From: Flavobacteriales bacterium
GTDB taxonomy: Bacteria; Bacteroidota; Bacteroidia; Flavobacteriales_D; Crocinitomicaceae
Length of the DNA stretch: 64,000 bases
Assembly: GCA_947463385.1 (NCBI GenBank)
Contig: CANHSL010000002.1
Span: 1-64,000 of the forward strand
Reading direction: 5' to 3'
A model generated the notes under the pieces. The model was not told the origin of the DNA. It did not search any database and saw only the letters and a program-made list of their open reading frames with translations. Below are positions 1-64,000 of this stretch, piece by piece (the stretch's first letter is position 1; each line of letters opens with the position of its first letter). The position numbers were made by a program, and so were the translations under genes.

Positions 1-65
1 TAACGAATTGAAAATCAAATTCCCATAATTTTCTTTGTGTCATAATGACATTTTGAAAAAAAAAG

Positions 66-73
66 TATATTTG
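66..73 (+). promoter_or_regulatory. -7 promoter element upstream of susC
   Basis: The octamer TATATTTG matches the Bacteroidota -7 consensus TAnnTTTG and lies 40 bases before the susC start. No TTTG sits at the usual 17-23 base spacing upstream, so the -33 element is weak or replaced by an activator. A palindrome at 38-50 lies where such a factor could bind. Confidence 0.5.
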
Positions 74-113
74 AAAGCACTTTAATTAAAAACTAACAAC
101 AATTTAAGAGATT

Positions 114-3100
114 ATGAATAGACAATTATTTAGTAAATCTTTTTCCTTGATTTTAATGTTGGCTTTGTCCGTCCTCGGATTTGCGCAAACAGGTAAAATT
201 AATGGGGTAATTGAAGACCCCAAAGGAAATAAGTTAAGCGATGTGAAAGTTCTAGCAGATGGACCAACGAAAGGAGTTGCCTTTTCTGATGTCAATGGAG
301 CCTATGAAATCACCGGATTAGCGGATGGAAGTTATGTGTTGACCTTGCGTTTGATTGGATTAGAAGATATGACCATAGACGTGGCAATTTCAGGTGGAGG
401 AACCGTTACTAAAAATCTAGTTTTTGGTGATAATCAGAAAGCATCCGATGAGGTGGTTGTGATTGGTTATGGTACCACGAGAACTAAGGATTTAACCGGT
501 GCCGCCACCATTATTAATGAGAAAAACTTTCTTAAGGGTTCCCTGGCTACACCAGAACAATTATTGATGGGTAAAGTCGCGGGATTAAAAGTCACGTCGA
601 ATGATGGAGCACCTGGTTCAGGGAGTACCTTACGTCTTCGTGGAGGTACATCCATTAATGCCAGCAATGATCCATTAATTGTCGTTGATGGAGTTCCCTT
701 AGATAATGGGGGTATTTCAGGTGCAGCCAATCCCTTGTCTTTAATTAATCCGAACGACATTGAGTCGTTTGTGGTTTTGAAAGATGCATCGGCTACCGCG
801 ATTTATGGTTCACGTGCTGCAAACGGGGTGATTATCATTACTACGAAAAAAGGGTCTGCAACTCAAAACCAAGTGAAGGTGGTATTGGATTCAAAAACAT
901 CCTTGTCTACCATTGCGAAATATGCGGATGTACTTACCGGGGATTCCTTGCGTGCACTCATTAACCGTAAAGGAACTGCTGCGCAAAAGGCCCTACTAGG
1001 AACAGCAAATACCGACTGGCAACGCGAAGTATTCAGAAATGCAATTGTAGCTGATAATAACATTTCAATTACCGGAGGGATTAAAGGATTACCGTATCGC
1101 TTGTCTGTAGGTAATCGTAATGAAAACGGTTTATTGAAGCGTGATAATATGAATCGAACTTCCTTGAGTTTAAACATGACACCAAGCTTTTTAGACGGGG
1201 CCCTTCAACTGGAGGTGAATCAAAAATTAGTTCAATCGCGCGCATTCTTTGCGAACCGCGGTGCTTTAGGAGCAGCTTTCTTTGACCCAACTCAACCGGT
1301 TTATTCAGATACATCGTTGTACGGCGGATATTTTGAATGGGTTGACAACAACAAACCAAACACCCTTTCCGGAAGAAATCCACTGGGTTTAATCATGCAG
1401 TCGGAAGACCGAAGTGTGGTTAATCGCTACATCGGTAATGCAAAGGTGAGCTACAAAATGCCGTTTTTACCGCAGCTTAAAGCGGTGGTGAATGTCGGTA
1501 CCGACCAGTCCGAGGGAATCGGATATACGGAGACGCAAGCGACCTCTGCGGCTGGTTATTTTTCTCAAGGAAGCTATAGCCAATACCGTCAAACCAAAGG
1601 AAATAAACTAATCGAAGCCTACGCGAATTATAATTCAGGAGATAAATTAAAAAATCAGATTCTTGATTTAACAGCTGGGTATTCTTACCAAGATTGGTAT
1701 ACCTCAAGTCCGAACAACCCAACCTACAATCAGGCACAGGATTCGGTCATTGCATTACCTGCAGCAAATCCTTTCTACACGAAGAATGCGTTATTGTCTT
1801 ACTACGCTAGAGCGATTTATTCCGTGAATGATCGGTATGTATTGAACGTATCCATGCGTCGTGACGGTTCATCACGTTTTAGTCCAGCGCAACGTTGGGG
1901 TTGGTTCCCTGCAGCTTCTGCTGCTTGGATTATTAGCCAAGAAAAATTCATGAAGGATGTTAAAGCAATCAATATGTTGAAAGTTCGTGCAGGCTGGGGG
2001 GTAACTGGTCAGCAAGATGGTATCGGTGATTACGCTTACATCGGGAATTACTTCGAAGGTGGTCCAACCGCGCAGTACGCGTTCGGCGGACAATACTACA
2101 CCGTATTCCGTCCTGCAGGCTTTGATGCCAACTTGAAATGGGAAACTACCACAAGCTACAACATCGGACTGGATTTCGGGTTATTAAAAGACCGAATCTC
2201 TGGTTCCATCGACGTATATAAGAAACTTACGTCGGACCTTCTTGCAACGGTAGCTGTACCGGCAGGAACAAACTTTACAAATCAAATCTTAACCAATGTG
2301 GGTGGGATGGAAAATAAAGGGATTGAAGCGAGCTTGAATTTGGGAATTATCGCAAAAAAGAAAATGCGTCTAGATTGGATGGTTAATGCAACGCATAACA
2401 TTAATCAAGTCACTAAATTATCTCAAATTGAAGACCCGAATTCACCCGGTATTTTAGTAGGTGGTATCGCTGGAGGTATTGGCAACCAAGTGTTAATTCA
2501 TCAAGTGGCTTATCCAACCTTTACGTATTTCTTGTATGAGCAACAATATGATACAGACGGTAGCTTGATCGAAGTGGGACAGCAAGCAAGCATCGACATG
2601 AACGGTGATGGCAACATCACAGCAACCGATAAATGGAAAGATACAAATGCCTTTGTTGATCGTAATAACGATGGCGTAATCAACGTGAAAGACCGTTATT
2701 ATGCGGGCCAAGTGGCACCAAAAATCTTCCTTGGAACAGCCTTGAATTTCCAATATGGAAAATGGTATGCTGGGGTATCCATGCGTAGCGAATTGGGTGC
2801 GACGATTTATAACAACATCCATTCAAACAGTGGAACGTTTACCGCAGTAGAAGGAACTAAGAAATATTTAAATAACATCAGTTCCCTGTACTATGAAGAT
2901 GAAGTACAAAAAACAACCACGAACCAGTTGTTATCTGACCATTACCTGGAAAAAGCAAATTTCTTGCGTGTTGACAACATCAACGTAGGATACAACTTTG
3001 GAAAACTTGGCTTCACCAAAAACAAGATCGGATTGAACGCAGGATTCTCTGTTCAAAACGTATTTGTTGTTACGAAGTATTCAGGTCAAGACCCTGAAGT

Positions 3101-3173
3101 TGGTGGTGGAGTAGACAATAATTTCTATCCAAGACCACGTGTTTATACCTTGAATTTAACCTTTGATTTTTAA
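114..3173 (+). CDS. SusC/RagA-family TonB-dependent outer-membrane transporter
   Basis: A 1019-residue outer-membrane transporter that imports a glycan, peptide or other oligomer using TonB energy. Residues 1-24 form a signal peptide ending in GFAQ. A carboxypeptidase-regulatory-like domain follows (about 27-110), then the plug (about 115-225) with the SusC hallmark segments VVVIGYGT, LIVVDGVPL and ATAIYGSRAANGVI, then a beta-barrel ending in a terminal Phe (LTFDF). A tandem calcium-loop-like segment (DMNGDGNITATD at 828, DRNNDGVINVKD at 849) lies in the distal barrel, probably in a surface loop. The susD-type lipoprotein gene follows after 10 bases, the standard pairing. No glycosidase, peptidase or regulator is adjacent, so the substrate cannot be inferred. 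The ATG at 114 is preferred because the signal peptide starts there. Confidence 0.93.
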   Translation: MNRQLFSKSFSLILMLALSVLGFAQTGKINGVIEDPKGNKLSDVKVLADGPTKGVAFSDVNGAYEITGLADGSYVLTLRLIGLEDMTIDVAISGGGTVTKNLVFGDNQKASDEVVVIGYGTTRTKDLTGAATIINEKNFLKGSLATPEQLLMGKVAGLKVTSNDGAPGSGSTLRLRGGTSINASNDPLIVVDGVPLDNGGISGAANPLSLINPNDIESFVVLKDASATAIYGSRAANGVIIITTKKGSATQNQVKVVLDSKTSLSTIAKYADVLTGDSLRALINRKGTAAQKALLGTANTDWQREVFRNAIVADNNISITGGIKGLPYRLSVGNRNENGLLKRDNMNRTSLSLNMTPSFLDGALQLEVNQKLVQSRAFFANRGALGAAFFDPTQPVYSDTSLYGGYFEWVDNNKPNTLSGRNPLGLIMQSEDRSVVNRYIGNAKVSYKMPFLPQLKAVVNVGTDQSEGIGYTETQATSAAGYFSQGSYSQYRQTKGNKLIEAYANYNSGDKLKNQILDLTAGYSYQDWYTSSPNNPTYNQAQDSVIALPAANPFYTKNALLSYYARAIYSVNDRYVLNVSMRRDGSSRFSPAQRWGWFPAASAAWIISQEKFMKDVKAINMLKVRAGWGVTGQQDGIGDYAYIGNYFEGGPTAQYAFGGQYYTVFRPAGFDANLKWETTTSYNIGLDFGLLKDRISGSIDVYKKLTSDLLATVAVPAGTNFTNQILTNVGGMENKGIEASLNLGIIAKKKMRLDWMVNATHNINQVTKLSQIEDPNSPGILVGGIAGGIGNQVLIHQVAYPTFTYFLYEQQYDTDGSLIEVGQQASIDMNGDGNITATDKWKDTNAFVDRNNDGVINVKDRYYAGQVAPKIFLGTALNFQYGKWYAGVSMRSELGATIYNNIHSNSGTFTAVEGTKKYLNNISSLYYEDEVQKTTTNQLLSDHYLEKANFLRVDNINVGYNFGKLGFTKNKIGLNAGFSVQNVFVVTKYSGQDPEVGGGVDNNFYPRPRVYTLNLTFDF

Positions 3174-3183
3174 ATAAACGATC

Positions 3184-4755
3184 ATGAAAAAGTCAATTTT
3201 ATATACCGCATTGTTAGGAACCCTTCTGCTAGGATTCTCATGTAATAAACAATTAAATCAGACCCCAAAATATGGGCTGAATGCAGAAACCGTATACAAA
3301 GACCCAAATAATTACATTAAAGTCTTAGCTAAATTGTATTCTGGTCTTTCAATGACTGGAAACCAAGGTCCTGCAGGACAAGCAGACATCGCAGGAATCG
3401 ATGAAGGATTCTCTGCCTATGTGCGTGTACTTTGGAATTTGCAGGAATTACCAACCGACGAAGCGGTTTGTGGATGGAATGACCCAGGAATTCCTGAATT
3501 GGTAAAGAATGATATCAATGCAGAGAATGTGTGGGTTAAAGGGATGTACTATCGCATATATTATCAAATCACCTTGTGTAATGAATTCATTGGTCAAGCA
3601 AGCGATGCAAAATTAGAAGCCAGAGGGTTCAGTGAGAACGATAAGCAGATGATTCGCATGTACCGCAACGAGGCAAGATTTTTACGGGCATTGAGTTATT
3701 ACCATGCCATGGATTTATTTGGTAATGTTCCATTTGTTGATGAAAATGATCAAGTAGGTGCTTTTCAGCCGGAACGAATCATGCGAGCTGAATTATTTAA
3801 TTACGTGGAATTAGAACTTTTAGCTGTTGAGCCAAGCTTAACTCCAGCATCTTCTGTGGTGTATGGTCACGCGTCCAAAGCCGCAGCACAAGCCTTATTG
3901 GCTAAGTTGTATTTGAATGCAGAAGTGTATACCGGAACGGCACGTTGGGGTGATTGTAAAGATTATTGTCAGAAAATTTTGGATGCGGGACCATTCACCT
4001 TGGATAATAGCTATCAGGAATTGTTCTTGGCTGATAATCAAACGTCACCTGAAATTATCTTCCCAGTTGTATATGATGGGTTGTACGCTCAAACATGGGG
4101 CGGAACTACCTTTTTAGTATGTGCATCTTTAGGAGGATCTATGGTAGCTGCAGATTATGGAGTAAACGGTAAATGGGCTGGTTTACGAGCTACTGAGGCC
4201 TTGGTGAACAAATTTGCAGATACCACGGAAGATTCTCGTTACTTGTTTTATACCGCCGGTCAAACAAAAGAAATAACCACCTTAGGAACATTTACGCAAG
4301 GGTATGCAAATCCGAAGTTTAAGAATGTAACCAGCGCTGGCCTAACGGGTTCTAACAATGCGAATTCTCCACATACAGACATCGATTTCCCGATGTTCCG
4401 TTTAGGTGATGTGTATTTGATGATGGCGGAGGCGAGTCTGCGTTTAACAGATCAGGGTACGGCATTGCAATACATGAACTTAATTCGTGAGCGCGCCTAC
4501 GGCGATAACCTGCACAATTTTGCCACAGTTACCTTGTCTGACATCATTGATGAGCGCGCGCGTGAAATGCAGTGGGAGGGAACCCGAAGAACAGATTTAA
4601 TTCGCTTTGGATTGTTTGCTGGTTCAACCTATGTGTGGCCGTTCAAAGGCGGTGATGTGGCTGGAATAGGAATCGACCCATACTTGGAGTTATATCCACT
4701 CCCTACCTCAGATATTATCTTAAATCCAAACCTGATTCAAAATCCAGGGTACTAA
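3184..4755 (+). CDS. SusD/RagB-family nutrient-binding lipoprotein
   Basis: A 523-residue surface lipoprotein expected to cap the SusC-type barrel encoded just upstream and capture its substrate. The N-terminus is a lipoprotein signal with lipobox LGFSC (Cys20), to be acylated and displayed at the outer membrane. The SusD-like fold is supported by the early helical region, the segment RNEARFLRALSYYHAMDLFGN (about 160-180) typical of RagB/SusD helices, and the C-terminal RTDLIRFG and LYPLPTSDIILNPNLIQNPGY stretches. It sits 10 bases after the transporter gene, so both are probably one transcript, ended by the hairpin at 4776-4835. The substrate is unknown. Confidence 0.93.
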   Translation: MKKSILYTALLGTLLLGFSCNKQLNQTPKYGLNAETVYKDPNNYIKVLAKLYSGLSMTGNQGPAGQADIAGIDEGFSAYVRVLWNLQELPTDEAVCGWNDPGIPELVKNDINAENVWVKGMYYRIYYQITLCNEFIGQASDAKLEARGFSENDKQMIRMYRNEARFLRALSYYHAMDLFGNVPFVDENDQVGAFQPERIMRAELFNYVELELLAVEPSLTPASSVVYGHASKAAAQALLAKLYLNAEVYTGTARWGDCKDYCQKILDAGPFTLDNSYQELFLADNQTSPEIIFPVVYDGLYAQTWGGTTFLVCASLGGSMVAADYGVNGKWAGLRATEALVNKFADTTEDSRYLFYTAGQTKEITTLGTFTQGYANPKFKNVTSAGLTGSNNANSPHTDIDFPMFRLGDVYLMMAEASLRLTDQGTALQYMNLIRERAYGDNLHNFATVTLSDIIDERAREMQWEGTRRTDLIRFGLFAGSTYVWPFKGGDVAGIGIDPYLELYPLPTSDIILNPNLIQNPGY

Positions 4756-4775
4756 TACGACGTTGATTGATGGAG

Positions 4776-4835
4776 AAGGGGTGTGCCAATATTCCACCGA
4801 AGCTTTAGCGTAGGCGGGAAGGCCCCCCTTTTTTT
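4776..4835 (+). terminator. Rho-independent terminator after susC-susD, built on a repeat
   Basis: An outer arm AAGGGG (4776-4781) can pair with CCCCTT (4825-4830) around an imperfect hairpin CCACCGAAGCTTTAGCGTAGGCGG (4794-4817), followed by seven T residues. The same hairpin recurs at 4874-4897, so the terminator appears to be made from a dispersed repeat. Confidence 0.6.
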
Positions 4836-4915
4836 GTTTCATATCTGTAAGAGGAATGAATTTGGCCGATATTCCACCGAAGCTTTAGCGTAGGTGGGAA
4901 GCCCCCCTTTTTTGT
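4794..4915 (+). repeat. Two copies of a hairpin repeat with C/T-run tail
   Basis: Copy 1 (4794-4817) and copy 2 (4874-4897) share 23 of 24 bases, differing as GGCGG versus GGTGG. Each is followed by GGGAAG, a C run and a T run. Within each, GCTTTAGC forms the inner stem and CC-CC/GG-GG the outer stem. Homology extends on both sides (ATATTCCACCGAAG through TTTTGTTTCAT), so the duplicated unit is about 50 bases long. It occupies part of the 291-base gap between susD and lnt. Confidence 0.8.
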
Positions 4916-4933
4916 TTCATGCCGGCCAAGAAA

Positions 4934-5029
4934 AGCCCTGAAAGGGCGTAATACCCTAGCCCTGCAAGGGCGCGATACCCTAGCCCTGAAAGGGCGTAAT
5001 ACCCTAGCCCTGAAAGGGCGCGATACAAT
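4934..5029 (+). repeat. Four tandem 24-bp units each containing a GCCCT-GAA-AGGGC hairpin
   Basis: Units start at 4934, 4958, 4982 and 5006. Each carries a perfect 5-bp stem, GCCCT with AGGGC, around a three-base loop (GAA or GCA). Units 1 and 3 are identical; the spacer alternates between GTAATACCCT and CGATACCCT/CGATACAAT forms. The array lies between the convergent ends of susD and lnt. It resembles REP-type intergenic repeats. It is not a CRISPR, because the units are contiguous without unique spacers. Confidence 0.85.
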
Positions 5030-5046
5030 ACCACTAAACCTGATTC

Positions 5047-6600
5047 TTACATGTTCTTTTGAGTCTTAAAACGAACGGCCACCAGCAATAAGAATAGAAG
5101 AACACTCACCCAACCCAAATAATCGCCAAAGCGAACGTAAAAGGTCTTTCCTTTGATTAGCGGGACCTTTGCGGTGAGTACGCCTTTTGTATCATATCCA
5201 AGTTGCTTAATGCATTCACCGCTCGAATTCCATACCGAACTGATGCCCGTGTTCCCAGACCGAACCACATATTTTCTGGTTTCAATGGCACGTAACGCGG
5301 CAAATTGATTGTGCTGCCGATGTCCGGGGGTATTGCCCCACCAACCGTCGTTGGTTATGATGCATAAAAGCGTTGCTCCCTTGTTGCATTGCTCAGCCAC
5401 GAACGCCCCGTATATCGATTCGTAACAAATAATTGGAGCGTACGCTTGGTCTTCATTGTTGAAGACCTTAGGTTCGGATTCTACACCCAAAGACCCAGAC
5501 GTACCGCCATTGTCGATCGATAGTTGCTCTAAAAACGGAAGCCAGCGCGAAAATGGAATTTTTTCTACGCCCAGTACCAACTTAGATTTATGAATGAATT
5601 GTTGCTGCTTATCGGCCATAAATAAGGCGGTATTATAGGATTCATAAAATGATCCATTGGGTAATGACTTACTTGCGGCGGAATGCTTTTGATCAAAGAG
5701 CTGGAAGGTAGAGGCACCGATTAACAGTGAACTGTTTGTGGAAGATAGTGATTCGTCCAATAGGGTATAGCTTCTGGTTTGGTTGAAATCTTTTTCTATG
5801 AACGCTTCCTGTATGGCTGTTTCAGGGCCAATCAATAACGTATTATGAAGGTATGGACGTACCAAGCCAAGCATCGATTCAACTTGCTGGGCAGGGTCAA
5901 TGTTGAATTTTTCGGTGTATGGATCAATGTTGGGTTGCAGTATAACAACAGATTGCGTAGGGTTTTTAACTATGTCTGCCTTCTTACTTACTATGAATGA
6001 AATTAAAAGTGGAATACTAAGAATAGAAATGAATGCTATGGCGTATTCCCTTGATTTCCGGTTTAATAGAAATAAGACACCAAGAATATTTGCGGCGATT
6101 ACCCAAAAACTGCCACCTAAGGTGCCGGTGTATTCATACCATTGCACCCATGAAGGATGAATGGAAAAGTAATTACCCATCGTGAGCCAAGGCCAGGATA
6201 ACTCCCAATTAAAATGAACGAATTCAAAGCATATCCAAGTGCATCCAAGCGCGATTAGGAATAACTCAGCGTTTAGGCGCTTAAACAGACCGAATCCGAT
6301 AGTCAAGCCGCCAGCCATTAGTAAACTATTGCAAATGAAGGCCATTAACGCACCTCCAGCCGTGGAATTCCAGATCCACCATGTAGTTCCAACATTAAAG
6401 ATAAACGCGGTGAAATACGCGTATGCGAAAAAATTAAGCAATCCTCGAACTTGCTGCCTTAATCGCAGGGCGACAACAAACAAAGGAATCCAAGCAACAA
6501 ATACAAGAGGAGTTATACTTCCAGAGAATGGAAAGGAAACCGTAAGTAAGGCGCCAGAAAGCAAACTTAGCGCTAGGTTATGTTGTAGGATTTTTAGCAT
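5047..6600 (-). CDS. lnt: Apolipoprotein N-acyltransferase
   Basis: An inner-membrane enzyme that adds the third acyl chain to the N-terminal Cys of lipoproteins, using phospholipid as donor. The 517-residue protein has about six membrane segments in residues 10-205, a periplasmic nitrilase-like domain (about 215-485), and a last membrane segment near the C-terminus. The nitrilase triad is present: Glu260 in IGPETA, Lys338 in IHKSK, Cys392 in IICYESIYG; Glu346 matches the additional conserved Glu. Length equals that of the E. coli enzyme (512). It lies downstream of rplU-rpmA on the same strand but behind a terminator, so it is probably transcribed separately. The many lipoproteins in this window are its likely substrates. 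Confidence 0.95.
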   Translation of the reverse strand: MLKILQHNLALSLLSGALLTVSFPFSGSITPLVFVAWIPLFVVALRLRQQVRGLLNFFAYAYFTAFIFNVGTTWWIWNSTAGGALMAFICNSLLMAGGLTIGFGLFKRLNAELFLIALGCTWICFEFVHFNWELSWPWLTMGNYFSIHPSWVQWYEYTGTLGGSFWVIAANILGVLFLLNRKSREYAIAFISILSIPLLISFIVSKKADIVKNPTQSVVILQPNIDPYTEKFNIDPAQQVESMLGLVRPYLHNTLLIGPETAIQEAFIEKDFNQTRSYTLLDESLSSTNSSLLIGASTFQLFDQKHSAASKSLPNGSFYESYNTALFMADKQQQFIHKSKLVLGVEKIPFSRWLPFLEQLSIDNGGTSGSLGVESEPKVFNNEDQAYAPIICYESIYGAFVAEQCNKGATLLCIITNDGWWGNTPGHRQHNQFAALRAIETRKYVVRSGNTGISSVWNSSGECIKQLGYDTKGVLTAKVPLIKGKTFYVRFGDYLGWVSVLLFLLLVAVRFKTQKNM

Positions 6601-6621
6601 TTCAAGTACAAAATAACTAAA

Positions 6622-6649
6622 ATAAAAAAGCCCTTCCGAAGAAAGGGCT
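6622..6649 (-). terminator. Rho-independent terminator of rplU-rpmA
   Basis: A perfect 7-bp stem AGCCCTT/AAGGGCT (6629-6635 with 6643-6649) with a 7-base loop. On the minus strand it is followed by TTTTTTATT. It lies between the rpmA stop and the lnt start. Confidence 0.85.
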
Positions 6650-6674
6650 AAATATCTTGTATGGAATGTATTGT

Positions 6675-6938
6675 TTACGCTTGCTCGAAGGGAACAATTG
6701 AAACAAATGAACGGTTATCTTTCTTTTTACGAAATTCTACTAAACCATCTGTTAATGCAAACAATGTATGGTCTTTACCAATTCCAACATTGTCTCCTGG
6801 GTGATGTTGTGTACCACGTTGACGTACAATGATGTTTCCGGAAATAGCGGCTTGACCACCAAAGATTTTTACGCCCAAACGCTTGCTATGTGATTCTCTA
6901 CCGTTCTTGGAACTACCGACTCCTTTCTTATGTGCCAT
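6675..6938 (-). CDS. rpmA: 50S ribosomal protein L27
   Basis: An 87-residue ribosomal protein whose N-terminal arm reaches the peptidyl-transferase centre and positions tRNA. The sequence begins [22 protein letters not shown] and continues with the invariant GGQ...[10 protein letters not shown] and [17 protein letters not shown] blocks. The N-terminus has no cleavable extension of the kind found in Firmicutes. It follows rplU after 24 bases in the usual order, and a terminator follows, so the two form a closed bicistronic unit. Confidence 0.98.
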
Positions 6939-6962
6939 GATCTAAACTTTTAATCTCGTTAA

Positions 6963-7274
6963 TTAAGCTTTAATACCTGTAATTTTCAACGCCGTAAATT
7001 GCTGACGGTGACCATTTTTTACTGTGTAACCTTTTCTTCGTTTTTTCTTGAAAATGATTACTTTATCTCCTTTGACATGGTCAAGGACTTCTGCGGTGAC
7101 TGTTGCACCGGCTATAACTGGGGCGCCAAGAGTGATTGCTCCCTCGTTATCTACCAATAACACGTGATCAAACGTCATATTTGATCCGGCTTCAGCATCT
7201 AATCGATGAACGAATACCTTTTGGTCTTTTTGCACTTTAAACTGCTGCCCTGCTATCTCTACAATTGCGTACAT
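6963..7274 (-). CDS. rplU: 50S ribosomal protein L21
   Basis: A 103-residue 23S rRNA-binding protein of the large subunit. It starts [14 protein letters not shown] and carries the conserved C-terminal segment [19 protein letters not shown], which contacts rRNA. It is the first gene of the rplU-rpmA pair. A good promoter lies at 7302-7331, giving a leader of roughly 25 bases. Confidence 0.98.
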
Positions 7275-7301
7275 GTTTGACTCGAATTAAAATTAGGAGT
7301 G

Positions 7302-7331
7302 CAAAGATAATAAATCATATTCAATTTCAAA
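7302..7331 (-). promoter_or_regulatory. Promoter of rplU-rpmA
   Basis: On the minus strand the -7 box reads TATCTTTG (7309-7302). A TTTTG motif (7332-7328) lies 18 bases upstream, so both halves of the Bacteroidota consensus are present. Confidence 0.75.
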
Positions 7332-7335
7332 ACAA

Positions 7336-8259
7336 CTAACGCTTTTTCTTTCGCATGCCGCGCAAAAGAAGTTCGTGGAAGTTAACTAAAAAGACGCCTG
7401 AGAGCAAAACAAGCATAGAAATGAACTGCAAGTATGTGATTGATTCCTTTAAGATAAAACCAAAAAGTACAGCGAAGATGGGGATTAGGTAGGTGACGGA
7501 GCTCGCGAATATAGCGGAGGTTAATTTAATTAGCCGGTTAAAGTAAATGTTCGAAATAGCTGTCCCGATTACACCTAAAAGGACCACATACCCCAGGGCG
7601 GACCATCCAAACGGTTTATTTAGGATGTCTTCATGGGTGCCCTCGTATAGAAAACTAGATAAGGCGAAGGGGAGAATACAGAACAGTCCCAGCGATGTAA
7701 CTTCAAGTGGGCTGATGTGGCTTAATTTATGGCGAATGGTATTCACGCTGATCCCATAAAGTAGGGTGGCAATCAAAACAGCGCCAATGTGGGATGGGCT
7801 ATTTATTAAGGTTAAATCTCCTCCTGAAGTCACCAATGAAACGATGCCAACGGTACCAATCAATATGCCGACTACTTGCAACCAATGTACCTTAGTTTTA
7901 AATGCAATGAATGCAATGAGTACGGTGAAAATAGGAGTAAAACTATTAAGTATGCCACAAAATCCGCTGCTTAGGCCAGTGCCCGCATAGGTAAAAAGGT
8001 ACGAGGGTATAAAATTCCCACAAAGTCCTACGATTAATAAAAACGGAGCGCTTTTGGTCTTTAGTAACTTAATCGATCGAATAGCAAAGGGTAGCATCAC
8101 AAGGGCTGCTATGGTCATGCGCAACCCTGCAACTTGAAAGTGATTCATGGTGGGAAACCCTTGGACAGGCTCCATACCCAATTTCATTAAAATAAATGAG
8201 CTGCCCCACACGGCCCCGAGGATCACCAGAAGACCGATGCCGGCCAATTTGTTTTGCAT
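7336..8259 (-). CDS. EamA/DMT-superfamily transporter
   Basis: A 307-residue membrane protein of the drug/metabolite transporter superfamily with about ten hydrophobic segments and two EamA repeats (about 10-140 and 155-295). The first repeat begins GILLVILGAVWGSSFILMK-like and includes NHFQVAGLRM; the second includes LIATLLYGISVN and LGVIGTAISNIYFNRLI. The transported solute is unknown; relatives export amino acids, nucleosides or other metabolites. The ATG at 8259 (MQNKLAG) is chosen over a GTG at 8289, which lies inside a GTGG repeat that is more likely an operator. It is divergent from mraZ and shares its upstream region. Confidence 0.85.
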   Translation of the reverse strand: MQNKLAGIGLLVILGAVWGSSFILMKLGMEPVQGFPTMNHFQVAGLRMTIAALVMLPFAIRSIKLLKTKSAPFLLIVGLCGNFIPSYLFTYAGTGLSSGFCGILNSFTPIFTVLIAFIAFKTKVHWLQVVGILIGTVGIVSLVTSGGDLTLINSPSHIGAVLIATLLYGISVNTIRHKLSHISPLEVTSLGLFCILPFALSSFLYEGTHEDILNKPFGWSALGYVVLLGVIGTAISNIYFNRLIKLTSAIFASSVTYLIPIFAVLFGFILKESITYLQFISMLVLLSGVFLVNFHELLLRGMRKKKR

Positions 8260-8281
8260 GGTCAAAGGTAAGTTTTTAATA

Positions 8282-8299
8282 ATTACCACAAATTACCAC
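8282..8299 (-). promoter_or_regulatory. Candidate MraZ operator facing the EamA gene
   Basis: On the minus strand the sequence reads GTGGTAATTTGTGGTAAT: two GTGG cores exactly 10 bases apart. This is the spacing expected of MraZ boxes. It matches the element at 8403-8420 on the opposite strand. Confidence 0.5.
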
Positions 8300-8402
8300 T
8301 TTGTTTATTTTCCTAGAATCCTTTATTTATCTAGTAATTATTTTTTTATTCGATTCGATTGCTGTAATTTTACCAAATAAGTTATTAACAATTTAAAAAT
8401 CG

Positions 8403-8420
8403 GTGGTAAAAAGTGGGAGG
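8403..8420 (+). promoter_or_regulatory. Candidate MraZ operator upstream of mraZ
   Basis: The plus strand reads GTGGTAAAAAGTGGGAGG, two GTGG cores with a 10-base period, 32 bases before the mraZ start. MraZ proteins are known to bind repeated GTGG/TGGG motifs in their own promoter. A -7-like TAATTTTA lies at 8365-8372, which would put the operator just downstream of the transcription start. Confidence 0.65.
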
Positions 8421-8451
8421 AAATCTACTACTTTTACCCATTATTAACGCT

Positions 8452-8910
8452 ATGGCAGGTTTAGTTGGTGAGTTTGAAGTGAAGCTGGACACAAAGGGTC
8501 GGTTTCTATTTCCTTCCGGGTTACGGAAGCAGCTCGCCGCTAGTGCTCAGCGTGATTTTATGTTGAACAAGGGCTTTGAAGATTGCCTCACCTTGTATCC
8601 GCTTCCTGAATGGGAAAAGCTAAGTGCAAGTTTGAGTAAAATCAATCTTTTCAACCCTAAAAACAGGATGTTCTACCGTCTATTCCATCAAGGGGCCAAA
8701 CAGCTCACCTTGGATAATGCCGGTAGGTTATTGATTCCAGTTGCTCACATGGAACGCGTTGGCTTGGTGTCGGAAGTTATGCTCATTGCATACAACGACC
8801 GCATCGAAATCTGGGATCGGGCTAAATACTTCGAGATGATCGAAGGGAATATGCCTGACTTTGCCGACTTAGCGAATGAAGTAATGGGTGAAGGAAACAA
8901 TGAAGATTAA
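8452..8910 (+). CDS. mraZ: MraZ, transcriptional regulator of the division and cell-wall cluster
   Basis: A 152-residue protein with two AbrB/SpoVT-like DNA-binding domains. The family regulates its own dcw operon and can act as a repressor. The N-terminal half begins MAGLVGEFEVKLDTKGRFLFP; the second half repeats the pattern as LDNAGRLLIP, matching the conserved DxxGRxxxP motif twice. The ATG at 8452 is preferred to a GTG at 8413, which would place the operator repeat inside the coding region and add 13 non-conserved residues. It is the first gene of the cluster, and its last 11 bases overlap rsmH. Confidence 0.95.
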   Translation: MAGLVGEFEVKLDTKGRFLFPSGLRKQLAASAQRDFMLNKGFEDCLTLYPLPEWEKLSASLSKINLFNPKNRMFYRLFHQGAKQLTLDNAGRLLIPVAHMERVGLVSEVMLIAYNDRIEIWDRAKYFEMIEGNMPDFADLANEVMGEGNNED

Positions 8911-9811
8911 CGAAGCATACCACGTTCCGGTTTTACTGCATGAAAGCGTTGATGGCCTCGCCATTAATCCGACGTCGATTGTAGTGGATGTTACCTTTGG
9001 AGGTGGCGGTCATTCACAGTATATTCTATCTAAGTTATCCAATGAAGGGTTTTTGTACGCCTTCGATCAAGATGAGGATGCGAGTAAAAACGCGATTCCA
9101 GTTCCGAATTTTAAGTTAATTGGGGGCAATTTTAAGTTTATAAAAAATCACTTACTGGCGCTTGGTGTCAAGAAAGTTGATTCAATCCTTGCAGACATCG
9201 GGGTGTCTTCCCATCAGTTTGATATCGCAGACCGGGGTTTTAGTTTTAGGAGCGCCGCGCCTTTAGATATGCGTATGAATCAAAAGGCATCCATTACCGC
9301 AGCAGAACTGCTTAATAAAGGTTCAGAAGAGGAGTTACTCCGGATTTTTAATTCATACACGGATTTACCCAATGTGTTTCGCTTGGTGCAAACGATTTTA
9401 ACCGCACGGCAACACCTTCCCTTTGAAACAACAGATCAGCTCGCAACCCTTTGTGAACCACTGGCGCAACGAGGAAAAGATCATAAATACATCGCTCAAG
9501 TATTTCAGGCCTTGCGCATTGAGGTAAACGATGAAATTGGAGCCCTTAAAAAATTATTGGAAGATTCCGTTGACCTCTTAAATGCAGGGGGACGAATTGC
9601 TGTGATTTCTTACCATTCCATTGAGGACCGCTTAGTAAAGAATTTCTTCAAAAAAGGAAATTTCGAAGGGAAAGAAGTCCGTGATTTTTATGGAAATCTT
9701 CAGCGCCCTTTTGATGAAATAAACAGACATCCTATTGTGCCTACTGAAGCAGAAGTGTTAGTGAATAATCGGGCTCGCAGCGCCAAATTACGAATAGCTC
9801 AAAAGCAATGA
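8900..9811 (+). CDS. rsmH: 16S rRNA (cytosine-1402 N4) methyltransferase RsmH
   Basis: A 303-residue SAM-dependent enzyme that methylates C1402 in the ribosomal P site. The SAM-binding start VDVTFGGGGHSQYIL is present, followed by LADIGVSSHQFD, AADRGFSFR-like, LDMRMNQ and the C-terminal ISYHSIEDRLVKNFF block. The ATG at 8900 lies in the last codons of mraZ (ATGAAGATTAA), typical of translational coupling; a GTG at 8888 is possible but less likely. The mraZ-rsmH pairing is standard for dcw clusters. Confidence 0.97.
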   Translation: MKINEAYHVPVLLHESVDGLAINPTSIVVDVTFGGGGHSQYILSKLSNEGFLYAFDQDEDASKNAIPVPNFKLIGGNFKFIKNHLLALGVKKVDSILADIGVSSHQFDIADRGFSFRSAAPLDMRMNQKASITAAELLNKGSEEELLRIFNSYTDLPNVFRLVQTILTARQHLPFETTDQLATLCEPLAQRGKDHKYIAQVFQALRIEVNDEIGALKKLLEDSVDLLNAGGRIAVISYHSIEDRLVKNFFKKGNFEGKEVRDFYGNLQRPFDEINRHPIVPTEAEVLVNNRARSAKLRIAQKQ

Positions 9812-10206
9812 CAGAGAATAGATATACCAGCGACGAGAAGCCAACTTCAGAATCTTCGAAACCAGGAAAATCGAAGAAAGCCACGGCGTTTTCTCAAATT
9901 TTGAACGGTGAATTTCTGACCAAGGATTTCGTGATTAATAACTTGAGTTACATCCTTTTTCTGTTCTTTTTACTCTTTGTGCTTGTTGCAAAGGGGTATT
10001 ACGGTAAGTCTGTGCTCAAGGAGATCCAAGAAACTCGACGTGAAGTAGATCAAAACACAGCAGAGTACATCGAAATCAAAACCCTACTGGAAGAACGAAC
10101 GCGTCGGTACAAAATGGTTGAACGCTTAAAGAAAAAGGAGCTTTTAGAATCCGAAAATGCGATTAAAGTTATTAAGTCAAATGAAATTGTAAGTTCCGAT
10201 GAGTAG
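9808..10206 (+). CDS. ftsL: FtsL-like cell-division membrane protein
   Basis: A 132-residue bitopic protein: a charged cytoplasmic N-terminus (1-45), one membrane segment (about 46-61) and a periplasmic coiled coil rich in Lys, Glu and Arg (about 65-120). Sequence similarity to E. coli FtsL is not obvious; the call rests on size, topology and position between rsmH and the ftsI-type PBP. FtsL scaffolds the FtsQ-FtsL-FtsB complex that activates septal synthesis. It overlaps rsmH by ATGA and ftsI by 8 bases. Confidence 0.85.
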   Translation: MTENRYTSDEKPTSESSKPGKSKKATAFSQILNGEFLTKDFVINNLSYILFLFFLLFVLVAKGYYGKSVLKEIQETRREVDQNTAEYIEIKTLLEERTRRYKMVERLKKKELLESENAIKVIKSNEIVSSDE

Positions 10207-12277
10207 CGAAAAAGGACCTATGGTGTTTAGGGCGTATGCCCTTTATTTCGGATTCATCTTCGTGATGTTCGTTGGCTTATATAAAACGCTTAAGCTTCAA
10301 TGGACCACGGAAGAAGTGGATTTACCCGTCCGTCTTCAGGATCGGGCGCCGCGGATGGGAGAGATTTTAGATGCTAATTTAAATCCCCTGTTAACCTCCG
10401 TTTCCTACTATGACATTCACATGGATCCTACAGTGGTTGATCAAAAAACCTTTGACGAGGAAGTATCCAATTTAGCCGATGGATTGGCTCGAATGTACAA
10501 GGATAAGCCTTCCAGGTCCTATGAAAACGAAATACGTACTGCGCGAGCAAATGGCTCTCGGTATGTATTGATCCGAAAAAAGGTAACCAATGAAGAGCGG
10601 AAACGGATAGGTAAATTACCAATCTTCAATTTAGGTCGAATGAAAGGTGGGCTTATTGATAATGAAGAAACAATCATTCGAAAAGCGCCAAATGGTATTT
10701 TGTTGAAACGTACCTTGGGGTATTATAAAAAAGACCTCAACCTGGAGGTTGGTCTTGAAGGGGCTTATCACCACTATTTGGAAGGGGAGCCCGGAAAAGA
10801 AATCGAACATCGCATTACAACGGGTTGGAAAAAAACAGGTCGATTTACTAAAGATCCAATTGAAGGGGCAGATGTGGTTACCACCTTTGATAAGGACATC
10901 CAAGAAGTAGCACATTCTGAACTTGAGCATCAATTGAAAGAAATGGATGCCGAAAGTGGTACCGTTATTTTAATGGAAGTTGCTACCGGGCACGTAAAGG
11001 CCATAGTTAATTTGGATAGAGAAAAAGACGGTAGTTTCTCAGAGAAATTCAATCACGCCGTAGGATTAAGAGAGGTGCCAGGGTCTACCATGAAATTAGC
11101 TTCAATTATGGCTGGCCTAGAAGATAATAAGTTCAAGATTACCGATAAGGTTAACGCCGTTGGATCTTATCAAGTGTATCGTAAAAGGTTCATGGATGCT
11201 AATGACGGAAGAGGCTATGGAACGATTACGATTCAACAAGCGTTCGAGAAATCCTCCAATGTAATTGCGCTAATTTTATATAAGGCATACCGGAATGACC
11301 CAGAATTGTTCCTTCAACGCTTGGGTGAATTCGGTCTTACCGAACCCTTGGGGACTGAAATTCCAGGAGAACTTGGACCAAAGTACTTTACCCCGGGTAG
11401 TGCCGGATGGTCGCCGTATTCAATTCCGTCCATGTCTATTGGATATGAATACCAACAATCTCCCATACATACCTGCGCTTTTTACAATGCAGTTGCTAAC
11501 AACGGGAAGTTTCTACGTCCATTGTTCGTTAAGGAAATCCGTCGTGGCGGTAAGATCATAAAACAAATGAAGCCCGTTGTGATTCGTGAAAAAATTTGCT
11601 CGGATGCTACGCTGAAAATTATGCAAAACTGCCTCAAGGGAGTGATGTCCCGAGGAACAGGAAAGAAATTAACTTCTAGCCAATTTTCTATTGCCGGAAA
11701 AACAGGAACAGCCCGATTACTCAATGATAAAAGTCAATATGTAGAGGAAAATCAAAGCGATTTTCAAGCATCTTTTGCAGGGTATTTCCCTGCGAATAAT
11801 CCTAAATATACATGTGTTGTAGTTGTAACGCGTCCTAAAAAACAAAAATATGCCGCGCTCGTTGCGGGTCCAGTATTTGCAGCAATTGCCAATAAAATAT
11901 ATGCATCTAATCTTACCTATCATCCTGCCATAAACGAACGTAAGCCCTTCGCGCTTGGACTTCCATCCGTTAAGGGTGGTTACTACAAGGATGTGACTCA
12001 GGTGCTAAAACTTCTTGGCGTACGCTTTCAATTAAATACCAGCGCTAAATGGGTTGAAGCAGATTCGCTGAACAATAGCATCCACCTAAATGCAGTACAA
12101 CTCCGTAAATCCGGTGTGCCAAATGTTAAGGGCATGACAGCTAAAGACGCAGTTTACCTTTTAGAGTTAAAGGGACTAAGCGTTTCGCTTAAAGGATATG
12201 GACGCGTTGTGTTGCAAAGTTTGAATCCAGGAACAGAAATTCATAAAGGACAATTGGTAAAACTTGAATTGAAATGA
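10199..12277 (+). CDS. ftsI: Septal peptidoglycan transpeptidase (PBP3/FtsI) with C-terminal PASTA domain
   Basis: A 692-residue monofunctional class B penicillin-binding protein that cross-links septal peptidoglycan. One membrane anchor (about 11-28) precedes a dimerisation/pedestal domain (about 45-220) and the transpeptidase domain (about 240-590). All three active-site motifs are present: STMK with nucleophile Ser296, SSN at 352-354, KTGT at 501-504. A PASTA-like domain (about 630-692, GVPNVKGMTAKDAVYLLE) ends the protein, as in many Bacteroidota and Gram-positive PBPs but not E. coli FtsI. It overlaps ftsL by 8 bases and murE by 4, and works with FtsW encoded downstream. Confidence 0.95.
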   Translation: MSSEKGPMVFRAYALYFGFIFVMFVGLYKTLKLQWTTEEVDLPVRLQDRAPRMGEILDANLNPLLTSVSYYDIHMDPTVVDQKTFDEEVSNLADGLARMYKDKPSRSYENEIRTARANGSRYVLIRKKVTNEERKRIGKLPIFNLGRMKGGLIDNEETIIRKAPNGILLKRTLGYYKKDLNLEVGLEGAYHHYLEGEPGKEIEHRITTGWKKTGRFTKDPIEGADVVTTFDKDIQEVAHSELEHQLKEMDAESGTVILMEVATGHVKAIVNLDREKDGSFSEKFNHAVGLREVPGSTMKLASIMAGLEDNKFKITDKVNAVGSYQVYRKRFMDANDGRGYGTITIQQAFEKSSNVIALILYKAYRNDPELFLQRLGEFGLTEPLGTEIPGELGPKYFTPGSAGWSPYSIPSMSIGYEYQQSPIHTCAFYNAVANNGKFLRPLFVKEIRRGGKIIKQMKPVVIREKICSDATLKIMQNCLKGVMSRGTGKKLTSSQFSIAGKTGTARLLNDKSQYVEENQSDFQASFAGYFPANNPKYTCVVVVTRPKKQKYAALVAGPVFAAIANKIYASNLTYHPAINERKPFALGLPSVKGGYYKDVTQVLKLLGVRFQLNTSAKWVEADSLNNSIHLNAVQLRKSGVPNVKGMTAKDAVYLLELKGLSVSLKGYGRVVLQSLNPGTEIHKGQLVKLELK

Positions 12278-13725
12278 AGGCATTAACTCACTTACTTCAG
12301 GCCATTGGCGTTCAATACACGGATACTAACATCCAAATTGAAGAAATCGTTTTTGATTCGCGTGCCGCGAAAGAAAACTGCCTTTTTATTGCCTTGGAAG
12401 GATTAACGAACGATGGCCATGCTTACTTGAGTCAAGTGTATGATCAGGGCTGTCGCATCGCAATGGTTCAACGTAAAATAAGCGTGCCAGCCGATTTTAT
12501 TCAGATCGAAGTAGCAGATACTAGAAAAGCACTTTCCCTCTTAGCGTGTGAATGGTATGGAAATCCATCTCAAGAATTAACATTGGTAGGGATTACTGGA
12601 ACGAACGGTAAAACTACGTGCGCTACCCTTTTGTATCATTTGTTTATGCGCTTGGGCTATAACGTGGGCTTGCTGTCCACCGTGGTAAATAAAATTGGAA
12701 CGGAAACGATTCCCGCTACCCATACGACGCCAAATCCATTAGCCTTAAATGCCTTGCTAAGAGCTATGGTAGATGAAGGCTGCAGCCATTGCTTTATGGA
12801 AGTTAGTTCCCACGCAGTTCATCAGCATCGAATTTTTGGCTTGCAATTTCGTGGGGCAGTTTTTACAAACATCACACACGATCATTTGGATTATCATCAA
12901 ACATTTGCCGCATATATTCAAGCGAAAAAAGCATTCTTTGATGATTTACCGCCTCATGCCTTTGCATTAACTAACCGGGATGATCGAAACGGTGAAGTAA
13001 TGCTTCAAAATACCCGGGCTTCAAAAAGTACCTATGCCCTTACCAGTATGGCAGATTTTAAAGGACTTATCTTGGAAAATGAGTTAGGTGGGTTGGTTAT
13101 GAAGCTGAACGATGTAGAAGTTCATACGCAGTTGATTGGCGCATTCAATGCCTATAATTTACTTGCTGTGTATGGGGTCGGACGCCTTCTTGAAATTCCT
13201 GCCTTAGAGTTGATTACAGCAATGTCAACCCTAGAATCTGTTGAAGGTCGCTTTCAATTTTTTAAAAGTACCCAAGGTGTGACCGTGGTTGTAGACTATG
13301 CCCATACACCGGATGCACTAGAAAATGTACTCAAGACCATTGGGCATTTTAGAAAAGACAAGCAAAAAATAATCACGGTGGTTGGCTGTGGTGGAGATCG
13401 AGATAAAGCAAAAAGACCAACCATGGCCGCGATTGCTCAGAAATTCAGCACCCAAGTTATTTTAACCTCCGACAATCCTCGAACAGAGAAGCCTAGCCAG
13501 ATATTAGAAGATATGCAGGCGGGTATTAATAATTCAAGCGATACGCCAGTGTTGGCAATAGCGAATCGAACGCAAGCGATACAAACCGCAAGTTTATTGG
13601 CACAAACCGGGGATGTAGTCCTTATCGCTGGGAAAGGACATGAAAAATATCAAGAGATAGATGGAGTGAAACATCCATTCGATGATTATCAAATTGCGCA
13701 CTCATTTTTTAATAAAAACAATTAG
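12274..13725 (+). CDS. murE: UDP-MurNAc-L-Ala-D-Glu:meso-diaminopimelate ligase
   Basis: A cytoplasmic ATP-dependent ligase that adds the third residue of the peptidoglycan stem peptide. The 483-residue protein has the UDP-binding N-domain, the ATP loop [10 protein letters not shown] (106-115), the central THTTPNP substrate segment (149-155) and the C-terminal ligase domain. The DNPR motif at 400-403 is characteristic of enzymes using meso-diaminopimelate rather than lysine. The start overlaps the ftsI stop (ATGA). The next gene is mraY, so murF is not in its classical place and is absent from the window. Confidence 0.97.
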
Positions 13726-13727
13726 AT

Positions 13728-14972
13728 ATGCTGTACTATTTATTTGAGTTATTAGATCAATTGAATTTTCCTGGAGCTGGATTATTTGATTTTATTTCAT
13801 TCAGGGCTTCGATGGCTTTGATTTTTTCACTGCTATTTTCTATTGTCATTGGTAAGCGAATGATTAATTCCTTGAGGAAACAGCAAATCGGTGAAACCGT
13901 AAGGGATTTAGGGTTGGCAGGCCAGATTGAAAAATCAGGTACGCCAACCATGGGAGGCCTTATAATTCTCGGGTCTATTTTAGTGCCAACCTTGCTTTTT
14001 GCGAAACTTCATAATGTGTATGTGATTACCATGGTCTTGGCCACGGTTTGGCTTGGTTTAATTGGGTTTCTAGATGATTATATTAAAGTATTCCGTAAGA
14101 ATAAAGAGGGCTTAAAGGGGAGGTTTAAAATTATTGGTCAAATCGGTGTTGGGATTTTGGTTGGATCAATTTTATATTTTTCTAATGATGTCCGAGTGCA
14201 CAAGCGGGTGCCGCTGAATTATGTACTGCAATCAGATGAACAATTTGTGACCCACGAACATGTCCAAGAAAAAAATGAGAACTACCGCTGGATTGCTACG
14301 GACGATATGACAACCACCATTCCATTCATCAAAGGAAATGAATTTAATTACAATTGGTTAATCGGTGATTCAAATAAGAGCTACGGATGGTTACTCTTTA
14401 TTCCCATCGTTATTTTTATTGTTATTTCCGTTTCGAACGGAGCCAATATGACGGACGGCTTAGACGGCTTGGCAACAGGAACTTCCGCCATTATCGGATT
14501 GGCTTTGGCTGTTTTTGCATATGTAAGCTCGAACGCACGCTTCGCGGATTATTTGAATGTAATGTACATTCCTCAAGCAGAAGAATTGGTTGTATTTATT
14601 GCAGCCTTTGTTGGTGCCTGCATCGGGTTTCTTTGGTATAATTCGTATCCAGCCCAAGTTTTCATGGGGGATACGGGGAGCTTAGCACTCGGTGGTATTA
14701 TTGCAGTTTTTGCCATTTCAGTGCGAAAAGAACTGCTTATCCCGGTTTTGTGTGGGGTCTTTCTGATAGAGAACTTATCGGTTATGCTTCAGGTTGGTTA
14801 CTTTAAAATTACAAAACGAAGGTTTGGGGAAGGCCGGCGAATTTTCTTAATGGCCCCACTGCACCATCATTTTCAGAAAAAGGGAATCCATGAAGCAAAA
14901 ATCGTATCAAGATTTTGGATCGTTGGAATTCTATTGGCTGTCGTTACGATTATCACCCTAAAGTTGCGTTAA
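13728..14972 (+). CDS. mraY: Phospho-MurNAc-pentapeptide transferase
   Basis: An integral membrane enzyme that transfers phospho-MurNAc-pentapeptide to undecaprenyl phosphate, giving lipid I. Recognisable blocks are [17 protein letters not shown], the [10 protein letters not shown] motif (240-249) with catalytic Asp residues, and the [11 protein letters not shown] loop. At 414 residues it is about 50 longer than the E. coli enzyme; the extra sequence is a polar loop (about 160-215) between membrane segments, as seen in other Bacteroidota MraY. It starts two bases after murE. Confidence 0.97.
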
Positions 14973-16316
14973 TTGAACCGAGACGGGAAACATATCGTTG
15001 TTTTGGGTGCTGCTGAAAGTGGCATCGGTGCTGCGGTCTTGGCAAAGGTCAAGGGCCTAACTGTTTTTGTATCGGATGCCGGTGAAATTAAAGCGTCAGT
15101 AAAAGCAGAATTGGTTTCCTATGGGATTGAATTTGAAGAGAATGGGCATACACCTGAGCGCGTTCTGAGCGCAGATTTGGTTGTTAAGTCTCCTGGAATT
15201 CCAGAGTCCGTAAAAATTATACAAGAGATTAGAGCGCTAGGAATTCAGGTGGTTTCTGAAATCGAATTTGCTAAACCATTTTCTAAGGGTAAAACAATTT
15301 GCATTACCGGAAGCAATGGTAAAACCACTACTACGCTTTGGATTTACCACATCCTTAAAAAAGCGGGATTTAATGTAGGGCTTGCCGGAAATGTTGGCCA
15401 AAGCTATGCAAAACAAGTAGCGCTGAATGATTTTGAATGGTATGTCTTGGAATTGAGTTCCTTTCAACTCGACGACATGCATTCGTTTAAAGCAGATATT
15501 GCAGTGCTCACAAACATATCCCCAGATCATTTAGATCGCTATAACTACCAAATGGAGCGCTATGTCGCTTCAAAATTTCGGGTGCTACAAAACATGACAG
15601 GTGAAGATTTCTTCATTTATAATGCCGACGATGCGGTGATTTCTGCTTGGTTGGAGAAGCATCCTGTTAAGGCGTGTATGGCTCCTTTTTCATCTACCGA
15701 ACCCCTTGATTTCGGTGGATATATTCAAAACGAACAACTAATAATAAACATAAAAACAACAACAACTATGTCAATTCATGAACTCGCCTTAAAAGGCAAA
15801 CATAATGCACAAAATGCATTAGCAGCTGGGATTGCTGCTCGCTTATTAGATATTCGAACTGAATTAGTTCGCGAAAGTCTAATGGATTTTGAGAATGTGG
15901 AACACCGCTTGGAATTCGTCGCTAAGGTGAATGGCGTGGAGTTTATCAATGATTCTAAAGCAACAAATATTAATTCAGCTTGGTATGCGCTCGAAAGCAT
16001 GGAGCACCCAACCGTTTGGATTGTTGGCGGAGTGGATAAAGGAAATGACTATTCCGAATTAGAGGCCCTTGTAAAATCGAAAGTAAAAGCGATTGTTTGC
16101 CTTGGCTTAGATAATTCCAAAATTATTGAGGCTTTCGCTGATCACGTTGAACAAATCGTGGAAACAAAATCCGCAAATGAAGCCGTGCTAGCAGCGTTCC
16201 AATTGGCTAAAAAGAATGAGACCGTATTGCTTTCTCCAGCATGTGCAAGTTTCGATTTGTTTAAAAGTTATGAAGATCGTGGAAATCAGTTTAAACAAGC
16301 GGTACGTTCCTTGTAA
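14973..16316 (+). CDS. murD: UDP-MurNAc-L-alanine:D-glutamate ligase
   Basis: A 447-residue cytoplasmic ligase that adds D-glutamate in peptidoglycan precursor synthesis. It has the N-terminal UDP-binding fold starting HIVVLGAAESG, the ATP loop TGSNGKTT (112-119), the LELSSFQLD and NISPDHLDRY segments, NDSKATN, and the C-terminal domain ending LSPACASFDLFKSYEDRG. The start codon is TTG, directly abutting the mraY stop; no ATG or GTG occurs early enough to encode the conserved N-terminus. The rare start and zero spacing suggest coupling to mraY translation. Confidence 0.95.
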   Translation: MNRDGKHIVVLGAAESGIGAAVLAKVKGLTVFVSDAGEIKASVKAELVSYGIEFEENGHTPERVLSADLVVKSPGIPESVKIIQEIRALGIQVVSEIEFAKPFSKGKTICITGSNGKTTTTLWIYHILKKAGFNVGLAGNVGQSYAKQVALNDFEWYVLELSSFQLDDMHSFKADIAVLTNISPDHLDRYNYQMERYVASKFRVLQNMTGEDFFIYNADDAVISAWLEKHPVKACMAPFSSTEPLDFGGYIQNEQLIINIKTTTTMSIHELALKGKHNAQNALAAGIAARLLDIRTELVRESLMDFENVEHRLEFVAKVNGVEFINDSKATNINSAWYALESMEHPTVWIVGGVDKGNDYSELEALVKSKVKAIVCLGLDNSKIIEAFADHVEQIVETKSANEAVLAAFQLAKKNETVLLSPACASFDLFKSYEDRGNQFKQAVRSL

Positions 16317-16318
16317 AA

Positions 16319-16774
16319 ATGGAGAAAAAGGTTAAAGATTTTATTGCCGAATTAAAGGAAAATCGGCTCGACACCCTTGCGCGAGCATCGATTACTAGCA
16401 TTCAGCCCAGAGGGAAATACCACGGATTTGACGTATTTACTTGGTTAGATGCCCCAGCGCCCGTTTTGCGATCTACCTTTGATTCAATGCCTTTTCCTAT
16501 TCATTGGTTGTGTACGGTGGATTATTTTAATGTTGTTGTTAATTCAGCCCATGCACAATTTCCCAATGTTCAAAGCATTTATCTCATCGATGAGGCGAAT
16601 ACCTCAAGGGTGCTGAATATGGATTTTCAAGTATTTGATTCCGTTTCCTCCGTGCTTAAACAACCCAATTTAACATCGGGTAAAGGAATTATTATGTTAA
16701 CTGGTTGCGGGGCTTATGGCATTGATTCGATCAATGAATTGGCCTTGATTTTAAAAACTATTCACGGATTATGA
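16319..16774 (+). CDS. Uncharacterised 151-residue protein inside the dcw cluster
   Basis: No function is recognised. The gene sits two bases after murD and overlaps ftsW by ATGA, so it is surely cotranslated and is a real gene. The protein is soluble, with no signal peptide or membrane segment. From about residue 85 it runs FPNVQSIYLIDEA ... GKGIIMLTGCGAYGIDSINE, which parallels by eye the MurD tail VKAIVCLGL ... NETVLLSPACASFDLFKSYED. This suggests a remnant or copy of a Mur-ligase C-terminal domain without the ATP-binding domain. That is inference; it could equally be an unrelated clade-specific protein. Confidence 0.8.
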   Translation: MEKKVKDFIAELKENRLDTLARASITSIQPRGKYHGFDVFTWLDAPAPVLRSTFDSMPFPIHWLCTVDYFNVVVNSAHAQFPNVQSIYLIDEANTSRVLNMDFQVFDSVSSVLKQPNLTSGKGIIMLTGCGAYGIDSINELALILKTIHGL

Positions 16775-17931
16775 AAGAGCTATTCATAAAGTACCTTAAG
16801 GGAGATATGGTCATTTGGGTAATTACGCTCTTATTGTTGGCCCTATCTATTGTAACCGTTTACAGTTTTGTGCCCATTCTGGTGAAAATGGAAGGGAGTA
16901 CCCCATTTTATTATTTGTTTAAGCATCTAATTTATGTAGTGATTGGCTTTGCTTGTATTTTTTTCATTCACAAATTAGATCCGAAATTTATAAGCCAAAT
17001 TGCAAAATTCAGTTACTTTTTCGCAATCGCCCTTTTGATATTTACCTTCTTTTTTGGAAAGGAAATCAACGGTGCCGGACGTTGGGTTCAAATTCCACTG
17101 ATCGGATTAACCTTTCAATCTTCCGATTTTGCTAAACTCGCCTTGTTTCTTTACTTATCTAAATTATTGGTTCGTAAAAAAGAAAAATTGAACGATTGGA
17201 AAGAAGGGATTTTGCCCTTAATGATTCCCATCGTGATTATTTGTGGACTTATTTTTAAAGATAACCTTTCAACCTCTTTATTGCTTTTTGCACTCTCCAT
17301 GGCTGTGCTCTTTATTGGTCAAGTTCCACTTTCAAAGCTCACAACGATGGGAATGGCCGGTGTCGGATTGCTGGTCGTTGTTATTGGTATCCATTCCGCA
17401 CTTCCAAGTTTAAATATTTTACCACGCTATGAAACTTGGAAAAATCGATTAACCAATAACATTACGACGGATCAGAATGTCTTAGAAAATGCACAGGCCT
17501 TAGACGCGCGACGTGCAATTCACGCCGGTTCTTGGTTTGGTACGGGCGTTGGAGATGGAAAGTTAAAAGAGTATATCCCTGAAGCATATGCAGATTTTTA
17601 TTATGCCAGTTTTGTAGAAGAATTCGGGGCATTTTCGGCAGTGTTTTTGATTTTTCTTTACCTCGTTCTCTTGTATCGAATTATTCGCATTGCGCTAAAA
17701 TCGGATAACCTGTTTGAAACGTATGTTTCTATGGCAATAGGTTTGCATTTACTCGCCCAAGCCAGCATTAATATGCTAGTTTGTACCGGTGTGTTCCCCG
17801 TTACAGGGCAAAATATGCCTTTTCTAGCGATGGGAGGTTCTGCCCTTATTATGGCGTGTGTTTCAATTGGCATTGTCCAATCCTTCGCTGTAAAACAAAA
17901 TTCAGGAAAAACACAAATAGATCCAGCATAA
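16771..17931 (+). CDS. ftsW: FtsW, septal peptidoglycan glycosyltransferase (SEDS family)
   Basis: A 386-residue polytopic SEDS protein with about ten membrane segments that polymerises lipid II at the septum together with the class B PBP encoded at 10199-12277. Conserved features include INGAGRWVQIPLIGLTFQSSDFAKLALF, the loop segment ARRAIHAGSWFGTGVGDGKLKEYIPEAYADFYYASFVEEFG, and the C-terminal TGQNMPFLAMGGSALI. Membership of the dcw cluster supports FtsW over RodA. It overlaps the preceding gene by 4 bases and murG by one. Confidence 0.95.
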   Translation: MKELFIKYLKGDMVIWVITLLLLALSIVTVYSFVPILVKMEGSTPFYYLFKHLIYVVIGFACIFFIHKLDPKFISQIAKFSYFFAIALLIFTFFFGKEINGAGRWVQIPLIGLTFQSSDFAKLALFLYLSKLLVRKKEKLNDWKEGILPLMIPIVIICGLIFKDNLSTSLLLFALSMAVLFIGQVPLSKLTTMGMAGVGLLVVVIGIHSALPSLNILPRYETWKNRLTNNITTDQNVLENAQALDARRAIHAGSWFGTGVGDGKLKEYIPEAYADFYYASFVEEFGAFSAVFLIFLYLVLLYRIIRIALKSDNLFETYVSMAIGLHLLAQASINMLVCTGVFPVTGQNMPFLAMGGSALIMACVSIGIVQSFAVKQNSGKTQIDPA

Positions 17932-19034
17932 TGACATTAAATCGAGTGATTATTTCAGGTGGTGGAACCGGGGGACATATTTTTCCGGCCATAGCAATAG
18001 CAGAGGCCTTGAAAGCTCAAAACCCAGGAATAGATATTTTATTTGTCGGAGCGAATGGTAAAATGGAAATGGAAAAAGTACCGCAAGCCGGATTTTCTAT
18101 TAAAGGATTGAATATAGCCGGATTAAATCGGAAGAACCTTTTGAAAAATGCGACCCTTCCATTTAAGATCATGACGAGTATGTCATCTGCATTTTCAATT
18201 GTAAGATCGTTTCATCCGCAATTGGTCATTGGTGTAGGGGGTTATGCCAGTGGACCAACCCTGCAAGTAGCGAATTGGCTGAAGATTCCTACCTTAATTC
18301 AGGAGCAGAATTCGTTTCCAGGCAAAACAAATATGCTTTTAGCAAAAAAAGCCAAAGCAATCTGTGTGGCGTATCCCCAAATGGATCGATTTTTTCCAAA
18401 AGATGTAACTCACCTTACCGGGAACCCCGTGCGTAAAGACCTAATTCATGGCTTGCCGAACAAGCAAGATGGATTCGCATTTTATGGCTTAGATGCTTCC
18501 AGAAAAACGGTGTTTATCATGGGAGGATCGCTTGGTGCAGGTTCTATTAACGCTGCGGTTGTTCATGCCTTGGAAGAATTGAGGAGACAGGATGGAATTC
18601 AAATCCTATGGCAATGCGGTAAAGGGTACTTTGAGGAATACCAAAAGTTAGACTTACCAAGTCATATAAAATTACTTCCCTTTATTGAACGCATGGATTT
18701 AGCGTATGCTGTTGCCGATGTAATTATCTCTCGGGCAGGTGCCACGTCAATTTCTGAATTAACCATAGTGGGGAAACCTTGTATCTTAGTCCCTTCACCC
18801 AACGTTACGGAAGATCATCAAACGAAAAATGCCTTGTCGCTCACCTCACGGGATGCGGCTGTGTTGGTTCCGGACAATAAGGTGGTGCAGTTGTTGTGGC
18901 CAAGTATACATGCGCTGTTGGATGATGCGTCCAAAGCAGCGTCGCTCGCTCAAGCTATTAAAACATTAGCGCTTCCCAACGCCACGGAAGATATTGTTAG
19001 AATTTGTAATCAGCTGATAAATCATGACAACTAA
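17931..19034 (+). CDS. murG: Lipid II synthase MurG (GlcNAc transferase)
   Basis: A peripheral inner-membrane GT-B glycosyltransferase that adds GlcNAc to lipid I. With the ATG at 17931 it has 367 residues and begins MTLNRVIISGGGTGGHIFPA, whose glycine-rich loop (10-20) is the family signature; GVGGYASGP, QEQNSFPGKTN and SRAGATSISE follow. An upstream in-frame start would add 50 residues read from ftsW sequence and is rejected. The ATG shares one base with the ftsW stop, and the 3' end overlaps murC by 11 bases. Confidence 0.97.
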   Translation: MTLNRVIISGGGTGGHIFPAIAIAEALKAQNPGIDILFVGANGKMEMEKVPQAGFSIKGLNIAGLNRKNLLKNATLPFKIMTSMSSAFSIVRSFHPQLVIGVGGYASGPTLQVANWLKIPTLIQEQNSFPGKTNMLLAKKAKAICVAYPQMDRFFPKDVTHLTGNPVRKDLIHGLPNKQDGFAFYGLDASRKTVFIMGGSLGAGSINAAVVHALEELRRQDGIQILWQCGKGYFEEYQKLDLPSHIKLLPFIERMDLAYAVADVIISRAGATSISELTIVGKPCILVPSPNVTEDHQTKNALSLTSRDAAVLVPDNKVVQLLWPSIHALLDDASKAASLAQAIKTLALPNATEDIVRICNQLINHDN

Positions 19035-20397
19035 TCAACCTAAGGTAATCTTCTTTATTGGTATCGGTGGCATTGGAATGTCTGCCCTGGCAAGATATTA
19101 TTTGGCATTGGGCTGTAAGGTTTTTGGTTATGATAAAACGCGAAGCGATCTAACGGATAGCCTCACGCAAGAAGGCGCGGTAATTAGTTATGATGATGTT
19201 TGGCAAGAAAACGAATGTTTTTCTAAAGAATCAACCTTGGTGATTTATACGCCTGCCATAAGTTCAGAAAATGTGTGGTTTAAACAGTTTAAATCCCTGG
19301 GATATCATGTACTAAAACGTGCCCAAGCTTTAGGAGAAATCACAAGAAATTCAAACGGACTCTGTGTAGCTGGTACTCACGGAAAATCAACTACTTCTGC
19401 CATGTTGGCTTTCTTACTCAATGATACCGAACTCGGATGTAGTGCGTTTTTAGGGGCCATAGCAACGAATTTTGGCAACAACTTTTTAATAAATCCAAGA
19501 TCGAAGTATACCGTGATTGAAGCCGATGAATATGACCGGTCATTCTTAAATTTGTCTCCCTTTGCCTCAATAATTACCAACATCGACCCCGATCACTTGG
19601 ATATTTACGAGTCGGAAGAGAAATTTTATGAAGGATTTAGGCAATTTGCGATGAAAATCGACCCTTCTGGCTTTTTAATCCTAAAAGAAGGACTAAAAAT
19701 CAATACCCTTTGCAAGAAGAAAACCTATGCATTAAACTCAAGTACGGCTGACTACACGGCACAGAATATTACCGAATCAGTGGATGGGGCATGCTTTGAT
19801 CTTTACACACCAACATCAACTTATGCCCATTTATGCATCGGAATTAACGGCTCGCATAACGTTGAAAATGCCTTGGCTGCCTTAGCCCTGTGTGATAACT
19901 TAGGCGCAGATATGCATGAATTGGTTCGTAAATTTCAACAGTTTAAAGGGATAAAACGGAGATTTGAAAAGATATATTCCGGAAAAAATGTGGTCTATAT
20001 TGATGACTATGCGCATCATCCTACTGAAATTAATCGCTTGATTTCTTCCGTGCGTCATATGTTTCCAAACCAACCAATTACGGGGATCTTTCAACCGCAT
20101 TTATTTTCTAGAACCCGCGATTTCGGGGATGCATTTGGACAAGAATTAGCTAAACTGGATTCGGTGATTTTATTACCGGTTTATCCAGCGCGCGAATTGC
20201 CGATACAAGGTATAGATTCGAATTGGCTCTTACAGAAAATTAAAAACCCAAACAAACGCCTTATGAATCCATCGGAACTGTTGGAACATTTGCGATCTAA
20301 TACTAAAGGTGTGCTGCTTACCATAGGCGCCGGAGACATCGATCGGATGGTTGAACCGATTAAAGAACTGCTTCAAATTAATGACTCTGCGTTATGA
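19024..20397 (+). CDS. murC: UDP-N-acetylmuramate:L-alanine ligase
   Basis: A 457-residue ligase that adds the first amino acid to UDP-MurNAc. It shows IGIGGIGMSALA at the N-terminus, the ATP loop AGTHGKSTT (116-124), EADEYDRSFL, NIDPDHLDIY and the C-terminal DDYAHHPTEI and QPHLFSRT segments, all specific to MurC. It overlaps murG by 11 bases and ftsQ by 4. Confidence 0.97.
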   Translation: MTTNQPKVIFFIGIGGIGMSALARYYLALGCKVFGYDKTRSDLTDSLTQEGAVISYDDVWQENECFSKESTLVIYTPAISSENVWFKQFKSLGYHVLKRAQALGEITRNSNGLCVAGTHGKSTTSAMLAFLLNDTELGCSAFLGAIATNFGNNFLINPRSKYTVIEADEYDRSFLNLSPFASIITNIDPDHLDIYESEEKFYEGFRQFAMKIDPSGFLILKEGLKINTLCKKKTYALNSSTADYTAQNITESVDGACFDLYTPTSTYAHLCIGINGSHNVENALAALALCDNLGADMHELVRKFQQFKGIKRRFEKIYSGKNVVYIDDYAHHPTEINRLISSVRHMFPNQPITGIFQPHLFSRTRDFGDAFGQELAKLDSVILLPVYPARELPIQGIDSNWLLQKIKNPNKRLMNPSELLEHLRSNTKGVLLTIGAGDIDRMVEPIKELLQINDSAL

Positions 20398-21200
20398 AAA
20401 CATGGATTAAAATTTTGTTGTTAAGTCTAACATCCTTGGGCATCGTTGTGCTTTGGGTGCTTGGAATACATTCGGAGCATAAGCGTCCTTTAAAAGAACC
20501 GAAGATCATTGTTCACGTAGATGGAGCTGATGCCTTTTTAAATGAAAAGGAACTGTATAATCGAATTTTATCCAATCGATGGTTTGTTCAAAATCAACGA
20601 AGCGAAACCTTACCCGTACTGAAAATAGAGGAGGGCATTAGGGCCATGGAAGAGGTGAAAGAAGTTCGTGTATACAAGTTGTTGGGCGGTGACTGGAAAA
20701 TAGAAGTGTGGTTAAGAAAACCGATGGCTCGGATTTTTGCGAAAAATGGCAAATCATACTATCTAGATACCGATGGAATAACCATTTCAAAAACTCACCT
20801 TCATACCGCAAAAGTCCTTCTGTTTTCAGGAGAAATTGCTGAACCCCTACATCATCAAAATGCAATAAAAATTATTAACAACGATTCATTGAAAAATATT
20901 CGAAAATTAGATGAAATCTATCGTATTTCAAATTATGTTTGTAATGATCCGATGTTACGCGCATTGATAGGTCAAGTTTATTTAGAAAGAAGCGGGGATT
21001 TTGTGTTGACGCCCTTAGTAGGTGACCTGAAAATCGTTTTTGGGACAGCTTATTCTGAGAAACAAGTGAAAGACAAATTTACCCGGCTGAAAATCTTTTA
21101 TAAAGAAGGCTTGCCTTATGAAGGATGGGATAAGTATTCGGAAATTAATTTAATGTATGATGGACAAATCGTTTGCCGCAAGCGGAACAAAAATGACTAA
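20394..21200 (+). CDS. ftsQ: FtsQ-like cell-division protein
   Basis: A 268-residue bitopic protein with one N-terminal membrane segment (about 5-25) and a periplasmic region starting with a POTRA-like part (about 38-110, ending VRVYKLLGGDWKIEVWLRKPMARIF). The segment YYLDTDGITI matches the FtsQ beta-domain. It links early and late divisome components through FtsL. The call rests on topology and on the invariant murC-ftsQ-ftsA-ftsZ order. The gene overlaps murC by ATGA and ftsA by 8 bases. Confidence 0.92.
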   Translation: MKTWIKILLLSLTSLGIVVLWVLGIHSEHKRPLKEPKIIVHVDGADAFLNEKELYNRILSNRWFVQNQRSETLPVLKIEEGIRAMEEVKEVRVYKLLGGDWKIEVWLRKPMARIFAKNGKSYYLDTDGITISKTHLHTAKVLLFSGEIAEPLHHQNAIKIINNDSLKNIRKLDEIYRISNYVCNDPMLRALIGQVYLERSGDFVLTPLVGDLKIVFGTAYSEKQVKDKFTRLKIFYKEGLPYEGWDKYSEINLMYDGQIVCRKRNKND

Positions 21201-22509
21201 GAAAGCACCCAAAGTAGTAGTGGGTTTAGATATTGGCACCACTAAAATCGCATGTTTTGTTGGTGTGAAAAATGAACACGACAAAATAGAAATTATTTCC
21301 ATGGGGAAAAGTGAATCCTTGGGAGTGATGAGAGGGGTTGTTTCTAATATTGATAAAACCATCCAGTCCATTACGCATGCAGTTTCCCTTGCACAAGAAC
21401 GAGTTTCGGGCAATTTGAAAATAAATAATGTGTACGTTGGTATTGCTGGCCAACACATTAAAAGTCTACAAACCCGAGGAATTCATACCCGCAAGAATGT
21501 GTTAGGGGAGATTTCACAAAAAGATATCGATGCGCTTATCGACGATATGTACGCCATGGTTATGACGCCAGGTGAAGAAATTATTACCGTGTTGCCTCAG
21601 GAATATATCGTGGATAATGAACAAGGGATTAAAGATCCTGTTGGCATGACCGGGGTTCGATTAGAAGCGAATTTCCATATTATTACGGGGCATGTTTCCA
21701 ATGTAACTAACATTAGGACCTGTGTTGAGCGCTCCGATTTAAGCATTAGCGCCATTGTGTTAGAGCCAATCGCTTCTGCGAATGCCGTGTTGAGTGATGA
21801 AGAGAAAGAGGCAGGTGTTGTTTTAGTAGACATTGGTGGTGGAACCACAGACGTAGCCATATTTTATGACGGCTTAATTCGTCATACCGCTGTTATTCCT
21901 TTTGGAGGAAATGTGATTACTGAAGACATTCGCATGGGATGCAGAATCATGCAAAAACAAGCGGAACGTTTAAAAGTACGCTTTGGTAGTGCGCTGGTAA
22001 GTGAAAGTAAAGACCATGAAGTCGTTTGTATTCCTGGGCTTAAAGGACGTGATGCAAAGGAAATTCGTTTGTCTACCCTAGCGGGAATTATTCAGGCCCG
22101 TATGGAGGAAATCATCGAATTAGTTCGTGTAGAAATCCGGAATTCAGGTTTTGAGAAGAAAATCATCGGAGGAATTGTGGTTACCGGTGGAGGCTCACAG
22201 CTTAAACACCTCCCGCAGTTGTTTGAGTATATTACTGGATTAGATACCCGCATAGGTTACCCAACCGAACATTTGGCTAATACCAATCAAATAGAAAATA
22301 TTTCAAGCCCAATCTATGCCACTGGAATCGGCTTAGTATTAAAAGGCTTTGAACAAGAAGAACGTGGAGATTCTACCGATGTTGCTTCCAGTGTAACTGA
22401 AGTTAGAACTCATGCGGATCCTCGCAAAAAGGGCGCATTCTTTGCAAAAGTTCTTTCGAAAGAAAACCTTAAAAAATTAGAAAACTTCTTCATGAAAGAT
22501 GAAGATTAA
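21193..22509 (+). CDS. ftsA: Cell-division protein FtsA
   Basis: An actin-like ATPase that tethers FtsZ to the membrane and signals to the divisome. With the ATG at 21193 it has 438 residues and begins MTKKAPKVVVGLDIGTTKIACFVG, containing the phosphate-1 loop; VLVDIGGGTTDVAIF gives phosphate-2 and GGIVVTGGGSQLKHL the adenosine motif. The C-terminal segment KENLKKLENFFMKDED is the probable amphipathic membrane-targeting helix. An upstream ATG at 21157 would overlap ftsQ by 44 bases and add non-conserved residues, so the later start, overlapping ftsQ by 8 bases, is chosen. Confidence 0.96.
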   Translation: MTKKAPKVVVGLDIGTTKIACFVGVKNEHDKIEIISMGKSESLGVMRGVVSNIDKTIQSITHAVSLAQERVSGNLKINNVYVGIAGQHIKSLQTRGIHTRKNVLGEISQKDIDALIDDMYAMVMTPGEEIITVLPQEYIVDNEQGIKDPVGMTGVRLEANFHIITGHVSNVTNIRTCVERSDLSISAIVLEPIASANAVLSDEEKEAGVVLVDIGGGTTDVAIFYDGLIRHTAVIPFGGNVITEDIRMGCRIMQKQAERLKVRFGSALVSESKDHEVVCIPGLKGRDAKEIRLSTLAGIIQARMEEIIELVRVEIRNSGFEKKIIGGIVVTGGGSQLKHLPQLFEYITGLDTRIGYPTEHLANTNQIENISSPIYATGIGLVLKGFEQEERGDSTDVASSVTEVRTHADPRKKGAFFAKVLSKENLKKLENFFMKDED

Positions 22510-22532
22510 ATAACAGTTATATTAAAAGTAAA

Positions 22533-24227
22533 ATGAACGAAATTTTTGACATCCCAAGAGATATGAATTCAATTATTAAAGTAATCGGTGTTGGTGGAGG
22601 AGGTAGCAATGCCGTTAATTTCATGTACAATCAAGGAATTAAAGGAGTTGATTTTGTTGTGTGTAACACAGACCGTCAGGCCCTAGATATTTCTCCCGTA
22701 CCGTTTAAAATTCAATTGGGAACTACCTTGACTGAAGGACGAGGCGCAGGAATGCAGCCAGAAGTGGGTATGAATGCAGCCTTTGAAAACATAGAAGACC
22801 TGCGTGAAATCCTTTCCAAAAACACGAAAATGGTCTTTGTAACCGCAGGAATGGGCGGAGGTACAGGTACCGGTGCAGCACCCGTGATTGCGCAAGTTGC
22901 TAAAGAATTGGGTATTCTAACCGTTGGTATCGTAACCCTTCCGTTCGAATTCGAAGGAAAAAAACGTCGTTCTCAAGCCGATGAAGGCCTTGAACGTTTA
23001 CGTCAAAACGTTGATACCTTGCTTGTCATTAATAATGAGAAACTACGTACCATTGGTAAAAGCTTAACCCTTTCTGAAGCGTTTCAAAAAGCGGATAATA
23101 TTCTTACGGTTGCAGCAAAAGGAATCGCTGAAGTTATTGCCGACACTGGTGTAATCAACGTTGATTTCAATGACGTAAACACCGTGCTTCGAAATAGCGG
23201 AAGAGCCTTAATGGGAAGTGCAATGGCTAGCGGTGAAGGAAGAGATTTTGAAGCTGTTAAAGCGGCCATGAATTCCCCGTTGTTAAATGATCATGACATT
23301 TGTGGAGCTAAGTATGTACTACTTAATATTACCTATGGCGATAAGGAAGTATTGATGGATGAAATCATGAATATTACCGATTTTATTCAAGATGCTGCCG
23401 GTGAAGACGCCGAAGTTATTTGGGGTCATGGACATGATTCAAACCTTGGTGATAACTTAGCAATTACCCTAGTAGCTACTGGATTTTCAACGGTAGATGC
23501 TGTGAATTATGTGCTTCCTGAGCGAAAATTGATGGATTTGGATGAGGAACAGAAAAAAGAAATCGTAAGTCCAATGTCCTCGCCCTTCGAATCGAATTCT
23601 GTAACGGAAACTTTAAATCAAGAGCCGTATTTGAAATCAGAAGAGCCCGTTGTAGTTGAACAAGAAACGCAGCAAGCTCCTGTTATTGCTGAGATTGAAA
23701 TTACTAGTGCTCCTGAAACCAACCAAAGAGAAGAAGTTAAATATGAGTTGTTTGATGATGAATTAACAGAAGAACCATCCCCAGCTTTTGTTGCTCCTTC
23801 GTTGGAATGGGAAGTTCAAGCAACAGAACAGCCAACATTTGATTTTACCTCGGAGCCTGTGCATGTTACAACGCCAAGTTCAACAGTACAACCAGAAGCA
23901 GAACAAGAGGTAATTCGTCATCAATTGGATGATGAATCGGAGGAAGCCCCGAAATCTTACCGCATTCAATCTACCGTATTACCCGAGGAAATCGCAAGAA
24001 GAAATGAAGAGCGTGTTTCTAAAATTCAAGAAATCACTTCACGAATTCAGAATGCAGAAAGTATTGCAGAGTATGAGTCTCAACCTGCTTACCTGCGTAG
24101 AAATGTAGAAGTTAATGATGAGCGACCTTCTCAAGACAACAACGTTAGTAGATTCGGCTTGTCTGGAAGTGGTAACGGAGATGCTGGATTACGAAGCAAT
24201 AGCTACTTACACGATAACGTAGATTAA
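22533..24227 (+). CDS. ftsZ: Cell-division GTPase FtsZ
   Basis: The tubulin homologue that forms the cytokinetic ring. The 564-residue protein has the GTPase core in residues 10-320, with VGGGGSNAVN, the tubulin signature GGGTGTG (108-114) and the T7-loop NVDFNDV (209-215) needed for hydrolysis across the dimer interface. A long acidic linker rich in Glu, Pro and Thr (about 325-540) makes it much longer than E. coli FtsZ (383). The protein ends SYLHDNVD, probably the Bacteroidota version of the C-terminal peptide that binds FtsA. It starts 23 bases after ftsA. Confidence 0.97.
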   Translation: MNEIFDIPRDMNSIIKVIGVGGGGSNAVNFMYNQGIKGVDFVVCNTDRQALDISPVPFKIQLGTTLTEGRGAGMQPEVGMNAAFENIEDLREILSKNTKMVFVTAGMGGGTGTGAAPVIAQVAKELGILTVGIVTLPFEFEGKKRRSQADEGLERLRQNVDTLLVINNEKLRTIGKSLTLSEAFQKADNILTVAAKGIAEVIADTGVINVDFNDVNTVLRNSGRALMGSAMASGEGRDFEAVKAAMNSPLLNDHDICGAKYVLLNITYGDKEVLMDEIMNITDFIQDAAGEDAEVIWGHGHDSNLGDNLAITLVATGFSTVDAVNYVLPERKLMDLDEEQKKEIVSPMSSPFESNSVTETLNQEPYLKSEEPVVVEQETQQAPVIAEIEITSAPETNQREEVKYELFDDELTEEPSPAFVAPSLEWEVQATEQPTFDFTSEPVHVTTPSSTVQPEAEQEVIRHQLDDESEEAPKSYRIQSTVLPEEIARRNEERVSKIQEITSRIQNAESIAEYESQPAYLRRNVEVNDERPSQDNNVSRFGLSGSGNGDAGLRSNSYLHDNVD

Positions 24228-24228
24228 T

Positions 24229-24675
24229 ATGAGCATTGCCGCAACGATAAATGACCACATCAAACAAGCGATGTTGGCTAAGGATAAAGATCGCTTAGCC
24301 GCGTTGCGCGATGTGAAATCCAAAATTTTGCTTGAAGCAACTTCTGGAAGCGGATCTGAAGTAAGTGATGAAGTCGCCATGAAGATTTGTTTGAAATTAT
24401 ACAAACAACGCATGGAAACCTATGAATTATACATGGCTCAAGGGCGAGAAGATCTAGCAACCGATGAAATGGTTCAAGCAAAGGTCATTGAAGAGTTTTT
24501 GCCAAAACAATTATCAGAGGAAGAAATAAAAGCTGAAATTAATACAGCAATTGCCACCTTAGGTGTTTCTGGTCCTCAAGATATGGGTAAACTCATGGGT
24601 CACCTTTCCGCGAAATTATCTGGGAAAGCAGACGGAAAGTTAATCGCTAGCTTGGTCAAAGCAGCACTCAGCTAA
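24229..24675 (+). CDS. GatB/YqeY-domain protein
   Basis: A 148-residue YqeY-family protein, one base after ftsZ and the last gene of the dcw unit. It begins with the conserved IKQAMLAKDKDRLAALRDVKS and continues QRMETYELYMAQGRED, VIEEFLPKQLSEEEI, and GKLMGHLSAKLSGKADGKL. The family resembles the tRNA-binding tail of GatB, part of the amidotransferase making Gln-tRNA or Asn-tRNA; its own role is poorly defined. No terminator hairpin is visible before the mtnB promoter. Confidence 0.92.
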   Translation: MSIAATINDHIKQAMLAKDKDRLAALRDVKSKILLEATSGSGSEVSDEVAMKICLKLYKQRMETYELYMAQGREDLATDEMVQAKVIEEFLPKQLSEEEIKAEINTAIATLGVSGPQDMGKLMGHLSAKLSGKADGKLIASLVKAALS

Positions 24676-24677
24676 TC

Positions 24678-24708
24678 TTGTTTTTTCTTATCGAATCTTT
24701 TACCTTTG
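24678..24708 (+). promoter_or_regulatory. Promoter of mtnBDC, giving a nearly leaderless mRNA
   Basis: TTG (24678-24680), a 20-base spacer, then TACCTTTG (24701-24708), a full match to the Bacteroidota consensus. The mtnB ATG at 24713 is only four bases past the -7 box, so transcription should start at or next to the A of the ATG. Confidence 0.75.
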
Positions 24709-24712
24709 ATGC

Positions 24713-25315
24713 ATGAAGGAAATACCTGCATTTGCTAAAGAATTAGCCGACTGTATTCGCTTGTTACACCATCAAGGTCACAGCCCCGCGACGTCAACGA
24801 ATTACTCCTTTAAAGATGATGCTAATCGACTATGGGTTTCCCGTTCAGGAATAGATAAATCATCGTGTTTAGATACTGATTTTATTACCATTGACGCTCA
24901 AGGTAAGACCCAAGCGCCGTATGAACACATGACACCTTCTGCTGAAACTGGTATACATTGCGCCTTATATGAAATGTTTCCATCTACAAAGGTGATTCTG
25001 CATAGTCACGACCTTTACCCGGTATTGCTTGCATACAATAAAAACTCCCTGCATTTTGAGGGGTTTGAACTTCAAAAAGGCTTTCCAGCGGTTACAACGC
25101 ATCTTGGCGTAATACAGATTCCGGTATTCCCCAACAGTCAAGAGATGGGTGATATCATAAAACACATGGAGTCACGTAAAGAAGAATTGATTTATCAAGT
25201 CTTTATGATTGAAAAACATGGCTTCTATACCTGGGGAACAAGTTTATTTGAGGCAAAACGAATTCTCGAGTCTTTTAGCTACTTGTGCAAAGCATCTTGG
25301 TATTTAACGAAATAA
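24713..25315 (+). CDS. mtnB: Methylthioribulose-1-phosphate dehydratase
   Basis: A zinc-dependent class II aldolase-fold enzyme that dehydrates methylthioribulose-1-phosphate in the methionine salvage pathway. The 200-residue protein shows the N-terminal ATSTNYSFKDD and VSRSGIDKSS phosphate-binding segments, a probable catalytic Glu78 in AETGIH, zinc ligands His97 and His99 in LHSHD, and His169 in EKHGFYTWG. The two following genes encode the next pathway steps, which separates it from other class II aldolases such as AraD or FucA. It is the first gene of a three-gene operon. Confidence 0.93.
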   Translation: MKEIPAFAKELADCIRLLHHQGHSPATSTNYSFKDDANRLWVSRSGIDKSSCLDTDFITIDAQGKTQAPYEHMTPSAETGIHCALYEMFPSTKVILHSHDLYPVLLAYNKNSLHFEGFELQKGFPAVTTHLGVIQIPVFPNSQEMGDIIKHMESRKEELIYQVFMIEKHGFYTWGTSLFEAKRILESFSYLCKASWYLTK

Positions 25316-25317
25316 TT

Positions 25318-25839
25318 ATGGCTATTCTATCAATTCCTGACCAACATCAAGTCATTCACGATCCGAAAGCAATCGGGGAATTTTTATCTGCTCATGGGGT
25401 GTTTTTTGATCAATGGAGCTGTGATGTTGTCTTTAAGGATACTGCTTCACAGGAAGAAATTTTGGCCGCCTATGCGCGGGATCTAAAGCCATTCATGGAT
25501 GAAGGTGGGTATCTTACCGCAGATGTGATTAGCATAAATTCACTAACAGAGAATTATCCTGCAATTCGAGCGAAATTTTTAGCGGAGCACACGCATAGTG
25601 AGGACGAAATCCGGTTTTTCGTGGATGGACAAGGGTTCTTTTGGTTTAATTTGGATGGAGCCCCAGTGTTTAATGTGTTATGTCAGAAAGGGGATTTAAT
25701 CAGCGTACCCGCAGGGACTAAACATTGGTTTGATGCTGGCGTCGATAGTCCTTTTGTGAAAGCCATTAGAATTTTCATTGACCAAACGGGTTGGATTCCT
25801 GCATACACGGAGTCAGGAATTGAGAAAAAATATCAATAA
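25318..25839 (+). CDS. mtnD: Acireductone dioxygenase
   Basis: A cupin-fold metalloenzyme that oxidises the acireductone intermediate of methionine salvage to the keto-acid precursor of methionine plus formate (Fe form). With the ATG at 25318 it has 173 residues. The metal ligands match the family pattern HxHx3E ... H: His91, His93, Glu97 (HTHSEDE) and His136 (GTKHWFD). An in-frame upstream start at 25285 would overlap mtnB and adds 11 non-conserved residues; the chosen ATG is two bases after the mtnB stop. Confidence 0.95.
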   Translation: MAILSIPDQHQVIHDPKAIGEFLSAHGVFFDQWSCDVVFKDTASQEEILAAYARDLKPFMDEGGYLTADVISINSLTENYPAIRAKFLAEHTHSEDEIRFFVDGQGFFWFNLDGAPVFNVLCQKGDLISVPAGTKHWFDAGVDSPFVKAIRIFIDQTGWIPAYTESGIEKKYQ

Positions 25840-26528
25840 TGAAGGTGCTAGACGGAATTCAATGGATTCTTACCGATATTGAAGGTACAACTACGGAGGT
25901 ATCCTTCGTGTATGATATCCTTTTCCCTTACTTCAGGGCGCATATGGATCAATGGAAGACCGTGGATTCCGCTCCAATGAATGATGTACTCGAACAAACG
26001 AGGTTGTTAGTTCTTGAAGAGCAATCTATTAATTTATCAAGCAAGGAAGCACTTTTTGATCAATTACGGCAATGGTCGATTGAAGACCGCAAAGTAACGC
26101 CCTTAAAAACCTTTCAAGGGATGGTATGGGAACAAGGTTTTAAGTCAGGCGCCATTAAAGGGCATATGTATCCTGACGTTAAGCCTGCACTCGAACGATG
26201 GACGGCTATGGGCATGAAGCTCGCTATTTTTTCAAGCGGCTCGATTGCGGCACAAAAACAACTTTTTGGGTTTTCTATCGAAGGTGACCTTACACGGTAT
26301 TTCTCCGCTTACTTTGACACCACTACTGGAATGAAACGGGATGAACAGACGTATCAATTAATCGTGCAACAGGTGAATGCCCCTGCAGATAGCGTGTTGT
26401 TTTTGTCTGATATTCACCAAGAACTCGAGGCCGCGCATGCAGCAGGGCTGCGAACGCTACAACTTGTTCGACCAGGTACCCAAGCGAATTGGTCTTGGTG
26501 TGTTGCCGACTTCAGCGAGATTCAATAA
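25839..26528 (+). CDS. mtnC: Enolase-phosphatase E1
   Basis: A HAD-superfamily enzyme that enolises and dephosphorylates the diketo intermediate in methionine salvage, producing the substrate of MtnD. The 229-residue protein begins with the diagnostic LTDIEGTTTEVSFVYDILFPYF, with catalytic Asp13 and Glu15; IFSSGSIAAQK and FLSDIHQELEAA give HAD motifs II and IV. Its ATG shares a base with the mtnD stop. The genes for earlier steps (mtnA, mtnK or mtnN) are not in this window. Confidence 0.96.
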   Translation: MKVLDGIQWILTDIEGTTTEVSFVYDILFPYFRAHMDQWKTVDSAPMNDVLEQTRLLVLEEQSINLSSKEALFDQLRQWSIEDRKVTPLKTFQGMVWEQGFKSGAIKGHMYPDVKPALERWTAMGMKLAIFSSGSIAAQKQLFGFSIEGDLTRYFSAYFDTTTGMKRDEQTYQLIVQQVNAPADSVLFLSDIHQELEAAHAAGLRTLQLVRPGTQANWSWCVADFSEIQ

Positions 26529-26530
26529 AA

Positions 26531-26552
26531 AAGCCCCGCAATCGCGAGGCTT
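26531..26552. terminator. Hairpin terminator between convergent mtnC and the T9SS protein gene
   Basis: AAGCCCCGC and GCGAGGCTT pair around AATC with one internal mismatch. On the minus strand it is followed by TTTTTATTG, a good terminator for the gene at 26574-28322; on the plus strand the tail TTAATAAT is weaker. Confidence 0.7.
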
Positions 26553-26573
26553 AATAATATCCGATTAGTAATT

Positions 26574-28322
26574 TTAATGCTGAATAACTACTTTACGAGC
26601 AGCTCCATTATTAACAGATACAAAGTAGATTCCTGAATCTAAGGCGCGTGTGTCTATCCCTTGAATTCCAGGTTGAATGGTACCTGTATAGACAACGTTA
26701 CCTGTAACAGATACAAGGGAAATAGTTCCTTGTGCTCCTTCTGCTAAGGTGATGTAAAGTGCTTCATTCGCTGGGTTTGGTTGAACAGTAAACTCTATTT
26801 CAGTAGGTGTTTGAATACTAGCTGACTGGTCAAAATTCATACGTACCATAACTTGAGACGACGTATAATACCATGTTTGGTCGGTATAATCTAAGTAGTA
26901 TACCGTTTGAGCAGGTGCACCACCTGCTGAAGCCACAACGAGGTCATTCGATGCGCCACCATCGCCGTATGAACCCACCATGGCTAAGTAACTTTCACCG
27001 GCAGTTAAGGGTTGTGGTGTTTGTAAGGCAAAGGTATGTTTCTGACCTAAATCAGCCGCCGTGATAACATAGGGTAGGGATTCATCAATGAAGTCAAAAT
27101 CTCCAGTAGTTGGATTTACATAGTATAATTTCGCGAAAATCTCTGCACCTTCAGCGGCTGTTGTATTGATTACGCCATCAATACCATATAATGTTGCTGT
27201 GTTAAATATGTCGAAGACAGGTCCTACCTCGAACCCTTGTCCTTCATTATAAATTCCACCGAGAATAACATCCTTATCACGAGCGTATATATAGTCATTC
27301 ACTTCAATGTTAATATCAGGCTGTGAGTTATTCGTTAAATCCAATTCAGTCTGACTAGACCCAACTCCAAAAGATACTGCATGCGTCGCATTGGTAGCAG
27401 CTGGAGTAAAAGTTGTTGTACACCAAATCGTATCTTGCGTTGCCGCAGCTACGGCTGTAGGAGTGGATTGTCCTGAATACAGGGCGTTGATGTTTGCCGT
27501 ATAGATTGCATCTGTAATATTTTGTACACCAATGTTTTGAACGATACCACCGAAATTTACAGGTGCAACTTGATTATTTGGCACTTGGTAGTAAGCTAAT
27601 CTTGAACCAAACGGACCATCCGTTCCCCACTGTAAACTTTGTAGTTTTAAATCGTATTGATCTGTTTCAACCAATTTAATGTCGTCAATCGCCCAATACC
27701 AACCCCAATTTCCCTGATAGTTCAATTGTATCATTACACTGTCATTGCCTCCAGCTACTGCGGAAACATTTAATGAGGTGATTTCAGGATTCGCTGAATT
27801 CTGTGCCGTTGGCTCAGTACCATCAGTGACAACAAAATCAGTCCATGTGGTTCCGCCATTATTACTCACGCGTACAATTCGTGTGTCCAGGTAGGTTCTG
27901 TATGAGTTTTCAAATACTAAACTTACATTAAGGTAGGCACTGCAATCAATCATTCCGGTGTAGGTCATGTTCGCATTTTGAGATCCATTTTGTCCTTGAG
28001 CATCCGAATTAATGAACGCGAATCCGTTATTTACGGTAGTGAATAATGCGGGACTTAACGCAGTTACAGGGATCGTATCTGCCGCTGTAGTCACAACCCA
28101 ATCCAGAAATGGGGCAGAGGTATTATCATAGGTCCATTCCGCGCTATTGGAAAAATCGTTCGACCAAATGGTTATCCCTTTTGGCGGGTGATTATTGGAT
28201 TTTTTTGCAAGGGTTTCAAATTCGGCATACTTGTTTTTCTTTCCAAGTTCTGATGCATGCTTTTGTGCGCTTATAGCACCAGTCGCAAGAGCCACAGCAA
28301 ATAAAAAGTAGATTTTTTTCAT
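26574..28322 (-). CDS. T9SS-exported protein with type A sorting domain (paralogue 1)
   Basis: A 582-residue secreted protein of unknown activity. Residues 1-19 are a signal peptide ending ISAQ. The N-terminal third (about 48-215) looks like a jelly-roll or MAM-like domain: GITIWSNDFSN, NGFAFINSDAQG, SLVFENSYRTY, NNGGTTWTDF, YWAIDDIKL. A central beta-rich region follows, and the last 75 residues form a type IX secretion sorting domain (VQPNPANEALYI ... SLVSVTGNVVYTG ... DSGIYFVSV ... RKVVIQH). The neighbouring gene at 28400-30190 encodes a clear paralogue in the same domain order. Its terminator is at 26531-26552. Confidence 0.9.
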   Translation of the reverse strand: MKKIYFLFAVALATGAISAQKHASELGKKNKYAEFETLAKKSNNHPPKGITIWSNDFSNSAEWTYDNTSAPFLDWVVTTAADTIPVTALSPALFTTVNNGFAFINSDAQGQNGSQNANMTYTGMIDCSAYLNVSLVFENSYRTYLDTRIVRVSNNGGTTWTDFVVTDGTEPTAQNSANPEITSLNVSAVAGGNDSVMIQLNYQGNWGWYWAIDDIKLVETDQYDLKLQSLQWGTDGPFGSRLAYYQVPNNQVAPVNFGGIVQNIGVQNITDAIYTANINALYSGQSTPTAVAAATQDTIWCTTTFTPAATNATHAVSFGVGSSQTELDLTNNSQPDINIEVNDYIYARDKDVILGGIYNEGQGFEVGPVFDIFNTATLYGIDGVINTTAAEGAEIFAKLYYVNPTTGDFDFIDESLPYVITAADLGQKHTFALQTPQPLTAGESYLAMVGSYGDGGASNDLVVASAGGAPAQTVYYLDYTDQTWYYTSSQVMVRMNFDQSASIQTPTEIEFTVQPNPANEALYITLAEGAQGTISLVSVTGNVVYTGTIQPGIQGIDTRALDSGIYFVSVNNGAARKVVIQH

Positions 28323-28351
28323 ATGGGTTTTGATTTATTTAAAGATAAAGA

Positions 28352-28380
28352 TAAAAAAAAAGAGGCTCGAAAGCCTCTTT
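28352..28380 (-). terminator. Strong terminator after T9SS paralogue 2
   Basis: A perfect 9-bp stem AAAGAGGCT/AGCCTCTTT with a CGAA loop (28359-28380), followed on the minus strand by eight or more T residues. It separates the two paralogue genes into different transcripts. Confidence 0.9.
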
Positions 28381-28399
28381 CCAAAATTCACCAATCAGA

Positions 28400-30190
28400 T
28401 TAGTTTCTGATAATCAATTTTTTAGATGATTTAGTTCCGTTTGAATAAACGTTAACTAAATACATTCCATTTCCAAATGCTGCAGTATTAACATCTACTG
28501 TTGCAGTACCGTTTAATGAAGATACAAGCGTATTGTATACTTCTTTACCTGTTACATCAACAATTGAAATTGTTGCATCCGCACCTGCTTTTCCAGATAA
28601 TGCAATCGTTGCACTTCCAGCAGCTGGGTTAGGAGAAACATTAAAGCTATTCAATAATGAATTCTCATTAACTGAAGCGTTAGAGAAATTCATACGTACC
28701 ATTGGAGTTGATGTAGTGTAATACCATGTATTATCCGTTAAGTCTAAATAGAATGAAGTTTGAGCTTCTGATGCACCACATGTTCCAACGATTAAGTCAT
28801 CTGTTGCACCACCGTCACCGTTTGAACCAGCAACTACTAAATAAGGCTCACCTGCATTCAATGTGAAAGCACCACCTTGTAGAGGTAAAGTCAATAAGGC
28901 ATCCACATCATTCGCTCCAAGAGTATATGGTGCAGATTCGTCTACGAAAACGAAATCACCTGTTTGGGCATCGATGGAGTATAATTTAACATACATCTCA
29001 GCACCTACATTAGCACCTGGGTGAATGTAAACGTCAATGGCACTAATTTGGTCAGAATCATAGATATCAAAAATATTACCTACTTCAAAACCAAATCCTT
29101 GGTTGAATGAACCACTTGCGATATCATCAAGGTCACGCGCGTAGATATTTGGATTAACTACGATGGTTGCAGCACCTGCAATGTTGTTGTCTGCTGGAGT
29201 AGCATCTGTACTATCAATTTGAACTCCTGCATTTACCGTAATGGTTGCGTTAGCTGCCGCTGGGGTCAACGATGTAGTACAATCTGCTGTATCCGAAGAA
29301 AATGCAGGGATTAAGGTCGGAGCCGAAGATCCAACAAATGCACCCGCTTGTACACCAAATGTTGCGTTTTGGTTTAACAACCCGTTGTTAGCGATAACTC
29401 CTGAAAAATCAATTGCAGTAACTTGAGCGGTTGGAATTTGGTAATAAGGTAAACGAGCACCCCAAGCACCAGTAGAACCCCAATATAATCCACTTAACGC
29501 TACGTCATGATCGTCTGGTGTAGTGATTTTCACATCGTCAATTGCCCAAAACCAATCGAAGTTACCTGTGTATTTGAAACCGATACGAACGCTATCCTGA
29601 CCACCGATTTCATTAGAAAGGTTTAATTGAAGCGTTGCTGGGTTAGTAGTGTTTGTGTTAACGGCCATATCTCCGTTTACTTCTACTTCGTTCCATGTTG
29701 CACCACCATCCGTTGACCAAAGTACGTACGTGGTTTCTGCATAACGTCTGTGAGATTGCTCAAACTTTAATAACACGTTAGCTTCTGCAGATAAATCAAT
29801 GTTTTGATTAAATACAATAGAAGCATTTTGAAAGGCATTTCCACCTGCTGCATCAGAGTTGATGAATGCAAAACCGTTTGCTGCTGTGGTATGGCCTGCT
29901 GGTGCAAGCGCCGCTACTGGAATTCCAGCAACATTTGTACTAATAGTCCAATCTCCTGCAGTATGCGCCGGTGTACCTTGCGGATCATTCGACGTTGTCC
30001 ATTGTGCTGCGTTAGAGAAATCATTTTGCCAAATGGTGATTCCTTTCTCTGGGGCAACCACACCTGGTTTCGCTTTTAATTCAAGCGGTGCAAATTTTTT
30101 GGTATTCAACGGCTTTGCTGTGTTTTTTTGAGCTACCCCAACTAAACCAAAAGCCAAAACGCCAAAAAAGCTTAAGTAAACTTTTTTCAT
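28400..30190 (-). CDS. T9SS-exported protein with type A sorting domain (paralogue 2)
   Basis: A 596-residue secreted protein, paralogous to that encoded at 26574-28322: the two share KGITIW-NDFSN, NGFAFINSDA, FDWFWAIDDVKI-type and NIYARD segments in the same order. A signal peptide (about 1-20, ending GVAQ) leads, then the jelly-roll-like domain, a central region with IYARDLDDIASG, and a C-terminal sorting domain (SFNVSPNPAAGSATI ... SIVDVTGKEVYN ... GNGMYLVNV ... KKLIIRN). Function is unknown. It has its own consensus promoter at 30222-30252, whereas none is clear for paralogue 1, so the two may be expressed differently. Confidence 0.9.
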   Translation of the reverse strand: MKKVYLSFFGVLAFGLVGVAQKNTAKPLNTKKFAPLELKAKPGVVAPEKGITIWQNDFSNAAQWTTSNDPQGTPAHTAGDWTISTNVAGIPVAALAPAGHTTAANGFAFINSDAAGGNAFQNASIVFNQNIDLSAEANVLLKFEQSHRRYAETTYVLWSTDGGATWNEVEVNGDMAVNTNTTNPATLQLNLSNEIGGQDSVRIGFKYTGNFDWFWAIDDVKITTPDDHDVALSGLYWGSTGAWGARLPYYQIPTAQVTAIDFSGVIANNGLLNQNATFGVQAGAFVGSSAPTLIPAFSSDTADCTTSLTPAAANATITVNAGVQIDSTDATPADNNIAGAATIVVNPNIYARDLDDIASGSFNQGFGFEVGNIFDIYDSDQISAIDVYIHPGANVGAEMYVKLYSIDAQTGDFVFVDESAPYTLGANDVDALLTLPLQGGAFTLNAGEPYLVVAGSNGDGGATDDLIVGTCGASEAQTSFYLDLTDNTWYYTTSTPMVRMNFSNASVNENSLLNSFNVSPNPAAGSATIALSGKAGADATISIVDVTGKEVYNTLVSSLNGTATVDVNTAAFGNGMYLVNVYSNGTKSSKKLIIRN

Positions 30191-30221
30191 GTTAATATAA
30201 TTTTAAGTTAATTCCTACTTA

Positions 30222-30252
30222 CAAAACTAATGTTTAAGACGATAAAATCAAA
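30222..30252 (-). promoter_or_regulatory. Promoter of T9SS paralogue 2
   Basis: On the minus strand TTTTG (30253-30249), a 19-base spacer, and TAGTTTTG (30229-30222). Both elements and the spacing match the Bacteroidota consensus. The predicted leader is about 28 bases. Confidence 0.75.
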
Positions 30253-30269
30253 ATAAACCTTAATTAGTT

Positions 30270-31232
30270 TTAATGCGATCGTTTCGTAATGAATTCCGCT
30301 AGTGTAAATAAATTTTGTTTGGGTTGCATGCATTCAACCTGTGCTAAATGATTCATGGCACGTTCCTGATACGCTTGCTGTTTTTTTGTACAGTATTCTA
30401 GGACGCCGGAGGCTTCGTAGAGCGCTTTTATTCCGGAAATTTTTTCATTATTAGCCGCGGCACTTAATCGCAAAAACTCTTCTTTCTCTGTCGCCGATGC
30501 GGTGGACTGAAACGTGGTGTACAAAATAGTTTTTTTGTCACTCAATATATCTCCTCCGATTTGTTTGCCAACCTTAGCAGAATCACCAAATGCATCTAGA
30601 ATATCGTCTTGGATTTGAAAAGCAATTCCAAGGTTTTCTCCGAATTCGTACAAGGATTTAATGCTCGAATCACTGGCACCACCAATGATTCCGCCAAAAG
30701 CGCACGCACAACCTAAGAGCACGGATGTTTTAAGACGGATCATTTCAATATAATCCGCTTCAGTAACCGAATCTATTCGTTCAAAATCCATATCCATCTG
30801 CTGACCAATACAAACTTCTATTGCCGTTTGATTTAACATCAAACTCAGTCTTTTGAAAATATCAGCATCGTATGATGTTAAGGCCTGAAACGCATGGATC
30901 ATGAGCACGTCGCCAGACAAGATAGCTATGTTTGTATCCCATTTTTCATGAACAGTTGTCAATCCTCTACGAACAGGCGCTTTATCCATGATGTCATCAT
31001 GAATTAGCGTGAAATTGTGAAATAATTCCAAGGCCGAGGCACCCGATAAACTTTCTTGGAGCGGAATGTTATATAATTCGGCACTTAGTACGGTAAATAA
31101 TGGACGAATTCGTTTCCCGCCTATGGCAATAAAATACCGCAGCGGATCGTATAAATTGGTGGGTTCAGCTGGGAATTCCCATTGAGATAAGTGCTGCTCA
31201 ATCGCGGCAATACGTTCAGAGTATTCAATCAT
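30270..31232 (-). CDS. Polyprenyl (isoprenyl) diphosphate synthase
   Basis: A 320-residue trans-isoprenyl diphosphate synthase that condenses isopentenyl diphosphate with an allylic diphosphate. Both aspartate-rich motifs are present: DDIMD (79-83) and DDILD (209-213), with GGKRIRP (38-44) for diphosphate binding. Product chain length cannot be set from the motifs alone; farnesyl or geranylgeranyl synthase is likely, an octaprenyl-type enzyme for menaquinone possible. Its start overlaps the rfbA stop by 4 bases, so the two are cotranscribed. Confidence 0.92.
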
Positions 31233-32095
31233 TTGCGCTTGATAAGATTAAGCAAGTAGGTACCGTAACCACTTTTAACAAGCGGCTCTGCGATTTGTTT
31301 GAGTTGCTTTTTGTCTATAAAACCATTGCGATATGCGATTTCTTCTATACAACCAATTTTTAAGCCTTGGCGTTCTTCGATGACTTGTACAAATTGACCT
31401 GCTTGCATCAACGAACTAAAGGTCCCGGTGTCTAACCATGCGGTTCCACGATCCAAAATGGCTACTTTCAATTTACCTTGTTTTAAATACGCTGCATTCA
31501 CATCCGTGATTTCATATTCCCCACGCTCAGAAGGCTTTAGGTTTTTTGCAATCTCTACGACGGAGTTATCGTAAAAATATAATCCAGGTACCGCAAAATT
31601 TGATTTTGGGTTTTTCGGTTTTTCTTCAATAGAAACAGCCTTGTTTTCCTCATCAAATTCAACTACGCCATATCGTTCTGGGTCGCTTACGTGATATGCG
31701 AATACGATCCCACCTTTTGGGTTAAGGTTCCCACTTAACAAGGAATGAAGCCCTTGACCATAAAATATATTATCTCCAAGGATTAAAGCCACCTTGTCTT
31801 TACCAATAAATTTTTCTCCAATCACAAAGGCTTGCGCTAAGCCATTAGGAACCTCTTGCACCGCATATTCAAATCGACAACCTAAGCGGCTTCCGTCACC
31901 TAGCAGTTTTTCAAAATGCGGTAAATCATGCGGGGTAGAAATAATTAGAATCTCTTGTATGCCAGCACTCATTAAGGTACTCAGTGGATAATAAATCATC
32001 GGTTTATCGTAAACCGGCATGAGTTGCTTTGATACCGCTAAGGTAAGTGGGTGAAGTCGAGTGCCAGACCCTCCTGCTAAAATGATTCCTTTCAT
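31229..32095 (-). CDS. rfbA: Glucose-1-phosphate thymidylyltransferase
   Basis: A cytoplasmic nucleotidyltransferase making dTDP-glucose, the first step toward dTDP-L-rhamnose and related surface sugars. The 288-residue protein begins [25 protein letters not shown], the nucleotide-binding signature, and has [19 protein letters not shown] and the EKPKNPKSN segment with the catalytic-site Lys. Length and sequence fit RfbA/RmlA well. The other rfb genes are not nearby; instead it is coupled to a polyprenyl synthase gene. Confidence 0.95.
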
Positions 32096-32115
32096 GAGAA
32101 ATGACTTTGGTTGCT

Positions 32116-32147
32116 CAAAGATAGGTAAGTGAGATGGTCAAACCAAA
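32116..32147 (-). promoter_or_regulatory. Promoter of rfbA-polyprenyl synthase operon
   Basis: On the minus strand TTTG (32147-32144), a 20-base spacer and TATCTTTG (32123-32116). It lies immediately after the stop of the upstream GLPGLI gene. Confidence 0.75.
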
Positions 32148-32885
32148 CTATAGCCATCGAAACATGTCGTCGAACATGCGCTTTCCCCAGGGCGTATTTC
32201 CGTAGTCTTTTTCCAGTTTCTCACGAAGCTCTTTTATGGTAAATAGCTTGTTTTTACCGATTTCTACGCCCAAGACTTCTGGTTTTGGTCCAACCGAGAA
32301 ATCAACTTTATCTGCAAAATATATGATTCCGCCATCCTCTGTTGCAATACCAAGTATGGTACCTGGCAAGCCACAAAAACCTTCCGGCCCGATCGATGGC
32401 AGGATATTGGGGGCATACCACGCATAAATTCGCGTGGAATCGTTTTTTTCATAAATCGCTTTGCGGCAATTAAATCCACAAATGGTGCGCTTACTGTCTG
32501 TGATTTTCCATGAGCGAACGGGTAGCGAATCTTTTACGTAAACCGATGTACCAAAGAATTGAAATATAGTTAGCTGCTTATTCGGATTTAAATATTGATA
32601 ATACTCATTCTTGGAAGTTAACCATGCCATGTCATCGGCTGTAGCAGGAGGCAGGTATTTAAATACAGATATCGTATCGTTAAATGCTAAACTGAATCGA
32701 TCGTTTTTAATTTTATTGTCTTCCGTTACAAAACGTTTCATTCGCTGATCGGTAAACCGTTTCTGTAGGTTAGTCCTACGGGTGTAATAAATAGTCCCTT
32801 CCGAGTAAAACTGAGCGAATCCGATGGAGTCTACCCAGATGAAAAGCCCGATTAAAAGTATCTTAATGCCATCCTTCAAAATCAT
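32148..32885 (-). CDS. GLPGLI-family protein
   Basis: A 245-residue exported protein with an N-terminal signal sequence ending FAQ (about residue 25). The family is named for a GLPGLI motif, here GLPGTI near residue 170, preceded by a Cys-containing segment (ICGFNCRKAIYE) and an AWYAPNILPSIGPEGF stretch typical of the family. Function is unknown; members are usually encoded next to TonB-type barrel proteins, as here. The gene overlaps the barrel gene by 23 bases and is the last of a three-gene unit. Confidence 0.88.
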   Translation of the reverse strand: MILKDGIKILLIGLFIWVDSIGFAQFYSEGTIYYTRRTNLQKRFTDQRMKRFVTEDNKIKNDRFSLAFNDTISVFKYLPPATADDMAWLTSKNEYYQYLNPNKQLTIFQFFGTSVYVKDSLPVRSWKITDSKRTICGFNCRKAIYEKNDSTRIYAWYAPNILPSIGPEGFCGLPGTILGIATEDGGIIYFADKVDFSVGPKPEVLGVEIGKNKLFTIKELREKLEKDYGNTPWGKRMFDDMFRWL

Positions 32886-35625
32886 CTTCTTTCGTTTTGT
32901 TTTTATTAAATCGATAAGTCAACTTCAACAAGAAGTATCTTGTAATTAACCGCGTGTAATTATCGGTTATAATGTTATCATTAACTTGTCGTTGTAGGTT
33001 TAAGTTTTGATTCAATAAGTCATAGGCGTTAATGGAAACTAACAGGTTTTCTGTTTTCAAGAATGACCGTTGGATTTCAGCATTTAATACAAAAATATTT
33101 CGGTTAAAGCCAGAGGCGCGTTGTGAATTAATCGTGTATTTCCCATCCGCTATCACTTTGAAATGCCACGGAAGGGTCCACTTAAATTCAGCCTTGTATT
33201 CTTGTGTGGAATACGGCATATTTGAAGCAGCATTAAACGTGCTTTTAGGGCTAGAATAAAAATAATTCTGTGACAACTCTACCTCCAATGAATCAAAGTT
33301 TAGCTCTAAAGATAAGCCGCCACCGATACTCGGATTGTAAGTGATGTTTTCAATGTTGTTGATGTAATTCGTCATTTTGGAATAATTAGCATTGAAATTA
33401 GGGCTAAGCTCCAATTTTCGGTTGAACATAGGGAGCCCAACTCCTAAAAATGCGTTAGAAAAGATATTTCCATCCACATTCTCCGTTTTAGAAATCGTTC
33501 TACCCAAGGCATCAAAATAGGTGTTAGATGCAAAGGCATTGTTGGTTAACGTGGCACTTAATCCACTGTATATATACCTGCCTGATAGGGCCTCCCATCG
33601 GTTAAAGTTAAAGTTAAAGCTGTGCACATAATTAGGTTTAAGTGATGAATTACCCACCTTAACACGGTTTGGATTCGCATTGTCTTGAACCGGCTGAACA
33701 TCATTTAAGGAAGGTTGGTCGGATCGCGTGAAATATTTAAAAACTAAGCGTGTACCCATTCCTGGTTTGTATGTATAGGTAAATTTCGGAAGGAGATTGC
33801 TGAAGTTTTGAAGAATGCTTGAATCTCCAACTACATTGTAATTATCTAACTGTATAGTTCTAAAACCGACACCCAAATTAAACCAATGTTTGGCCGTTTC
33901 ATAAATTAACATGGCAGTACCACGATTCTGCAATCGCTGGTTTTCAAATTGATTCGATAGGGAATCCACCAATTGCGTATAGGCACCCGAAAACAAGCTA
34001 AAGGTATTTCGCGTTTGGTATGATGTTCCAGTTTCAAGGTAATATTCCAACTGTAAGCGCCATTTTGCGGCTAGTGGCTCTGTATAGGTTACTACTGCGT
34101 AGTTCAAAAAGTTCCCGTTGTCATTCTTTTTTTGCTGGTCCACGCTGTCTACAAACCCTTGAAATATATTTTGGGTAAGTAATGAACCTGTAGTTGAATT
34201 ATCTGTCTTGTTTAGAATATATTTTACTTCAAGTTCTCTTCTTGGTTTGTTAAATAGCCGCATGAGTGTTGCTTCCATGCGTACATTTGACCCTTTTGAA
34301 TTGTTGTTCGTTTCAATATCCGAAGTAAAGGTTGGTATTTTGTCCTCCGTAAGGAATTGATTGGTGGTGATATTTTGTGTTTCAGCCATGTCAAAGCTTA
34401 CCGAAGGCTTGATTTCGATACTTGTTAGCGAATCCAGCTTAGCAACAAAGGAAAGATTGATTTTATGAGAGGTATTCGTCGATATGTTTGATATGGAATC
34501 TTTGGTAAAATATGAGGTGTCTTGCAAGAAATACTGAGATAAACTGCTTTGTGTCGCGTTCAATTGATTTTGATTGAAGCTGTAATTAAATCCAATTTTC
34601 CCCCAGTCCTTGATGCGGTCATTGAAGTATATTCCAGCCTTGGTGGTTTGTGGTATTCCGGTATTCGTGCGTTGACTGCTTTGATCCCACATGCTCATCC
34701 CGCTCGATTCTCGTTCATTTTCTAAGCCAAATTTACTCATGTCGCCCAACCTGAAATTTGAACGCGGCGTATTTGAACTCAAAAAGAAAACTGAGAATTT
34801 TTGTTTTTTATCGAAGCGATTAAAGAGTAATTCACTTTCATAAAATGGAAAGTTGGTCGTAGGATTGCCAATTATACCACCGTCCGATGCAATAGATGCT
34901 TTTCCAAAATATCCCCGTTTCGCATCGGCTTTCAGCTTTAAATCCATGACTTGAATCTTTTCATCCATTCCCGAAGCATTGTCTTGCGCTTTCTTTTCAT
35001 ATACTTGAACCGATTCAACGCCTTTGGCCCCTAGGTTTTTTGTAGCAATCGTCGGGTCTGATCCAAAAAATTCATCACCGTCTACTAAGACCTGACTAAT
35101 TTCTCTTCCTTGTGAAGTTATTTGTCCGTTTTCATCAATTTTAATCCCTGGGAGTTTTTTCAAGAGGTCTTCAACTACCGCATTCTCGGCCACTTTAAAA
35201 CTGTCTGCCACATAGATTAAGGTATCGCCTTTATAATATACCCGGTTCTTATTTCCTTGTACCACAACTTCCGCCAAGTTTTTAACTTTTACGCCCATTC
35301 GAATAAATGGGATTTCTACAGTTAATTCAGCAGGATTACCAAATACATACAAGGTTTTTGCCTCAAATTGTGGATGTTCAATCAGTAGATAGAATGTATC
35401 CAAGGGAACATTGAAGTTGAATTCCCCGGATTGATTGGTTCGATAGTAATCAACGAGTATCGAGTCGTTGAGCCGAACCAATGAAACCACCGCTTTATTT
35501 AGTTTATTAACCCCGGAAGAGTCGTTTACTACGCCAGAGATTTGAATGTTTTGTCCGAATAAGAAGGAACTGGTGGAAATGATTAAGCCCATTACCAGCC
35601 AAAGGCGCGATCGTTTATTTTTCAT
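32863..35625 (-). CDS. TonB-dependent-receptor-like outer-membrane beta-barrel protein
   Basis: A 920-residue outer-membrane protein. A signal peptide (about 1-24) is followed by a carboxypeptidase-regulatory-like domain (about 27-110), a plug-like domain (about 115-235, with VEDLLKKLPGIKIDENGQI and ISQVLVDGDEFFGSDP) and a large C-terminal barrel. The plug differs from SusC-type plugs and matches the outer membrane beta-barrel family that pairs with GLPGLI proteins. The terminus (FEGWH) is not the usual aromatic end of a barrel. Substrate unknown. It overlaps the upstream lipoprotein gene by 11 bases and the GLPGLI gene by 23. Confidence 0.88.
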   Translation of the reverse strand: MKNKRSRLWLVMGLIISTSSFLFGQNIQISGVVNDSSGVNKLNKAVVSLVRLNDSILVDYYRTNQSGEFNFNVPLDTFYLLIEHPQFEAKTLYVFGNPAELTVEIPFIRMGVKVKNLAEVVVQGNKNRVYYKGDTLIYVADSFKVAENAVVEDLLKKLPGIKIDENGQITSQGREISQVLVDGDEFFGSDPTIATKNLGAKGVESVQVYEKKAQDNASGMDEKIQVMDLKLKADAKRGYFGKASIASDGGIIGNPTTNFPFYESELLFNRFDKKQKFSVFFLSSNTPRSNFRLGDMSKFGLENERESSGMSMWDQSSQRTNTGIPQTTKAGIYFNDRIKDWGKIGFNYSFNQNQLNATQSSLSQYFLQDTSYFTKDSISNISTNTSHKINLSFVAKLDSLTSIEIKPSVSFDMAETQNITTNQFLTEDKIPTFTSDIETNNNSKGSNVRMEATLMRLFNKPRRELEVKYILNKTDNSTTGSLLTQNIFQGFVDSVDQQKKNDNGNFLNYAVVTYTEPLAAKWRLQLEYYLETGTSYQTRNTFSLFSGAYTQLVDSLSNQFENQRLQNRGTAMLIYETAKHWFNLGVGFRTIQLDNYNVVGDSSILQNFSNLLPKFTYTYKPGMGTRLVFKYFTRSDQPSLNDVQPVQDNANPNRVKVGNSSLKPNYVHSFNFNFNRWEALSGRYIYSGLSATLTNNAFASNTYFDALGRTISKTENVDGNIFSNAFLGVGLPMFNRKLELSPNFNANYSKMTNYINNIENITYNPSIGGGLSLELNFDSLEVELSQNYFYSSPKSTFNAASNMPYSTQEYKAEFKWTLPWHFKVIADGKYTINSQRASGFNRNIFVLNAEIQRSFLKTENLLVSINAYDLLNQNLNLQRQVNDNIITDNYTRLITRYFLLKLTYRFNKNKTKEDDFEGWH

Positions 35626-36421
35626 TGATTAGCTTGATACCTGTTAACCCTTGGTACGAGAAATTGTTCATTTCAGTTACTTTGGTGAATTCTACTCTAA
35701 GTTTCTTATTAATAAACTGATCATTTTGTTTAACCATCGCTTCAGCTAACGGGAAATTGTTGTTGTATGCTATGGCAGATTTTTGTCCTTTTTTTCCTCC
35801 AGTACCCACAATGATGAACTTGTACATATCGGTTTCAATATGTCCCTGATAACGTGTTTCATAAGGACCTTTTTGATTTATGATTTGCAGGGCTTTCGTT
35901 GGATCAAAACTGGTTTTTTTGGTACGCGTTGCAACGGTTTGATTTAATTCATCTTCAGAATTCCCCAGTTTCGATGCCGTATAAATTACCTTTTCATTCG
36001 CTCCAAAGTAGGAGAAGATTTCACCGAAGCCATTTTTTTCCTTTTGATAATCATTGATGTGCTGACTGGCATAAAAGATATCTTTTCCTGTGAAATAGAA
36101 ATCTGTCTTGATCATTTTACCGTCGTTGGCAGATTCTTCCAAGCTCAATTTAACTACGTCTTTGTTTTTTGTGAGATAGGCTGTGACCACGGAGTGATTC
36201 ATTCCGGCATCTTCGTATTCCAAGCTCATGGCTTTATCAAGACCCTTTTCGCTATCAATCGCTTTGATAAGCGAATCATACGATGTTTGCTCAGCAAATG
36301 CAACCGATTCGTTTTGCGAATTTGGCGTATTGGTGTCTTCCAGTGAAATTCGTTTATTGTAGCCAGAACAACTGCTGATCAGTGCACTAATGAAAAGTAA
36401 AATAATTAATGGTGATTTCAT
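35615..36421 (-). CDS. Lipoprotein of unknown function, first gene of the barrel/GLPGLI operon
   Basis: Not recognised as a known family. With the ATG at 36421 it has 268 residues and a lipoprotein signal with lipobox LISSC (Cys18). The rest is mixed alpha/beta and soluble, with no repeats seen. An ATG at 36427 and an in-frame start at 36469 exist, but the latter lies upstream of the -7 promoter box and would spoil the signal peptide. The 3' end overlaps the barrel gene by 11 bases, so it is cotranslated with the barrel and GLPGLI genes and probably works with them at the outer membrane or periplasm. Confidence 0.8.
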   Translation of the reverse strand: MKSPLIILLFISALISSCSGYNKRISLEDTNTPNSQNESVAFAEQTSYDSLIKAIDSEKGLDKAMSLEYEDAGMNHSVVTAYLTKNKDVVKLSLEESANDGKMIKTDFYFTGKDIFYASQHINDYQKEKNGFGEIFSYFGANEKVIYTASKLGNSEDELNQTVATRTKKTSFDPTKALQIINQKGPYETRYQGHIETDMYKFIIVGTGGKKGQKSAIAYNNNFPLAEAMVKQNDQFINKKLRVEFTKVTEMNNFSYQGLTGIKLINEK

Positions 36422-36443
36422 GCCCATATAAATAAATTTATTG

Positions 36444-36451
36444 CAAAGATA
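36444..36451 (-). promoter_or_regulatory. -7 element for the lipoprotein-barrel-GLPGLI operon
   Basis: TATCTTTG on the minus strand, 22 bases upstream of the chosen ATG. No clear -33 box is at normal spacing. Confidence 0.55.
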
Positions 36452-36489
36452 GAATAAACATCTCGGCAATTAAGTAAATCAAATTAGCG

Positions 36490-36497
36490 TATTTTTG
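36490..36497 (+). promoter_or_regulatory. -7 element directly upstream of ruvX
   Basis: TATTTTTG ends six bases before the ruvX ATG, predicting a leader of only about 0-3 bases. No -33 match was found. Confidence 0.5.
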
Positions 36498-36503
36498 TAA
36501 GGT

Positions 36504-36911
36504 ATGTTAATCGGAGTTGATTTTGGGTTGAAAAGAACAGGGGTGGCTGTCACGGATTCATCGATGATTATTGCTTCCCCCTTGGATATGATACCGTCAG
36601 ATCAAATCATGGATTGGATTAAAGCGTTTCATACGAAGCATTCCCTTAAAGGCATTGTATTAGGATTTCCCTTATCGGTGAATGGAGAATACACACACAT
36701 TACCGAGAATGTACTTTTATTTAAAGCAGCCCTTGAAAAAGAAATCGCTGATTTGCCTGTTTATTTGCAAGATGAACGGTATTCTTCACAGCGCGCCTCG
36801 GAAGCAATACATCACCTCGGTAAAAAAAAGCATGGAAAGAATAAAGGAATCGTTGATAAAGTAAGTGCGGCAATTATTTTGCAAGATTACTTAAATGAAC
36901 GAAGTACTTAA
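36504..36911 (+). CDS. ruvX: Putative pre-16S rRNA nuclease / Holliday-junction resolvase-like YqgF
   Basis: A 135-residue RNase H-fold protein of the YqgF/RuvX family, implicated in 16S rRNA 5'-end maturation. It begins MLIGVDFGLKRTGVAVTD, where Asp5 is a metal ligand, and has the conserved GFPLSVNGEYTHIT, LQDERYSSQRA and GIVDKVSAAIILQDYL segments. Length is typical (about 138). The divergent lipoprotein gene shares its short upstream region, and def follows 29 bases downstream with its own -7 box. Confidence 0.93.
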   Translation: MLIGVDFGLKRTGVAVTDSSMIIASPLDMIPSDQIMDWIKAFHTKHSLKGIVLGFPLSVNGEYTHITENVLLFKAALEKEIADLPVYLQDERYSSQRASEAIHHLGKKKHGKNKGIVDKVSAAIILQDYLNERST

Positions 36912-36923
36912 TATGAACTGATG

Positions 36924-36931
36924 TATCTTTG
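36924..36931 (+). promoter_or_regulatory. -7 element upstream of def
   Basis: TATCTTTG nine bases before the def ATG, implying a leader of about five bases if used. It may supplement read-through from ruvX. Confidence 0.5.
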
Positions 36932-36940
36932 TAGTTAGTT

Positions 36941-37528
36941 ATGATTTTACCAATAGTTGCCTACGGTGATCCCGTACTTAAAAAGGATTCAGAAGATATT
37001 TCTAAAGATTATCCAGCCTTGGACCAATTAATAGAAAACATGTTTGAAACCATGTACCACGCAAAAGGGGTAGGCTTAGCCGCTCCTCAAATCGGCTTAA
37101 ATATTCGGCTCTTTATTGTAGATGGTTCGCCATTCGCCGATGAAGAAGGGGAGGAGCCGGATCCGCGCGCTGTGGGCATTGAATCCTTCAAAAAGGTTTT
37201 TATTAATCCGGTGATTGAAGAGGAATCCGGAGAAATATGGTCGTTTCAAGAGGGCTGTCTCTCGATTCCTAAAGTAAGAGAAAATGTACCGCGTAAGTCG
37301 GATGTGCTCGTGAGCTATTATGACGCGGAATGGAATTTGCATGAGGAGCGATTCTCAGGTTATGCCGCCAGAATTATTCAACATGAATACGATCATATTG
37401 AAGGGGTTCTTTTTACCGATCATTTAAATCCGCTTAAAAAGAAACTCATTCAAAAGAAATTAAAGCAGATTGCAGAAGGTGCAATTACTACAGATTATAA
37501 AATGAAATTCCATAAATTGAAACGATGA
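36941..37528 (+). CDS. def: Peptide deformylase
   Basis: A cytoplasmic metalloenzyme that removes the formyl group from nascent polypeptides. All three motifs are present in the 195-residue protein: GVGLAAPQ (43-50), EGCLS (104-108, Cys metal ligand) and QHEYDH (147-152, two His ligands and catalytic Glu). Compared with E. coli it has a short acidic insert (FADEEGEEPDPRAVG, 65-79), common in Bacteroidota deformylases. Its stop overlaps the start of the next gene (ATGA). Confidence 0.97.
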   Translation: MILPIVAYGDPVLKKDSEDISKDYPALDQLIENMFETMYHAKGVGLAAPQIGLNIRLFIVDGSPFADEEGEEPDPRAVGIESFKKVFINPVIEEESGEIWSFQEGCLSIPKVRENVPRKSDVLVSYYDAEWNLHEERFSGYAARIIQHEYDHIEGVLFTDHLNPLKKKLIQKKLKQIAEGAITTDYKMKFHKLKR

Positions 37529-38103
37529 AATTACTCAATTCCTTAGTTGTATTAGCTGTATTGTTGTGGGGTGTTAATTCCTGTAAAAATTCCACTGCCG
37601 ATACCGAAACAGCTGCACCGGTTTCAAGAGAATCGTTAAAGGCATCAATTCAGGCCATGGAGGATTCGGTTACGACCTTATCTACCCAAAAAACTACGGG
37701 GGCCATGCTCAGTTTGAGTCAGCAAGAATTGATTAATCGCTTAACAGCGTATTACAGAAATTATCCAGAAGACCCGTATTCAGCAGATTGTTTATTCAAA
37801 GTGCAAATGGTTTATTCTGGATTAAATGCCCACCGTAAAAGCATTGCATATGGAGATACCCTGCTAAAGAAATTCCCAAGTTATAAAAACAAGTACTTGG
37901 CCATTGAAAGTAATATTGCGGCTTTGGATGTCTTTATAGAACCCCGTGATACCTCGGAAATTCATCGATATTATAACATGTTACTGAACGACAGTGAGTA
38001 CCCAAGTGCAAAAAAGTTAGAAATCAGACGAAGACTTAAGTACTTGGAGCTTTCGATTTTTGATTATGCAAGCCTTCCGAAAAATAAGGCGCTTAAAAAA
38101 TAG
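37525..38103 (+). CDS. Small TPR-like lipoprotein
   Basis: A 192-residue predicted lipoprotein with lipobox VNSC (Cys20), a Thr/Ala-rich linker, and a helical C-terminal part (about 65-180) resembling tetratricopeptide or YfgM-type repeats (YRNYPEDPYSADCLFKVQMVYSGL, YGDTLLKKFPSYKNKYLAIES). Function is unknown. It is coupled to def by a 4-base overlap and lies upstream of the DUF1573 gene, which has its own promoter. Confidence 0.8.
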   Translation: MKLLNSLVVLAVLLWGVNSCKNSTADTETAAPVSRESLKASIQAMEDSVTTLSTQKTTGAMLSLSQQELINRLTAYYRNYPEDPYSADCLFKVQMVYSGLNAHRKSIAYGDTLLKKFPSYKNKYLAIESNIAALDVFIEPRDTSEIHRYYNMLLNDSEYPSAKKLEIRRRLKYLELSIFDYASLPKNKALKK

Positions 38104-38149
38104 CCTGTTAATGATGTGTTAATTTTTTTTCTACCCAAAACTTGTGGTA

Positions 38150-38157
38150 TACTTTTG
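38150..38157 (+). promoter_or_regulatory. -7 element for the DUF1573 gene
   Basis: TACTTTTG lies 25 bases upstream of the ATG at 38183. Because it falls inside the longer possible reading frame that begins at 38144, it supports the later start. Confidence 0.55.
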
Positions 38158-38182
38158 TAAAAGAAATTTAAACTCAAAAACT

Positions 38183-38620
38183 ATGAAAAAATTATTGTTT
38201 GCACTTAGCGTTATTTTTGCTGCAACGGCATTAAACGCACAAACGACCATCGAAAAAGGTCCGAAAATTTCTTTTTCTAAAGAAGTTCATGATTATGGCA
38301 ACATCAAGTATGATGGTGATCCTAATTGTAGTTTTGAATTTACAAATACAGGAGATGAGCCTTTGATTATTTCAAATGCGAAAGGATCTTGTGGATGTAC
38401 AGTTCCAGAATGGCCGAAAGAACCAATTGCTCCAGGAGCAAAAGGAACGATTAAAGTGAAATATGATACGAAGCGTTCTGGTCCGATCAACAAAAGCGTT
38501 ACCATTTCTTCGAATGCGGTAAACGAACCAGAAAAAGTAATCCGAATTAAAGGTGAAGTCGGACCGGCTCCTGAATCTGGAGTTCCTGTGAATAACAGCG
38601 GTGCGCCAACAAACAACTAA
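38183..38620 (+). CDS. DUF1573-domain exported protein
   Basis: A 145-residue periplasmic or surface protein with signal peptide MKKLLFALSVIFAATALNAQ and one DUF1573 domain (about 28-125): the conserved FEFTNTGDEPLIISNAKGSCGCTVPEWPKEPIAPG includes the CGCT motif. The immunoglobulin-like fold is close to ASH/MSP domains; the function is not established. The tail is short, Pro/Asn-rich and disordered. A strong terminator follows at 38641. Confidence 0.92.
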   Translation: MKKLLFALSVIFAATALNAQTTIEKGPKISFSKEVHDYGNIKYDGDPNCSFEFTNTGDEPLIISNAKGSCGCTVPEWPKEPIAPGAKGTIKVKYDTKRSGPINKSVTISSNAVNEPEKVIRIKGEVGPAPESGVPVNNSGAPTNN

Positions 38621-38640
38621 GATTTAAAATCTTTTATTTA

Positions 38641-38665
38641 AAGGCTCCTTCGGGAGCCTTTTTTT
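38641..38665 (+). terminator. Strong rho-independent terminator after the DUF1573 gene
   Basis: An 8-bp perfect stem AAGGCTCC/GGAGCCTT with a TTCG tetraloop and a run of seven T residues. It lies four bases before the convergent rluA-type gene end and may also stop transcription from the other side. Confidence 0.92.
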
Positions 38666-38668
38666 GTT

Positions 38669-39337
38669 TTATTGGATCCACGACTTGGTATTCGGTAGGG
38701 GGGCTTCTAGGGTGAGTTTTTCTTTTGTTATCGGATGACTAAATTCCAACTTGGCAGCATGTAAACAAATAGACCCATCGTCATTAGAACGCTTAGCGCC
38801 GTATTTTAAATCACCTCGAAGTGGGTGACCAATATGGGCCAATTGACAACGAATTTGATGGTGCCTTCCTGTTTCAAGGTTCACTTCAACAAGGGTATAT
38901 GAATCAAATTGTTTTATGGGTTTATAGCTCAACCTTGCTTCTTTTCCTTTCCCAGGGTCTACAACAAAACTTTTATTTTTCGACTCATTTTTTTTTAAAT
39001 CATGCCTTATGGATTCCCCCTTGCTAAGTTTTCCTTGAACTAAGGCTAGATATGACTTATCCGTTTGCTTTTCTCTAAATTGAGCGTTCATACGCTCCAA
39101 GGCTTTACTCGTTTTTGCGAACATTACTATGCCACTTGTAGGACGATCCAAGCGATGTATTACCCCGCAAAACACATTGCCAGGTTTATTATATTTTACT
39201 TTTAAAAATGCTTTGATTTCATCGGCAAGACATGCATCTCCCGTTTTATCTCCTTGTACTAACTGACCCGCTCGTTTGTTTATCCCAATCAAATGATTGT
39301 CTTCAAATAAAATTTGTTCGGGACGAAATGAATTCAT
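38669..39337 (-). CDS. RluA-family RNA pseudouridine synthase
   Basis: A 222-residue pseudouridine synthase modifying rRNA or tRNA. The catalytic motif GVIHRLDRPTSGIVMFAKT has the catalytic Asp64; KSYLALV and the C-terminal HQIRCQLAHIGHPLRGDLKYG are family hallmarks. It lacks an N-terminal S4 domain, unlike RluC and RluD, and so resembles the short RluA/TruC-type enzymes; the target uridine cannot be deduced. It starts eight bases after the ccsBA stop and is probably cotranscribed with it. Confidence 0.93.
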   Translation of the reverse strand: MNSFRPEQILFEDNHLIGINKRAGQLVQGDKTGDACLADEIKAFLKVKYNKPGNVFCGVIHRLDRPTSGIVMFAKTSKALERMNAQFREKQTDKSYLALVQGKLSKGESIRHDLKKNESKNKSFVVDPGKGKEARLSYKPIKQFDSYTLVEVNLETGRHHQIRCQLAHIGHPLRGDLKYGAKRSNDDGSICLHAAKLEFSHPITKEKLTLEAPLPNTKSWIQ

Positions 39338-39345
39338 TTGGTCAA

Positions 39346-42300
39346 TTACTTCGTTGCAGATTGGATTTGCTTGTTACGTAGCCATGAAACGATGCTCATT
39401 ATAATAAAGAACACAATCGTCCAGATGAGCCACGTGGGGAATTTTCCTAAACCATCACCTTGGGCATAGGAATGCAAGCCTACCAACATAAAGTTCACGC
39501 CGAAATACGTGAAAAGTATAGCCGAATACCCCCAGAAAGAAGCTAGATTAAAGGCAAACGCACTCTTTAATCCGGGAATGAATCGGAAATGTAAAATGAT
39601 GGCATATACTAAGACGGAAACTAAGGCCCACGTTTCTTTCGGGTCCCAACCCCAATATCGACCCCAGCTTTCGTTGGCCCATATTCCACCAAGGAAGGTA
39701 CCAATGGTCAACATAAAGACACCAATCGTCATGGTCATTTCACTCACTGCAGTAATTTGACCGATTTGATTTTGGATGTTGTGTGAATTTTTCTTTGTTT
39801 GAAATAAATAAAAACTCAAGTTGAGTAATCCGAGCACAAACGATAATCCCAAGAAACCGTAACTTCCTGTAATTATTGCCACGTGGATCATTAACCAATA
39901 GGATTTTAATACCGGTACGAGTGGGGTTATTTCGGGATCAAGCAGATTTAATTCAGATACAAAAAGCATCATGGCAGATAAAATTAGGGCCATCGGCATC
40001 ACAACCTCTACTTTTTTCAAAAACACCCATCCTGCAATTACCGTTACCCATGCAATAAATACAATGGCTTCATAGCCATTACTCCATGGCGCATGTCCTG
40101 AAATATACCATCGGAAGCCTAGTCCCGTTGCATGATAAATGAATAATAAGGCACCTAACCCTAAAAATATATTCCGAGTGATTCGTAGAACCTTTTTTCG
40201 TTTATCAGAAGGTGTTCCAAAAATGGAAGCAATGTACACAATGAGTAGGATTAAGCCGATAAGCAAATAGCTTCGATAAACAGATTTAAAAATTTGAAGG
40301 GTATTATACCGTATTTCAAACGCGACTTTACTAGGCGAGGGAACCACAGATTTACCTACAGTTCGCTGGATTTGTTCCATTTTTCCTAACAGAAAGAGCG
40401 CGTTGGAATAATTCTGATCTTGGGTCGCTTGGTCTAATGCGGCAAGATATTTTAAGGTTACGATCGAACTAATCGAATCTTCCCCCATAATTTCCATACT
40501 CATGGGAACGAACCACTTATTGTTTACATCATTCTTTTTGGGGATAATCCGCATGTACTGCCAGCTAATTATTCCTTGGAATACCTCAAAGCGTTCTGTG
40601 AGTTTAATGAGTTTTTTCTCAAATTCATCTTGAAATTTCTCTGCTTTACCATGTGCCGCAGCATATTGCGCTTGGAATTTATACCGTCCATCCGCTTCGA
40701 TGAGGTCATTGAAAGCACAGTATTTTTTTAAGTGTAGCCGCTCCCTCACTGCACTGGGAACCAAAATCATTGGTTTTTTCATCCAGTATTTACCATACAT
40801 ATGTAAACTAAGAATCGTTTGCACAGCATTGTATGAATCGAAGGTTGGTTCTCCGTGTATTTTTCGGAGTAGTTGGTCGCACAAGGTATGCATCGGAATA
40901 ATCCTACCGCCTTCATCTTGGACGAGTAGGGTAGCTAGTTTTTCGGAATGTTTCGCATCGATGACGCGATAAATTTTCGAATAGTCGGGTTGGTTTCCAT
41001 GTTGTGCTTGTACAGATAATCCAATTAACAAGAGCATTACTGTAAGAGACTGTTTTTTTAGTTTTCCTAACTGGTCACTTAAGGCACGGAACCTGCCTTT
41101 TGGAGCAAACAACGAAAGGATCATGCCTACAGCCATTAGAAGGTAGCCTAAATAGGTGATGTTTGTACCCCATGCATCGTGATTCACACTAAGTCTAGTA
41201 GATTCTTCATTTTCTGGCGTCGCTGGATTGTCCAAATCATAGGCGGATTGGAAAAATCGATATCCGTCATAGTCGGTAACGTGATTCATGAATACGTGAC
41301 GGTCACTTTTATAGTTATTCCGTGGATCCATGATGCTCAAGTAACTTTCAAATGAAGAAGGGGATTCGGATCCTGGGTATTTTGATAATTTAAAATCTTT
41401 ACAAAGCACACTAAAGGGGAGGGGACGTCTGACTGAACCGTATTCAAGCTGAACGAGAATCCCGTTGATCTCAAAATATTCCGGATCTGGAATGGCATTA
41501 AGCCCGCCTCTTAGTACCACCGTTTTATGCGTCTTTCCAGAAGAAACATCCACCGTAAGGTAATCGTCACCTTGATTTTTCATCTTAGCTTTCATGCGCG
41601 TCTTGTATGCATGGTAAAATACATTTTTCAGCACGAATTGATTGGTCCCGGATTGATATAGGGTTTTCAGGTTTGCATCTATCCATGTGTTTTTTGGGAT
41701 GTTCGTATACGCTGAATCAGGAATCGGGGCTCCGGATCTTCTTGCCTCCATCATCATCGTCATAGGAAGCATTCGCAAATCAACCGTAGTTTTTAACTTG
41801 ATTTTTTCACCGGATAATTTGAACGTGATCCCGTCTTTAGCACTCGTACCAAATGACAAGGGCATCGTTCCTGCCATTAATTTATCGCCTGGTACCAGGT
41901 AGTTTGATTTCATTTGTCCAACGACGATGTCTAATACGGCTCCCGGTTTAGTTTTATCAAAAGCAATCGTATCAATTGCATTTGAAATGAAATCTTTATA
42001 GGTTATCGCTAAGGTTTTTGAACCTTGCTGGATTTCGTGATTAAATGAATTGTTGACTATGCTCCAGTCCGACATCCAAGCGGGATATGCAAGTACTTTG
42101 GGTTCTTTTGGGTCACTGATAGAAACTAAGAGTTTTGGATCTGAGGTGTAGATGTAATCAACGGCTGTCCCTTCTCGGATAACAGCTAACCCTTCATATC
42201 CAGTATAGCGGGTGATTGCGGCCCCAATCATGATAATTAGAAAAGCGACGTGAAAACTGAGCTGGGCTACTTTTTCGCGCTGCCACATCTTGTAATTAAT

Positions 42301-42495
42301 GATGTTTACAATCATTGCAATTGAAAGGTAGGCGAGAAGTATAGTGAACCACGTAGCATTGTAAATAAGTATTTTTGCCGCTTGAACACCATGCATCGAT
42401 TCTATGAACGTAGCAATTCCAATGGCAGTCAGGAACACAAATAAACCAAGTGCCACAAGCCGCATTGAAAATACTATTTTTGTAATTCGTTCCAT
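39346..42495 (-). CDS. ccsBA: Fused cytochrome c biogenesis protein CcsBA (ResB-CcsA)
   Basis: A 1049-residue System II cytochrome c synthase that exports haem and attaches it to apocytochromes in the periplasm. The N-terminal half is ResB-like: membrane segments near residues 10-35, 45-65 and 78-95, then a large periplasmic domain and another membrane segment near 440-465. The C-terminal CcsA part has six or more membrane segments and the tryptophan-rich WWD haem-handling motif ending WGWDPKETWAL (948-958), with conserved His in VAIITGSYGF and GLHSYAQG surroundings. Between them, about residues 480-750, lies an extra periplasmic domain preceded by a signal-peptide-like segment. Such fusions are usual in Bacteroidota. 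No cytochrome gene is adjacent. Confidence 0.93.
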   Translation of the reverse strand: MERITKIVFSMRLVALGLFVFLTAIGIATFIESMHGVQAAKILIYNATWFTILLAYLSIAMIVNIINYKMWQREKVAQLSFHVAFLIIMIGAAITRYTGYEGLAVIREGTAVDYIYTSDPKLLVSISDPKEPKVLAYPAWMSDWSIVNNSFNHEIQQGSKTLAITYKDFISNAIDTIAFDKTKPGAVLDIVVGQMKSNYLVPGDKLMAGTMPLSFGTSAKDGITFKLSGEKIKLKTTVDLRMLPMTMMMEARRSGAPIPDSAYTNIPKNTWIDANLKTLYQSGTNQFVLKNVFYHAYKTRMKAKMKNQGDDYLTVDVSSGKTHKTVVLRGGLNAIPDPEYFEINGILVQLEYGSVRRPLPFSVLCKDFKLSKYPGSESPSSFESYLSIMDPRNNYKSDRHVFMNHVTDYDGYRFFQSAYDLDNPATPENEESTRLSVNHDAWGTNITYLGYLLMAVGMILSLFAPKGRFRALSDQLGKLKKQSLTVMLLLIGLSVQAQHGNQPDYSKIYRVIDAKHSEKLATLLVQDEGGRIIPMHTLCDQLLRKIHGEPTFDSYNAVQTILSLHMYGKYWMKKPMILVPSAVRERLHLKKYCAFNDLIEADGRYKFQAQYAAAHGKAEKFQDEFEKKLIKLTERFEVFQGIISWQYMRIIPKKNDVNNKWFVPMSMEIMGEDSISSIVTLKYLAALDQATQDQNYSNALFLLGKMEQIQRTVGKSVVPSPSKVAFEIRYNTLQIFKSVYRSYLLIGLILLIVYIASIFGTPSDKRKKVLRITRNIFLGLGALLFIYHATGLGFRWYISGHAPWSNGYEAIVFIAWVTVIAGWVFLKKVEVVMPMALILSAMMLFVSELNLLDPEITPLVPVLKSYWLMIHVAIITGSYGFLGLSFVLGLLNLSFYLFQTKKNSHNIQNQIGQITAVSEMTMTIGVFMLTIGTFLGGIWANESWGRYWGWDPKETWALVSVLVYAIILHFRFIPGLKSAFAFNLASFWGYSAILFTYFGVNFMLVGLHSYAQGDGLGKFPTWLIWTIVFFIIMSIVSWLRNKQIQSATK

Positions 42496-42511
42496 TGGAT
42501 TTTATTTGGTA

Positions 42512-42519
42512 CAAAAATA
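42512..42519 (-). promoter_or_regulatory. -7 element for ccsBA
   Basis: TATTTTTG on the minus strand, 16 bases before the ccsBA ATG. The whole intergenic region shared with the divergent esterase gene is only 67 bases. Confidence 0.55.
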
Positions 42520-42528
42520 CGCAATGCC

Positions 42529-42558
42529 TTGCTGATTGCCATCCTTTTCCAATATTTG
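42529..42558 (+). promoter_or_regulatory. Promoter of the esterase-like gene
   Basis: TTG (42529-42531), a 19-base spacer and AATATTTG (42551-42558), one mismatch from TAnnTTTG, ending four bases before the ATG at 42563. It overlaps the upstream region of divergent ccsBA. Confidence 0.45.
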
Positions 42559-42562
42559 TACT

Positions 42563-43486
42563 ATGAAAATATGCTTATTTTTCTTTTGCATTTCTCTTTC
42601 TTGGATTACCTCAAGTCAAGTGAATCCATTCGTTTGGAAACGCTCGAATAATCAACCAAGCTCCGGAGAACGCTATGAATCTACCCTGAGCCAAGGTTAC
42701 CTTAATGGACGAACGATACGCGTATGGGTGCCCGAGGACTATAATAAAACAAAGAAACCATACGAAGTTGTTTATTTTCAAGATGGCCAAATGCTTTTTG
42801 ATTCAACCAGCACCTGGAACCATCAATCGTGGGATCTTGCTAATTCAGCGACGAAATATCTTTCAAAAAAACGCTGTATTTTGGTTGGAATTGACAACGA
42901 TCCCGATAATCGGTACGCTGAGTTTTTTCCTTCGCCTATTTATTCAACCCTCCCTGTAAGTGTTCAACTTACCTTGCGGGATTCTTTATGGAATGGCTTG
43001 CCGCGGTTTGATTCTTATGCTGAAGCGCTAATAAACGAAGTATTCCCTTTAATTGAAAATCATTGGAACGTGCATCGTGGTGGCGCGCATCGAACCATGG
43101 TTGGATCAAGCATGGGGGGCATTGTGTCCTTAGCTTTTTTGTTAACACATCCGACTGAACTTTCAAGTATCGCATGCCTTTCAATTCATCTCCCCCTTGT
43201 TAATTATTGGAAATTCAATAACCGGTTTAAAGAGCCCTTAGCTGCAGCATTTAATGAATTCGTTGTGAAAAATTCAGCAGCCCTTGATGGTAAATCTATC
43301 TATGTTGATCGGGGTGACCAATCCCTTGATGCGGCCTATGCGGAATATTTTCCTGCATTTGAATCAGCTCTGAATACTTGTGCAAAGGAAAATAGAGTAA
43401 TCATAAAATTAATTTCGAATTCAGGGCATTCGGAGCGTGATTGGGCAGCGCGAATTGGCCCAATTCTAAAAACCCTTATTAAATAG
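42563..43486 (+). CDS. Exported alpha/beta-hydrolase of the putative esterase (EstD/Fes-like) family
   Basis: With the ATG at 42563 the protein has 307 residues and a signal peptide (MKICLFFFCISLSWITSSQ), so it acts outside the cytoplasm. The fold is that of the putative esterase family: YEVVYFQDGQMLFD near residue 70, the nucleophile elbow MVGSSMGGIVSL (Ser in GSSMG), and a late Asp/His region (DRGDQSLD, ISNSGHSERDW) supplying the rest of the triad. The substrate is unknown. A start at 42536 would include promoter sequence and is rejected. It is divergent from ccsBA. Confidence 0.85.
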   Translation: MKICLFFFCISLSWITSSQVNPFVWKRSNNQPSSGERYESTLSQGYLNGRTIRVWVPEDYNKTKKPYEVVYFQDGQMLFDSTSTWNHQSWDLANSATKYLSKKRCILVGIDNDPDNRYAEFFPSPIYSTLPVSVQLTLRDSLWNGLPRFDSYAEALINEVFPLIENHWNVHRGGAHRTMVGSSMGGIVSLAFLLTHPTELSSIACLSIHLPLVNYWKFNNRFKEPLAAAFNEFVVKNSAALDGKSIYVDRGDQSLDAAYAEYFPAFESALNTCAKENRVIIKLISNSGHSERDWAARIGPILKTLIK

Positions 43487-43488
43487 AA

Positions 43489-43506
43489 AGTCCCGCAAGC
43501 GGGACT
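43489..43506. terminator. Hairpin after the esterase gene
   Basis: A perfect 8-bp stem AGTCCCGC/GCGGGACT with a two-base centre, directly after the esterase stop. The tail CTATATAG lacks a T run, so its efficiency as an intrinsic terminator is uncertain. A related hairpin lies at 43557-43577. Confidence 0.5.
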
Positions 43507-43556
43507 CTATATAGACGTCTCAAACTATCCGTTTTCCGGGAAGAAAGAAACGAGTA

Positions 43557-43577
43557 AGCGTCCCATTTCGGGACGCT
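43557..43577. repeat. Second hairpin related to the one at 43489
   Basis: AGCGTCCC and GGGACGCT form a perfect 8-bp stem around ATTTC. The segment GGGACGCTATATG resembles GGGACTCTATATA after the first hairpin, so the two may be copies of one element in the 205-base gap between the convergent esterase and groEL genes. Confidence 0.6.
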
Positions 43578-43635
43578 ATATGTTCGAATTTAGCAAATAT
43601 ATCCTTCGGATAAATTGATCCTATGCAAAAAGCTA

Positions 43636-43691
43636 GATGAGCTTGTCGCTCAGTGGGTGAGCTTATCGCTCTGTAGGTGAGCTTGTCGAAC

Positions 43692-43693
<2 letters not shown>
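43636..43693. repeat. Tandem 20-bp repeat abutting the groEL stop codon
   Basis: Nearly three units with exactly 20-base period (TGAGCTT at 43638, 43658 and 43678). Units 1 and 2 contain GAGC-TTGTC/TTATC-GCTC, a small hairpin; unit 3 ends TTGTCGAACCTA and includes the groEL stop codon, read as TAG on the minus strand. Confidence 0.8.
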
Positions 43694-45350
<1,657 letters not shown>

Positions 45351-45366
45351 TTATCAGATTTTTAAC

Positions 45367-45642
45367 TTAAAATACACCATAGATATCGGATTCACGCATA
45401 ATCAAATACGAACTCCCGTCTAATTTTATCTCTGTTCCTGAATATTGACCATATAATACCACATCACCAACGCGAAGGATCATAGGTTCATCCTTTTTTC
45501 CTTCACCAACAGCAACGACTTTGCCTTTCAGTGGTTTTTCTTTCGCGGTATCAGGAATAATAATCCCACTCGCTGTTTTTTGCTCTGCTGGCGCCGGCTC
45601 TACCAGAACTCGATCCGCCAATGGTTTAAAGTTAACTGACAT
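45367..45642 (-). CDS. groES: Co-chaperonin GroES (10 kDa)
   Basis: A 91-residue lid subunit of the GroEL chamber. It begins [33 protein letters not shown], including the mobile loop that binds GroEL, and has [25 protein letters not shown] and DIYGVF. No CIRCE element was found upstream. A 12-bp-stem palindrome at 45729-45756, 87 bases upstream, could be a regulatory site as well as the terminator of secG. Confidence 0.99.
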
Positions 45643-45720
45643 AAATAATAGTTTTTAAATGTATCTCTACTTCTCGAATTTCATACCATTGCATGCAAGT
45701 GAGACAAAATTTCCCTGAAC

Positions 45721-45756
45721 AAAAAAAAATGTCAGTATGTGCTGACATACTGACAT
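45721..45756 (-). terminator. Terminator of the miaB-secG unit, a perfect 12-bp-stem palindrome
   Basis: ATGTCAGTATGT and ACATACTGACAT pair perfectly around GCTG (45729-45756). On the minus strand the hairpin is followed by nine T residues. Its position just upstream of groES makes a second role as an operator possible. Confidence 0.8.
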
Positions 45757-45777
45757 TAGAATCGTATAATGTGTTAT

Positions 45778-46107
45778 TTACTGGTTGTTCCCAGATTGCC
45801 CCTGTTGGCCTTGCGGAGCTGATTGATTTCCAGCACCGGATTTCGGCTGCGTTTGCTGCGTCGGCTGTTTTATCGGCTGAGGTTTTGGTTGCTGCATCGT
45901 CATTACAATACAGCTAAGTACGATAGTTGCGGCAAGACCCCAAGTTAATTTGTCTATGAATTCGGAGGTCTGTTTTACCCCGCCAAGTTGCGTTGCGCTT
46001 CCGAAGTCACTACTTAAACCTCCTCCTTTTGGATTCTGAATAAATACAACAAAAATGAGCAGTAAGGCTGCAATGGTAATAATAATTGAAAAAATGGTCG
46101 TAATCAT
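45778..46107 (-). CDS. secG: Preprotein translocase subunit SecG
   Basis: A 109-residue inner-membrane subunit of the SecYEG channel. Two membrane segments (about 3-22 and 50-70) flank the conserved cytoplasmic segment VFIQNPKGGGLSSDFGSATQLGGVKQTSEFIDKLTW. The C-terminal tail (about 73-109) is an unusual low-complexity Gln/Pro/Gly/Asn-rich stretch. It starts one base after the preceding gene stop, as the last gene of the five-gene unit beginning with miaB. Confidence 0.95.
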   Translation of the reverse strand: MITTIFSIIITIAALLLIFVVFIQNPKGGGLSSDFGSATQLGGVKQTSEFIDKLTWGLAATIVLSCIVMTMQQPKPQPIKQPTQQTQPKSGAGNQSAPQGQQGQSGNNQ

Positions 46108-46108
46108 G

Positions 46109-46900
46109 TTAATGACTTTTAGCTAATTGTTTAATTTGGCTTGCAAAGTAACTCTTTTTTTCGGGAAAAGCCAAAATTAATTGTTCATAAATGGCAATGG
46201 CTTTTGAATGATTTCCTTGAATAATGAAGATTTTCGCCAAAGTTTCACTGATTGGAACGTTATCGGCATCCAAACTTTCCTTTGCTTTTTTAGTAGGTGA
46301 ATAAAACGCTACTTTTTCACGTTCAATCGGAATTATTTTTTTTGGTTTTATTTGTGAACTCGGCGCAGGGCTGAGTTCTGTTCCAGCTAACCATGACGTG
46401 AAGGACTTCGGTTCATCTAATGGTTTCAGCTGCTCAGGTAGTTGCGCATCGAACAGCGTGTCGTCTGTTGGTTCATGTTGTTCAAATTCTTGGATATAGC
46501 GTGAAGAGGCGGCGCTACCTTCAATCAATGCTTCAATTGCATCGTATGCTTTAACGGGGGTTTTGTCCAGTTCATTAGCTACCACCGCAACTTCTTCCTC
46601 CTTAACTTCAGCATCCGTGGTAGGTTCTTTGGGTGTCAACACCATTTCTTCCTCCATTTTAGACGCATGAATCATGGTAAACAATTTTTCTCGATTGCTT
46701 ATTCGAAAGGCATGCTTTGGAAGTGCCTGGCTAAGTCGGATGTCTTCACACCGATAGAGGCCTTCCAAATAGGAGAGGGAGAAAATTCCTGCATACGGAA
46801 ACTCCTCGCAAAGTTTTTCTAATTGAGTTAAATCAGCAGCGGTAATTGTCGCTGGGTTAAGACAGAGGGTGTTGATATGTGTTTTATTCCAACTCACCAA
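46109..46900 (-). CDS. Conserved hypothetical protein with C-terminal TPR-like helices
   Basis: A 263-residue cytoplasmic protein of unknown function. An N-terminal helical domain (about 1-85, LTQLEKLCEEFPYAGIFSLSYLEGL) is followed by an acidic low-complexity middle (about 88-200) and a C-terminal part resembling one tetratricopeptide repeat (SETLAKIFIIQGNHSKAIAIYEQLILAFPEKKSYFASQI). It overlaps lptE by 7 bases and precedes secG by one base, so a link to envelope biogenesis is plausible but unproven. Confidence 0.8.
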   Translation of the reverse strand: MVSWNKTHINTLCLNPATITAADLTQLEKLCEEFPYAGIFSLSYLEGLYRCEDIRLSQALPKHAFRISNREKLFTMIHASKMEEEMVLTPKEPTTDAEVKEEEVAVVANELDKTPVKAYDAIEALIEGSAASSRYIQEFEQHEPTDDTLFDAQLPEQLKPLDEPKSFTSWLAGTELSPAPSSQIKPKKIIPIEREKVAFYSPTKKAKESLDADNVPISETLAKIFIIQGNHSKAIAIYEQLILAFPEKKSYFASQIKQLAKSH

Positions 46901-47403
46901 TTGCTCATTATCTTGTTTATGACGTCTTGAATAACCTGCTCATTGATTGTACTCAAGAGTTGCGACTCTACACTCGATAGGTTACTCGAGGCATCAAAAT
47001 CTGCAAAGCGGGTAACGTTAAGCTTTAGTTCTTCTTCTTTCGGAGTAGTTGTGAAAATCGTGAATTGTACACTAACAGTTAACCTGTTTTTTGCCGCATT
47101 ATCACCATTTTGAATGGCAATTGGATTCACATTATAGCTGGTTATTTCGCCGGATATTTGTACTTGAGCATCCCCAAGTTTTGTAGCTAAACCCAGTCTG
47201 GTATTATTTTGAATACCGTCCTTTATTGCTTCAGTTAGTCCCGCGGAATAACTTAATGGACAGGTTGCGGCATTGTTTTGAAGCGTCTGTAAATGAAAGT
47301 ATTTCCATTCTTCAGGCATGCCTCCGGTGTCCTTAAATCCGATTTTACTCGGCCAACAACTGGATAACCCAAGAATTACCAACGAAAAAAGGAAGGTTTT
47401 CAT
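46894..47403 (-). CDS. lptE: LptE-family LPS-assembly lipoprotein
   Basis: A 169-residue lipoprotein with lipobox GLSSC (Cys16). LptE plugs the LptD barrel that places LPS in the outer membrane. The call rests on size, the TLQNNAATCPLSYSAGLTEAIKDGIQNNTRL segment, QISGEITSYNVNPIA, and the genomic position next to the sigma-54 activator and secG common in Flavobacteria. Similarity to E. coli LptE is low. It overlaps both neighbours (4 and 7 bases). Confidence 0.85.
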   Translation of the reverse strand: MKTFLFSLVILGLSSCWPSKIGFKDTGGMPEEWKYFHLQTLQNNAATCPLSYSAGLTEAIKDGIQNNTRLGLATKLGDAQVQISGEITSYNVNPIAIQNGDNAAKNRLTVSVQFTIFTTTPKEEELKLNVTRFADFDASSNLSSVESQLLSTINEQVIQDVINKIMSNW

Positions 47404-48638
47404 TCAGCTAAATTATATTCTTTTATCTTTCGATAAAGGGTTCGTTCAGAAATTCCTAATTCTTTGGCTGCATACTTTCGTTTTCCGCGATGCTTTTCTA
47501 AGGCTTTAATGATCAGTTCTTTTTCACGCTCTTCAAGTGAAAGTGATTCAATGAACTCTTCATGTGCTACAAATGAGGTGTCGTTATCTGTAAATTCGTC
47601 TTCTGCTGAATCAATGATTGGTGATATAAGCCCTTTGGCAGAAGGAATCGGTGCTCCGAAATCCTGATATAGCTTATCTATAACAGCGTGTTGGTCTGCC
47701 GAAATTTTAAAGTTCCCGGATTGACTTAGCAGTTCCACAACTAATTTTTTTAATTCTGTGAGATCTTTTTTCATCTCAAATAAGAACTTATACATCAATT
47801 CTCGTTCGGATATTGCTTCTTGACTCGCATCACCAACAAGTGCGGGGCTATTTTCCTGAATTATCGGTAAATAGGTTCTAAGCAATAAGGCATCGATGTT
47901 CCGTTCTGTTTCAATGATGCTGATTTGCTCTACGGTATTTTTAAGTTGTCGAATGTTTCCAGGCCATGGATATTCAGTTAACAGCGTTATTGCCTCAGGT
48001 GTTAATCGAATACCGGGCATTCGGTATCGGTCTGCAAAATCACTTGCAAACTTTCTAAACAAGAGGTGTATATCTTCGCCGCGTTCCCGCAACGCAGGCA
48101 GTTGAATTGGAATGGCGCTCAAGCGATAAAACAAATCTTCTCGAAATTTACCTTTCGCAATGGCACGTTGCATGTTTTCATTCGTTGCTGCGACTACACG
48201 TACATTTGTTTTAAGCGATTTGGAAGCACCAACTCGTAGAAATTCTCCTGTTTCAAGGACCCGTAACAAGCGGACTTGAGTTTGCATAGGTAATTCAGCT
48301 ACCTCGTCCAAAAATATAGTTCCGCCGTTAGCCACTTCAAAGTACCCTTGTCTACTTCCCGCAGCACCCGTAAAGGAACCTTTTTCATGGCCGAATAATT
48401 CAGAATCAATCGTTCCTTCTGGAATAGCGCCACAATTAACTGCGATATATTCCTTGTGCTTTCGCGCACTCAGTTGATGGATTACCTGGGGAATAATTTC
48501 TTTACCCGTTCCGCTTTCTCCGGTAACTAAAACGGATAAGTCTGTTGGAGCTACTTGGGTAGCAACTTCCAACGCCCGATTCAATGGAGATGCATTTCCA
48601 ACAATTCCAAAACGTTGTTTTATTTGTTGTAGATTCAT
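47400..48638 (-). CDS. Sigma-54-interaction AAA+ transcriptional activator with Fis-type HTH
   Basis: A 412-residue activator of RNA polymerase carrying sigma-54. The AAA+ domain (about 10-245) has Walker A GESGTGKE (40-47), the sigma-54 contact loop as GSFTGA (87-92; the consensus is GAFTGA), and GGTIFLDEVAELP as Walker B. The C-terminus (about 370-412) is a Fis-type helix-turn-helix (KHRGKRKYAAKELGISERTLYRKIKEY). There is no receiver or other N-terminal sensor domain. The ATG at 48638, 10 bases after the miaB stop, is preferred to a TTG at 48656 that overlaps miaB. Targets are unknown. Confidence 0.92.
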   Translation of the reverse strand: MNLQQIKQRFGIVGNASPLNRALEVATQVAPTDLSVLVTGESGTGKEIIPQVIHQLSARKHKEYIAVNCGAIPEGTIDSELFGHEKGSFTGAAGSRQGYFEVANGGTIFLDEVAELPMQTQVRLLRVLETGEFLRVGASKSLKTNVRVVAATNENMQRAIAKGKFREDLFYRLSAIPIQLPALRERGEDIHLLFRKFASDFADRYRMPGIRLTPEAITLLTEYPWPGNIRQLKNTVEQISIIETERNIDALLLRTYLPIIQENSPALVGDASQEAISERELMYKFLFEMKKDLTELKKLVVELLSQSGNFKISADQHAVIDKLYQDFGAPIPSAKGLISPIIDSAEDEFTDNDTSFVAHEEFIESLSLEEREKELIIKALEKHRGKRKYAAKELGISERTLYRKIKEYNLAE

Positions 48639-48648
48639 TTTAAGTCGC

Positions 48649-50088
48649 TTAATCAATCAGTTCTCCAAACAAGGTCGCCGAAGTACATCCTGTAATTTTT
48701 ACCTGTACATAAGTGCCCTTTTCCGCCTGTTTCCGATCAAATACGACCATGGAATTTCTTGAATTTCTTCCGCAAAATTGTAGTTCAGACCGCTTAGAAG
48801 GCCCCTCTACAAGCACTTCTTGGACCGTTCCAACTTGGCGTTCATTGGCGGCAAGACTATGTGCAGTTTGCAGCTCAATAATTTCAGTAAGGCGTTTACC
48901 TTTTATTTCTTCAGGTACATCATCTTCAAATTTTCGTTCTGCCAATGTTTTAGGACGTTCTGAATATTTAAACATGTAGGCATAGTCGAATTGAACCTTT
49001 TCCATCAGTGACACTGTATCGCGATGTTCTGCATCCGTTTCGCCGCAAAATCCGGTAATGATGTCCGTCGAAATCGCACAGTTCGGTATGATTCGGTGAA
49101 TCGCCGCTATGCGGTCTAAATACCATTCCCTTGAGTAGCCACGATTCATGCGGTACAATACATCCGTATTACCAGACTGCACCGGTAAATGAATGTAATT
49201 GCAGACATTGTGGTTTGATGCGATAACTTCCAATACGTCATCAGTCATATCCTTCGGATGGGAGGTACTAAATCGCACCCTGAGTAAGGGAGAAACATTT
49301 GCAACCGCTTGAAGGAGTTGCGCAAAATTCATAGCGGCCTCCGTTGGGTTTTTTAGCTCTCCCTTAGAACTTAAATTCCAACGATAACTATCAACATTTT
49401 GCCCCAGTAAGGTTACTTCACGGTATCCTTTATCGAATAAATCATGGCATTCTGCTACAATCGACTTCGGATCTCTAGATCGTTCACGTCCTCGGGTAAA
49501 GGGTACCACACAAAATGAACACATATTGTCGCATCCACGCATGATCGTAACAAACGCAGAAATTCCCCCTTGATCTAATCGAACAGGAGAAATATCTGCA
49601 TAAGTTTCTTCTCTTGACAATAGCACATTGACAGCCTTTTGTCCAGTTCCAACCTCCGAAATTAGGTTCGGTAAGTCACGGTATGCATCTGGGCCGGCAA
49701 CAATATCTACTAATTTTTCTTCTTCCAGTAAGTTCTTTTTGAGCCGCTCAGCCATACACCCTAATATGCCAACCACCAATTCTGGATTTTGCTGTTTGTG
49801 ATGCTGGAACTCTGTCAGTCTATTTCTTACGCGTTGTTCCGCATTCTCTCGAATAGAGCAGGTATTTATAAGCACTAAGTCTGCCTCAGCAATATTTCGC
49901 GTGGTAGCATACCCATCTTGTGCAAGGATTGAAGCAACAACTTCGCTATCAGAGAAATTCATCTGACAGCCATAGCTTTCTAAGTATAATTTCTTTTGTG
50001 TAGTATTCGGGTCAATGGTATTTTGTAACAATACTTCTCCTTGACGGTCCTCTGTTAGAGGTTCATTGGATTTTTTATCATGCTGCAT
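48649..50088 (-). CDS. miaB: tRNA-2-methylthio-N6-isopentenyladenosine methylthiotransferase MiaB
   Basis: A radical-SAM enzyme that adds a methylthio group to isopentenyl-A37 of tRNAs. The 479-residue protein has the UPF0004 domain cysteines Cys41, Cys77 and Cys111, the radical-SAM cluster Cys186-x3-Cys190-x2-Cys193 ([21 protein letters not shown]), and a C-terminal TRAM domain (about 415-479). The motif set fits MiaB rather than RimO or MtaB. It is the first gene of the unit running to secG, and its promoter is so close that the message should be leaderless. Confidence 0.97.
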
Positions 50089-50092
50089 GGTA

Positions 50093-50123
50093 CAAATTTA
50101 CCACAATATAGTGCAGTGTCAAA
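50093..50123 (-). promoter_or_regulatory. Promoter of miaB, giving a leaderless mRNA
   Basis: On the minus strand TTTG (50123-50120), a 19-base spacer and TAAATTTG (50100-50093), a perfect consensus. The -7 box ends four bases before the ATG at 50088. Confidence 0.8.
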
Positions 50124-50247
50124 ATGTCATGTTTTATAATTTCAGTTGATTTAACAAAAAAAATATCAAGTACCTTAACCATAGGTTAAATATATAGTGT
50201 CAGAACTAATTAAAAAAAACAATCCGTGCATTGCATGGTTTTAGTTA

Positions 50248-50255
50248 TAAATTTG
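50248..50255 (+). promoter_or_regulatory. -7 element for topA
   Basis: TAAATTTG, 18 bases before the ATG at 50274. It falls inside the longer possible reading frame from 50226, which supports the later start codon. Confidence 0.6.
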
Positions 50256-50273
50256 TCCCAAATATTGAACCCT

Positions 50274-52586
50274 ATGTCAAAAAACTTAGTCATCGTTGAG
50301 TCTCCGGCAAAAGCCAAAACCATTGAAGGATATTTAGGTGCAGATTACACCGTGAAATCTAGTTTTGGCCACATTAGAGATTTAGCTAAGAAAGGATTAT
50401 CGGTGGAAATTGACAACGAATTCATACCTAATTATGAAGTGTCTGTTGACAAGAAGCCCTTGGTGGCTGAGTTAAAGAAATTAGCTAAAAATGCCGATTA
50501 CATATGGCTCGCAACGGATGAGGACCGCGAAGGAGAGGCGATTTCCTGGCATTTATTTGAAACCTTAGGGTTAAAACATGAAAATACGCATCGCATTACA
50601 TTTAATGAAATTACCAAAACCGCAGTTCAAAAGGCCATTGCAAATCCGCGGAAAATAGATCAAGACCTAGTAGATGCCCAACAAGCGCGAAGAATTTTAG
50701 ACCGTATTGTCGGATTCGAGTTGTCGCCTGTTTTATGGAGAAAAGTACGTCCAAGCTTATCCGCCGGAAGGGTTCAGTCTGTTGCTGTAAGACTAATTAC
50801 GGAGCGTGAAGCAGAAATTCAGTCATTTCTTGCCGACTCATTTTTTAAGACGGTGGCTAATTTGAAGTCAAAAAACGGTTCGCTTAATGCAGAATTAGAT
50901 CATAATTTCAAAGATGCAACTGGGGTAGAGGAGTTTTTAAATGCAATGAAAGGAAGAAGCTTAACCGTTGATTCCATAGAAACGAAACCAACGAAAAGAA
51001 CACCTTCTGCTCCCTTTACTACCTCTACCTTACAACAGGAGGCCTCGGTGAAGTTAGGGTTCTCGGTTTCTAGAACCATGTCTGTAGCGCAAAAGTTATA
51101 TGAAGCAGGACACATTACCTACATGAGAACGGATTCTACAAATTTATCGGAAACCGCGCTGAAAGGGGCCGCAGATGAGATTGTTTCATCCTATGGCGCG
51201 CCTTATTCTAATCCTTCAAAATATGCAACCAAGTCTGCTTCCGCTCAAGAAGCGCACGAAGCGATTAGGCCATCAAATTTTGGGGCTGTACAAGTTTCGG
51301 ATAATCGAGATGAACAAAAATTATACGACCTGATTCGAAAACGAACCTTGGCAAGTCAAATGGCCCATGCGAAACTTGAAAAAACCACAGTTAAATTATC
51401 TGGTGCACCAGACAACTTAGTTTTTACGGCGAAGGGAGAGGTTATCGTATTTGATGGATTTTTGAAGGTATATGCGGTAAGTAACTTAGAGGAGGATGAA
51501 GAAGAGGAGGGCATGTTACCTAAAGTTGAAAAAGGTGAACGCATTGAAGTACTTGATGTATTATCAACGCAACGATTCACACGAAGTCCTTCAAGGTATT
51601 CTGAGGCAAGTCTTGTTAAGAAAATGGAAGAGCTAGGAATTGGACGACCATCAACCTATGCACCGACGATTTCAACAATTCAAAAACGCGGGTATGTCGC
51701 TAAGAATGAAAGCGATGGAATACAACGTCCGTATGTGCAGTTTCAGTTAAAGGGAAATGATCTTTCGAAGCTTGATAAAACAGAAACGGTAGGGGCCGAT
51801 AAAAATAGATTAGTACCAACAGATATTGGTGTGCTTGTTACGAGTTTTCTTGAGCAACAGTTTGCTAAAATCATGGACTATCAATTTACAGCGCGTGTAG
51901 AAGAAGCCTTCGATGAAATTGCTCAAGGGAAAGTGAAATGGAACGAAATGTTAAAACTTTTTTACGCCCCATTTCATGCAACAGTGGAGGAAACCATGGA
52001 AACCTCTGCTCGCGTTACCGGAGAAAGAGAATTGGGTATAGACCCTAAATCAGGACGAAAAGTTATTGCTAGGATGGGTAAATTTGGAGCGATGATTCAA
52101 ATTGGGGACGAACAAGTCGATGGAGAAAAACCAGTTTTTGCTTCCTTAATGAAAAGTCAATCGATTGCTACTGTATCACTTGAAGAAGCGTTGGAATTAT
52201 TTAAATTACCTCGAATTGTTGGTGAATTAGATGGTGAGGTGGTAAAGGTGAACACGGGAAGGTTTGGTCCCTATGTTCAATTAGGAAAATTGTTTGTTTC
52301 AATTCCGAAAGATGAAGATTTAATGGAGTTGACATATGAACGCGCGCTTGAGTTAATCCAAGAGAAAAAAACAAGCGCAGCCAATAATACCCTAGCGTCT
52401 TTTGAGGAACGACCAGATGTTTTAGTATTAAATGGGAAATACGGTCCGTATTTAAAAATCGGAAAGGATAATTTTAAATTACCGAAAGGAACTGAACCCA
52501 GCACCCTAACCTTGGCGGAGTGTTTAACTATCGCAGAAAACCAGCCTTCGTCCAAAGCGAAGCGTTCGTTCAAAGGAAAAAAATAG
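50274..52586 (+). CDS. topA: DNA topoisomerase I
   Basis: A type IA topoisomerase that relaxes negative supercoils. With the ATG at 50274 it has 770 residues. The TOPRIM domain starts NLVIVESPAKAKTIEGYLG and has DEDREGE (82-88); the catalytic Tyr283 lies in ITYMRTDSTN; SAQEAHEAIRP and GIGRPSTYAPTISTIQKRGYV are conserved core segments. The C-terminal third (from about 595) carries repeated FGPYVQLG/YGPYLKIG-type units instead of Cys4 zinc ribbons. It leads a series with ssb, gldE, gldD and folK on the same strand. Confidence 0.97.
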   Translation: MSKNLVIVESPAKAKTIEGYLGADYTVKSSFGHIRDLAKKGLSVEIDNEFIPNYEVSVDKKPLVAELKKLAKNADYIWLATDEDREGEAISWHLFETLGLKHENTHRITFNEITKTAVQKAIANPRKIDQDLVDAQQARRILDRIVGFELSPVLWRKVRPSLSAGRVQSVAVRLITEREAEIQSFLADSFFKTVANLKSKNGSLNAELDHNFKDATGVEEFLNAMKGRSLTVDSIETKPTKRTPSAPFTTSTLQQEASVKLGFSVSRTMSVAQKLYEAGHITYMRTDSTNLSETALKGAADEIVSSYGAPYSNPSKYATKSASAQEAHEAIRPSNFGAVQVSDNRDEQKLYDLIRKRTLASQMAHAKLEKTTVKLSGAPDNLVFTAKGEVIVFDGFLKVYAVSNLEEDEEEEGMLPKVEKGERIEVLDVLSTQRFTRSPSRYSEASLVKKMEELGIGRPSTYAPTISTIQKRGYVAKNESDGIQRPYVQFQLKGNDLSKLDKTETVGADKNRLVPTDIGVLVTSFLEQQFAKIMDYQFTARVEEAFDEIAQGKVKWNEMLKLFYAPFHATVEETMETSARVTGERELGIDPKSGRKVIARMGKFGAMIQIGDEQVDGEKPVFASLMKSQSIATVSLEEALELFKLPRIVGELDGEVVKVNTGRFGPYVQLGKLFVSIPKDEDLMELTYERALELIQEKKTSAANNTLASFEERPDVLVLNGKYGPYLKIGKDNFKLPKGTEPSTLTLAECLTIAENQPSSKAKRSFKGKK

Positions 52587-52609
52587 TAATTTAGACAAAA
52601 ATAGCAGCA

Positions 52610-53053
52610 ATGAGTGGCAGTGTAAATAAGGTCATTTTGATAGGTAATTTAGGGAAAGATCCAGAAATTCGTCACTTCGAAAATGGAGGGGTGTTAGCTT
52701 CTTTTCCCATTGCTACATCCGAATCCTACACAGATCGCCAAACGGGTGAGAAAAAAGAAAATACCGATTGGCATGATATCGTGTTGTGGAGAGGTCTAGC
52801 GGAAGTAGCAGAAAAATACCTTCACAAAGGAACCAAAATATATGTTGAAGGTAAATTGAAAAAACGTTCCTATCAAGATCGTGAAGGGAATACCCGATAT
52901 GTTACCGAAGTAGTTGGGGAGGAAATGACCATTTTGTCGAGGCCAGATAATGAGCCAAAGACAAATAATCCGTATCCAAAGGATTCGACTTCAACACCGC
53001 CTTCAGATACCGCCGGATTTAGCGCAAAACCCGAAGATGAAACTCCATTTTAA
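52610..53053 (+). CDS. ssb: Single-stranded DNA-binding protein
   Basis: A 147-residue OB-fold protein that coats single-stranded DNA. It has the standard core (1-110: NKVILIGNLGKDPEIR, DWHDIVLWRGLAEVAEKYLHKGTKIYVEGKLKKRSYQD) and a disordered tail ending DETPF, the acidic tip that recruits partner proteins. It lies 23 bases after topA and 8 before gldE, the ssb-gldE-gldD order known from gliding Flavobacteria. Confidence 0.96.
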   Translation: MSGSVNKVILIGNLGKDPEIRHFENGGVLASFPIATSESYTDRQTGEKKENTDWHDIVLWRGLAEVAEKYLHKGTKIYVEGKLKKRSYQDREGNTRYVTEVVGEEMTILSRPDNEPKTNNPYPKDSTSTPPSDTAGFSAKPEDETPF

Positions 53054-53061
53054 TTTTTAGT

Positions 53062-54369
53062 ATGCCTGACCCTTCCCCCATAAGGCCGTTGTTGGCCCAA
53101 GTATTGTGGACAAATACGGAAACTATTTACACTTCAATTATTGTATTTCTGCTCATTTTGGCAGCTATAACCACTAGCTCTGAATCTGCATTTTTTTCAC
53201 TGAATCCACAGGAAAAAGCCCGCTTGAAGTCTGAGAATTCTCGGATATCCAAGATTATCCTTGACCTTCTATCCAAACCAAGGGAGCTTATTGCATTGCT
53301 TTTGATTTCCATCAATTTCGTGAACGTTGGCATAGTAATCTTATCCACCCTCATCCTAAATAAGATGATGGAAGGCTACAGCGAAGTATCGAAATTACTG
53401 GTCGAAATTTTTGGAATCACCTTATTGATTTTGATTACGGGAGAGGTAATCCCTAAGATTTACGGAGCGAACAACGCGTCAAAAGTCACCCGATTTATGG
53501 CGCTTCCAATCGATGTTATTCGAAAAACACCGCCAATTTCATGGTTAAAAGCGCTCTTAGTGAACGGAACAAGTTTCATTGGTAGAATCGGAGGTAAGAA
53601 TGTTCGAATTTCATCCGATGAATTGGAGCAAGCGATTGCCATTACAAGCGATGAGAATTCCTCCGGAGATGAACAAAAACTCTTGGAAGGGATTGTGAAA
53701 TTGGGAAAAACAGAGGCTGTTCAAATTATGACACCTCGGATTGAAATGTCCTCGATTCCAAACAATATACCTTTTTCTAAGGTGATCGAATTTGTCTTGG
53801 AATTTGGTTATTCTCGCATTCCTATTCATAAGGAAAGTGCAGATAATGTGATAGGGATTTTATACATAAAAGACTTATTGCCACATCTGAAAGAAACAGA
53901 TGAGTTTCCTTGGTTGGATCTTATACGCAAACCATTCTTTATCCCTGAAAACAAGAAAATAGATGACCTCTTGCAAGAGTTCCGTGGTATGAAAATGCAT
54001 TTAGCTGTAGTTGTAGATGAGTATGGAGGAGCAAGCGGGATTGTTACACTGGAGGATATTTTGGAAGAAATTGTTGGCGACATTACCGATGAATTCGATG
54101 ACGACCAAGTGGATTATAAAAAGATGGAGGATGGTTCTTTTGCTTTTGAAGGCCGAACTTCATTGAAGGATTTTTACAAGATTTTAGAAATTGAAGGAGA
54201 AGAATTTGAACGGGATAAAGGGGATTCAGAAACCATAGGTGGATTCATTGTGGAACAGTCCGGTAGAATCCTTAAAAACAAAGAATCAATTACCCAAGGG
54301 AATTTTAAACTTTCAGTAATTTCATCCGATAAACGAAGAATTAAATGGGTAAAAGTTCAGCTACTTTAA
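53062..54369 (+). CDS. gldE: Gliding-motility-associated membrane protein GldE
   Basis: A 435-residue CNNM/CorC-like membrane protein required, with GldD, for gliding in Flavobacterium. Four membrane segments make up a CNNM (DUF21) region (about 18-190, SSESAFFSLNPQEKARLK, GEVIPKIYGANNASK), followed by paired CBS domains (about 215-345, VQIMTPRIEMSSI ... MHLAVVVDEYGGASGIVTLEDILEEIVGDI) and a CorC_HlyC domain (about 355-432). GldE rather than generic hemolysin C is supported by position between ssb and gldD. It overlaps gldD by 25 bases. Confidence 0.92.
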   Translation: MPDPSPIRPLLAQVLWTNTETIYTSIIVFLLILAAITTSSESAFFSLNPQEKARLKSENSRISKIILDLLSKPRELIALLLISINFVNVGIVILSTLILNKMMEGYSEVSKLLVEIFGITLLILITGEVIPKIYGANNASKVTRFMALPIDVIRKTPPISWLKALLVNGTSFIGRIGGKNVRISSDELEQAIAITSDENSSGDEQKLLEGIVKLGKTEAVQIMTPRIEMSSIPNNIPFSKVIEFVLEFGYSRIPIHKESADNVIGILYIKDLLPHLKETDEFPWLDLIRKPFFIPENKKIDDLLQEFRGMKMHLAVVVDEYGGASGIVTLEDILEEIVGDITDEFDDDQVDYKKMEDGSFAFEGRTSLKDFYKILEIEGEEFERDKGDSETIGGFIVEQSGRILKNKESITQGNFKLSVISSDKRRIKWVKVQLL

Positions 54370-54944
54370 TTTTATGCTTAGCTGTTTGGGCTTTTTTATT
54401 CGTTTCTTGTAACGATAAAAAACCTGTGCCTAAACCCTTGTGTTACTTGCGAACTGATTTCCCTGACCATCAGTATTCAAATTTCCAAGTAAAAAACCCG
54501 ATGTTTGATTATCAATTCGATATTTCAAATTTATATGCGTTACGTCAAAACCTTGGGGATCAACGATACGGCTTCCAAGAGTTTGATTTAGGTCCAATTA
54601 ATGGAACCTTGCTTGTTTACCAAAAACGTTTCAATTCAAAGGATTCCTTGATTACCTTAATTAATGCAGCAAATGATTTGGTGGATGAGCATAAAATCAA
54701 AGCGGATCGTATCGATTTTGATCAATTAATCGATCATAATAAAAGAGTGTTTGGGACTTTTTTCACCCTTAAAGGCAATGTGGCTACGAATTATCAATTC
54801 TATTTAACCGATTCAACTTCACGGTTTGTACGAGGAGAGATCTTATTGAATTGCCGACCAAATTATGACAGTCTACGCCCTACCTTGGATTATCTCAAAG
54901 TAGACCTGGATCGAATGATGCAGAGTTTTCAATGGAAAAAGTAA
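54345..54944 (+). CDS. gldD: Gliding-motility lipoprotein GldD
   Basis: A 199-residue lipoprotein with lipobox LFVSC (Cys22). It is recognised by the conserved segment PKPLCYLRTDFPDHQYSNF after the lipobox and by its place directly after gldE; GldD is essential for gliding and T9SS function in Flavobacterium. The start overlaps the gldE 3' end by 25 bases and the gene end overlaps folK by 13. Presence of gldD alone does not prove that this organism glides, since non-gliding Bacteroidota with T9SS keep it. Confidence 0.92.
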   Translation: MGKSSATLILCLAVWAFLFVSCNDKKPVPKPLCYLRTDFPDHQYSNFQVKNPMFDYQFDISNLYALRQNLGDQRYGFQEFDLGPINGTLLVYQKRFNSKDSLITLINAANDLVDEHKIKADRIDFDQLIDHNKRVFGTFFTLKGNVATNYQFYLTDSTSRFVRGEILLNCRPNYDSLRPTLDYLKVDLDRMMQSFQWKK

Positions 54945-55360
54945 ACGTTGCATTTTTGTCTTTGGGTTCTAATTTAGGCGACCGAGAGTCCCAAATTACG
55001 CAGGCCATTGAAACCATGAGTGCACACAATATCAACCTTATTGGGAACTCTTCCTTTTTTTATTCGGAACCGATGGGTTTTGATTCTGAAAACCATTTTT
55101 GTAATATCTGTATAAAAGTAACTACAACGCTTGAACCGCTCGTGTTGCTCCATCGCTTAAAATCTATTGAACAGGTGTTCGGTCGTACTAAAAAGTCAAT
55201 CAATCAAGTCTATGAAGATCGAGTTATTGATATCGACCTGATTTTTTATAATAAAATTTCGTTAGAAAGCCCCGAATTAACCTTGCCTCATCCTGAATGG
55301 AATAAGCGTCCCTTTGTATATTGGCCGCTACTTGAATTGGTTGAATCACTAAATATTTGA
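54932..55360 (+). CDS. folK: 6-hydroxymethyl-7,8-dihydropterin pyrophosphokinase
   Basis: A 142-residue enzyme that pyrophosphorylates hydroxymethyl-dihydropterin in folate synthesis. It begins with the typical AFLSLGSNLGDRESQI and has SSFFYSEPMG, LKSIEQVFGR and the Mg/ATP-binding motif YEDRVIDIDLIFY, followed by LPHPEWNKRPFV. It overlaps gldD by 13 bases. Folate genes are otherwise absent from the window. Confidence 0.95.
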   Translation: MEKVNVAFLSLGSNLGDRESQITQAIETMSAHNINLIGNSSFFYSEPMGFDSENHFCNICIKVTTTLEPLVLLHRLKSIEQVFGRTKKSINQVYEDRVIDIDLIFYNKISLESPELTLPHPEWNKRPFVYWPLLELVESLNI

Positions 55361-55386
55361 TTTGTTTAATTATTTAGTTAAATTTG
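55356..55386 (+). promoter_or_regulatory. Promoter of the OmpA/TPR lipoprotein gene
   Basis: TTTG (55356-55359), a 19-base spacer and TAAATTTG (55379-55386), a perfect Bacteroidota consensus, with a leader of about 19 bases before the ATG at 55409. It overlaps the folK stop codon. Confidence 0.8.
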
Positions 55387-55408
55387 ACCTGCATAAATCA
55401 AATAAACT

Positions 55409-57121
55409 ATGAAATTTAATTTTTACAACGTTCTATTCCTTGGATTTGCTGCATTAAGCGTAACAAGTTGCGATCAATTAAAGGAGTTGTCCTATTCCAC
55501 AACGCCGAATCCATTAGAGTTACACGGTGATAGTGTTGCGATTACGGTAACAGTAAATATTCCACCTAAAGGAATAAAGAAAAAAGTAAGCGCAGAAATC
55601 ACGCCAATGTTGGGAGACACAAAACTTACAACGTGGAAAATTCAAGGTGAAAAAGTAACTGGAAATGGTCAAACAATCACGTTCAAACCGGGTGGTACGG
55701 CTACATTTACAGAAACAGTTGCATACAATTCATCCATGGAGGCTGCAGATTTAAAACTAACAGGTAAAGTATTCAAAGGAACCAAAGAAAAAACAAAAGA
55801 AGCGCTTCCTGAAACAAAATTAGCGGATGCAACGATCATTACTCCATTATTGGTGCAACCTACCTTTAAAATGCTTACGGAAACAGCTACTATCCCAAGA
55901 TCTTTTGAAAAATCAGTGGCTGCTGAAGTAAATTACTTAAAAGGTAAATCTGATGTGCGCGCAGCTGAAATGAAAGATAAGGATGTTACGGATTTAGTTG
56001 CTTGGATTCAAGCAGCCCAATCTAATCCAAAAATCAAAATCAACTCGATTGATGTTAAAGGGTATGCTTCTCCCGACGGTGAAGAAACATTTAACAATAA
56101 CCTTTCCGGTACACGATCTAAAGCAACCCGTGCTGCGTTCATGGATCTCATGAAAAAAAATAAACTTACCATGTATGCTGATACTACGAATTATGTAACG
56201 GCTGCCTTAGGTGAAGATTTTGAAGGATTTAAAGTGGAGTTGGAACGAACAGCAAGCATTCTACAAGCGGACAAAGATTTATTTCTTCGGGTATTAACCA
56301 TGTCAGCGGATCCTAAGCAACGTGAAAAAGATTTAGTGGCCTTAGGGAAAGGTTTTACACAACTTGAAAAAGAGGTGTTTCCTAAAATTCGACGTGCTGT
56401 GATTGTAGTTAACTACACCGAGCAAGGTCTTTCTGACGACGAGTTGCGTGCGAAAGCAGCTGCTTCACCTGCAGAGATGTCTGGTGATGAATTGATTTTT
56501 ACTGCTTCTACCTTAGTAAAAGACATAGCTGAGCAAGGAAAAATTTATGATGCTGCTGCCCTAGCTTATCCTTCGGATGTTCGTGCATTGAATAACGCCG
56601 GTGCAGTTGCGTACATGCAAGGAAACGTAGCCAAAGCAAAAACGAACTTAGAAAAAGCGCTTAATGTTAAAGACAATTCCAAAACAAAGAATAATTTAGC
56701 TGGAGTAGCTATGTCACAAGGCGATCGTGCTACCGCTAAGAAAATGCTTTCTCAAGTAAAAGATAAAAGCGCAGAGGTTTCTTACAACAATGCAGTGATT
56801 ATGATTTTAGAAGGTAAATATTCTGCAGCTGCTTCTTCTTGTGGCTCAGAAGCTTCTTTTAACAAAGCGCTTGCACAGTTGCTAAACGGAAACCTAGATG
56901 AAGCTAGCAAAACACTTTCTTCTAGTAAAGATAAAGACTCTGCAGATGGGTATTATTTAAAAGCAATTATTGCAGCACGTTCAAATGCAGGCGTTGACGC
57001 GGTAGTTAGTAATTTAAAATCTGCGATTTCTAAAGATAAAAAATATAAAGAGAAAGCAGCGAAAGACCGCGAGTTTATTAAATTCATGAGCGATGCTTCA
57101 TTCAGCGCAGCTGTGAACTAA
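55409..57121 (+). CDS. Lipoprotein with OmpA-like and TPR regions
   Basis: A 570-residue predicted lipoprotein with lipobox VTSC (Cys21). A beta-rich N-terminal part (about 25-150) is followed by an OmpA-like peptidoglycan-binding region (about 160-345; INSIDVKGYASPDGEETFNNNLSGTRSKA carries the characteristic GYASPDG and NxxLSxxR motifs) and then TPR-like helices (about 370-560; VRALNNAGAVAYMQGNVAKAKTNLEKAL). It probably anchors the outer membrane to peptidoglycan. OmpA/TPR combinations occur in T9SS-related proteins such as PorE, but the domain order and lack of a beta-propeller argue against PorE itself. It has its own promoter and terminator. Confidence 0.88.
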   Translation: MKFNFYNVLFLGFAALSVTSCDQLKELSYSTTPNPLELHGDSVAITVTVNIPPKGIKKKVSAEITPMLGDTKLTTWKIQGEKVTGNGQTITFKPGGTATFTETVAYNSSMEAADLKLTGKVFKGTKEKTKEALPETKLADATIITPLLVQPTFKMLTETATIPRSFEKSVAAEVNYLKGKSDVRAAEMKDKDVTDLVAWIQAAQSNPKIKINSIDVKGYASPDGEETFNNNLSGTRSKATRAAFMDLMKKNKLTMYADTTNYVTAALGEDFEGFKVELERTASILQADKDLFLRVLTMSADPKQREKDLVALGKGFTQLEKEVFPKIRRAVIVVNYTEQGLSDDELRAKAAASPAEMSGDELIFTASTLVKDIAEQGKIYDAAALAYPSDVRALNNAGAVAYMQGNVAKAKTNLEKALNVKDNSKTKNNLAGVAMSQGDRATAKKMLSQVKDKSAEVSYNNAVIMILEGKYSAAASSCGSEASFNKALAQLLNGNLDEASKTLSSSKDKDSADGYYLKAIIAARSNAGVDAVVSNLKSAISKDKKYKEKAAKDREFIKFMSDASFSAAVN

Positions 57122-57142
57122 TTAGATCCTTAGATACCTTTA

Positions 57143-57169
57143 AACCCTGGCCTAGGTCAGGGTTTTTTT
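57143..57169 (+). terminator. Terminator of the OmpA/TPR gene, overlapping the glycosyltransferase 3' end
   Basis: AACCCTGG/CCTAGGTCAGGGTT forms a stem of up to 10 bp with a G-T pair, followed by seven T residues. On the other strand the same bases encode the last residues (KKTLT) and TAG stop of the gene at 57152-58057. Confidence 0.88.
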
Positions 57170-58057
57170 ATGCAAATAAAGTTGCTCCCATTGGCCAGGG
57201 GTAGGGATACAACGCCATTCACATTCTAAACAAATAACATCCATTAAGGTAGTGTAACCGCAAAAACTATAGATGACAGCAGCTGCGCTTAATGCCTCAT
57301 CTGCTTCACTCCATGAGTTAATGCAACGTGAATCATTAATCAACTCAGCGTTTGCCCCAATAATTACATCAAATTGATCTAATTCGGCTTTAAAGGCATT
57401 AAGCAGTATCGCTTGGAATTCAAAGGGACCATTAAAAAGCAACACCTTAAGTTTTTTTTCAGTTTTGCCCGAATTGCTTTCCAATTGGAACCTCGATTTT
57501 GTACCAATATAATGTTGCGTTTCGTTGAATTTTTTAGAAAGTTTTCCAGCAAAGCGCTTCTTCTCATTGTCTAAAATCCAAGTTGCATCAAAGCGTTTGA
57601 TTAAGAATCGGTTAATATATTGGCCAGGCGCTAAATACCAAGGTAGCGGAAGGGTACATTGATGCGTAATAAAAATTGAACACCCACGCTTACCTCTAAA
57701 TCCATAGCGCTGATCGCTTATAACGTAATCTGTTGGATTAGTATTTAGGTATTCGTTAATTCGATTACGCTCTTTAACATGTTGCCTAATTAAGGTGGGC
57801 AATTGCTTAATAAATCTTCCCAATTTAAATCCCTCACTGCTAAAAGAAAAGGAATATGAATCATGCCTTATAAACTGAAGGTCATTAAAATAATACGAAT
57901 AAATCGCTTCTTGTTGAGCACTACAGAATACAGTAATTACATTGTTTTGACGCAATAATTGTTCAATTATCGGCAGTGACCTGCTTACATGCCCCATGCC
58001 CCAGTTGAGGGGAGAAAAGATGATTTTCGCGTTGTGAATTCGATCAGGGGTTACCAT
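57152..58057 (-). CDS. GT-B glycosyltransferase-like protein, shortened at the C-terminus
   Basis: A 301-residue protein of the MurG-like GT-B superfamily. It begins KIIFSPLNWGMGHVSRSLPIIEQL, the typical donor-loop start, and has DYVISDQRYGFRGKRGCSIFITHQ and, near the end, SFCGYTTLMDVICLECEWRCIPTPGQWEQLYL. In this family the IPTPGQxEQ motif is normally followed by a further stretch with the last helices; here only seven residues follow, read from the terminator of the convergent gene. The acceptor and donor are unknown. The gene may be a functional shortened form or a decaying one. Confidence 0.78.
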   Translation of the reverse strand: MVTPDRIHNAKIIFSPLNWGMGHVSRSLPIIEQLLRQNNVITVFCSAQQEAIYSYYFNDLQFIRHDSYSFSFSSEGFKLGRFIKQLPTLIRQHVKERNRINEYLNTNPTDYVISDQRYGFRGKRGCSIFITHQCTLPLPWYLAPGQYINRFLIKRFDATWILDNEKKRFAGKLSKKFNETQHYIGTKSRFQLESNSGKTEKKLKVLLFNGPFEFQAILLNAFKAELDQFDVIIGANAELINDSRCINSWSEADEALSAAAVIYSFCGYTTLMDVICLECEWRCIPTPGQWEQLYLHKKTLT

Positions 58058-58104
58058 TTCTGTAAAAATAGAAACATAGATGTGAAATTGTGGCGTGTTT
58101 TGGT

Positions 58105-58112
58105 TAATTTTG
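58105..58112 (+). promoter_or_regulatory. -7 element for clpP-clpX
   Basis: TAATTTTG, 19 bases before the clpP ATG. No TTG is found at exactly the usual spacing; one lies 14 bases upstream. Confidence 0.55.
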
Positions 58113-58131
58113 GAAAATAATCAAATCACAT

Positions 58132-58800
58132 ATGAACGAAGGACAAGAATTTTTAAAATACGCTACAAAACATGTAGGGTTGAACAGTATGCACCTTGGG
58201 CATTTTATAGAATCGTCAATGACGCCTTATATTATCGAAGAGCGTCCAATGAATATGACACAAATGGATGTTTTCTCTCGTTTAATGATGGATAGAATTA
58301 TCTTTCTTGGAACAGGGATTAACGACCAGGTCGCAAACATCATCAACGCACAATTATTGTTCTTGGAGTCGTTGGATGCGAAAAAAGACATTCAAATCTA
58401 CATGAATTCTCCCGGTGGATCCGTGTATGCCGGTCTTGGGATTTATGATACGATGCAATACATCCGTCCGGACGTGGCAACGATATGCACAGGTATTGCA
58501 GCATCAATGGGTGCGGTATTGTTGTGTGCGGGAGCTGAAGGAAAACGCAGTGCCTTGAAACATGCGCGTGTTATGATTCACCAGCCCCTAGGAGGTGCTC
58601 AGGGACAAGCATCAGACATTGAAATTACAGCCCGTGAGATTCAGAAATTAAAGAAGGAATTGTACGATATTATCGCTACGCACTCTAAACAAGACTACGA
58701 AAAGGTTTGGCAAGATTCAGACCGTGATTATTGGATGACATCAGAGGAAGCAAAAGCATATGGCATGGTGGATGAGGTGTTGTTGAGAAATCCTAAATAA
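58132..58800 (+). CDS. clpP: ATP-dependent Clp protease proteolytic subunit
   Basis: A 222-residue serine protease subunit that assembles as a 14-mer barrel with ClpX. The triad is visible: Ser125 in [10 protein letters not shown], His150 in MIHQPLGG, and Asp199 in DSDRDYWM. The oxyanion segment [16 protein letters not shown] is present. The first 40 or so residues are longer than the mature E. coli enzyme and probably include a propeptide. clpX follows after one base. Confidence 0.97.
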
Positions 58801-58801
58801 G

Positions 58802-60031
58802 ATGGCCTCTAAACGAGAATGTTCCTTTTGTGGAAATGAAATAATTCATCCGCACGTTTTAGTTTCTGGTGCTTCAGCGGTCATATGTGACGAATGTGTT
58901 ATTCAAGCAAAGCGCATTGTGGATAGTGAGCTGAGCAGAACCTCAACTGAATCAACAACCGTTACAACTTCATTCAGTGCACTAAAGCCGAAGGAGTTGA
59001 GCGCTAAATTAGATGAATATGTAATAGGGCAAGACGAAGCGAAAAAGGTGTTGAGTGTGGCCGTTTATAACCATTACAAGCGAATTGAAGCGAACCTAAC
59101 GGAATCTGATGTACAAATTGAGAAATCAAACATCGTTCTTGTAGGTAGAACTGGAACAGGTAAAACGTTGTTAGCCAAAACGATCGCAAATTTATTGGAT
59201 GTACCGTTTTGTATAGCCGATGCAACGGTATTAACCGAGGCAGGATATGTCGGAGAAGATGTAGAAACCATCCTAACACGATTGCTTCAAGCCGCTGATT
59301 ACAATGTTGAGAAAGCGCAGCGCGGTATTGTGTTTATTGATGAAATTGATAAAATTGCCCGTAAAAAAGATAATCCATCAATCACACGTGATGTTTCAGG
59401 AGAAGGGGTGCAGCAAGCTTTATTGAAATTGCTTGAAGGCACCATTGTTAATGTTCCACCGCAAGGAGGTCGAAAACATCCAGAACAAAAACTGATTCAA
59501 TTAGATACTCGTAACATTTTATTTATCTGTGGAGGAGCTTTTGATGGGATAGAGAAATTAATTGCGAATCGTGTGAATAAGTCTACCATTGGTTTTTCCT
59601 CTAAAGATCAACCGAACATTGAGAAAATCGACCTTCTAAGTTATATATCGCCCACAGACTTAAAAGCATATGGATTAATCCCAGAGTTAATTGGTCGTTT
59701 CCCTGTTTTGAGTCATTTACTTCCTCTAGATCGCGCTGCGTTGCGCCGCATCTTGACGGAACCTAAAAATGCCTTGATGAAACAGTTTGTAAAAGTATTT
59801 GAATTAGACGGTATTCGCCTGACCTTTGACCAAGCCGTTTTGGATTTTATCGTTGATAAGGCCATTGAATTTGAATTAGGCGCCCGTGGATTGCGTTCTA
59901 TTTGTGAAGCAATTTTCATGGATGCGATGTATGAATTCCCTTCTTCGAACAAGAAAAAGTTCCATGTTACCTTGGATTATGCTGAAACTGTATTCAATAA
60001 ATCGAAAGTGGGCAGATTATTCGCCGCTTAG
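58802..60031 (+). CDS. clpX: ATP-dependent Clp protease ATP-binding subunit ClpX
   Basis: A 409-residue AAA+ unfoldase feeding ClpP. The N-terminal zinc domain has Cys7, Cys10, Cys29 and Cys32. Walker A reads GRTGTGKT (115-122), where the usual Pro (GPTGxGKT) is replaced by Arg116; Walker B is [12 protein letters not shown]. The pore loops GYVG, RKH and the IGF loop for ClpP docking (TIGFSSK) are all present. Length fits the family (about 410-425). The Walker A change is the only departure seen. Confidence 0.97.
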
Positions 60032-60054
60032 TTTATTTTTATAGACTCGTTTAT

Positions 60055-60062
60055 TAACTTTG
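60055..60062 (+). promoter_or_regulatory. -7 element for pdhB
   Basis: TAACTTTG, 29 bases before the ATG at 60092; no clear -33 match. Confidence 0.55.
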
Positions 60063-60091
60063 CACCTCGTTTACAACATTTTACCTTTAAC

Positions 60092-61069
60092 ATGAAAACA
60101 ATTCAGTTTCGAGAAGCTTTAAGAGAAGCAATGTCCGAAGAAATGAGAAGAGATTCTTCTGTATTTCTGCTTGGAGAAGAAGTCGCCGAATATAACGGTG
60201 CATACAAGGTTTCCCAAGGAATGCTAGATGAATTTGGTCCGAAACGCGTTATAGATACGCCAATCGCTGAATTGGGCTTTGCAGGAATTGCTGTGGGTGC
60301 ATCCATGAATGGTTTGCGTCCAATCGTTGAATTTATGACTTGGAATTTCGCAATTCTTGCGGCAGACCAAATTATTAATTCGGCAGCGAAAATGTTGCAA
60401 ATGTCTGGAGGACAATATCATTGTCCAATTGTATTTCGCGGTGGAAATGGAACGGCAGGACAGCTAGCAGCTACCCATTCCCAAAGTTTCGAAGCATTTT
60501 ACGCCCATGTTCCAGGCTTAAAAGTTATTACTCCATCTAATCCTGCGGATGCGAAAGGCTTGTTAAAAGCTGCCATTCGAGATGAAGATCCTGTGGTCTT
60601 TTTGGAATCAGAAAAAATGTATGGTGATAAAGGAGACGTTCCCGAAGGAGAATACATCATTCCAATCGGAGTAGCAGATGTAAAACGTAAAGGAACTGAT
60701 GTGACCATTGTTTCGTTTGGTAAAATCATTAAAGTGGCGTATGCTGCGGCAGAAGAATTGGCAAAAGAAAATATTAATGTCGAGATCATTGATCTTCGTA
60801 CGATTCGCCCATTGGATTATCATACAATCGTTGAATCAATTAAGAAAACTAATCGGTGCGTGGTACTTGAAGAATCTTGGCCTTTGGCTAGTATTTCTTC
60901 GGAAATCGCTTACCACTTGCAACGCTATGCCTTTGATTACTTGGATGCTCCGGTAGAACGGGTAACACAAACCGACACGCCGTTCGCGTTTTCTCCGACC
61001 TTAATTGATGAGGCCCTTCCGAATGTGGATCGCCTGATCAAAGCGGTTAAGCGTACCTTATATCGATAG
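60092..61069 (+). CDS. pdhB: Pyruvate dehydrogenase E1 component, beta subunit
   Basis: A 325-residue transketolase-like subunit that, with the alpha subunit, decarboxylates pyruvate in the PDH complex. It begins KTIQFREALREAMSEEMRRD, has FLLGEEVAEYNGAYKVSQGM, RVIDTPIAELGFAGIAVGA, EFMTWNFAILAADQI and the C-terminal IIDLRTIRPLDYHTI and RVTQTDTPFAFSP. Branched-chain 2-oxoacid dehydrogenase beta subunits are similar, but these segments fit PDH better. The alpha subunit, E2 and E3 genes are not adjacent. Confidence 0.93.
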   Translation: MKTIQFREALREAMSEEMRRDSSVFLLGEEVAEYNGAYKVSQGMLDEFGPKRVIDTPIAELGFAGIAVGASMNGLRPIVEFMTWNFAILAADQIINSAAKMLQMSGGQYHCPIVFRGGNGTAGQLAATHSQSFEAFYAHVPGLKVITPSNPADAKGLLKAAIRDEDPVVFLESEKMYGDKGDVPEGEYIIPIGVADVKRKGTDVTIVSFGKIIKVAYAAAEELAKENINVEIIDLRTIRPLDYHTIVESIKKTNRCVVLEESWPLASISSEIAYHLQRYAFDYLDAPVERVTQTDTPFAFSPTLIDEALPNVDRLIKAVKRTLYR

Positions 61070-61090
61070 AACGATTTATACTAAAATAAA

Positions 61091-61116
61091 AAAGGGGCCT
61101 CGGCCCCTTTTTTGTT
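61091..61116. terminator. Terminator between convergent pdhB and the subtilase gene
   Basis: AAAGGGGCC/GGCCCCTTT forms a perfect 9-bp GC-rich stem with T runs on the plus side (TTTTTTG) and a weaker run on the minus side. Confidence 0.9.
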
Positions 61117-61134
61117 TGATATTATTTGTGTTGC

Positions 61135-63267
61135 TTAAAGTACGATGAGTTGTTTTGTCGCGGTAGACCCATTCGTAGATTTGATGGTTACCATGTACAT
61201 GCCCGCTTCCAAATCAGTTAACATAATCGTTTGGTAGTTTTGTATTGATCGATTCATCACTACTCGTCCGCTTTGCTCAATTACACTAAGTTTCATACCT
61301 GAACCTTTCCACGAGATTTTAACGTTTCCATAAGATGGATTTGGATAAACATTTAACGCGATATCCTGTAGGGTAGAAGTGTTTGCGTTACTTTCGTTAA
61401 GTACCTCTGTGGATATCTCAGCCGTACAACCGTTCAAGTCTGTAACGAATACCGTATAGATTCCTGCGCTCAGGTCACTAAGGTCCTCTGTGGTTGCTCC
61501 ATTTGACCATTCAAAAGTATACCCTGGCGTTCCTCCCGTAATGTTCAAGTCAATGCTTCCCTCGTTATTCCCTAAATCAGCGGTTGTGGTTGGGTTCAAG
61601 TCTATTGCTGTCGGTTCAGTGATGTCATAAGAACCACTTGTGGTGCATCCGTTGGCATCTGTGATTTGAACAGAATAGGTTCCAGCTGTCAATTCCGTAA
61701 GGCTTTCTGTTGTAGCACCGTTGCTCCAGTTGTATGTATAGGTTGGGTTCCCATTATTAACAACCAAGCTCACCGATCCATTTGTTCCTCCATTACAACT
61801 TACATTATTCGAAAGGGAGTTTTCAATTACTGGCGCACCATTGTTTACTGTTGCCGTTGTTGTTACTACACATCCATGGGCATCTGTAATTTGATACGTA
61901 TATGTTCCTGATGTTAAGTCACCAAAGAAAAACTCAGCTTGACCATTACTTGTATTTACTTGATACGGCTCTTGACCTTGAGACGGTGAAATAGTCACTG
62001 CTCCATTTCCTTCAGTACATCCGTTGGTAACATATGCTACTACATCCATATTGTTTTGAGTTGCTAGAGCCATAGAAACAGCTGCATTCGCATTCAATCT
62101 CCCAACGCCAATCATACCGATATAGTCTTGATTATGAGCGTCAATGTTATTTGAACTATTCTTTAAAATTTGTTCGATTTCATCATTGTCTAAACATGGA
62201 TTTACACTAAGCATAAGGGCAATAGTTCCTGTTACAAAGGGTGCGGCATAAGAAGAACCAGATGAAGTCAAGTAATTTACCGGAGAATCTGAAATGTTTA
62301 CTTTATACCCCGGCGCAGCTAAGTCAACGGCACTGTTGTGTTGGTGTGTTGTGTGTGGGTCTCCAATGTTCTCCTCGTGATTATCAAATTCCCCAATGCT
62401 CGTTACTGAAAACACGTGATTATAAGAAGCTGGATAAGCCATTGAGGAAGGATCACCGCAGGTAGTTCCGTTCCCTGCTGCTGCAACGATAAACGTACCA
62501 TTTGCATATACTTCATCGATTACATCTTGTTCGAATTGACTGAATGTACAACCCGAGAACCAACTCACATTGATTACATCAATACCTGCATTGGTAGCTG
62601 CAAGGAGTTGATTAAAGTTCATTTCATAAAAAGCGATGGACGAATTAAAGCCAATAGAACTCACTCCAACTTGATTGTCTGTTTTCCCTGCAGCAATGAT
62701 CGCTACGGCAGTTCCGTGTTCAGAAGGTAAGGTATTATGGTAATCGTAATATGTGATTTTTCCTGCGAGTTCTTCGTGGTAAGGATTTAGGTTTTCATCG
62801 CTGATACCAACTATGATTCCTGCATTTGACTGCGTTTGATTCCAAGCTTGTGGGGCTTTAATTAGGTCTAGTGCGTAATTGGTTCCGAAGACCGCATTAT
62901 AATCATTTGGTACGTAAAGTGTTTTGTATTCCGGTGCGCGCTCAATTTCTGCAACAACACCTGGAAAATTTTTCAAGGTGTTTTCTAAACTTGCAGCGTC
63001 ACATGAACAATTGAATTCATAAACACCTTGTAATTTTTCATTTTTTGAATTTGAAAGCGCTTGATGCACGTCCGTAACACCTAATTGGTTTAATGCATTC
63101 GCAAACGAAGGGTTCGTTGATCCAATGGTTCCGTTTTCTAATACACGTGGTGTGCTTTGACGGTCTGAGATTCGAGCCCAAACACGAGCGCTTTGTGCTT
63201 CTGCAGTAAAACTGCTAATTCCGATTAACCCGGTTAATAGGATGCTTAAGTTGATTTTATTTTTCAT
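61135..63267 (-). CDS. Subtilisin-like (S8) protease with SprB-type repeats and T9SS sorting domain
   Basis: A 710-residue secreted serine protease. A signal peptide (1-24) and an I9-like prodomain (about 40-118) precede the S8 domain (about 140-400) with Asp157 (GISDEN), His184 (HGTAVA), oxyanion Asn266 (AAAGN) and Ser339 (GSSYAAP). Then come three SprB-like repeats (about 410-480, 485-560 and 570-630; YNWSNGATTESL ... LTAGTYSVQITDANGCT pattern) and a type A sorting domain (LNVYPNPSYGNVKISW ... EAGMYMVTI ... TKQLIVL). It is probably exported by T9SS and may be anchored to or released from the surface. All catalytic residues are intact. Confidence 0.94.
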   Translation of the reverse strand: MKNKINLSILLTGLIGISSFTAEAQSARVWARISDRQSTPRVLENGTIGSTNPSFANALNQLGVTDVHQALSNSKNEKLQGVYEFNCSCDAASLENTLKNFPGVVAEIERAPEYKTLYVPNDYNAVFGTNYALDLIKAPQAWNQTQSNAGIIVGISDENLNPYHEELAGKITYYDYHNTLPSEHGTAVAIIAAGKTDNQVGVSSIGFNSSIAFYEMNFNQLLAATNAGIDVINVSWFSGCTFSQFEQDVIDEVYANGTFIVAAAGNGTTCGDPSSMAYPASYNHVFSVTSIGEFDNHEENIGDPHTTHQHNSAVDLAAPGYKVNISDSPVNYLTSSGSSYAAPFVTGTIALMLSVNPCLDNDEIEQILKNSSNNIDAHNQDYIGMIGVGRLNANAAVSMALATQNNMDVVAYVTNGCTEGNGAVTISPSQGQEPYQVNTSNGQAEFFFGDLTSGTYTYQITDAHGCVVTTTATVNNGAPVIENSLSNNVSCNGGTNGSVSLVVNNGNPTYTYNWSNGATTESLTELTAGTYSVQITDANGCTTSGSYDITEPTAIDLNPTTTADLGNNEGSIDLNITGGTPGYTFEWSNGATTEDLSDLSAGIYTVFVTDLNGCTAEISTEVLNESNANTSTLQDIALNVYPNPSYGNVKISWKGSGMKLSVIEQSGRVVMNRSIQNYQTIMLTDLEAGMYMVTIKSTNGSTATKQLIVL

Positions 63268-63422
63268 TTTTATTTTTTTTAAGTGGTTTCTGAGACAAAG
63301 ATGAAGACCATTTAAAAAGGTGGGTGAATTCTAATTCAACTTGTGCGCAAATTACACCTTGTTACGTGGGTGTGTTTAAGCAGTTTTGTGGATGAGGCTA
63401 AGCGTAACTACTTAGTTACTAG

Positions 63423-64000
63423 TTATTTTTGAGCCGTTCGGTATAGAAAAAATGCAATGATACCAAAGAGTAAATTCGGCGTCCATACAGCGATAAAGGC
63501 CGGTAGACCAACATTCAATGCAGCAACAGCCATTACTTTCATGGCAAAAATGTAAACAAATACAAATCCGAGCCCAATGGCTATGTTTAATCCAATTCCG
63601 CCTCGCTTTTTGCGTGAAGCAACCGAAACACCGATTATTGTTAGAATATACGTAGCGAATGGATAAGATGTTCGTTGATGCATTTCGATTTCATAATAAG
63701 GCACCCTCGAAGAACCCTTCATTTTTTCTCGTTTAATCAGTTGAGCTAATTCAGGGTATGTCATGGTTTCGGCTACATTTTCTCGCTGTGCCATTTCATC
63801 AATAGAAAAACTAAGCACGGTATCCATACTGGATCGGTATTTTACTTTGCCTTTTGGGAAACTGATTTGTTTGATGTATACATTTTTTAAGGTCCATTGC
63901 GTCGTTCCTGGCCGATTAATAGCTTCGTTTGCTTTTAAAAAAAAGATAGGTTGACTAGAATCACCCCACTGTTGCACAACGAAATTAGTTACCTTCCCCG
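63423..64000 (-). CDS. LptF/LptG-family LPS-export permease, partial (5' end beyond the window)
   Basis: The C-terminal part of a YjgP/YjgQ permease of the LPS transport ABC system, running off the window: the frame stays open to base 64000 (upstream codons read GKVTNFV before VQQWGDS). About 191 residues are visible of an expected 350 or more. They cover the end of the periplasmic beta-jellyroll (NRPGTTQWTLKNVYI) and three membrane segments after SYPFATYILTIIGVSVASRKKRGGIGLNIAIGLGFVFVY, a family signature. Whether it is LptF or LptG cannot be decided. LptE of the same system is encoded at 46894-47403. Confidence 0.92.
   Translation of the reverse strand, partial: GKVTNFVVQQWGDSSQPIFFLKANEAINRPGTTQWTLKNVYIKQISFPKGKVKYRSSMDTVLSFSIDEMAQRENVAETMTYPELAQLIKREKMKGSSRVPYYEIEMHQRTSYPFATYILTIIGVSVASRKKRGGIGLNIAIGLGFVFVYIFAMKVMAVAALNVGLPAFIAVWTPNLLFGIIAFFLYRTAQK

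Follow-up and report, generated by a model that had tools for sequence, protein, structure and literature searches.

The intergenic region between mraZ and a divergent EamA-family transporter gene carries two opposed pairs of GTGG boxes, and the question is which gene these boxes serve, and whether the two pairs act together. In the 64,000-nucleotide stretch of DNA analysed here (the window), mraZ, which in very many bacteria heads the division and cell-wall (dcw) cluster, occupies positions 8452..8910 of the plus strand (Pfam MraZ PF02381, E = 2e-29), and the transporter gene positions 7336..8259 of the minus strand (Pfam EamA PF00892, E = 2e-35). The element GTGGTAAnnnGTGG is present between them in opposite orientations, at 8403-8416 (+) and 8286-8299 (−). 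The proximal pair, GTGGTAAAAAGTGG (8403..8416, plus strand), has its GTGG cores at 8403-8406 and 8413-8416 and points toward mraZ (ATG at 8452, +); the distal pair, GTGGTAATTTGTGG (8286..8299, minus strand), has its cores at 8299-8296 and 8289-8286 and points toward the transporter gene (ATG at 8259, −). The first-pass annotation had described an inverted pair with a common core and a 10-base period, facing outward toward the two genes; this description is borne out, including the reality of the period. It had also proposed that both elements are MraZ boxes, and their letters do resemble such boxes, as GTGG-type repeats with a 10-bp period located upstream of mraZ. On the evidence given below we propose, with a probability of roughly 0.6, that the two elements are halves of one bipartite MraZ operator, which serves mraZ and the dcw cluster and probably closes a short DNA loop.

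The exact pattern GTGGTAANNNGTGG has only two matches in the window, which are the two box pairs themselves, and three in the whole 2.6-Mb genome; if two mismatches are allowed, the number of matches in the window is at the level of chance (14 observed vs 11 expected). A chance origin of the arrangement can be rejected from the rarity of the exact copies, together with the class-wide controls for spacer and orientation and the specificity for mraZ of the matches in a larger scan, both described below.

Other elements can be recognized in the same region. The candidate −7 element of the mraZ promoter, TACTTTTA (8429..8436, plus strand; TAnnTTTG type), was read from the sequence and is located 12 nt past the last proximal GTGG; a TAnnTTT(A/G) motif, which we take to be the −7 promoter element of Bacteroidota, is conserved at the same place throughout the class. 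The sequence TAATTTTA at 8365-8372, between the two clusters, could represent a second, upstream promoter element of mraZ, and exact TAnnTTTG forms occur at its position in related species of the subclade (L007-L010). Just upstream of the proximal boxes is a conserved element, AAGTTATTAACA (8379..8390, plus strand), which is almost invariant across the 30 same-genus mraZ loci described below; many genera of the class have it in a AAGTTWTCAACA form. This element resembles a DnaA box (8 of 9 positions in its TTATCAACA form) and is found at the same place in loci L004-L133. On the transporter side, the candidate EamA −7 element, TACCTTTG (8263..8270, minus strand), was likewise assigned by reading. 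It lies only 3 nt before the EamA ATG (window positions 8257-8270), and the EamA transcript may therefore be nearly leaderless. A scan of the intergenic region for sigma-70 promoters and terminators, which is ill-suited to Bacteroidota, found none.

Both box pairs were found in all 30 same-genus mraZ loci examined, the distal pair being the transporter-facing box for which the first-pass annotation had advised a search of related genomes. When these loci are aligned, each of the four GTGG cores shows 100% conservation, in contrast to most of the intervening DNA. The proximal sequence is nearly fixed as GTGGTAAAAAGTGG, with GTGGTAAAATGTGG as its one variant, and the spacer of the distal pair is variable. 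When distal and proximal boxes are compared in the same sense, their flanking base preferences agree (r = 0.57, vs −0.16 for the reverse-complement control), so that one protein probably recognizes both clusters.

In the window, 11 of the 14 bases of the proximal and distal clusters are reverse complements of each other, as would also be the case if the inverted repeat formed a secondary structure in the nucleic acid, or if the distal site were used by another GTGG-binding protein. We consider this very improbable. The proximal spacer hardly changes and the distal one is free to vary, without compensating changes between them, and the likely promoter element is downstream of the proximal boxes, so that the mRNA would not contain the two arms; moreover, the matches to the two-cluster pattern in a much larger collection of sequences are specific to mraZ.

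Whether the distal pair serves the divergent gene as an operator, through which MraZ would co-control EamA and the dcw cluster, can be judged from distances and from neighbours. In the window's subclade the distal pair keeps a constant distance of 26 nt to the EamA ATG and of 15 nt to TACCTTTG, as such an operator might; the latter spacing is conserved in this subclade only. In other species of the genus the distance to the EamA start, where readable, shifts to 73-76 nt, whereas the distance to the proximal mraZ boxes stays within narrow limits (103-104 nt in the window's subclade, 103-110 nt across all same-genus loci). An EamA match is absent at two of the same-genus loci: L012 ends about 500 nt past the distal pair, which may explain the missing gene, and L016 retains the distal pair beside a divergent open reading frame with no Pfam match. 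Outside the genus, in which the upstream gene is a divergent EamA, the pair is retained beside unrelated or co-directional genes: YchF in Lachnospiraceae, BshC in Alkalibacillus, DUF3040 in several Actinomycetota and Rrf2 in one phylum-level genome, all co-directional with mraZ, and an alpha/beta hydrolase or an EngB-like GTPase, both divergent, in Bacteroidota. Where the upstream gene is co-directional its promoter is not located in the intergenic stretch in question, and such a variety of neighbours does not fit an operator for the upstream gene. A transporter-specific operator as the main function is thus rejected on distances and neighbours alike, and the reading of the pair as an operator shared with the divergent gene appears quite unlikely. 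Of the joint control by MraZ that had been suggested for this region, the part that concerns mraZ and the dcw cluster is kept in the reading proposed here; control of the transporter as a main function is not, as the distal pair tracks mraZ and not EamA. Given that the distal pair is 15 nt from the putative TACCTTTG promoter element, some incidental control of EamA in the window's subclade is possible.

We have surveyed the class with a sample of one mraZ upstream region per genus (88 genera), chosen independently of the feature. At the proximal position the usual arrangement is a set of three GTGG boxes in direct orientation, repeated every 10 bp, with TAnnTTT(A/G) about 12 nt beyond them. 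Of the 88 genera, 19 have an inverted CCACn6CCAC between 125 and 175 nt ahead of the mraZ ATG; in the same stretch, ten other spacers (2 to 12) yielded 0-2 occurrences each and five in total, and the direct orientation, GTGGn6GTGG, was never found beyond 100 nt in these genera. In a whole-genome search of 247 genomes of the class the pattern was matched in 40, the reversed control pattern in far fewer, and the majority of the matches that could be placed are located at mraZ. The strict inverted pair is missing from the 125-175 nt stretch in 69 of the 88 genera, and in E. coli K-12 three direct proximal boxes but no inverted pair were found; the second cluster is therefore not essential to control by MraZ.

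At a larger scale, 257 Gb of contigs were scanned with the pattern CCACn6CCAC N68-98 (GTGGn6)x3. At least 80 loci match, and 76 of the 80 listed matches are directly upstream of mraZ, the frame of which begins 22-109 nt past the third GTGG (weakest HMM E-value 2e-31). A MraZ-family protein is thus encoded immediately downstream of the boxes in these loci as it is in the window. One of the four listed matches with no mraZ (L173) is at the edge of its locus, where the gene would be cut off. The listed matches belong mainly to Actinomycetota, and also to Lachnospiraceae, Lacticaseibacillus and Alkalibacillus (Bacillota), Bacteroidota and a Myxococcales MAG. The position of the boxes with respect to promoter-like sequences differs among phyla: in many Actinomycetota they come directly after a TTGAC-like −35 element, and −35/−10-like sequences precede them in E. 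coli K-12 and some phylum-level relatives. Whatever the arrangement, the boxes overlap or abut the likely core promoter, as the sites of a repressor would. One further locus (L193, CAMCAZ010000004.1) is on a contig with 61% G+C labelled Chryseobacterium gleum; the label looks wrong, and the sequence upstream of mraZ is nearly the same as that of L127 (family f10).

The distances between the distal and proximal clusters are not evenly distributed. The gaps of the 76 listed scan matches with mraZ fall at 69-76, 81-86 and 89-96 nt, with none at 77-80 or 87-88; outside the main scan we found gaps of 104 nt (five genomes of one genus) and 126 nt, and one locus at 80. The clusters near 72, 83 and 93 (also 104 and 126) are separated by near-helical steps. 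Among the 296 genomes of the phylum-level sample, none combined three boxes with a gap of 38-68 nt. For the statistics, a hand-compiled list was thinned to one gap per lineage unless values differed by at least 5, relatedness being handled by this thinning alone. For the thinned set (n = 59) the resultant length at 10.5 bp is R = 0.64; after removal of the main peak (n = 23) it is R = 0.52 (p ~0.002), and a simulation within the scanned range gives p = 0.0055. The period itself is loosely fixed, with values of 10-11.5 bp fitting the data. Arthrobacter, Microbacterium and Amycolatopsis are each represented among the listed matches by species whose gaps differ by about one or two turns. The periodicity might have arisen artefactually from the gain or loss of boxes in 10-bp units, but on the distal side this can be rejected: eroded boxes are not over-represented inward of the distal pair, one being present at the 10-bp register in 1 of 23 long-gap loci. 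A fourth proximal box has left remnants about equally often at short-gap (21 of 53) and long-gap (8 of 23) loci.

These data also bear on the hypothesis that the distal pair works with no loop, as a MraZ site in its own right, either by loading extra MraZ or by repressing or activating from afar through some other route, in which case the 10-bp steps would reflect only placement on the same face of the helix. Most of the loci examined in the window's genus are consistent with it: their gaps of 105-110 nt are out of phase, up to about half a turn off the 103-104 nt of the window's subclade, and are the main fact against strict phasing. The differences in box number and promoter position between phyla are also in its favour. 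Nevertheless, the inverted orientation is constant and the gaps cluster at turn-like steps across lineages, and box gain or loss leaves the steps on the distal side unexplained; we regard an independent site as rather doubtful.

What has been observed is that there are two clusters, that they are conserved and occur in several phyla, that they go with mraZ and not with the upstream gene, and that in many lineages the spacing between them is turn-like. For an inverted second array at such spacing, the simplest reading is that MraZ joins the arrays and bends the DNA between them into a loop, in the way that GalR loops gal. The first-pass annotation had already raised the possibility of a DNA loop; the near-helical spacing in many lineages, though not at most loci of the window's genus, lends this suggestion independent support. 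In the bipartite operator that we propose, the proximal direct GTGG boxes would overlap or touch the core promoter of mraZ, and the distal inverted pair, about 70-126 bp farther upstream, would be a second MraZ-binding cluster. A ring-forming MraZ oligomer would probably occupy both clusters at once, and by bridging them would close a short loop. The loop would hold the mraZ promoter off, with tighter autorepression as the presumed outcome. More generally, we give about even odds to the proposition that MraZ rings, in several phyla, bring opposed box arrays together in a short phased loop and so control the dcw cluster, a feature that would be missing from E. coli K-12, one of the species whose MraZ boxes have been described. 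A conserved, turn-spaced and inverted second operator would give the MraZ ring a concrete role, that of bridging two arrays, and Arthrobacter, Micrococcus, Microbacterium and Christiangramia are among the lineages suited to its study.

These results can be compared with what is known of MraZ and of repression loops. In published work, MraZ octamers occupy GTG repeats (PMC7761207, PMC5282649), and MraZ is reported to repress mraZ and the dcw genes, with repression described in E. coli and M. genitalium (PMC8475190). A search by sequence of the PDB returns several MraZ entries, including 1n0e, 9qlr, 9sx6 and 9qlg. In their direct GTG(G) repeats, 10-bp period and location at the mraZ core promoter, the boxes described here are like those of E. 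coli, Burkholderia and Mollicutes (PMC7761207, PMC5282649, PMC8475190), but the descriptions of those systems contain one proximal cluster, while here there is a second, inverted cluster of two boxes about 70-126 bp farther upstream. A description of such a second inverted MraZ cluster was not found in the literature searched, from which most subscription journals are excluded, so that its novelty is unproven. The repression loops of E. coli gal, lac and deo involve two operators about 70-120 bp apart near one promoter, with helical phasing; in gal the operators are about 113 bp apart, and GalR loops the DNA between them. The arrangement at mraZ resembles these systems in its two similar clusters near one promoter, which one protein would probably bind, and in their separation of roughly 70-120 bp; the turn-like spacing, seen in many lineages but not at most loci of the window's genus, may be a further likeness, as would be the proposed loop. 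It differs from them in its components, as gal, lac and deo rely on unrelated regulators and palindromic operators, whereas at mraZ inverted arrays of short repeats would be joined by a protein that forms rings.
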